Source: a virus | Reading direction: 5' to 3' (one strand) | Length of the DNA: 31,257 bases | Virus record (IMG/VR): IMGVR_UViG_3300008219_000059 | Coordinates: 1 to 31,257 of that record | Part shown: positions 1 to 31,257 of the stretch, piece after piece | How positions within the stretch are numbered: position 1 is the first letter of the stretch | How the letters are laid out: each line of letters opens with the position of its first letter | Program-made: the position numbers and the translations under genes | Notes under the pieces: generated by a model | Told to the model about the DNA's origin: nothing | Database searches by the model: none | The model's input: only the letters and a program-made list of their open reading frames with translations

Positions 1-3000
1 CCCCTCTTCATAGCATACTCAGCCCCTTCAAAAGGCTGTTCAGTATACGCTCCATATATATTTCTAGCTGTTCTAAAAAGACCGGGATCAAAAGGCTCTA
101 AGAATCCTAGAACTCCTGCTGTCATATCTTGTGCTAAACTATTCGATCCTTTATAAAGTTTATTCCCATACTTATCACGATTAACTGCTATATTAACCAG
201 ACTTTCTGCAAGCATGGAGGGACCAAAAGTTTCCCACAAAGGCTTAAACCAAGTCTCTCCAACAGCATCTAAAATTTTACCATCTACATCCTCTCCCCTA
301 TTTAAAGCTTCAATTCCTGCATGTATAGGACTTTGAAATTTCGCCCAAGGATTAATGTAACTTATATTTACTCTTGTTCCTTCTCCATTTTCAGGATTAC
401 CATAGTAAATAAAACGATCACCTTTATCATAAGGAGCATTAAAGAATTCTAATGCTTGTTTCCTTGTATAAGGCTGACCTTCTTCTTTTTCATTCAAGTC
501 AGTAAATATTTCATTAGCTGTATAAGGTAATGCAGTACCAGCAGCAGTTACACTAATCACAGAACCTGCTCTTGTTAATCCTGCCTTAAGTTGAGTACCG
601 CCCCTCTGACCACCAGTCTGTGATAGAAGCTTACTACCCTGTGCTATATCTCTTAATGCTGTACCATAAATATTAGTTTGAGTTCTCATTAGCTCTGTAG
701 TAAAGGCAAGAAAGTCTGCTGCTGGAAGAAGCCTTGCATATCTTACAAACTGAGGAACCCCTGCGTAATTCTGCATATGTCTGGATACCATATCTGCTGC
801 ATATTCATCCAGATTTGTAATTATAATCTCCTCGCCATCTCCTGACCTCATCCTTCTGGCAACCTGATCTGGATAGCCTTCTCCAAACTGATCTGCAAGT
901 ATCTTTTTATATGTATTTTTTTCATTAATAAAAGCCATCTGTTTCCACATGTCATCCATTGACTGATAGAGTTTAACCGCACTGGTATTTATAGAAACAG
1001 CTTTGTCTTTTAAAGTCTTGTCTCCTTTATATATCTGATCTGCTCCGTTCCAGAATTCCTTTTTACTTCCTAATCTTAAAGCTTCTCTATAGGTTCCAAG
1101 ATCAACACCGCTTTGAATATAACCAAGAGCAACTCCCTTTTCCATTTCTTTCCTAAGTTCTTTGTCACTCCACTTAGACATTCCTCTTGCAACTTGATAT
1201 ATTCCTTTTAATGAACTAGGTCTAAAATATCCTGCTCCTGCAGCCATCCAGCCAGCACCAAGAAAGTTTCTTGCAATAGCTGTGGGACTCCAAACAGTTT
1301 TAGCAGCCCTTGTATGTCCTTGTAATAAAAGATATTTTTGAAGATGTTTTTGTTGTAACACAGCAATATTGTTACCATTAATAATTGCATCTGCAACTTC
1401 TTTATTTGCATATAATCTATCAAGAGGACTGGCTCTGGTATCCAGACTACCTCCAAGGAAGTCTATTTCCATTCCGGCAATCTCTTCGCCGCCTTCTGTA
1501 ATAGGTCTTCTTACTCCTGCTCTAACAGGCAGCACAGAAGACAACTCTACTGTTCTTCCAGTGGCAGGATCAGGACGTGTTCCAGCACCACGAATAAGAC
1601 TTTCCCCTGTTCCCTGCTCTACAACTTCTCTTCCAGTCAACCTTTTTACCCACTCAGGACTATAAGAACCAAACTCACTACCCATCCATTCTGGACGTTC
1701 CCTTGTCCTTAAAACGTCCTCTGCTTCTGCACCTACTCTTCCTGCCACGGCTCCTTCAGGAGGTACTACATTTTTAATTAAGTTAGCTATAGAATTTTCA
1801 AACTGATATGTTTCTAAAGTCTGATTAATTTTCATTAAAGAGTTTGCATAATTAGTAAGAGGGTCTTTATATTCTCCAAGCAATCCTCTTAGTTCTTTTG
1901 GAATATCTTTTCTTTTAGTTAAAATTTTACCTGCCGCACCTTCTCTGAATTTTAACGGAGAAGTAAATGCAGTTATTAAATCTTCTTCTGTATGCGAGTC
2001 AAGTAAGTTTTTTATAGTTTGCTGGATTGCTCCATTCTTACCCATGTATGCATCATATATCTCTTGATCTCCTCTACTTAAAATACGTCCTTCACTTGCA
2101 TTCTGGAAAATTATTCCAAAGCCTTCATCTCCCTCTGCAAATCTTTTTCTAAAGTAGTCTTCTGCTTCCTTCCTAATTTTAGGATTATTCTTAAGAGTTT
2201 TTCCCCAATCAGGATCATCAAAAATTTTGTATTGTCTTGTAAGCCAAAGCTCACCTGACTTTCCATCCATAGATGCTTTGATTGTTGTTTCAAGCTCAGA
2301 GCCTTCTTTTATCAGACCACTATCTAGAAGTTCTTTTTGAAGAATACTTATATCTTCTCTCATACTAGCCAAAGCTTTTAATGTCAGTGGTTTATTTGCG
2401 TGTTTCGCTATTGCTTCTGGTGATCCCCTAAGAACATTATCTAAATCCTCCAGAACACCCTTACGCAAATCTCCTATTTTTTTAACACCAAACTCTTTTT
2501 CAACAGCCTTTTTAAGAGTTACTAACCTTGTATTTACACCTCGCAAGATTTTATTTCCTGCAGCTTCTTTTAGCCTTGTCAATCTTCTAACTTCACGGGG
2601 AACAGCAGTTCCTATTCTTCTACTAATCTTTCCTAATAATGTAGTATACCATCTTCTTCCATCTTCAGCAACAGGCTCTACTGATTTTGGAGAGTATCTT
2701 TTTAGACCTCTAAATAACCCTGTTCCTACACCCTCTTCTTCAAACTCAATACCAGCATGTTCGCCAGCATTTACTATAGCTTCTTTTGTTTCTTTATAAA
2801 TCTCGTCAATTTCTTCTTTTGTTTTTTCCGTACCCTCTTCCTTTAATTCTTCAGCTAACTCTTTCCTTGTACCAACATGAATTACAGCCTCACCATCCAC
2901 CTCTAGTTTTTTTCCTTCTCTTCCTACAACTGTTTCAATTTCAGAAGCTGCTGTCCTTGCTCCTATGGTAGGAAGATTTATACTTGTAAGTGTTTCAAGA

Positions 3001-3944
3001 GCTTCTTCTTCTGCCGCCTCTTCCAAGGCAATCAGTCTAGCATCATTCTTTCTTAATTGTTTTTTAGCAAGGAAATGATTAATGCCTCTTGCAGGACCAT
3101 AACCAAAGCCAAATCCTAATGCTGTTCCTAATAATGCATCCCTAGCAACTTCACCATAATTTATCTGATCACTTGGTTTATCATGAACTTCATCAAACTG
3201 TTGTTGGACCATAGTATCCAGACCTGAATGTGCCCCTGTATATGCTGCACTTTCTGCCCCATAGAGTCTAGCCATCTTCTTTGATGCAGTTTTTCTTGCT
3301 TCTTTTAATGCTTCAGTTGTAACACCTTTTGAAACTCCTTTTTCAGCAAACTCTTTTATTGCCTCTTTCTTTATCCCCTGTTTAGCCAGAGCCTTTTTCA
3401 TCTGTTCTTTTAAAGTAAATCGTGCAGCTACATTTGCAACCCTACCTCCAGTTAATCTAGCAACAGTACCAAGACCAAAAGTTCCTATTACCGATCCCCA
3501 AACACTGGGGTCTTGAACCATATTTTTAGCTGCTCTAAGAAATGTAGTTCCATCACTGTCAAGATTTTCATACATATCCATAGAATTTACCCAAGCTCTT
3601 TTAGTACCAGTATCAAGATTATCAGCATTAAAAGCTAACCATCCTGTGCTTGTTATATCGTTGTTTACTTCGGAATGTCTATTTTTTAACCACTCAGCTA
3701 AACGATTATTTGACCCCTTCCAGCGTTCCCCCTCTTCTGATTTATAGATAGTATTGGCATAGTCCAGCCACTGAGGATTTACATTCAGGCTTTCTTCTGT
3801 AAATTGTTCTTCCTGCCCATCATCTGTTACAGTTTCTTCTGCATCAAATTGACTATAATCAACAGGAGTATAGTCTGATGAAGGAGAAACCTTTTCAGCT
3901 ACATCAAATTGACTATAATCTACAGGAATATATGTATCGCTCAC
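1..3944 (-). CDS. Very large internal virion / DNA-ejection protein (partial, C-terminus beyond window)
   Basis: An open frame starts with GTG at 3944 and is still open at base 1, giving 1314 visible codons; the C-terminus lies outside the window. The GTG overlaps the TAG stop of the preceding gene by one base (TAGTG), which decides the start. The N-terminus repeats the segment PVDYSQFD (about residues 6-13 and 26-33). Gly-rich hydrophobic stretches lie near residues 115-135 and 255-275, long charged helical regions follow, and a second hydrophobic segment (FLGAGWMAAGAG) lies near residue 894. Around residues 1058-1085 is a segment with RLLPAADFLAFTTELMRT, a style seen in giant virion proteins of marine podoviruses. 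Size, last place in the structural operon and companion ejection genes suggest a protein injected with the DNA. No catalytic motif was recognised, so a lytic or polymerase domain cannot be claimed. Confidence 0.75.
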   Translation of the reverse strand, partial: MSDTYIPVDYSQFDVAEKVSPSSDYTPVDYSQFDAEETVTDDGQEEQFTEESLNVNPQWLDYANTIYKSEEGERWKGSNNRLAEWLKNRHSEVNNDITSTGWLAFNADNLDTGTKRAWVNSMDMYENLDSDGTTFLRAAKNMVQDPSVWGSVIGTFGLGTVARLTGGRVANVAARFTLKEQMKKALAKQGIKKEAIKEFAEKGVSKGVTTEALKEARKTASKKMARLYGAESAAYTGAHSGLDTMVQQQFDEVHDKPSDQINYGEVARDALLGTALGFGFGYGPARGINHFLAKKQLRKNDARLIALEEAAEEEALETLTSINLPTIGARTAASEIETVVGREGKKLEVDGEAVIHVGTRKELAEELKEEGTEKTKEEIDEIYKETKEAIVNAGEHAGIEFEEEGVGTGLFRGLKRYSPKSVEPVAEDGRRWYTTLLGKISRRIGTAVPREVRRLTRLKEAAGNKILRGVNTRLVTLKKAVEKEFGVKKIGDLRKGVLEDLDNVLRGSPEAIAKHANKPLTLKALASMREDISILQKELLDSGLIKEGSELETTIKASMDGKSGELWLTRQYKIFDDPDWGKTLKNNPKIRKEAEDYFRKRFAEGDEGFGIIFQNASEGRILSRGDQEIYDAYMGKNGAIQQTIKNLLDSHTEEDLITAFTSPLKFREGAAGKILTKRKDIPKELRGLLGEYKDPLTNYANSLMKINQTLETYQFENSIANLIKNVVPPEGAVAGRVGAEAEDVLRTRERPEWMGSEFGSYSPEWVKRLTGREVVEQGTGESLIRGAGTRPDPATGRTVELSSVLPVRAGVRRPITEGGEEIAGMEIDFLGGSLDTRASPLDRLYANKEVADAIINGNNIAVLQQKHLQKYLLLQGHTRAAKTVWSPTAIARNFLGAGWMAAGAGYFRPSSLKGIYQVARGMSKWSDKELRKEMEKGVALGYIQSGVDLGTYREALRLGSKKEFWNGADQIYKGDKTLKDKAVSINTSAVKLYQSMDDMWKQMAFINEKNTYKKILADQFGEGYPDQVARRMRSGDGEEIIITNLDEYAADMVSRHMQNYAGVPQFVRYARLLPAADFLAFTTELMRTQTNIYGTALRDIAQGSKLLSQTGGQRGGTQLKAGLTRAGSVISVTAAGTALPYTANEIFTDLNEKEEGQPYTRKQALEFFNAPYDKGDRFIYYGNPENGEGTRVNISYINPWAKFQSPIHAGIEALNRGEDVDGKILDAVGETWFKPLWETFGPSMLAESLVNIAVNRDKYGNKLYKGSNSLAQDMTAGVLGFLEPFDPGLFRTARNIYGAYTEQPFEGAEYAMKR
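3861..3932 (-). repeat. Imperfect direct repeat in N-terminal coding region
   Basis: Two near-identical copies of a roughly 22-base unit (core GATTATAGTCAATTTGATG) lie 60 bases apart, in frame, at the start of the large ejection protein. Each encodes the segment PVDYSQFD. The spacing is a multiple of three, so unit gain or loss would keep the frame. Confidence 0.85.
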
Positions 3945-6679
3945 TATAATTGACCTTCCGCTTCTTCTTCAGTTAAATTATATTTTATCCTAAAATCTTT
4001 TATATGCCGATCTCTATTATTGGGATCGTTTTTTACAGCATCCCGAAATGACTTAATAGCATTTGGAGGTGGACCACCAGATACTGCAGAAGGCTGCATT
4101 ATTCCTGATGCTCTAGCTTTTTCTATATATGTCTCTAGTGCCAGAGGCATATCCCCAGTAACTTGAAATATTCTCATTGCACTAGTATATGCATCGGCAT
4201 GTTTGCTTTCTGTATCTGCATCAAATGCACTTCCATCCAGATTTCTAAGCTGACCATCTACAATTGTAAAACGTCCCGGTGTTGCTCCTGACACCTGTTT
4301 TAAAAGGACATTATAATCTGCTGCTTCTACATTAGTCATAGTATTAGCAGCGTTATCTGCCAGTTGTTTATAAATCTTAATCCATATCTCTGCCCGGTTT
4401 CCTTCTGCCTCAGTAGCAGCTTTTTCTGCTGCACTTTGCAGTTTAGCTAGTGCTTGTTGTCTTACTACGTCCCTCTGTGCAATTTCAGCTTGCACTGTTT
4501 TAACAGCTATTTGTGCTTTTGCTCTTTCTGCTGGTTCCATTATTTGAGTAGTTCTTAGTGCTTCTTTTGCCTGACGATATTTCATCAGATCATTTTCATA
4601 ATTAGTCTCAAATTGACTTAACTCTTTAAAAGCATCTTTATCTCTTAATGTAGCTGCTCTATTCAAATTTCTAATTTCTTTTTTATCTAATCCTGCTCTT
4701 TCGATTTTTGCCATCTCAGCTTTTCTTTCTTTTTCACTTAACTCTCTTAACTGAGGGGCCATAGCTCTTGATGCATCAGCCATAATTCTTCCTGCAGTTT
4801 CAATTATACTTCCTCTACTAGCCTCTTCAGCACTTACCTGTCCAGTAGCTCCAAAAGCTGCAAGAATTTCAAAACCTCTTTGTTTTTGTAAAGAACCTAT
4901 TTGCTCATCATACATTGTTTGAGCATCTTCTGCTCCTTCCCTTAACTCTTCCACAGCCTCTCTATCCTGACTTTGTATATCTGTTCTAAAATCTTCTAAT
5001 TCCGTTTTTTCTGTTCCATATCTACTTTTTCTTCTAGCCTGTCTTTGTTTTAAGTTTTCCAACTGTTCTTTTGTAAACTTACTTTTTTCCGCTAACCCTT
5101 TTAGTGTTGCCCTTTCTGCTAGTTCAGAGGCAGCTAGTTCTGCAGCATCTTTAGTCTCTGCCGCCTCTAGTGATTTTTTGTAAGTAGCAATTCCTTCCTT
5201 TTCTCCTGCTAAGACATCATCATATGCCTGTCTTGGTGTTCCAATCCCCATGACATCTGAAAGTTTTTGATCCACAGGCTTTCCTAATAAAATATCTAAT
5301 GGGTTCCATCTGGCCTGTCTCTTTTTAGCTTCTTCAACTTCTGCTGTTTTTAAGGCAACAGGAGAGACTTGTGCTAATGCAGAGCTAACCCCTCTACCGG
5401 GTCCAATATCACTTTCATCTATAGAAGATACTCCTTCTACATTTAATTGCTCCATCTTATCTGCAGAAAGATTTCCTAGTTGTGCCAGTTTTGCTATTCT
5501 TGCACTCTGCTGCCAAGGAAGTAAATCCCTTGAAGTAAATTCTTCTACTTCTTCAAAGCGTTCTGTCTCTGGAGTATCGGTTAAGTGAAATAGATTACGG
5601 CGAGGAGCGGCGTATTTCCATCCTCTGGTAAATTTGCGAGGCACTCTATACTGCTGTTTGGGCAAAGATTTATTATTCTGGTGAGACTCAACCATACCAG
5701 AAAGTCCTCCTCTTATCTGTCCACCAGAAGCTGCTTTCTGCGTACCTCCAAATCCAAACCCACCAAGAGTACCATATAATCCAGCCCCTTGAGCAGCAGC
5801 AGTAAGCAATGTCTGTCCAAGAGAAGGTGTAGGTGCAGTCTGGGTTGTATATTGATAAGCTGCTGGTGTATAAGGGAATCCTCTAATAGAAGCTTGATAC
5901 TCCTGCAATGATCTTGTTGGGAATTCTCTTTCCTCAAGAAAATCTTGATAAGCTAAATCCAGTGCCTTCTGATCAAGCAATTGTTTTGATTCACCCACAG
6001 TCTGTAACGCAGCCAATTCTTTTAAAGCCTGATTAGGAACGCCAGTCATCTGTCTTTCTAAAAATCCAGATAGTCCTGCTGCTGCTGCTCTTTCATCTTG
6101 AAAAGCTTGTTGTGCCTGTGCAAATGCTTGAGCACTTCCTTTAGTTTGAATATCAGATAACTGTTCTTGTAGATTTCTTAATGATTCAGACTCAAGAAGT
6201 CCTGCCCTTGACCCTCCGAAAGACCCTGCTGCTGCAGCTTCTGCCGCAACTTTTGGTGCAACCTGTAAATCAAAATCTCTTTGAGCTTCTCTTTTTGCAA
6301 CATCAATTACTTCCTGCTGAAAAGGACTAGACAATCTTGCTATATCTTCTGTCGTTATAGGTCTTCCTGCTCTTGCAGCAGCATCTGTAGCTGCTGTCAG
6401 AAATGTTGCACTTGTAGCATCAGGAACACTACTTATTCCTCTTCTGGCTAAATCAGTTAGTCCTGTAAAAGCTTCTTCCTGTAAAGGACCAAAACCTCTA
6501 ATCCTTGGACCAGTAAATGGTATAAACTTCAATCCTTCTTGTTGAGCTTTAGCCTTCTGAAAAATATCTGTAATAAAAGGTCTAAACTCTGGAGGAAGTT
6601 GTGTAGTTGTTATTGAGGTCGCTGATCCTACAGGAGTTCCTGCTGGTCTTGGGCTACCCAATACTGATAATATTCCCAT
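3944..6679 (-). CDS. Internal virion (ejection) protein, 911 aa
   Basis: The ATG at 6679 follows a ribosome site (AAGGAT) by several bases and lies 10 bases after the previous stop. Residues about 150-200 carry a helical segment beginning SFGGSRAGLLESESLRN and continuing with an AF-rich, DER-containing helix, a pattern common in podovirus internal virion proteins. A Gly/Ala-rich hydrophobic stretch (about 295-315) precedes the motif SGGQIRGGLSG (about 318-328). Residues from about 500 to 770 are highly charged with Glu/Lys/Ala heptads, likely long helices or coiled coil. The gene sits between two other ejection-type proteins and overlaps the next by one base. No enzyme motif was seen. A tape measure is less likely because the other tail genes are of podovirus type. 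Role inferred from position and composition. Confidence 0.75.
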   Translation of the reverse strand: MGILSVLGSPRPAGTPVGSATSITTTQLPPEFRPFITDIFQKAKAQQEGLKFIPFTGPRIRGFGPLQEEAFTGLTDLARRGISSVPDATSATFLTAATDAAARAGRPITTEDIARLSSPFQQEVIDVAKREAQRDFDLQVAPKVAAEAAAAGSFGGSRAGLLESESLRNLQEQLSDIQTKGSAQAFAQAQQAFQDERAAAAGLSGFLERQMTGVPNQALKELAALQTVGESKQLLDQKALDLAYQDFLEEREFPTRSLQEYQASIRGFPYTPAAYQYTTQTAPTPSLGQTLLTAAAQGAGLYGTLGGFGFGGTQKAASGGQIRGGLSGMVESHQNNKSLPKQQYRVPRKFTRGWKYAAPRRNLFHLTDTPETERFEEVEEFTSRDLLPWQQSARIAKLAQLGNLSADKMEQLNVEGVSSIDESDIGPGRGVSSALAQVSPVALKTAEVEEAKKRQARWNPLDILLGKPVDQKLSDVMGIGTPRQAYDDVLAGEKEGIATYKKSLEAAETKDAAELAASELAERATLKGLAEKSKFTKEQLENLKQRQARRKSRYGTEKTELEDFRTDIQSQDREAVEELREGAEDAQTMYDEQIGSLQKQRGFEILAAFGATGQVSAEEASRGSIIETAGRIMADASRAMAPQLRELSEKERKAEMAKIERAGLDKKEIRNLNRAATLRDKDAFKELSQFETNYENDLMKYRQAKEALRTTQIMEPAERAKAQIAVKTVQAEIAQRDVVRQQALAKLQSAAEKAATEAEGNRAEIWIKIYKQLADNAANTMTNVEAADYNVLLKQVSGATPGRFTIVDGQLRNLDGSAFDADTESKHADAYTSAMRIFQVTGDMPLALETYIEKARASGIMQPSAVSGGPPPNAIKSFRDAVKNDPNNRDRHIKDFRIKYNLTEEEAEGQL

Positions 6680-6689
6680 TTTTCTATCC

Positions 6690-8303
6690 TTATGATATAA
6701 TTAGTGATTGTAAAGCTTTTGTCGCATCAGTCTCTGGTGGTTGCATGTCCCTGCCATATTTTCTTTTTCTGAATTTAGATATAAATCCATCCATAGCTTC
6801 TGCCCCTTCATCTGCATTTCCATTTCCTAACATAGCCATTACATCTGCTGGCACTACATATTCTTTTGGAGATACTGCAGCAATACCTCCTCCTTTAATA
6901 GGCATCATTACATTGTCTTGCATTCCATGTCCATCACCTTGTATTTGTCCTTCAAAGGCTCCTCCATCCTGAAGAGAAAGAAGCCCACCTTCTTTAGCAA
7001 AAATTTGAGTTGGATCAGAAAAAAATCTTCCACTTTGTCCAATAGCAGAAGGACTTACGCCTCCTTGTGTATATAGCGCAACAATCTGTTCTTGTGTTAG
7101 AGGTGGCTGAAGTGCTCTAAAGTTAAATGGTAAGTCCTCTGGTACAAAGTCCTCTGGTAAGAAGTCATCAGATGTTTCTTCCGCTTCTTCGTAGGCTTTT
7201 CTCTGTTCTTCCATTGCATCTACATCTGCCATTACACTAGCTGTTTGTAAAGCAGGTTGAATTACTCCAGTTATACCTCTACCTTCTGGAGAATAATACT
7301 CTGTTACAGTTTCTTTAACATCTTCAAAAGTTTTAGGAGGTTTACCCAACCAATCTCTACTTGTATCCTTAAAAGCCTGTATATTTATTACTTCTTCTGG
7401 AGGAACATATCTCCCCAGTCCTTCTAGAGCATATGCTCCTATATTTTCAGTAGGTGTAAAACGACCAACTGTTGGAAGATTTCTTACATCTGGACCCAAT
7501 TGTGATATATCCAGAGCCTCTCCTCCCAAACCTTCAAAACTTCCGGGTATGTTTGCTGCCTGTCTCATTATTTTAGGATCAAAACCAAGCTCCTCTAAAT
7601 AGGTAGAACTTACCTCAGTTTCAGGTACACCTTGTTGTAGAGTTTGTGCTAATGCAGATTCAGAAGTAGGATAATAAAGTTCATCTACCTTTTCTCCAAA
7701 ACGATACCTCGCCTCTGGCTCCACTCTTCTTGCAGCATCTCTAATATCGAAATCGCTTAAACCTCTAAAGGTCTTTCTAGCTCCTGTTATATCGTCGTAT
7801 TGTTTTATAAATTCATCATCAGGTTGAGGACCAACATGCTTTCTTCCATATCTACCAAGTTCTCCCAAGCCAGAAAACAGTGCTCCAGTTCCTGCACCAT
7901 ATCCTATAGATTCTCCTACAGGACGACCAGTAAGTGCTCCTGTAGCTCCACCAACAAAAGCACCTGTCAGTCCACCCTTTAATAATCTTCCTGCAATTCC
8001 TCCACCAAATGCTGGTATTATAGATGACGCAATAGGTGTAAGTACAGTCCCAAGCAACATGGCTGCGATATTTTTTGGCTTAAGAAGTTTTTTAACAAAG
8101 CCTTTTACACCTCTAAAAATACTTCCTAAGAAATATTCTGGAAGTCCTGTCTTAGGATTGAGAGACATCAGCCCTGTAGACATAAGCCTTTGAACCTCTG
8201 GCTTAGTCATATGGACTAACTCTGTATCTCCCTGTCTTCCTCTTGCAGCCATTAAGTTTGCAAGACCAGACCCCGGAGCATTTCTATCAATATATAAAGC
8301 CAT
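6690..8303 (-). CDS. Internal virion protein with Gly-rich hydrophobic region and C-terminal VVPADV motif, 537 aa
   Basis: ATG at 8303, two bases after the previous stop, with AGGTGA upstream. The N-terminus contains RGRQGDTELVHMTKPEV and NPKTGLPEYFLGSIFRG, a signature seen in many marine phage virion proteins. Residues about 70-150 are Gly/Ala/Leu-rich and hydrophobic, able to cross or insert into a membrane. Near the C-terminus, EGGLLSLQDGG (about 438-448), a GQIQGDGHGMQDN loop (452-464) and SPKEYVVPADVMAMLGNG (478-495) form a module that recurs in phage ejection and tape-measure proteins. I infer a protein delivered through the envelope during infection. The biochemical role of the module is not known to me. 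Confidence 0.75.
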   Translation of the reverse strand: MALYIDRNAPGSGLANLMAARGRQGDTELVHMTKPEVQRLMSTGLMSLNPKTGLPEYFLGSIFRGVKGFVKKLLKPKNIAAMLLGTVLTPIASSIIPAFGGGIAGRLLKGGLTGAFVGGATGALTGRPVGESIGYGAGTGALFSGLGELGRYGRKHVGPQPDDEFIKQYDDITGARKTFRGLSDFDIRDAARRVEPEARYRFGEKVDELYYPTSESALAQTLQQGVPETEVSSTYLEELGFDPKIMRQAANIPGSFEGLGGEALDISQLGPDVRNLPTVGRFTPTENIGAYALEGLGRYVPPEEVINIQAFKDTSRDWLGKPPKTFEDVKETVTEYYSPEGRGITGVIQPALQTASVMADVDAMEEQRKAYEEAEETSDDFLPEDFVPEDLPFNFRALQPPLTQEQIVALYTQGGVSPSAIGQSGRFFSDPTQIFAKEGGLLSLQDGGAFEGQIQGDGHGMQDNVMMPIKGGGIAAVSPKEYVVPADVMAMLGNGNADEGAEAMDGFISKFRKRKYGRDMQPPETDATKALQSLIIS

Positions 8304-8305
8304 AG

Positions 8306-10219
8306 TTAAGTCACCTGATTTGGTTGCATGTAATGAGATTGTGGTAGTGTACTTTGTGCATATGCTGTATTAATATTACTTACTGGTTGAGGTTGTGGTT
8401 GCTGTGGTACAGGAGCATTTGCTGTATTAGGAAGCATAGTTAATCCTTTATTTAATAACTGTGCCTGATTATATTGAGGTACAGAAGGAGCAGGAACATT
8501 TCCTTGAGCATAAGCATTTGCAACAATACTTCTTAGCCCACTCTTTATATTATCTCCTATATTCTGATTAACAGTATTTATCATTCCCTCCTGATTAGGA
8601 ACTCCACTATATTTATCTCCTTCATATCCCATCTTTGTAGCTAACAGTTTTTCAATATTCTCTCCTGCCTGATAGACTGAAGGATTTCCTCCATGAGCCA
8701 GAGATATTAATCCTCCCTGTGCTCTTTGTTCCTCTCCCCCTGCTTGTATAACTTCCCAAGGTTCTATAATTTCTTCTTCTCCAGATACAGTTGGGAAAGA
8801 ATATTTAGGAAGCAGCCTACTTCCTACTAGATTAAGAGCAGCAGTAGCTACTGGAGGAATTCCTAGAGCACCTCCTCCTATAGATATTAGTAGATTTTTA
8901 AGAATATCATTAAAATTTAATCCTCCTAAAAGATTCCCTACGTTGCTTAGTCCACCCTTAAAGTCAGGATTATATCCAGTCCAAACTGGCATCTGTCCTT
9001 CGAGTTCATCTAACTCCCTTGTCGATCCTACTTTTCCTCGCCAATCTCTAACACCCCAAGTTCCGGGGCTATAGAAAGACGGTCCTGAACCTGACATTAT
9101 ATTTTCTCTGGATTGTGCTGCCCTCTGACGAGTTTTGTCAACTGGAAACTGACCATAACTTAGAGGAGGCCATGCTGAAGCAGCTTCTAAATAAGGATTT
9201 GCCGTGCCTTCTATAAGTGGTTCTACGGGGGCTGATCTAGGTACTCCATATATATCTTCTCTAGTTGGACCTGAAGTAGGATCAGTTCCTATCGCTGTAG
9301 AAAGAGGAGAAGGAGTTATTAAATCTGTTGCTCTAGGTACTCCAAATATATCTTCTCTAGTTGGACCTAAAGTAGGATCAGTTCCTATTATTGTAGAAAG
9401 AGGTGCATAGCGGGGACCACTTGCCGGACTCCACTGACCTTGTGCTATTAGATTAAGATAATTTTCATCTGCCTGTGATTCTATAGATTCCTGCTGTGCT
9501 AATAATGCATCTCTTTCTGCTTGTGATTTTAAGAAATCCTCCAATTGCTTTCTTCTTCTTTCACCCTCTATCGTTTCATATCTTCTGCGATTATCATAAA
9601 ATGATCCTCTGGGTATGTCTGTAGGAATAAGAGTTTCAGCATATAGTGCATCATCGTCAAGAGTGCTGCGTGTTAGTTTATCTAATTCTGATAATCCTCC
9701 TGTAGTAGGGGATGTTGATTTAATAATTGGAACATTAGCCTTATCGTCTTGTGGAACACCTCTAAATGTTGTTACAACGCTTTTTTTGGGGGGTTTAGTC
9801 CCTTTCAATTTAGCCAACTGAAATTCCGCATTAAGTTCAACTTCAGGATACTTTCGCCTTCCTGACGGATCATATTCCCGTTGGAAATTTATATAATCAT
9901 ATATTCTTTCAGTTTCCTCATCAGTAAATCGAATACCTGCCTTGTCACCTAATCCAAAGGGGCCAATGCGTTGTTGTTCTCTAACAGGAAGAAGAGGTTC
10001 TGGAGCCAACGGATCACTTGGAAATTCTGGAGCCAACATACCACTTTGATATAGAGCTTCTGAGGCATAGGGATCAGTTCTAGCAACATTTGCTAGTGCC
10101 TCTTCTCTATTCATAGCTCTCTGCATCAAATCCCTATCTTCCTCCTGTTGTGCTTGAGAGGGTGCTGACTCCTGTTCTTCAAACCCAAAAAAACCTACAT
10201 CTGTAAAGTCATTTGCCAT
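8306..10219 (-). CDS. Proline/glutamine-rich internal virion protein, 637 aa
   Basis: I place the start at the ATG at 10219, which overlaps the previous stop (TAATG) and has AGGA upstream; an upstream in-frame TTG at 10237 is less likely. The protein is hydrophilic and charged at the N-terminus, with a 32-residue tandem duplication around GTDPTLGPTREDIFGVPR. A hydrophobic Gly-rich segment (NLLISIGGGALGIPPVATAA) lies in the second half. The motif AQGGLISLAHGG begins at about residue 500 and parallels EGGLLSLQDGG of the next gene. The tail end is Pro/Gln-rich with two AYAQ segments. Its place beside the other ejection proteins and the shared Gly-Gly motif point to an internal virion protein. 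No family was firmly recognised. Confidence 0.65.
   Translation of the reverse strand: MANDFTDVGFFGFEEQESAPSQAQQEEDRDLMQRAMNREEALANVARTDPYASEALYQSGMLAPEFPSDPLAPEPLLPVREQQRIGPFGLGDKAGIRFTDEETERIYDYINFQREYDPSGRRKYPEVELNAEFQLAKLKGTKPPKKSVVTTFRGVPQDDKANVPIIKSTSPTTGGLSELDKLTRSTLDDDALYAETLIPTDIPRGSFYDNRRRYETIEGERRRKQLEDFLKSQAERDALLAQQESIESQADENYLNLIAQGQWSPASGPRYAPLSTIIGTDPTLGPTREDIFGVPRATDLITPSPLSTAIGTDPTSGPTREDIYGVPRSAPVEPLIEGTANPYLEAASAWPPLSYGQFPVDKTRQRAAQSRENIMSGSGPSFYSPGTWGVRDWRGKVGSTRELDELEGQMPVWTGYNPDFKGGLSNVGNLLGGLNFNDILKNLLISIGGGALGIPPVATAALNLVGSRLLPKYSFPTVSGEEEIIEPWEVIQAGGEEQRAQGGLISLAHGGNPSVYQAGENIEKLLATKMGYEGDKYSGVPNQEGMINTVNQNIGDNIKSGLRSIVANAYAQGNVPAPSVPQYNQAQLLNKGLTMLPNTANAPVPQQPQPQPVSNINTAYAQSTLPQSHYMQPNQVT
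9234..9406 (-). repeat. 96-base tandem duplication within the 637-aa virion protein gene
   Basis: Two copies about 70 bases long and roughly 90 percent identical by eye are offset by exactly 96 bases. Each encodes a segment like PLSTxIGTDPTxGPTREDI followed by GVPR. The offset is a multiple of three, so the repeat is in frame. Confidence 0.9.
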
Positions 10220-10500
10220 TAATTTAAATCCTGCCAAGAAGTTTCTGCCCCTAGACTAACATATCCTGCAAACTTCCCTCTGCTTGCTATATAAGCTATG
10301 TTACCTGCTTGAGGTCGCCCAATGCTTGTTATACATACCACACTAAAAATATTTGTAGATGGTTTTGCATCCACCTGTGAATCCCTTTGTTCTAAAGTAT
10401 TAACCAATACCGCACCCCACTGTTCCAGTAACTGATAAAATTCCTGTGCTGTATATTCTCCAATCCTGACGAGGCTACGAAGTTGTGGGTATCTCGCCAT
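10219..10500 (-). CDS. Small conserved-type podovirus protein, 93 aa
   Basis: The ATG at 10500 lies three bases after the stop of the nozzle gene, and its TAA overlaps the next ATG (TAATG). The N-terminal half is amphipathic helix (TAQEFYQLLEQWGAVLVN), and the second half looks beta-rich (FSVVCITSIGR, IAYIASRGKFAGYVSLG). Small proteins of this shape commonly follow the tail nozzle gene in podovirus-like genomes. Its function is unknown to me. A tail or nozzle accessory role is inferred only from position. Confidence 0.55.
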   Translation of the reverse strand: MARYPQLRSLVRIGEYTAQEFYQLLEQWGAVLVNTLEQRDSQVDAKPSTNIFSVVCITSIGRPQAGNIAYIASRGKFAGYVSLGAETSWQDLN

Positions 10501-10503
10501 ATC

Positions 10504-12363
10504 TTATCGTAGCCCGTCAGGTTGTAATGAAAGTCTCAGTGAGCCATATCTCCAGCTAGTCCCTGCTTCTCCTGAAGAAACCCGAACAATAGCTTGCCTT
10601 CCTCTTGCCCTAAAATCAACTTTCTTAGTTGTAGGAGATATAGTAAATGGTCCTTTTTTAATTTGATCATTTACAGGAAAATTCTGTACAGTTATACTAA
10701 AACCTAAATTTCCTCCAGATAAGGTAAAGTCTGGTATTAATCTGTCTGCAAATAGCAGGTTCGTACCATCGGGATTAATCTCAAAAACAGCAGACTCAAT
10801 AAAAGATGTCTGTGCCACACCATTAGCTGTAAATATTCCATCTGGTTCGTTATTATAAAAGAATGAAGAAACAGAAACTCCTGTGGTTATTGTATTATCA
10901 AAAATAATCTTATCGAAATATGTTGTATTGATACCTGTACCATAATACCAAGCCTGTTCTTCTGTATTAAATATAACGTACCTATCACATTCTGTAGAAT
11001 CTGAAGAAGGATATAACCAGATCACTTCCTTAAATTCAGAATTAATTCCAGCATAAACCTTATCTTTATTTGTAATATTAAAATCATCGAAGATATATCT
11101 TCTTACTGTACAAGGAAGATTCTTTACTCTACCATCAAAGAGATAGAAGTTATCATCCCCCATCCAGTAAGATATACCATCATAATCTACTGCTGCATGA
11201 GGAGCAATCAATCCACAGTTGCTTCCCATTTGTGTAAACGAGAAGGTAAAAGGCGGTCCAACAAATTGCATACCCCATACAGAATTGTCTGTCCAAATCA
11301 TAATTGAATTACGAGATTTTGTTGCACCAATAATTTCTGTTCCATCAGCCAGAATATTTTCTCCTGAAGTGGAACTAATAGAGGGAGTAAAATTATTATA
11401 ATTATTTTGATCAGCCCATCTTACCAATAAGGGATTATATGTTCCTGTTGCATACTCATTACTTCCTAAAGAAATTAAATGTCTGTCATTAGGAGACACA
11501 ACAATGTAGTTATTAATTGAAGGAGAAGCACTTACAAATCCTGCTCTTGGAGGAGTTGAGCTTCTGGTTGAATCCCAGAAATATATCCTGCCTCCTCTTC
11601 TACAAGCAAGAATGTCTTCTCCCCAATTATCTAATGTCCATTGAGTAATCCTTGTCACAATATTAGATGAGCTTGCAGCCTCACTCCATGCCCTGACTCC
11701 AGTTGTAGAAACTCCTGCATTATAAACTCCTGCTCCATATCCTAAACCCTGAATAGCTACATCTGTTCCTGTAGGTAAAAGATATTTTAATGTTGCTGTT
11801 CCTACCTTGCTTTGTGAAGCATTGGCTGTAACAGAAGCATCAAAAGAAAACTGGTTATCTCCTAAAACAGATACAGCAAATGTCCCACCTGTTAAATCTA
11901 TTGTTCCCCCAATTGTTGTGGCAGAGGTAAATGTAATAAAATCTCCTGTCTCTGCACCATGACTTGAAACAGAAACAGATACTCTAGTGGAACCATCAAC
12001 AGTATAAAAGCCATTATTTGTTCCATCAACTGTAACCACAGCAGAAACATTAGTTCCTACAGAAACCTCTTTAATAGGTGTAATATCCAAGATGGAATTA
12101 TCATTGTATTCGTATAACTTTTTCTCTGTTCCAAAAGAAGCAAATTTAAATGTATCGTTATCTGACCAAGCAAGCAAATCTCTTCCTGTTCCATCAAAAG
12201 AAGAAGTTGATCTCTTGGAATAACCCCTTAAATTTTCTGGTCTTCCCTGTCTAAACCTAATTTTATTACCGTCATACCATGAACCTTCTTCAGCATACTC
12301 TGTAGACTCACGGTTAATTCCCGGTCTAAAATTTAATTTAGCTAATCTAGATTGTGTAGACAT
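10504..12363 (-). CDS. Tail nozzle / tail tube-like protein (P22 gp10-like type), 619 aa
   Basis: ATG at 12363, with AGGTTAAT upstream. The protein is beta-rich throughout, beginning with LNFRPGINRESTEYAEEGSW and followed by NKIRFRQGRPENLRGY, typical of the roughly 600-residue propeller-like podovirus proteins that form the lower tail tube or nozzle. An inserted domain at about residues 100-200 holds VSVSSHGAETGDFITF, a small beta domain common in phage structural proteins. The C-terminal part (GFSITVQNFP, FRARGRQAIVRVSSG, WRYGSLRLSLQPDG) matches the usual ending of this group. It lies between fibre genes and the ejection cluster. Assignment rests on length, N- and C-terminal patterns and context. 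Confidence 0.75.
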   Translation of the reverse strand: MSTQSRLAKLNFRPGINRESTEYAEEGSWYDGNKIRFRQGRPENLRGYSKRSTSSFDGTGRDLLAWSDNDTFKFASFGTEKKLYEYNDNSILDITPIKEVSVGTNVSAVVTVDGTNNGFYTVDGSTRVSVSVSSHGAETGDFITFTSATTIGGTIDLTGGTFAVSVLGDNQFSFDASVTANASQSKVGTATLKYLLPTGTDVAIQGLGYGAGVYNAGVSTTGVRAWSEAASSSNIVTRITQWTLDNWGEDILACRRGGRIYFWDSTRSSTPPRAGFVSASPSINNYIVVSPNDRHLISLGSNEYATGTYNPLLVRWADQNNYNNFTPSISSTSGENILADGTEIIGATKSRNSIMIWTDNSVWGMQFVGPPFTFSFTQMGSNCGLIAPHAAVDYDGISYWMGDDNFYLFDGRVKNLPCTVRRYIFDDFNITNKDKVYAGINSEFKEVIWLYPSSDSTECDRYVIFNTEEQAWYYGTGINTTYFDKIIFDNTITTGVSVSSFFYNNEPDGIFTANGVAQTSFIESAVFEINPDGTNLLFADRLIPDFTLSGGNLGFSITVQNFPVNDQIKKGPFTISPTTKKVDFRARGRQAIVRVSSGEAGTSWRYGSLRLSLQPDGLR

Positions 12364-12373
12364 TTAAATTAAC

Positions 12374-13297
12374 CTATCCAAATTCCTTCACAAGAAGAGA
12401 ATCTACTGCTGAAGTTTCTCTCACATTATAAATAAGCAGGTCTACTGAATTAATAGACGTACTGAGTGTAGGAGTACTAGCTGCAGGAAATAAATAAGAG
12501 GCTCCAAAAGAAGCAGTTCTACTTCCTGTACCATCCTGAATAATATAAATATGTCCTGTCTGTCCTACTGTGGGATTGGAAGGACTTCCTAAAGTTCTAT
12601 TTCCTCCCAGTGTAACAATGAAATCATTACCTGTACTAAAATCTACATCAATAGAAGCTGCATCAGTCAATGTTGTTGGAGTAGAAATAAAAGGTCCAGA
12701 GAAAGTTGCAGTAGATGTTGCAGCTAAAGCTCCCTGTACACTTACTACAGAAGTAAAAGTTTTCTTTCCTGTAATTGTTGTATCTGTAGATGTAGGAATA
12801 TATCTAATATCTGCTGAAGAAACAGGAATAAGGTTTGCATCTCCTGTACCAAAATCTAAATCTGCTGCTGTACCAAGCCCTAGTCCTTTAGCATTAAATC
12901 CATATACAGAAACAGCATCACAAAAAGCCATTCCAGCCATACTTGCTACCACAGTCATTCCTGTACCACTTCCCGTTTTTAGAGTAATAGTACTGCTGCT
13001 TTGTCTTACAGTCTGATCATTAATAACGTAGAATTTTGAAACAGTAGGTATTGTAATATCAATATTTGCACTTACAGTTCCTACAAATTCCAGAATAGCT
13101 GATCTTGATTGATCTGTAGTTCCATTATTTTCAGATAATGTAATATTAGCAGAAGAGCAGGAAACAGTAGTATATGCAGCTAATGCATCATCCAACATAT
13201 CAATAACATTAGCATTGAGAATAGTTCCCCAACTGTTAGGATTTTCTCCATCTGCCTGTTTTTCTAACCTGACTCTAGATGTAAATGTACTTGCCAT
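12374..13297 (-). CDS. Tail fibre protein, 307 aa
   Basis: ATG at 13297, with GAGGAAT upstream. The N-terminus (STFTSRVRLEKQADGENPNS, then WGTILNANVIDMLDDALAAY) is a well-known attachment segment of phage tail fibres, which probably binds the tail or nozzle. The middle is Ser/Thr-rich beta sequence. The last ninety or so residues (NRTLGSPSNPTVGQTG, IYIIQDGTGSRT, APTLST-like) form a domain that also ends the 534-aa fibre upstream. It is preceded by the exported protein gene and followed by the nozzle. I infer a trimeric fibre or a fibre-base protein. Host specificity cannot be read from the sequence. Confidence 0.8.
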   Translation of the reverse strand: MASTFTSRVRLEKQADGENPNSWGTILNANVIDMLDDALAAYTTVSCSSANITLSENNGTTDQSRSAILEFVGTVSANIDITIPTVSKFYVINDQTVRQSSSTITLKTGSGTGMTVVASMAGMAFCDAVSVYGFNAKGLGLGTAADLDFGTGDANLIPVSSADIRYIPTSTDTTITGKKTFTSVVSVQGALAATSTATFSGPFISTPTTLTDAASIDVDFSTGNDFIVTLGGNRTLGSPSNPTVGQTGHIYIIQDGTGSRTASFGASYLFPAASTPTLSTSINSVDLLIYNVRETSAVDSLLVKEFG

Positions 13298-13307
13298 GTT
13301 TTATTCC

Positions 13308-13730
13308 TCAGTAATATTTTTGTTTGAACGAGGCTGGTCTTCCTCTTGCTATAGTATAAGCAACAATTGTATTTTCGTCATTAACTGTTCTTAAAGATAA
13401 AGCAACTGATTCAGTCTTAAGATAATCTACATAAGTAATCACAATAGAATATACTACAAATATAGAAGGTTTGGATAACATTCTACATTCATCAGCATCT
13501 ACCTTTTTCTTAAACAGAAGCATAATTTCTGGGAATCCTCCCGTAGTATCAATTCCAACCATTTCCATAATATCTTTTTCATCTTTACAAACTGCTCTAA
13601 CTATAATATGATCACCACTTTTCCAAAGAGGTTCTGGAGCTTGAAATCCTTCTTGTGCTAAACTTGGAGTTGAATAATATAAAAATACTCCTAGTAAACT
13701 ACTAAATAAAATATATTTTAATTTTGTCAT
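13308..13730 (-). CDS. Predicted exported protein with signal peptide, 140 aa
   Basis: ATG at 13730 with AGGAG 10 bases upstream. The N-terminus is a classical signal peptide: KLKY basic region, hydrophobic core ILFSSLLGVFLYYS, then TPSLA before Gln26, so cleavage after Ala25 is likely. The mature part has two cysteines (Cys48, Cys82) that could form a disulfide, a beta-rich middle and a basic end (ARGRPASFKQKYY). It lies between a fibre-assembly-like gene and a fibre gene in the late operon. I do not recognise the family. A secreted or periplasmic role such as envelope modification or superinfection exclusion is possible but unproven; a virion protein with a hydrophobic N-terminus is the alternative. 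Confidence 0.7.
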   Translation of the reverse strand: MTKLKYILFSSLLGVFLYYSTPSLAQEGFQAPEPLWKSGDHIIVRAVCKDEKDIMEMVGIDTTGGFPEIMLLFKKKVDADECRMLSKPSIFVVYSIVITYVDYLKTESVALSLRTVNDENTIVAYTIARGRPASFKQKYY

Positions 13731-13750
13731 CTAATATACTGCTCCTATAA

Positions 13751-14302
13751 TTATCCGCTTCGTGGATTTTTAGGCCAGTCATAAAAAACTGCTGCTTTAT
13801 TTCCAGCATCTAACATCTCTTGTGTAAGAACTGTCATTGCTTTTAAATTATCTACACTATCTTTTTCGTCAATAGCAGCCTCTAATTCTGCAGCTTTAGC
13901 TCTTAGATCAGTTCTCCATTGCATTAAATCAGCAGGAGGTTCCTTTTCTATATCAGCCTTTCTAATAATAATCCAGTCTGTCTTTCCAAGTTCAGAAGAA
14001 AGAACAGAATTAACTTGTGCTTTCATATTATCTTTTATAAAACTTACAGTTCTTTCATTTTTAGTTTGTGTAATGTTTACACTATCCTCTCCTATAACAG
14101 GAGAACCTTCAGAACCAGTATAAAACATATCATCTTGATACTGTCCTGAGTAAATATATGGAAGAATACCTATAGCTTTTCTCTCTGCATCTGTCCAAGC
14201 AGATGAAAAAATACTTCTAGGATATTGAATTCCACTTAAAGTTAAAGGTCTAGGATTATTAATTGTTTGAATAATCTTACCTTCAGAAATAACTGCCCAC
14301 AT
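13751..14302 (-). CDS. Tail fibre assembly chaperone-like protein, 183 aa
   Basis: ATG at 14302, with AAAGGAAA upstream. The N-terminus (MWAVISEGKIIQTINNPRPL, then IQYPRSIFSSAWTDAERKAI) resembles the N-terminal domain of phage tail-assembly proteins. The C-terminal half is helical and contains LGKTDWIIIRKADIEKEPP and MQWRTDLRAKAAELE, a pattern typical of the tail assembly chaperone group (TDW, an Arg/Pro segment, then WR..LR). It directly follows the large receptor-binding protein gene, which fits a chaperone needed to fold or trimerise it. It could instead be a minor structural component. Known fibre chaperones of this kind are usually not part of the virion. Confidence 0.65.
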   Translation of the reverse strand: MWAVISEGKIIQTINNPRPLTLSGIQYPRSIFSSAWTDAERKAIGILPYIYSGQYQDDMFYTGSEGSPVIGEDSVNITQTKNERTVSFIKDNMKAQVNSVLSSELGKTDWIIIRKADIEKEPPADLMQWRTDLRAKAAELEAAIDEKDSVDNLKAMTVLTQEMLDAGNKAAVFYDWPKNPRSG

Positions 14303-14323
14303 CTGCTAGTTTCCTTTCTCTGT

Positions 14324-16789
14324 TTATCGTCCATAGATGGGAGGAAGTGTACCTCCACCACCAATGTCTGCCATTGCCATATAAATTATATCATTTCCAG
14401 AACCATTAGGACCAGAATCTCCTACTCTTACTTTAAAACCTTCTGCAAGAATATCTATATCATAAGCTGATCCACTTGATCCTTGTGTACCGTCGCCTTG
14501 AGCATTATTTAAATTAGCAAATAAAACTGTAGATAAAGTGCCGGGATTATATGTCATTGTTGCTGTGTCAATGATGCCCCAATCTCTAGCCACATCTGCA
14601 TTTTTCCAAATGATATATCTAGGTTTAAAACCTGTATAAATAAATGGACCGTTGGTAGCTCCAGTCCCTATATATGCTCCTACTTTACATACTCCAGCTA
14701 CTGATCTAAAACAATATGCTATCATAGCTGTGGAACTTTGGTTTGTTTCAGCAGAAGTCCCTAGACTGACAACAGTTGCTGTTGGTGCTGTACTATTATA
14801 AAGAGTTGCATCTGCTACAAATGCTACGGTACTATCTAATCTCAGAGAACCTGAAGCTGGACTACTATCAGCATCTGCATGATAAACATTCCAGTCATCA
14901 CCTCCGGGCAACTCCCTTATTATTACCATCTCTGGCGCACCACCCAATCCATGCCCAATTGTTGTATTTGATCCAGTACCAGTATAACTTACTATACTAA
15001 AATGATCTGCACCAGCAACACTGGTAGTACTATTGGTGTCTCCATTTTCATTAGTACTTGTAGTATTGCCACCTAACCATTGCCAAGATACAAACTTTTC
15101 TGTATTTGTATTAACCTGATCTAAGTTACCAACAGTAAAACCGTCAGAGCCAAAGGCAGTAAGTCCTTCTGATTCTGTAGTCTGAGCAGCAGTAGTATCA
15201 GATTCAATCTGTTTAGTAGTTCCTCTTACAGCATCATATAATGCATGAGAATCAGCAGCATCTCTGTTTTTAATCCAAACAAAATCTGGCTGAAAACCTG
15301 TACCAGTATTGGCCTTTCCTCCAGAACCAATTGCAGTTCCGTTACCTGTATAAAGAACTGGATTAAAGTAATCTATACCTTGATAAGTTGGTGCAGTAAA
15401 CTCTGAAGAAGTTATTTCCCCAAAACCAGAAGGAACTGATGCAAGATTCCAAGTAGAACTAGGAAACTTTAAAGAAACAGTACCTGTATTTGTATCCAGT
15501 GCAGGAGTTATATTTGATGGAACAGAGGTAACTGTTGCATTTGTACCACCAGCAGGATCACCAGAACTAGCCCATGTAACTGTGGTAGCACCAGAGGCAA
15601 TCCTACCAAACCAGAATTTAGAATTATCTGCATCATATGCCATTGCAATTCTATCATTTGTAGACCAAGAAAATAAAGCTGATCCTTCTGTATTGTCGTT
15701 TACAACCTTTCCATCATTTTGCATTCCCCAACTTAATGCTGTTCCTCCACAAGCAGCATCTAAGAAACTGCTTGATTCTGCAAAACCAACTCTAGCCGAT
15801 GCCACACTGTCCCAGTTTGCTTCCCAATACCATTTCCCAGTTGTTGGAATACCCAAGGTTACTCTCATACAGGCTCTTCCTGCACCGGGTCCAGCAGAGG
15901 TGAGATTACCTGATGACAGCGTAGGTAGTGTATCATCTGAGTGATCAATATAATTTATAGTTGGATACATTTTACTTGGTGTATTTGTTGACTGATTACC
16001 AGAAGCTATACTTGATAAAGAGAAGTCATTATTATTAGAACTTTCGTCGTTTCCTAAATCAGAAGAATCATCAAAGGAAAGCATAAAACTATTACCACCT
16101 GCAGTAGAAGCTAGTGAAGTAATATCTGAATCTGATTTAGGTGAAAATTCAGAACCATTAGTTCCAAAGGTAAAAGCATCCAGAAAATCTGTTACGGCAA
16201 CATCTCCATTTTGAATTGAATCCCCATCCAAGAAACATATCTGTGCCATATATGCATTAGCATAAACAGAAGATGTTCTTGAGCGTCTTCCAATTTCATT
16301 TGCCTGATCATTATTCCAGTATGTCTCTCCAGCAGAAGAAGGATAAGCAGCACTACCAGTGCTTAGAGCCATTGCAACACCATTAATATAAATACTGATA
16401 CGATCAGTTTCAGAACCTTCATTAGAATCATAAGATATAAGTGCATGATACCATGCAGTATCTCTCAATAAGGCTGTTGTATTTACATTCATTGAAGCAT
16501 TGTCATCCTGCACCATTAAAAAGGTACTCGTAGTTGTATCCATTGCTACTCTAAATTCAGAAGTTCCGCTATTAGCAGAAAAGAAAACCATTTCTGTACC
16601 AACTGAATTTAATTCAAACCAAAATGATAGAGTCCAACGTGTTCTATTTCCTGCAGACCCCGGAGTTCTTGTTAAGTAATCAGCAGAACCATCAAGCCAT
16701 ATTGATTTGGGTATAAGACCACTATTAAAAGTAGTTGTTGTGGATTGTCCACCTGCTCCTAAAAGAAGATTGTTACTAAATACACTCAT
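14324..16789 (-). CDS. Receptor-binding / tail protein with LamG-like, SPRY-like and triplicated C-terminal modules, 821 aa
   Basis: ATG at 16789 overlaps the preceding stop (TAATG). Residues about 25-205 look like a LamG/concanavalin-type domain: SIWLDGSADYLTRTPG, WTLSFWFEL, WYHALISYDS, ISIYINGVA. Residues about 270-440 resemble a SPRY-type beta sandwich (GKWYWEANWDS, RVGFAESS, RIAMAYDADNSKFWFGR). The C-terminal third carries three related modules of about 105-120 residues, each starting YTGNG or similar and continuing with PDFVWIKNRD, PEMVIIREL or PRYIIWKNAD (near residues 475, 596, 700). LamG and SPRY folds bind carbohydrate or protein, so a role in host recognition is likely. The protein ends Gly-rich. 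Domain names are by pattern only. Confidence 0.75.
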   Translation of the reverse strand: MSVFSNNLLLGAGGQSTTTTFNSGLIPKSIWLDGSADYLTRTPGSAGNRTRWTLSFWFELNSVGTEMVFFSANSGTSEFRVAMDTTTSTFLMVQDDNASMNVNTTALLRDTAWYHALISYDSNEGSETDRISIYINGVAMALSTGSAAYPSSAGETYWNNDQANEIGRRSRTSSVYANAYMAQICFLDGDSIQNGDVAVTDFLDAFTFGTNGSEFSPKSDSDITSLASTAGGNSFMLSFDDSSDLGNDESSNNNDFSLSSIASGNQSTNTPSKMYPTINYIDHSDDTLPTLSSGNLTSAGPGAGRACMRVTLGIPTTGKWYWEANWDSVASARVGFAESSSFLDAACGGTALSWGMQNDGKVVNDNTEGSALFSWSTNDRIAMAYDADNSKFWFGRIASGATTVTWASSGDPAGGTNATVTSVPSNITPALDTNTGTVSLKFPSSTWNLASVPSGFGEITSSEFTAPTYQGIDYFNPVLYTGNGTAIGSGGKANTGTGFQPDFVWIKNRDAADSHALYDAVRGTTKQIESDTTAAQTTESEGLTAFGSDGFTVGNLDQVNTNTEKFVSWQWLGGNTTSTNENGDTNSTTSVAGADHFSIVSYTGTGSNTTIGHGLGGAPEMVIIRELPGGDDWNVYHADADSSPASGSLRLDSTVAFVADATLYNSTAPTATVVSLGTSAETNQSSTAMIAYCFRSVAGVCKVGAYIGTGATNGPFIYTGFKPRYIIWKNADVARDWGIIDTATMTYNPGTLSTVLFANLNNAQGDGTQGSSGSAYDIDILAEGFKVRVGDSGPNGSGNDIIYMAMADIGGGGTLPPIYGR

Positions 16790-18393
16790 TATGAATATGC
16801 CTTTGTTAGTAAAGCTTGGACATCTGTAGATGTATGAACTATATAATCTAATCTATCAATTGCATTTCCATCTGTTGACAAGGTAGGTGCTTCACCTCCT
16901 GCAAAATCCCAACTACTTCCATAAGCAAGAGTTTGAGAACCTGTTCCATCCTGTACAATAAATATACTTCCTACTTGTCCTGCAACACAATTCGTTGGAT
17001 TATCTAATGTTCTGTTTCCTGCCAGTGTAACTGTAAAGTTTTGTCCTGCATTAAAATCTACAGAAATATTTGTTCCATCTGTTAATGCATTAATATCTGC
17101 AACTGCTGCAGTTTCTATTCTTAAGTTTTTTCCCAAAAGAGCATTGATTCCTATAGCAACAGCACTAACATAAAAATCTGTTCCTGATACAATTCCTGTT
17201 AGGGTTCCTCCTGCCAAAGGAAGGTGATTACCTATGCTTGTAGCCAAAGCTGCAGAAGTAGTAGCTATAAGAGTGTTTGTAGTTCCTATACTTGTAGCTA
17301 AAGCTGTAGAGGTAGCAGCAACACGAGTATTTGTAGTTCCTATGCTTGTTGCTAAAGCAGAAGAAGTTGCCGCAATAAGTGTGTTTGAGTTACCTATACT
17401 TGTAGCTAGTGCAGCAGAAGTAGCTGCAAGCACAGTATTAATAGATGTTATCGCATTAATATTAGTTGTGATATTTGTATTAGAATTACCTATGCTTGTG
17501 GCTAAAGCTGCAGAAACAGTAGCTAGTTCTGCATCAGTAGCAAAGCCACTACCATCACCTATAACAGAATTAATAGATGTTATTGCATTAGTATTCGTTG
17601 TAATATTTGTATTAGAATTCCCTATACTCGTTGCTAGGGCTGCAGAAGTAGTAGCAATAAGGGTATTTGTCGTTCCTATACTGGTTGCCAAAGCAGCAGA
17701 AGTTGTTGCAATAAGAGTATTTGTAGTCCCTATACTTGTTGCCAAAGCTGCAGATGTTGCTGCAAGAACTGTATTAACAGATGTAATTGCTGCCTTATTT
17801 ACTGATGTTAAAACACTAACTGCAGCTACATCACTAGTACTTGGAATAGCACTTCCACCAATATAAATCTGTGTTGTAGCATAGACATTGGCTGCTGAAA
17901 CAGCCCCAGAAAATTCTGCTGCTACACCAGAAACCTTTGTTGTAAAACTCCCTGTCCCTGCGACAAAATTAGTTGCGCTTAAACTTGTTGTAAATCCACC
18001 AACTACACCAGCTAAATTTGTTGAAACAGAGACTGTTCCAAAACTTTGATTAGTCTGTAACTGAATAACTCCTTCTTTAGTTATTCCTGCAGAAGGATCA
18101 GTTGCTACACCTGTTCCTGTCCCATAGGTAGTTGCTGCACCTACAGAAGTTAATGTACCAGTAATAGAAACAAATTCATTTATTGCAGAAACAGAAGCTG
18201 TTAATGCGACACCACCAATTTCAAAAGTTCCGTTTACATTCACAACAGCATTACTCAATTGAAGGGCAGAGTTTGTACCATCACCACTTTCAATTGTTCT
18301 TACTGTTGAATCAATACCATCATTAGTAGATACAGCTACTTTTAAAAGTTGCTTATATGTATTAGCTATTTGTTTTCCTGTTAAGTCAGTCAT
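16789..18393 (-). CDS. Tail fibre with 18-residue tandem repeats, 534 aa
   Basis: I choose the ATG at 18393, whose ATGA overlaps the stop of the zinc-ribbon gene; an in-frame TTG at 18405 would add four residues but is less likely. The N-terminus (TDLTGKQIANTYKQLLKVA) is a fibre attachment segment of podovirus type. Eight copies of an 18-residue unit (core SAALATSIGTTNTLIA) fill roughly residues 210-390 and should form a long trimeric shaft. GNHLPLAGGTLTG follows, a motif found where many fibre shafts meet their heads. The last 100 residues match the C-terminal domain of the 307-aa fibre. A beta-rich, Ser/Thr/Ala composition runs throughout. Confidence 0.8.
   Translation of the reverse strand: MTDLTGKQIANTYKQLLKVAVSTNDGIDSTVRTIESGDGTNSALQLSNAVVNVNGTFEIGGVALTASVSAINEFVSITGTLTSVGAATTYGTGTGVATDPSAGITKEGVIQLQTNQSFGTVSVSTNLAGVVGGFTTSLSATNFVAGTGSFTTKVSGVAAEFSGAVSAANVYATTQIYIGGSAIPSTSDVAAVSVLTSVNKAAITSVNTVLAATSAALATSIGTTNTLIATTSAALATSIGTTNTLIATTSAALATSIGNSNTNITTNTNAITSINSVIGDGSGFATDAELATVSAALATSIGNSNTNITTNINAITSINTVLAATSAALATSIGNSNTLIAATSSALATSIGTTNTRVAATSTALATSIGTTNTLIATTSAALATSIGNHLPLAGGTLTGIVSGTDFYVSAVAIGINALLGKNLRIETAAVADINALTDGTNISVDFNAGQNFTVTLAGNRTLDNPTNCVAGQVGSIFIVQDGTGSQTLAYGSSWDFAGGEAPTLSTDGNAIDRLDYIVHTSTDVQALLTKAYS
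17230..17763 (-). repeat. 54-base tandem repeat array in tail fibre gene
   Basis: Eight imperfect copies of a unit encoding SAALATSIG plus a linker. Neighbouring copies are 54 bases apart where uninterrupted; two stretches carry a longer insert (ITTNTNAITSINSV-type). Because 54 is a multiple of three, all six frames tend to stay open, which creates a spurious long reading frame on the plus strand. Confidence 0.95.
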
Positions 18394-18668
18394 ACTTGAT
18401 TCCAATCCGTAGCTTCATTTTCCCATAAAGTTGTAGCAGCATCCCAAGTTATATTTCTTCCACCAGTATCTGGTCCTCTAGGATTTCTTATTGCTATATT
18501 ATCTTTTACATTAGGAGATTTATTTAAAGGACTATTTTTTAAATCATAAGCACCTTCCCAATCTTCTGGACATACCAGCATCCCATAACTATTCATTCTC
18601 ATAACTCTATGAGGATACTGAAATCCACAAATGTCACATATAGCTAATGCTCTTTTATTTGTAGCCAT
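18390..18668 (-). CDS. Small zinc-ribbon-like phage protein, 92 aa
   Basis: ATG at 18668 overlaps the preceding stop (TAATG). The N-terminus reads NKRALAICDICGFQYPHRVM with the CxxC pair Cys11 and Cys14, then LVCPEDWEGAYD with Cys33. This matches the small zinc-ribbon protein frequently found beside head-tail adaptor genes in podoviruses, where the second knuckle normally has CxxC. Here the fourth position is Asp36 rather than Cys, so metal binding would need another ligand (His20 or Asp36). The remainder is polar, with RNPRGPDTGGRNITW. Its function is unknown; a virion morphogenesis role is inferred from position. Confidence 0.7.
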   Translation of the reverse strand: MATNKRALAICDICGFQYPHRVMRMNSYGMLVCPEDWEGAYDLKNSPLNKSPNVKDNIAIRNPRGPDTGGRNITWDAATTLWENEATDWNQV

Positions 18669-19342
18669 TAATACACATTAATCTTTGGTAATAAATACAT
18701 GCTTGCTCTCTCTTTGTCTTCAACCATAGCTCTTGAAAGAAGCTCTTCATAATTTCCTTTTAACATTGCTATTCTTGTATCTGCAACCAGAGGACGTTTC
18801 ATAGACATATAATAAGCTAAACCACAAGTTAAAGGAGGAAGAAATCTTTTTGGAAGATCAGCATTCTGACCTTCAGATTTATTTACATCTTGAAGTTCAC
18901 TTATCTTTTCTATCTTTAAAACATCTGTAGAATTTTCTGGTATAGGCCAGATAAAGACTGTAGGTTTACTTTGATTACGTTTAATAGTATATTGACTAGC
19001 TCTGCCAGTTTGTCCCTTTTGAGGAATATGAAGATACTCTTCAAAAGAAATTCTTGTGGCAGCGATATCTACATTATCTCTATTTACAATAAGCTGAAGA
19101 GCATCTATTGCAGACTCATCCAGATCATAAGATGTAACACTAGCAGATACAGTAACTAGAGTAGTTTGTGTAGACCACAAAAGAATGCCTCTATTCTGCC
19201 AGTCTTTCAACATAAGATTAATTGATCTTCTGGCAGAAGCTGGCTCATGACCAAGAGTTTGTTCACCCCCAATCATTTCCATTGCTTCCTGTATAACTTC
19301 GTCTATATCCAGATCAAAATTATATGTTCCTGATAAAGCCAT
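18668..19342 (-). CDS. Head-tail adaptor (P22 gp4-like packaged-DNA stabilisation type), 224 aa
   Basis: ATG at 19342 overlaps the previous stop (TAATG). The N-terminal helix IDEVIQEAMEMIGGEQTLG, followed by SINLMLKDWQNRGILLW, is the characteristic start of gp4-type adaptors: an EA..IG helix, then a long helix ending in W. A beta-rich middle (TSYDLDESAIDALQLIVNRD) and the sequence QSKPTVFIWPIPENS before FLPPLTCGLAYYMS complete the family's layout. Such proteins form the ring under the portal that closes the head and joins the tail. A second adaptor-like gene lies at 21542-22231. Length fits the family. Confidence 0.75.
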   Translation of the reverse strand: MALSGTYNFDLDIDEVIQEAMEMIGGEQTLGHEPASARRSINLMLKDWQNRGILLWSTQTTLVTVSASVTSYDLDESAIDALQLIVNRDNVDIAATRISFEEYLHIPQKGQTGRASQYTIKRNQSKPTVFIWPIPENSTDVLKIEKISELQDVNKSEGQNADLPKRFLPPLTCGLAYYMSMKRPLVADTRIAMLKGNYEELLSRAMVEDKERASMYLLPKINVY

Positions 19343-19599
19343 TAAATCTGTCCACCTTTTTTATAACCGTTCATTACTTTATTTCTTCCCACAAGACCAC
19401 CTCCTGCAGCTTTTCTAAAACTAAGACTAGCAATTTTAGGCATAAATCCCTTTCCTTTGGTCAGTCCTTTTTCTGATTCTAAAAGAAGACCATACTCTTC
19501 TAATTCTCTAGGAGTAAGTTTAGATACATCAATAGGATTTGGTCGTACCTTACCCTTTTTAGATTGGGAAAGAAAACGATATTTTGTGGGATAGCCCAT
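19342..19599 (-). CDS. Small basic virion-region protein, 85 aa
   Basis: I choose the ATG at 19599, which overlaps the previous stop (TAATG) and has AGGAAA upstream. The in-frame ATG at 19623 is abutted by its only SD-like bases and lies inside the previous gene. The protein is Lys/Arg-rich and hydrophilic, with LTPRELEEYGLLLESEKG as the only clear helix. It ends in KKGGQI, the same Gly-Gly-x-Ile motif found in its neighbours. It has no recognisable fold. It is probably a head or internal virion component, inferred from position and motif only. Confidence 0.6.
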   Translation of the reverse strand: MGYPTKYRFLSQSKKGKVRPNPIDVSKLTPRELEEYGLLLESEKGLTKGKGFMPKIASLSFRKAAGGGLVGRNKVMNGYKKGGQI

Positions 19600-20198
19600 T
19601 AATGCTTTCCTGTTGCTCCCCATCCTCTTTTTGCAGCACCAACACCTATAGGACCACCCTTTTTAAATCCATAGGTTCCTCTTGGTTTTCTTGTAGCTTT
19701 AGCAACGTCTCTTCTACCTTTCATAGACATTTTCTTACCAGCTTCTTTACCTCTGGTCATGCCTAGCTGCTCATCTTTTCTTGCATCATAACCCTGTTGC
19801 ATTTTACCGCCTCCGGCATATCTCCTGCGTTTAGCCTCAGACATAGTACCTGATCTTGATTCTTCTGCAGGAGACAGTCCTACACGACTCATTTTCTTTG
19901 GCATAATTTTCCCTCCCTTTTTAAAGTCTAGATGGTCTGGAATCCATCTTTCTTGAGTAAGACGAAATTTAGCTGCATTTAATACAGAAGGACTAGCCTC
20001 TTTTCCTTCCATCAGTTTAGCAGTCCTATCTAAAAACCTCATAGCTTTTTGTTCAGCTTCTTTTTTACCCACATCTTGCTTTTCCATAATATCATTAACA
20101 AGATAAGAGGGTGGTGTAGTAAACTTCTTAGTTGCCTTTCTTTTTCTTGGCTTTAGACGTTTAGCAACTCCTTTAGCTACTCGACTCAATATTGGCAT
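19599..20198 (-). CDS. Lys/Arg-rich virion-region protein, 199 aa
   Basis: I place the start at the ATG at 20198, which has AAGGAG nine bases upstream; an ATG at 20231 would overlap the previous gene. The sequence is strongly basic. An early helix (PPSYLVNDIMEKQDVGKKEA) is followed by FKKGGKI, AGGGKMQQG, and near the end FKKGGPIGVGAAKRGWGAT. The helix start PPSYLVNDIM and the ending RGWGAT are shared with the upstream 298-aa protein, so the two are probably partial paralogues. DNA binding or packaging inside the capsid would fit the charge but is inference. No enzyme motif was seen. Confidence 0.6.
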   Translation of the reverse strand: MPILSRVAKGVAKRLKPRKRKATKKFTTPPSYLVNDIMEKQDVGKKEAEQKAMRFLDRTAKLMEGKEASPSVLNAAKFRLTQERWIPDHLDFKKGGKIMPKKMSRVGLSPAEESRSGTMSEAKRRRYAGGGKMQQGYDARKDEQLGMTRGKEAGKKMSMKGRRDVAKATRKPRGTYGFKKGGPIGVGAAKRGWGATGKH

Positions 20199-20200
20199 AA

Positions 20201-21097
20201 CTATGTTCTCCTTTTCATTGTAGCACCCCAACCACGCATAGCCTGTCCTACACCTCTTGGTTTAGAAGCTGATTTTCTTTTGGTCTTTTTAGATTTAATT
20301 GAACCGCCTTTTTTCTTTAAGGTCAACTTTCCGCTTTCTACTAATTCCATTAACTCTTTGACTTGAGGCTCAGTTACGCCTTCTTTGAAGCGATCACCCA
20401 TCATATCATGAATATAACTTGCAGGAGGAGCATATTCTCCTGTTCCTTTTATTCCTTCAGGATATTTGCTACTTTTTGCCACAGACTTTGCCTGACCTGT
20501 CATTTTGAGCCTTCTTTTTTGAGCTTGAGACAGTCCTGTGGGAAGCTTTACTTTTGAAAGAGGTGGACCTTCTTCAACAGGATTATACATACGCTCACCA
20601 AATTCATCAAAATATTTGAGCTTTTCTGCTCCTGTAGCTTTATCGCCTACATATTCTTTTCTAAGACCCGGACTTGATCCCCTCGGAGGTACATAATTAG
20701 GATCAGTTTCTCTCATCTGTCTTTGTTGTTCTTTTAAGAAGTCTCGCCACCGTTTAGGAACTCCTTCAGTTCTAGTTCTTGTAGGCTTGGGTTTGACTGC
20801 AGCTTTCTTTCTATCAGCAAGAATCTTTGTAGCTTCTTTTCTATCTACACCTAGCTCGTCCATAATCTCTTTAACGGCAGCAGGAATTCTTCCTCTAGAA
20901 GTTCTTTTTCTTCCTCTTTTACCTTTCTTAGCTTTAGGTTTAGTTTCAACTTTAGCTTTAGGTTTAGCTTTAGCTTTAGGTTTAGGTTTAGCTTTGGGTT
21001 TGGTAGCTTTCTTAATTACTTCATCACTATCACCCATAATATCTTGACCCCATTTAAGAAGTCTTTTTCCTGCTTTTCCTGCTATTCCTGCTGGCAT
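20201..21097 (-). CDS. Lys-rich virion-region protein, 298 aa, paralogue of the 199-aa neighbour
   Basis: ATG at 21097, with AAGGAT upstream. An N-terminal tract of Lys/Pro/Ala repeats (KPKAKPKPKAKAKPKAK) resembles histone-like or DNA-coating tails. A helix IPAAVKEIMDELGVDRKEA follows, resembling in spacing the helix of the 199-aa protein. A later segment APPASYIHDMMGDRFKEGV and the ending LKKKGGSI, then GVGQAMRGWGAT, are also shared in style with it. Low-complexity Lys-rich composition limits homology claims. I infer an internal or head-bound protein that neutralises DNA charge. This is untested, and the family is unnamed to me. Confidence 0.6.
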   Translation of the reverse strand: MPAGIAGKAGKRLLKWGQDIMGDSDEVIKKATKPKAKPKPKAKAKPKAKVETKPKAKKGKRGRKRTSRGRIPAAVKEIMDELGVDRKEATKILADRKKAAVKPKPTRTRTEGVPKRWRDFLKEQQRQMRETDPNYVPPRGSSPGLRKEYVGDKATGAEKLKYFDEFGERMYNPVEEGPPLSKVKLPTGLSQAQKRRLKMTGQAKSVAKSSKYPEGIKGTGEYAPPASYIHDMMGDRFKEGVTEPQVKELMELVESGKLTLKKKGGSIKSKKTKRKSASKPRGVGQAMRGWGATMKRRT

Positions 21098-21101
21098 AAT
21101 A

Positions 21102-21299
21102 TTAATCCTTATAGGTTATTTCTTTACCGGGTTCATAGTCTACAACGACATCCTGCTCTGGTCCCTGAACTGCTGGTCCTTTTCTTGCAGCACCAAAACC
21201 TTGCCCCGTTGGATTACCTGTAACTTCTTTCATAGCTTTTTCATAAGCTGCGTAACCTTTTGCATCATATGAATAATGTTTTCCTTTAAATGTAGGCAT
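21102..21299 (-). CDS. Small hypothetical protein, 65 aa
   Basis: The ATG at 21299 immediately follows the stop of the preceding gene, with GGAGAA upstream. The N-terminus is MPTFKGKHYSYDAKGYAAYE, a hydrophilic helix-rich segment with evenly spaced tyrosines; the rest is polar with a Gly/Ala/Pro middle. No family was recognised. Conserved position among the head genes suggests a minor structural protein. Confidence 0.55.
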   Translation of the reverse strand: MPTFKGKHYSYDAKGYAAYEKAMKEVTGNPTGQGFGAARKGPAVQGPEQDVVVDYEPGKEITYKD

Positions 21300-21542
21300 T
21301 TAACTTCTCCCTCTTTTCATTTTTTTAAAAGTCATAGCAAGTCTAGCACGTTGTCCTAATTTACCCGGTTTTTTTGCAGCAGCCTTTAATGTAGCTGGAG
21401 GAATTGTTTTTCCTTTTTTAATACCTAAAGATTTTCTTAAAGCTCCGGGTTTCTTTATTGCTTTTTGTATCCACTTTTTATCTTTTGCCACTTTTCTATT
21501 TCCTTTCAGTTCTCTTGGAATATCACTTCTGCTAATTGCCAT
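21300..21542 (-). CDS. Small very basic protein, 80 aa
   Basis: The ATG at 21542 overlaps the end of the adaptor gene by one base. It is almost a quarter Lys plus Arg, with KKGKTIPPATLKAAAKKPGK and LGQRARLAMTFKKMKRG. Short proteins with this Lys-rich, GQRARLA-containing pattern are common between adaptor and head genes in marine podovirus genomes. A nucleic-acid-binding or capsid-lumen role is plausible but not shown. Confidence 0.6.
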   Translation of the reverse strand: MAISRSDIPRELKGNRKVAKDKKWIQKAIKKPGALRKSLGIKKGKTIPPATLKAAAKKPGKLGQRARLAMTFKKMKRGRS

Positions 21543-22231
21543 CAGGGAGAACCCTGTATAATTGGATCAGCAGAACCTGCAGGACTTGCAGCAACTGCCA
21601 TATCGTCTTGCCTTGTTCTTCTGGCTTGATTTCTTAATCCATCAATAGCTGTTTTAAATTCTGCTTGCCAGATAGGAACTGTATCAAAACTTTTATTGAA
21701 AAGAGAAGCTTCAATCATGCAAGCATAGAAGAGCGCATCGTAACAAAAATCAGAAAAATAGTTGTTAGGAGCAGCAGATGTAAGGGTCGCAGGTCTGGAA
21801 ACATGAAGCACCTCCCCATCATAAGTTGATGTCGGTGTAGGAGCTAAGTAAATAGCTGTATTATTTCTCATTGCATAATATTTTGGCTGTCCTACGGAAG
21901 CACTCACATAGGGCCAAAAATCATAAATAAATTCTTGTGTTCTTGGAAGTAAACTAATTCTACTGTTTGCAGTTCCTACAGGAGCAGAAACAGAAGCAGA
22001 TACAAGAATGTTAAAGTTTCTTACAATCCTTGTTCCACTTGGTAAAGACACAAGAGGATTATTAGCTGAAACAGCTATTGAAGTAAATGTATTTAATCCG
22101 TAGTCATCCAGTTGTGTGACTAAACGATTTTCTGCCTTATTAATAAAATACTCTATGTGAGTAGTAAATTCTGTTCCATCATTTTCAGCAGTATTTTGAA
22201 TATCTGTTACAAGTGTAGAATAAGAAGGCAT
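21542..22231 (-). CDS. Head-tail adaptor-like protein (SU10 adaptor type), 229 aa
   Basis: ATG at 22231. The N-terminal helix FTTHIEYFINKAENRLVTQL followed by a beta-rich part (SGTRIVRNFNILVS, TQEFIYDFWPY) matches the phage adaptor style: a short helix containing NxAExR, a mixed middle, and helices FSDFCYDALFYACMIEASLF and FKTAIDGLRNQARRTRQDD near the C-terminus. With the 224-aa protein it would give the phage two portal-proximal adaptors. The SU10 comparison is by memory of family features. It is translated after the beta-rich 114-aa gene. Confidence 0.65.
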   Translation of the reverse strand: MPSYSTLVTDIQNTAENDGTEFTTHIEYFINKAENRLVTQLDDYGLNTFTSIAVSANNPLVSLPSGTRIVRNFNILVSASVSAPVGTANSRISLLPRTQEFIYDFWPYVSASVGQPKYYAMRNNTAIYLAPTPTSTYDGEVLHVSRPATLTSAAPNNYFSDFCYDALFYACMIEASLFNKSFDTVPIWQAEFKTAIDGLRNQARRTRQDDMAVAASPAGSADPIIQGSP

Positions 22232-22236
22232 ATAGT

Positions 22237-22581
22237 TTACCCATAAAAAACGGTTAGAACGGCGGCACTTGAAGGTGCAGAAACTTTAATTACACCACTA
22301 GCTTTTGGTCCATAATCTCCTAAATAAATATCTGCTCCAGCTACAGCTTTAAACTTTGTAACAGCACCAACAGTATTAGAGGAAACACCTCCTGCTACAT
22401 TAACTTGCTTCTCGCCAGTAATTAAATATGTTCCTGCTACATCAGCATACAAGGCATATATTCTTGTAAAAGAGTCATTGGTATTACTTGAATTTAAAGT
22501 AACTGAAGTTGTAATATCAACAAGCAGCCCACTTCCAGTTCCACCACCATCAACCATTGCGGTTTTAATATTCGATGACAT
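22237..22581 (-). CDS. Small beta-rich virion protein, 114 aa
   Basis: ATG at 22581, preceded by AAAGGG and located just below the terminator that follows the major capsid gene. The protein is Gly/Ser/Thr/Val-rich and appears all beta (IYALYADVAGTYLITGEKQ, IKVSAPSSAAVLTVFYG). Its position next to the capsid gene suits a decoration or head-stabilising protein. It could also be a minor tail protein. Expression presumably needs readthrough past the terminator or an unseen promoter. Confidence 0.55.
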   Translation of the reverse strand: MSSNIKTAMVDGGGTGSGLLVDITTSVTLNSSNTNDSFTRIYALYADVAGTYLITGEKQVNVAGGVSSNTVGAVTKFKAVAGADIYLGDYGPKASGVIKVSAPSSAAVLTVFYG

Positions 22582-22603
22582 ATTTTATCCCTTTTAAAAA
22601 TAT

Positions 22604-22631
22604 AAGAAGGAGGGATTTCTCCCTCCCTCTT
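22604..22631 (-). terminator. Strong intrinsic terminator after the major capsid gene
   Basis: On the minus strand a 12-base-pair stem (AAGAGGGAGGGA with TCCCTCCTTCTT, one G-U pair) closes on a GAAA tetraloop and is followed by ATATTTTT. It begins 10 bases after the capsid stop codon. GC-rich stem, stable tetraloop and U-tract are the textbook form of Rho-independent termination. Confidence 0.88.
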
Positions 22632-22641
22632 AATGGTTGAA

Positions 22642-23595
22642 TTAACCAGTATTACCGAAGAAGCCTCTCCAGTCAGACCAACCAAAGCTATAACGCTCTC
22701 TGGCTTTGAAACGGAGATTTCCAGTATCAAAATCTGGCTCCATTTTAGTCTGTAGAGGTGCTCTAACAAACATCTTAGTACCGTTAGGAACATTAGTCTT
22801 AACGTACCAACCATCTGTATCGGTAAACCGCCGATTAATCTGAGAACCCTTTGGCAGCATTGACATGCTACGAACTGAGTTCACATCGTTCCACCCTGAT
22901 GGTGCGGTTAGTGCAGAACTGCCGTCAATGGCAATACTACCTGCTGCCGGAACCAACTGGGAGTTTAGTAGTGAATTAGCTGTTGCCCAATAATCTGGTG
23001 GAATATGAAGTGAGACAGCAGACCCACCAACCAGAATACCACGATCATCTTTGATCTTCTGAATCGTCGTAAGTGCAGATTCAAGAGATGCATAAGCAAG
23101 ATCAGCAGCACTCAAGGAGTTGGACTGATTGCCATCACTTATCGTTGGATGGGCAGCACTGAAAAGCGGAACCCCATCTCCACCATGATAAGCAGCAGTA
23201 TCGGTAAAGCCGTTGTTGAAGATATCAGCAGCTTTAACCTCTTTCGTATTAGCCATCGCTCTTGCAAGACCTTTGGCACGAAGTTTGGCGAAGGTATCAT
23301 ACAGATTGTCCTCCATCGCCTCTTCCGTGACAGCAAAAGCAAGACTAATGGTTTCATTAGTATAACGGGCAGTATAACTTTCTGAAGCAGTATCATAAGT
23401 TACTGCAGCACCCTCTCCCTTAACAGGAGCAGTACCAAACCCAGTAAACAGAACCTCTTCTTCAAAGGCTCTATCTGAATTTTCAATTTCAAAAAGTGCT
23501 CTATGCTCGTTATCAACATCCCCGTATTCTAAACCAAACACGGCGTTCAAACCGGGGAGTAGTTCTTTAGCAATACTAGCTCTATTAATAGCCAT
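22642..23595 (-). CDS. Major capsid protein (HK97 fold, Mu gpT-like), 317 aa
   Basis: ATG at 23595, with GGGGGAG spaced seven bases. The sequence resembles Mu-type major head proteins: EVLFTGFGTAPVKGEGAAV and SYTARYTNETISLAFAVTEE in the N-terminal half, a long helix with EAMEDNLYDTFAKLRAKGLA, and a conserved Trp/Phe-rich end (RYSFGWSDWRGFFGNTG). Its size is near that of Mu gpT. It follows scaffold and decoration-like genes and precedes a strong terminator, the usual arrangement for a highly expressed shell protein. No prohead protease gene was found next to it, so maturation may rely on scaffold exit rather than cleavage. Confidence 0.85.
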   Translation of the reverse strand: MAINRASIAKELLPGLNAVFGLEYGDVDNEHRALFEIENSDRAFEEEVLFTGFGTAPVKGEGAAVTYDTASESYTARYTNETISLAFAVTEEAMEDNLYDTFAKLRAKGLARAMANTKEVKAADIFNNGFTDTAAYHGGDGVPLFSAAHPTISDGNQSNSLSAADLAYASLESALTTIQKIKDDRGILVGGSAVSLHIPPDYWATANSLLNSQLVPAAGSIAIDGSSALTAPSGWNDVNSVRSMSMLPKGSQINRRFTDTDGWYVKTNVPNGTKMFVRAPLQTKMEPDFDTGNLRFKARERYSFGWSDWRGFFGNTG

Positions 23596-23608
23596 AATCT
23601 AACTCCCC

Positions 23609-24211
23609 CTATGCTAGTGTTACGCTAGGTGCAAGCATCGCTTTGTGATGTGCAAGCCTAACTTCAAGTACTGGGAATGCTCTTTCTGTCGCAACAGTAA
23701 TATCATTTCCCGGTTCGTCTTTCACAGCTACTGGATATACATCAATAGCTTGTGTTGCTAGTCTGGTCGCAGCTTTAATACCAAAACCTGACTGGCCGGT
23801 AACAGTTGATCCAGCACCAACAGTCAATCCAAAGAAAGACTGATTAATATCGCCAGCAGAAACAGAAGCATCTGCCTGAATATAATATGTTGCTGTCGGA
23901 TCAGTATTTACCATAGCCGTGGCGTTAGTGGCAGAAGTGCCAGTAGGCCAATATTTACTCCATTTTGGTTGTCCATCCTGAACATAATGACACCCTTGGA
24001 ATACACCTACAACAATAGGAGCATCACCAAGAGAAGTGCCACCAACAGTAACTGGTTCACAGTTACCTAAAGTAGCTTTAACTGTATCACCAGTAAAGAT
24101 ATTTTTTGCCAACCCTGATGCAATAGGAATCTCCTCAAAACCAGTGGAGTTAGCACCAGAGCCACGCATTCTTGCAGGTTGGAAACCACGGAGAGCTTTT
24201 GAAGTACTCAT
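23609..24211 (-). CDS. Putative head decoration or capsid-associated protein, 200 aa
   Basis: ATG at 24211, with AAAGGAGA upstream. The N-terminus (MSTSKALRGFQPARMRGSG) is basic; the rest is beta-rich and Gly/Ala/Thr-rich (VGVFQGCHYVQDGQP, INQSFFGLTVGAGSTV). It lies between the scaffold region and the major capsid gene, 13 bases ahead of the capsid start, so it is made in similar amounts. Proteins in this position in Mu-gpT-like head modules are often decoration or head stabilisation proteins. No direct motif was recognised, so this is inference from position and composition. Confidence 0.6.
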   Translation of the reverse strand: MSTSKALRGFQPARMRGSGANSTGFEEIPIASGLAKNIFTGDTVKATLGNCEPVTVGGTSLGDAPIVVGVFQGCHYVQDGQPKWSKYWPTGTSATNATAMVNTDPTATYYIQADASVSAGDINQSFFGLTVGAGSTVTGQSGFGIKAATRLATQAIDVYPVAVKDEPGNDITVATERAFPVLEVRLAHHKAMLAPSVTLA

Positions 24212-24262
24212 ATATTTTCTCCTTTAAAATAAAGTTTCCCTAATAAACCCTCTAACTAGAAA

Positions 24263-24760
24263 CTAATCCTGAAAATTAGGACTCCTTCCTCTTGTCACAG
24301 AGGATTTACTATTATTAGTTATAGGCATTCTGGAATCAGAGGAGTTCTCTAACTGTGAATTAACTGCAGTCATTAGATTGTCACTCTTATTCTGGAAATA
24401 CCTCTGACGGGCAGCGATTTTTCCTTTAGGCATTTTTGCCAAGGCCAAGTCTCCACGACAGACCGTACCGCTATACCGCCCTTCCTCCAGCACGATAGAG
24501 GAATGTATCATCTCAGGAACTTCATCTGGAGCTACAAAAGTCCATCCTTCAGCCAACTTCTTTCCAATATTCTGATAGTCATCGTTTTCTCTCAGCTTAA
24601 TTCGTAGCCAACGTAATCCCATATTCTGGTCATCGAAACGATTTTGAACACTATCAGGAATATCTAAAGCATCTGGCTCTTCGTAAGTCCATTCTGTTTC
24701 TTCTCTAGTTTCCAGTTCTCTTTGATTTGCACTTCGCGCATTTTGATTTCGTGTATCCAT
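24263..24760 (-). CDS. Hydrophilic head-module protein of unknown function, 165 aa
   Basis: I choose the ATG at 24760, with GGAGG eight bases upstream; an earlier in-frame start at 24805 overlaps the scaffold gene. The protein begins with polar, Arg/Asn-rich sequence (MDTRNQNARSANQRELETRE). A mixed region follows, containing MGLRWLRIKLRENDDYQNI, LAEGWTFVAPDEVPEM and a Gly-containing segment (GRYSGTVCRGDLALAKMP). The end is Ser/Asn-rich. Its place between scaffold and capsid indicates a head assembly or minor head function. No family was named. Confidence 0.55.
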   Translation of the reverse strand: MDTRNQNARSANQRELETREETEWTYEEPDALDIPDSVQNRFDDQNMGLRWLRIKLRENDDYQNIGKKLAEGWTFVAPDEVPEMIHSSIVLEEGRYSGTVCRGDLALAKMPKGKIAARQRYFQNKSDNLMTAVNSQLENSSDSRMPITNNSKSSVTRGRSPNFQD

Positions 24761-24764
24761 AGTG

Positions 24765-25706
24765 TTAACCTCCACGCTGTGTTTGAATAGTTGTATATTC
24801 CCCATCGGCTAAATCAGCCTTTCTTTTTTCTGCGGCATATACCTCAAGAGGAATATTCCATTTAGTAGCTAACCTCACATCTTCTTGTGATAGTTTAACT
24901 TTTTTACTGGAACTTGCAGGTTTGCGTGATGCTCCTGCAACCACTTGAGCAGGTTGTGTCGTAACCTGTTCCGAAACTTCTTCTTCTACCTCCTCATATC
25001 TATGAGGAAATTCCTTTTTTAATCTTCTGTCTATTTCTGTATAAAAATCATCGTCAGAAGTATTAAATCCCATCTGCTTTAATTCAGCATCTATAGCTAA
25101 AGCTGCTGCAGTTCTTACTGAGTCTTTACCAAACCATTCATTTTCTGCAGCCCAACTTTGAGCTTTTGGATCAGGAGCTTGAGGTGCAGCCCTCTTTTGT
25201 TCCTGTCTTTGTTCAATTGCTTTTTCATAATTAGAAAGAGCAACTTTTCTTTCACCTAAATTCTGTAAGTCAAGCTGTGCTTGGTTTAAAGCTTCCTGCG
25301 CCTTAAGAACTTTATCTGAATCTCCATCTTCATAAGCTTCTCTATAATTACTTCTTGCTAATTCAATCTTATCTGTAAGCTGTTGTTCAGAAACTTCTGT
25401 ACTTACTTTTTGAGTATCAGTAAACTGTTTTTCTCTTGTTAAAATACTTCTTTGCAATTCTTCATTATCTTGCATTAGTTTCTGAATCTGCTCATCTCTA
25501 GATTTTCTCTGAGAAACTAACTGCCTAATTCTTTTTTGTGCTCCTTTTGTTTCTATCCCGTCAAGTTCTTCTGGCTCTTCTACAGTTTTTTCTTTAACTT
25601 CGACAGGTTTCGTTTCTTTTTTAGGAGCCATCTCTCCTTCAATTTCAAAATCTACTTTTTCTTCCGACACTTCTATATTATTCCACCCTTCTTGAGTATC
25701 ACTCAT
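24765..25706 (-). CDS. Putative capsid scaffolding protein, 313 aa
   Basis: ATG at 25706, preceded by GGGAG and a dedicated promoter. The protein is Glu/Lys/Gln-rich and almost wholly helical. A charged N-terminal arm (PKKETKPVEVKEKTVEEPEE) precedes a coiled-coil region at about residues 60-200 (IRQLVSQRKSRDEQIQKLMQ, LDLQNLGERKVALSNYEKAI). A C-terminal section has SSKKVKLSQEDVRLATKWNI. A helical, charged protein just before the capsid gene is the normal place and form for an internal scaffold. It is the first gene of the capsid unit. Protease motifs were not seen. Confidence 0.75.
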   Translation of the reverse strand: MSDTQEGWNNIEVSEEKVDFEIEGEMAPKKETKPVEVKEKTVEEPEELDGIETKGAQKRIRQLVSQRKSRDEQIQKLMQDNEELQRSILTREKQFTDTQKVSTEVSEQQLTDKIELARSNYREAYEDGDSDKVLKAQEALNQAQLDLQNLGERKVALSNYEKAIEQRQEQKRAAPQAPDPKAQSWAAENEWFGKDSVRTAAALAIDAELKQMGFNTSDDDFYTEIDRRLKKEFPHRYEEVEEEVSEQVTTQPAQVVAGASRKPASSSKKVKLSQEDVRLATKWNIPLEVYAAEKRKADLADGEYTTIQTQRGG

Positions 25707-25760
25707 TATTTTTCTCCCTTACGTTGCCACGAAAGCAATTCGATTTACGTTAGTGTTCAT

Positions 25761-25790
25761 ATTATACTATAAGTTATAGTGATCGCGCAA
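25761..25790 (-). promoter_or_regulatory. Promoter-like site upstream of the scaffold/capsid unit
   Basis: Minus-strand -35 TTGCGC (25785-25790), an 18-base spacer and a perfect TATAAT (25761-25766). The spacer contains the palindrome ACTATAAGTTATAGT (25766-25780). The predicted start lies about 50 bases before the scaffold ATG, in the longest gap of this part of the operon. The form is sigma-70-like, and the -35 resembles those before terL and portal. Confidence 0.7.
25766..25780. repeat. Perfect 15-base palindrome in promoter spacer
   Basis: ACTATAAGTTATAGT reads the same on both strands around a central base. It overlaps the last base of the -10 box and fills most of the spacer, so a bound dimer would block or recruit polymerase. 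An operator role is inferred. Confidence 0.6.
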
Positions 25791-25797
25791 CCCCCTG

Positions 25798-26220
25798 TTA
25801 ATTAGATAAATTAAATGTTGGGTCTAAATATTTTGGATTTTGTACTTTCAGCAGAATTTGATCATCAAATAAGAGAATTAATTTAATTCCTTTATACTGC
25901 ATCTTTACTCCTGCATTTTTACCGTAGCAAACATAGTCTCCTTTTTTACACCACGGTCCTTCAGGAAATTTATCTTTATCCATATAAGCTAACTTTCCTA
26001 AAGTTATAACTCGTCCTACTGTTGTAAGATAAGCCATGTCATCTTTTGTTGAATCGGGAAGAAGAACACCCCCCTTTGTTTTTGTTTTAACAGAAACGGG
26101 ACGAACTAGAACATGATATCCCGGTATAGTTGGAAGAGGAGAAGGATCGGAAACTTCCTCCTCCTCCCCAGAAATCCACTTATCGTTTATAATTGCTTTG
26201 TTTAAAGCTAGTTGTTGCAT
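25798..26220 (-). CDS. GroES/Cpn10-like co-chaperonin, 140 aa
   Basis: ATG at 26220 with AAAGGAG upstream. From about residue 33 it follows the GroES barrel: GYHVLVRPVSVKTKTKGGVL (strand, then the glycine pair that opens the mobile loop), LLPDSTKDDMAYLTTVGRV, LGK, then FPEGPWCKKGDYVCYGKNAG and LLFDDQILLKV. The loop VLL corresponds to the IVL-type hydrophobic tripeptide that contacts GroEL. An N-terminal extension of about 32 residues, rich in Glu/Ser/Pro, is unusual for GroES. The likely role is partnering host GroEL to fold the capsid protein, as phage T4 gp31 does. No GroEL gene is present here. Confidence 0.82.
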   Translation of the reverse strand: MQQLALNKAIINDKWISGEEEEVSDPSPLPTIPGYHVLVRPVSVKTKTKGGVLLPDSTKDDMAYLTTVGRVITLGKLAYMDKDKFPEGPWCKKGDYVCYGKNAGVKMQYKGIKLILLFDDQILLKVQNPKYLDPTFNLSN

Positions 26221-26235
26221 ATTTAATTTTCTCCT

Positions 26236-26433
26236 TTAATCGTCATCATTGTCTGAACGCATTCTTTTCTTAAGAATATCTCTCAGTGCTTCTCTTGACC
26301 ATTCTATACCAGCACAGTATCCTACCATATGTTTATAAGTAGGAAAATCATCTGCACTTCCTGCAGCAACTGCTCTAACTATTGTTTCTAATTCTTTATT
26401 ATATTTTTGGACGACCTCATCCCAAAGCTCCAT
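26236..26433 (-). CDS. Small acidic protein, 65 aa
   Basis: The ATG at 26433 lies two bases after the stop of the 57-aa gene, with GGAGG about 13 bases upstream inside that gene. It is helical and acidic (MELWDEVVQKYNKELETIVR), with HMVGYCAGIEWSREALRDIL and an Asp-rich C-terminus. Small acidic proteins of this type are common near the portal gene of podovirus-like genomes, but no function can be read. It is probably translated together with its neighbours. Confidence 0.55.
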   Translation of the reverse strand: MELWDEVVQKYNKELETIVRAVAAGSADDFPTYKHMVGYCAGIEWSREALRDILKKRMRSDNDDD

Positions 26434-26435
26434 GT

Positions 26436-26609
26436 TTATTCTGCTGCCTCCACAACAGGCTGATTCTGATAGAACTCAGGCCATCCAACCATGTTAAAGA
26501 CATATCCTATTGCCATACCTACACCTATGGCAATTATAATTTTCCAATGCTTGGAGCAACAACTTATTATTCTTTCACTCCACGCTGTAATACTTGAAAT
26601 TATGTTCAT
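26436..26609 (-). CDS. Small single-pass membrane protein, 57 aa
   Basis: This gene encodes 57 residues from the ATG at 26609; its ribosome site AAGGAG lies at the end of the portal gene and includes the portal stop region. It begins MNIISSITAWSERIISCCSK, then a hydrophobic segment IIIAIGVGMAIGYVF (about residues 24-38) long enough for a membrane pass, and ends in a short acidic tail. The next ATG follows two bases after its stop. A holin-like or virion membrane role is conceivable, but nothing beyond one hydrophobic helix supports it. Confidence 0.6.
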   Translation of the reverse strand: MNIISSITAWSERIISCCSKHWKIIIAIGVGMAIGYVFNMVGWPEFYQNQPVVEAAE

Positions 26610-26612
26610 ATA

Positions 26613-29279
26613 TTACTCCTTGTCTGTTTCATTATACTCACCCTTTTCCCCTTCCATTCTGGTTGCCATTTCCGCAACCTTAATCAAAGTTTCTTGGGCT
26701 TGTTTATTTCCTTCTGCCTCGCCTCTTTCTGCTGTATCTATTAATTTTATTAAAGCTTTTAACTGTTCAATATTACTTTTTACTGCATCTCCTTTTGAGG
26801 CTTGAGACAACTTTGCCAATGTATCCATAACTTTTAGTTCCTGTTCCTGATTTAAATCAGCTTCCTTAACTGCAGCATTAAATAACATATCTACAGCTTT
26901 CATGGATTGTTTAGCAATTCTATCCCTTTCTTTTTCTTCTGACTTACTCTGCTGTTCTGCTCCCTTTTGAACAGCCTTTACAGCTATTTCAGATTCTTCA
27001 ATATCTAACTTCCTATTTTCTAAAGCAGCTTCTGTTGCATCAGTTTGTAATTGTATCTGAAGTTTCTGCTGTTCCAAAGCTAGTCTGGCTTTTTCAATCT
27101 CTACCATCTGCTGTTCTGGAGACTGCTGTGGACCCATAGCCATATTTGCATTAAGAACCTGTTGTGCAGCCTGTGCCATAGCAAGTTCTGCTGTTTGAGG
27201 CATTGCTGCTTGATCAGGAGGTAACTGCTCAATCATCTTCCTTGCAACACCATTTACCTGTTCTTGGTATTTCATAATTGAATGTTCCTGAATATTAGAT
27301 TCAAGAAGAGGTTTTATTCTTTGCATAATTGGAGACTTACCATGAGCAGGGTCTTGTAAGTATGCCATCTTTATCTGAATATGAGCATCATGATTCTGAC
27401 CGGGGAAGGACGCAATTGGAACTCCCTTTGTTGCAGCCATAATATCTGAAATAGGATCAAGGGGTTTAGGCTCAATCTTTGGAGGAAGTATCTGATCCAG
27501 ATTCGGCATATTCGCCGCTCCAAGGATTGTTCTATTTAAAGCTTCCAGATTGAACATACCGGGAGGAGACTGTTGAGATAACTGTAAAGCCATCTGAGCC
27601 AACATCATCCTGTGTGCATTAGAGGGAATATTGGGATCAGAAACGGGGATAATATCTACCCTTCCGTCAAAATCCCTTTTTAGAACGTGTCGGGATTGCC
27701 CCGGCACATTGAACGGATATTCATTTGGTAGGTAATCGTGATTGATTCTTCCCAATATCTTTAGCTCATCTCTCTGCGATTTGTGAAGTCTTTTATGTAT
27801 AGCACTGAAAAACTTACTTGACGCTTCAAGCAAAGCCATTGTCGTTCCGACAGGACCATATGAGGAAGCATCTGATACCATTTTTTCTGTGTTATCAGCA
27901 AACTTCTGACCTGCCCCTGAAACAAAGCCAAGCATCTGGAACAGAGTCGAGGAAGGCTCTTTATATGGCAAAGTAATAATTGCTTTACTTAGGTCCATAC
28001 CAGTTGCTTCAACTTCTTTAAATTCCCCCGGTGCTATTGGATCATTATCGCCTACAATTCTAACTCCTTTAGCCTTATATCCCCCCGGTAGGTTCGCAAA
28101 CTGACCTGCATCAATGAGTGCTCTCATGGCTGCTGTCGCAGTCATTGTGAGATTACCAAGGAAGTGGATCAGTCCTAACCCGTAAAAACCGAATCCCGGT
28201 ACGAATCTATAGTGTACAAAATGTAATATTTTTTGTCTCGTTTCGTCGTCGGGCTTGTAGTTTCTACGAATACTAAGTATTTTTCTTGATTGCTCTTCCA
28301 GAGTGACAATGTAGGGAAGAGCAATTCCATCATCGTATTCTGGATCATCTTCCAGTTCTAGATAACAATGCTGCTCCAATAAAGTATATTGAGGATCATC
28401 TGCTCCTGCAGGAGACACACCAAGGATTGTATCCATCTTGGTTGTCATTGCACTTAGCATTGGTATTCCTGCATCTGGAAGATCGACATCCATATACATA
28501 CCTGAAGCTATTTCTCTAGCTAAATCATTTGGACTTCTATAAATAACATGAGTATACCTATCTGCTTTTCTTAAATCACTTGCATAATAAGAGACATAGA
28601 ACTGGTCAATAGGAACAAACTCTGAAACTGGTCTGTCCAAAGAAGCGTCATAATAAATCTTTTTGAATGCTGAACCTATCAATGGCAGATGGAAAAGCAT
28701 TCTTTCAAACTCATCAAAGTATTCTGGCATCTGCTCAGTAAGCTGGTAGTTCATAAACTGCTCTACCCTGTCAGCTTGCATTTCTTTTTCTGGAGAATAG
28801 TCTCCCATGATCTGAGCTTTAACTGGACCAGAAGGAGGAAATAATTCGTTGGATGCTTTTGACTGGAACTTAACAGCGTTCTCTACAAGCATTGGATGTA
28901 CTGCTGTACATGCTCCCTCGAAAGGCTGTGAAGCTTCCTCAAGTTTTAATCCAAGAAGATCGAAGCCTCTTTCAAACATAGACTCCCATTCATTTCTTGA
29001 ATCCTTATCTGCAGTAAACTTATCAAAAACTCCTGCAGATATGTCTTCTAAATCTGTATCATCTATGTTTTCAGCGAGATTTTCAAACCACTCTTCTACT
29101 GTGGGCTTTTGTTCAACCTCCAGACTGTCCTCAAAATTGACTACAACTCCCCCATCTGGGGATGCATCAATAGTAACTGCTTCTCCTATTTCAGCAGACA
29201 CGCCACCTTGCCCCACAGGAAGGGTAATGATTTCTGCCTGTTGTCCTATTGTTTCATATGGATTTCGTTCAGTTGCCAT
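26613..29279 (-). CDS. Portal protein (SU10/P22-like, long C-terminal coiled coil), 888 aa
   Basis: ATG at 29279, with AAGGA upstream. The central portion has the portal pattern: EWESMFERGFDLLGLKLEEA, FQSKASNELFPPSGPVK, FERMLFHLPLIGSAFKKIYY and IDQFYVSYYASDLRKADRY. A conserved segment near the middle carries RFVPGFGFYGLGLIHFLG and LIDAGQFANLPGGYKAKGVR. Residues from about 690 to 850 form a Gln/Glu/Lys-rich helical region (QMVEIEKARLALEQQKLQ) comparable with the barrel seen in P22-like portals. It is a ring at one vertex through which DNA is packed. Position directly after terL supports it. SU10 likeness is by pattern recall only. Confidence 0.85.
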   Translation of the reverse strand: MATERNPYETIGQQAEIITLPVGQGGVSAEIGEAVTIDASPDGGVVVNFEDSLEVEQKPTVEEWFENLAENIDDTDLEDISAGVFDKFTADKDSRNEWESMFERGFDLLGLKLEEASQPFEGACTAVHPMLVENAVKFQSKASNELFPPSGPVKAQIMGDYSPEKEMQADRVEQFMNYQLTEQMPEYFDEFERMLFHLPLIGSAFKKIYYDASLDRPVSEFVPIDQFYVSYYASDLRKADRYTHVIYRSPNDLAREIASGMYMDVDLPDAGIPMLSAMTTKMDTILGVSPAGADDPQYTLLEQHCYLELEDDPEYDDGIALPYIVTLEEQSRKILSIRRNYKPDDETRQKILHFVHYRFVPGFGFYGLGLIHFLGNLTMTATAAMRALIDAGQFANLPGGYKAKGVRIVGDNDPIAPGEFKEVEATGMDLSKAIITLPYKEPSSTLFQMLGFVSGAGQKFADNTEKMVSDASSYGPVGTTMALLEASSKFFSAIHKRLHKSQRDELKILGRINHDYLPNEYPFNVPGQSRHVLKRDFDGRVDIIPVSDPNIPSNAHRMMLAQMALQLSQQSPPGMFNLEALNRTILGAANMPNLDQILPPKIEPKPLDPISDIMAATKGVPIASFPGQNHDAHIQIKMAYLQDPAHGKSPIMQRIKPLLESNIQEHSIMKYQEQVNGVARKMIEQLPPDQAAMPQTAELAMAQAAQQVLNANMAMGPQQSPEQQMVEIEKARLALEQQKLQIQLQTDATEAALENRKLDIEESEIAVKAVQKGAEQQSKSEEKERDRIAKQSMKAVDMLFNAAVKEADLNQEQELKVMDTLAKLSQASKGDAVKSNIEQLKALIKLIDTAERGEAEGNKQAQETLIKVAEMATRMEGEKGEYNETDKE

Positions 29280-29330
29280 TCTTATAAGTATCCTTAAATT
29301 TTGAAATGTCCCAAGTACTCGCCTTGCACC

Positions 29331-29359
29331 ATTATAACACTAAAAATTCCAGTACGCAA
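29331..29359 (-). promoter_or_regulatory. Promoter-like site upstream of portal
   Basis: Minus-strand -35 TTGCGT (29354-29359), a 17-base spacer, and TGTTATAAT with a TGn extension and a perfect TATAAT (29331-29336). The -35 lies inside the end of terL and the -10 in the 60-base gap. The predicted start is about 45 bases before the portal ATG. Confidence 0.65.
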
Positions 29360-30902
29360 CCCTCTGTTGTCTACGGGGATTTTCGTCATCTTCCCAAGAG
29401 GGATCATCTGGGTGGCCTATACGCCAAGACTCTCTCATATAATGGACTGCCATTGTCAGGGCATCCACCTGATCATCATGCTTTGCATGGGGAAAGGTAA
29501 TTAATTCTTCTACGAGTTCATCTGCCCATCTTTTATTCTTTGGTATCCAAACTCTTCCTGCTTCAAGTAAAGGACTTGCTGCATATACCCTTGCAACCTT
29601 ATCCTTATCTGGTGTATATTCCAGAACTGGCAGACCTCCTCTTCTCATATCCTGTATAAGAGACTGTCCAGAGGCTTTCTTTTCTACAATACACACATCT
29701 GGCTTATACTCATCGTAGAGAAGCTGCGCCATTCTTCTTAGATCAGGGTATTCATAGCGTCCTCTCTGGTTTCCAAGCAGGATAAGATTACCTCCATAGT
29801 ATTCTCTTCCCTTATCATCTTCTTCTGCTGTATCAAAAATACCCCATGTCTGTATGACACTGAAATCTGCAGTTGTTCTTGTACTGAACGCTGTATCATA
29901 TGTCTGAATTATAAAATCACATTCAGGAGGATCGTCGTAATCCCATTCCTGTATCCACCTCTTCTTTATTACACCCCCTTCTTCAGGGGTTGGGTTCTGC
30001 ATATATAAAGAGTTCCAGTATCTGGACCCATTACTTGCAATAATCTCTTCTTCATCTATTCTTAAAATTTCATCTGGCTTCCATTCAGGAAAATAGCTTG
30101 ATCCTACAGGTAAATCCAGTAATTCAGAAGCTTCATCGTCTATCCATGCAGGAATCTTTACAACTTCCCAAGGATATGTTACTTCCATATCCATTATTTC
30201 CTGTTGTTTTAGCAACCATCCACAGAGATCATCATGATGATACCTTGTATTAATGATAACTATCGCACCATTAGGCATAATACGGGTTCTTAAGCCAGCA
30301 GGATACCATTCCTTGATATATCTCCTACCTGCTTCAGAGAAAGAGTCTTCTTCAGACATTGCATCGTCTAATATGGCTATATGTGCACCTCTACCAGCAA
30401 TCTGGCTTCGCACACCTGCCGCATAGTACGTTCCATTGTGGTTTGTCTTCCACTTTCCTGCTGCTCTTACATCTGATCTTAGAGTAACTCCCTTGAATAT
30501 GTCCTGAAACTTGTCCATTCCAACAATATCTCTTACTGATCTACCGAAATCAGAAGATAGTTGGTCACTATGAGAGATTGTAAGGATTTCGTGCTCTGGA
30601 TTATTACCTATATACCAAGCAGGGAATAGCTTTGAGCAGATTACAGACTTTGAACTACGAGGAGGAAGAAAGACCATAAGCCTTTTTATCTTTCCTTCCT
30701 TAACTTTCTGTAATTTATCTGCTAAAACCCTGATGTGCTTCCCCATCTTCCAGTCAGAGACAAGAGTTGGAGCCATTAATCTGATAAAAGACAGGAAATC
30801 ATCATTACATTTGGATGTAATCCTCTGATCCAGTAAGGAATACATCGCAAGAAGACCATCATACTTGCTTATTTCTGTGTTTTCTATGTTTTGTTCTGTC
30901 AT
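29340..30902 (-). CDS. terL: Terminase large subunit (TerL), 520 aa
   Basis: ATG at 30902; no clear ribosome site is visible, only AT-rich leader. The ATPase half has Walker A LPPRSSKS (79-86) and Walker B HIAILDD with Asp179 and Asp180, followed by the coupling motif INTRYHHDD (217-225). The C-terminal RNase-H-like nuclease has Asp336 (TYDTAFS), Glu407 (VEKKASG) and the HDDQVDA cluster (Asp476, Asp477, Asp480), consistent with metal-binding acidic residues. It packs and cuts phage DNA at the portal. Length fits the family. The Walker A lacks the usual G..GKS glycines but retains the Lys-Ser pair, as seen in many phage terminases. Confidence 0.93.
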   Translation of the reverse strand: MTEQNIENTEISKYDGLLAMYSLLDQRITSKCNDDFLSFIRLMAPTLVSDWKMGKHIRVLADKLQKVKEGKIKRLMVFLPPRSSKSVICSKLFPAWYIGNNPEHEILTISHSDQLSSDFGRSVRDIVGMDKFQDIFKGVTLRSDVRAAGKWKTNHNGTYYAAGVRSQIAGRGAHIAILDDAMSEEDSFSEAGRRYIKEWYPAGLRTRIMPNGAIVIINTRYHHDDLCGWLLKQQEIMDMEVTYPWEVVKIPAWIDDEASELLDLPVGSSYFPEWKPDEILRIDEEEIIASNGSRYWNSLYMQNPTPEEGGVIKKRWIQEWDYDDPPECDFIIQTYDTAFSTRTTADFSVIQTWGIFDTAEEDDKGREYYGGNLILLGNQRGRYEYPDLRRMAQLLYDEYKPDVCIVEKKASGQSLIQDMRRGGLPVLEYTPDKDKVARVYAASPLLEAGRVWIPKNKRWADELVEELITFPHAKHDDQVDALTMAVHYMRESWRIGHPDDPSWEDDENPRRQQRVAYWNF

Positions 30903-30991
30903 ATGTTATATATAGTTATTATAAAAGAAGGGAATATTAAAAGATAAATATAAAGTGTATATAATTTAAAGAGTTTGTCTTGTCTGTGTAG

Positions 30992-31020
30992 ATTATAACA
31001 TATCTATATAGACTACACAA
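30992..31020 (-). promoter_or_regulatory. Promoter-like site upstream of terL
   Basis: Minus-strand -35 TTGTGT (31015-31020), 17-base spacer, then TGTTATAAT, an extended and perfect -10 (30992-30997). The predicted start is about 80 bases before the terL ATG. The palindrome TCTATATAGA (31003-31012) lies within the spacer. Confidence 0.72.
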
Positions 31021-31133
31021 GCCCCGGTTTGGAATTAATTACCCCAGATGAGAGTGACCCTTGTATTTTTTGTAAATTTTTGAGAGGTCTGTTTATATAT
31101 ATATGAGTGTGTGCGTGTTTGTGGGGGTGGGTA

Positions 31134-31144
31134 CGCATAATGCG
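31134..31144. repeat. Small palindrome in noncoding block
   Basis: CGCATAATGCG, five-base arms around one base, just downstream (plus sense) of the GT-rich tract. Its length could be chance. Confidence 0.4.
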
Positions 31145-31168
31145 CGACGAAAAATCTCTGGATTTTCA

Positions 31169-31180
31169 AAGGAATTCCTT
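31169..31180. repeat. 12-base palindrome flanked by direct repeats
   Basis: AAGGAATTCCTT is a perfect palindrome. It lies between two copies of TGGATTTT (31159-31166 and 31180-31187). Confidence 0.5.
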
Positions 31181-31187
31181 GGATTTT

Positions 31188-31205
31188 AAAACCCTTTAGG
31201 GTTTT
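31188..31205. terminator. Possible bidirectional terminator-like hairpin
   Basis: AAAACCCT pairs with AGGGTTTT around a two-base loop, so both strands give a short stem followed by or including U residues. Only three G-C pairs make it a weak terminator. It would insulate terL from leftward transcription arriving from outside the window. Confidence 0.45.
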
Positions 31206-31220
31206 ATCTAGTCTATTTAG

Positions 31221-31257
31221 CTCTCCATAGAACGAACTCTACGAGTTCTATGGAGAG
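31221..31257. repeat. Perfect 13-base inverted repeat at the window end
   Basis: CTCTCCATAGAAC and GTTCTATGGAGAG are exact reverse complements separated by 11 bases that themselves contain part of a smaller hairpin (GAACTC, GAGTTC). The right arm ends on the final base of the window. Confidence 0.85.

Follow-up and report, generated by a model that had tools for sequence, protein, structure and literature searches.

The middle promoters of phage T4 combine a good -10 element with a non-canonical element that replaces the -35 box, and their recognition is aided by the phage proteins MotA and AsiA (PMC7403470). In the Thermus phage P23-45, for which the phage protein gp39 has been described, the early promoters are of the -10/-35 type, and those of the middle and late genes rely largely on an extended -10 element (PMC7403470). 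For the pelagiphage HTVC027P, the expression of the host RNA polymerase genes rises during infection (PMC12753301); promoters or motifs are not mentioned in the main text of that transcriptome paper. Here, we analyse the structural (late) operon in a clade of uncultivated marine podoviruses, the nearest isolates of which are the pelagiphages HTVC027P and HTVC023P: Their large terminase subunits (TerL) are 37-40% identical to the TerL analysed here. No confirmed relative of the terL gene was found in the genome collection that was searched.

Results

The window, i. e. the whole stretch of DNA that was analysed, comprises 31,257 nt of the IMG/VR virus record IMGVR_UViG_3300008219_000059 and is part of a podovirus genome. 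A companion IMG/VR record of 55,223 bases (G001) is near-identical to it, and a position in the window equals the G001 position + 4574. G001 shows a structural arm, the first gene of which is terL, and an arm for replication on the opposite strand; the early and late arms were defined by strand, not by expression. Using terL peptides without the terL C-terminus we fetched 80 relatives, and the terL tail was thus not selected for. A cut-off of <95% nucleotide identity reduced these relatives to 42 lineages, and counts of lineages are phylogenetically non-independent. A search of the window and of L084 against Rfam gave zero matches.

The initial annotation had placed three promoters of one design in front of terL, portal and scaffold. 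The motifs TTGTGT, TTGCGT and TTGCGC, each followed by TATAAT, are indeed present exactly where they had been read, all on the minus strand (Table 1), and the -35 boxes of portal and scaffold are preceded by the G-runs AGGG and GGGGG, respectively. The window is AT-rich and TATAAT alone is frequent (50 copies vs 32.5 expected); the composite motif has no further exact match elsewhere in the window. In G001, TTGYGY-N17/18-TATAAT was observed four times with 0.03 expected, and with the G-run added the motif is confined to the terL, portal and scaffold sites (0.00 expected; two register hits stem from the run at scaffold). The TTGYGY form is thus over-represented at promoter positions of this phage genome. 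The same three sites are carried by the related genome G002. In the near-identical relatives, a TTGCGT-N17-TATAAT on the opposite strand precedes a gene for a protein of 75 aa (G001 30270-30298, plus strand; L006 near 557, minus strand).

Table 1. Features of the late operon, with positions in the window.
Feature	Position	Strand	Details
terL promoter	30992..31020	-	-35 TTGTGT 31020-31015; 17-nt spacer; TATAAT 30997-30992; TGT before -10 (extended -10, TGn)
G-run GGGGC, terL	31021..31025	-	immediately upstream of the terL -35
Palindrome TCTATATAGA, terL spacer	31003..31012	-	
terL (terminase large subunit, 520 aa)	29340..30902	-	Pfam Terminase_6C/6N, phrog_38; 3' end holds the portal -35
Portal promoter	29331..29359	-	-35 TTGCGT 29359-29354; 17-nt spacer; TATAAT 29336-29331; TGT before -10
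Portal protein (888 aa)	26613..29279	-	phrog_1216, E 5.7e-33
GroES-like co-chaperonin	25798..26220	-	Pfam Cpn10 4.4e-11; stop codon 8 nt before the start of the scaffold promoter
Scaffold promoter	25761..25790	-	-35 TTGCGC 25790-25785; 18-nt spacer; TATAAT 25766-25761; entirely intergenic
Inverted repeat ACTATAACTTATAGT, scaffold spacer	25766..25780	-	final T coincides with base 1 of the -10
Putative scaffold protein (313 aa)	24765..25706	-	phrog_28737, unknown function; same place in HTVC023P/027P
Major capsid protein	22642..23595	-	Pfam Phage_capsid_4 3.3e-14
13-bp hairpin with T-rich tail	22603..22632	-	right after the capsid gene

The absence of the motif from relatives, which the initial annotation had named as the finding that would speak against it, was not observed: TTG-N16-18-TATA(A/C)T is present at the terL/portal junction in 40/42 lineages (0.4 expected), upstream of terL in 32/39 (1.2 expected) and upstream of scaffold in 19/25 (0.4 expected), and a relaxed score raises these numbers to 42/42, 38/41 and 24/25, respectively. 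The design is thus fixed at three points of the late operon and kept in the relatives. Among the 104 lineage sites that were listed, 90 have an exact TATAAT as their -10 element, and the TTG of the -35 box is retained in 42/42 portal, 37/38 terL and 22/24 scaffold promoters. The spacer of the portal promoter is exactly 17 nt long in all 42 lineages, and 40 of the 42 portal promoters have a TG at either of two positions before the -10. The clade-wide constant part is therefore TTG-N17-TATAAT, usually with a TG directly before the -10. The remainder of the -35 hexamer varies among the lineages and relatives do not share the same variant: The orthologous terL promoters have TTGACA in 13/38 lineages, and TTGAC was found in none of the 42 portal and none of the 24 scaffold promoters. 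A GGG within 6 nt upstream of the -35 is present in 8/38 (terL), 16/42 (portal) and 3/24 (scaffold) lineages; the G-run was rejected as a conserved element as it is not clade-wide and as, at portal, most of it belongs to the reading frame of terL. Of the phage-specific family that had been proposed, the promoters themselves are thus conserved, whereas the TTGYGY hexamer and the G-run are mainly confined to the close lineage of the window. The -35 boxes of portal and scaffold within a genome are more alike than in shuffled pairings (24 lineages), a coupling of low weight because the shuffling ignores phylogeny; the terL -35 shows no excess likeness to either of them over shuffled pairings. Unlike the window, G010, G012, L048, L053, L058, L069, L071 and L073 have the string AGTGGGG(G)AGT in common, which lies in the spacer (17-18 nt) of their terL promoters. 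As judged from their sequences, the three sites go beyond chance and are probably real late promoters.

The portal promoter overlaps the end of terL. Its -35 box lies within the last terL codons GTT GCG TAC TGG (Val-Ala-Tyr-Trp) and its spacer includes the terL stop codon (29342-29340), so that the -35 and most of the spacer are coding DNA in the window. This overlap (GTT GCN TAY TGG, with the -10 after the stop codon) is found in 35/42 lineages. The codon bias under the -35 was ranked against comparable conserved columns of the same terL alignment: GTT is used in 33/33 lineages (rank 1 of 17), GCG in 13/35 (37%) as compared to a mean of 4% in the other conserved alanine columns (rank 1 of 22), and TAC in 27/35 (77%) vs 29% (rank 1 of 14). 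Since the synonymous sites at the terL end depart from general codon usage, they do not reflect protein conservation alone, and the codons appear to be selected for the DNA motif TTGC[A/G]T. On the terL tree, GCG has changed 7 times and the overlap 4 times. All seven lineages without the overlapping copy have a replacement just downstream (TTGCAT, TTGCAC or TTGTAT, N17, TATAAT). This retention of the portal promoter in spite of its relocation is the best sequence evidence that the promoter works. Since the promoter is written into the last terL codons, this stretch bears protein and promoter information together.

Of 15 lineages, 14 carry a hairpin of 9-15 bp (GGGAGG/CCTCCC) behind the capsid gene, 4-15 nt past the stop codon. 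Most of them are without a clear T-rich tail, which the window and a few further lineages possess; the hairpin may thus be a terminator in some lineages and an mRNA-protecting stem in others. It may close the scaffold-capsid transcript unit, and together with the scaffold promoter it would frame a scaffold-capsid cassette. The scaffold role of the putative protein is derived from the position of its gene between portal/GroES and capsid.

The end of the window at 31257 falls inside a long non-coding stretch between the arms (G001 about 26440-27200; L084 6440-7200). This stretch contains several long inverted repeats, e. g. CTATTTAGCTCTCCATAGAAC...GTTCTATGGAGAGCTAAATAG with 21-bp arms, and is a possible origin or packaging region. 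A C-rich ACCCACCCC element is located upstream of terL at about 31130 of the window (minus strand ACCCACCCCCAC) and upstream of terL in the isolate 023Pt_psg01 (L104), where it is present twice (GGGCCCACCCACCCC); a similar string, ACCCCCACCC, is found near 9750 in G007.

Discussion

With a probability of roughly two in three, the three sites are sigma70-type promoters at which the RNA polymerase of the host starts and re-starts the late operon. The operon would start at terL and re-start at portal and at the scaffold-capsid cassette; the needs of the polymerase would be met by strong parts, i. e. TATAAT, the usual TG before it, the exact 17-nt spacing, and TTG, and the last three bases of the -35 are non-canonical and drift among lineages. 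The three promoters would reinforce transcription over the length of the operon, the internal ones chiefly for high-copy proteins, and the hairpin 3' of the capsid gene would end or protect the scaffold-capsid transcript. Sequence comparison shows the presence, position, spacing and conservation of the sites, the constraint at the codon level and the relocated copies; we infer that the sites act as promoters, that they do so late, that host sigma70 reads them, and that they serve dosage.

The textbook -35 box of sigma70 is TTGACA. As measured by the general bacterial consensus, the -10 is perfect at all three sites of the window, and the TTG and the spacing of 17-18 nt agree, whereas bases 4-6 of the -35 differ. 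The orthologous terL promoters with TTGACA point to ordinary recognition by host sigma70. None of the families matched by the G001 proteins that were scanned from the early arm is an RNA polymerase or a sigma factor. The rise of the host RNA polymerase genes in cells infected by HTVC027P fits a reliance on the host polymerase, but is no test of it. Two observations count against ordinary sigma70 recognition: The portal and scaffold -35 boxes are never TTGAC even though promoters on the opposite strand favour it, and the apparent selection for GCG, which makes the -35 TTGCGT, would be unexpected for a sigma factor that reads TTGACA.

Such observations would be accounted for by a phage-encoded factor at the -35, either an activator or a remodeller of sigma region 4, that switches the polymerase from an early TTGAC class to late TTG-YR promoters with a strong (extended) -10; the initial annotation had likewise suggested an activator or an altered sigma contact. 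T4 AsiA/MotA and P23-45 gp39 are precedents for a changed use of the -35 (PMC7403470). We consider such a factor possible but rather unlikely. At appropriately spaced sites, TTGAC makes up 30% on the opposite, presumed early, strand (5% background) and TTGC[AG] 36% on the late strand (7% background), and the two classes differ with P 0.01 in counts that ignore phylogeny and with arms assigned by strand rather than expression, which weakens the case. Among the 66 non-coding late -35 boxes, 40 have YR and 13 have AC at bases 4 and 5, which are strongly coupled to each other (Fisher 1e-7, phylogeny ignored), and the TG just before the -10 in nearly all portal promoters is also in line with a phage factor. 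On the other hand, a third of the terL promoters do have TTGACA, and the lineage of the window carries TTGCGT on the opposite strand as well (G001 30270) but yielded not one canonical promoter of the form TTGACW with TATAMT. Moreover, the conserved TTG and 17-nt spacing suggest that the -35 is still read. The search for the factor itself identified no activator: The one conserved small early protein that was modelled, of the candidate family A1 (G001 40513-40923), gave an all-helical model (pLDDT 78) that matched no known structural relative. A1 and the product of G001 34251-34442 are small replication-arm proteins of unknown function, each present in five or six other compared lineages, and are candidate transcription factors. 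The winged-helix protein PF14090 (G001 38501-38701) was rejected as the regulator as it has a counterpart in only one other compared lineage. The more specific scenario, in which the factor would replace the early TTGAC class by a late TTG-YR-Y class with a strong -10 and thereby fix the rare GCG in the terL end, seems slightly more doubtful still. If the difference between the -35 boxes of the two arms were functional, it would point to a new early-to-late switch acting on the host RNA polymerase.

The two palindromes that the initial annotation had taken for a possible operator of one regulator do exist, one in the spacer of terL and one in that of scaffold. Both are weakly significant (P about 0.04-0.11 at terL, about 0.01 at scaffold), and chance by itself is an improbable source of the scaffold one. 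However, the portal promoter lacks a palindrome, the half-sites are pieces of TATA-rich sequence, and no inverted repeat is conserved across the promoters and the relatives: Within the close lineage of the window the terL palindrome is altered in G002, in L008 (CTATATAA) and in L005-L007 (CTACATAG), the scaffold palindrome is lost in G002 and kept in part in L008, and elsewhere both are absent. Broken in the nearest relatives, the palindromes do not support an operator, a proposal that is largely refuted by this missing conservation and that we regard as very improbable. Least probable of all is that the portal motif is a by-product of TerL, the conserved V-A-Y-W of which encodes the TTGC portion, and that the other two sites are chance matches in AT-rich DNA with frequent TATAAT, an explanation refuted by the conservation of the portal TATAAT although it lies 3' of the terL stop codon, by the synonymous constraint, by the relocated copies wherever the coding copy is lost, and by the conservation of the terL and scaffold sites although they are non-coding.

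Read by host sigma70, the promoters would form a gene switch of a largely ordinary kind that is well conserved and has an unusual -35 box. Our work provides the first candidate late-promoter map for an uncultivated clade related to pelagiphages, in which the promoter embedded in the terL end can be traced at the codon level through about 40 lineages. The predicted transcription starts near 30985, 29324 and 25754 are exact and testable.

The window clade shares the order terL, portal, GroES, scaffold-position gene and capsid with HTVC023P and HTVC027P; in these isolates, however, extra genes separate terL and portal, and neither the end of terL nor the regions ahead of portal and scaffold have a comparable promoter. 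With P23-45 the clade has late promoters with a strong (extended) -10 in common, but it conserves TTG and its spacing. The late promoters thus do not seem to be independent of the -35 as in a gp39-type system, and no gp39-like protein was found. A good -10 combined with a non-canonical element in the -35 region is also typical of the T4 middle promoters with their MotA box and AsiA. The T4 MotA box lies nearer to the -10 and reads TGCTT, whereas the TTGC of the window clade keeps the -35 spacing of sigma; the scanned G001 proteins, a subset of its genes, gave no match to the MotA/AsiA families. Finally, the promoters share TTG, the 17-nt spacing, TATAAT and the frequent TG with those of bacterial sigma70/RpoD (TTGACA-N17-TATAAT, extended -10 TGn), and they differ from them in bases 4-6 of the portal and scaffold -35 boxes, which are mostly C/T, purine, and T/C.
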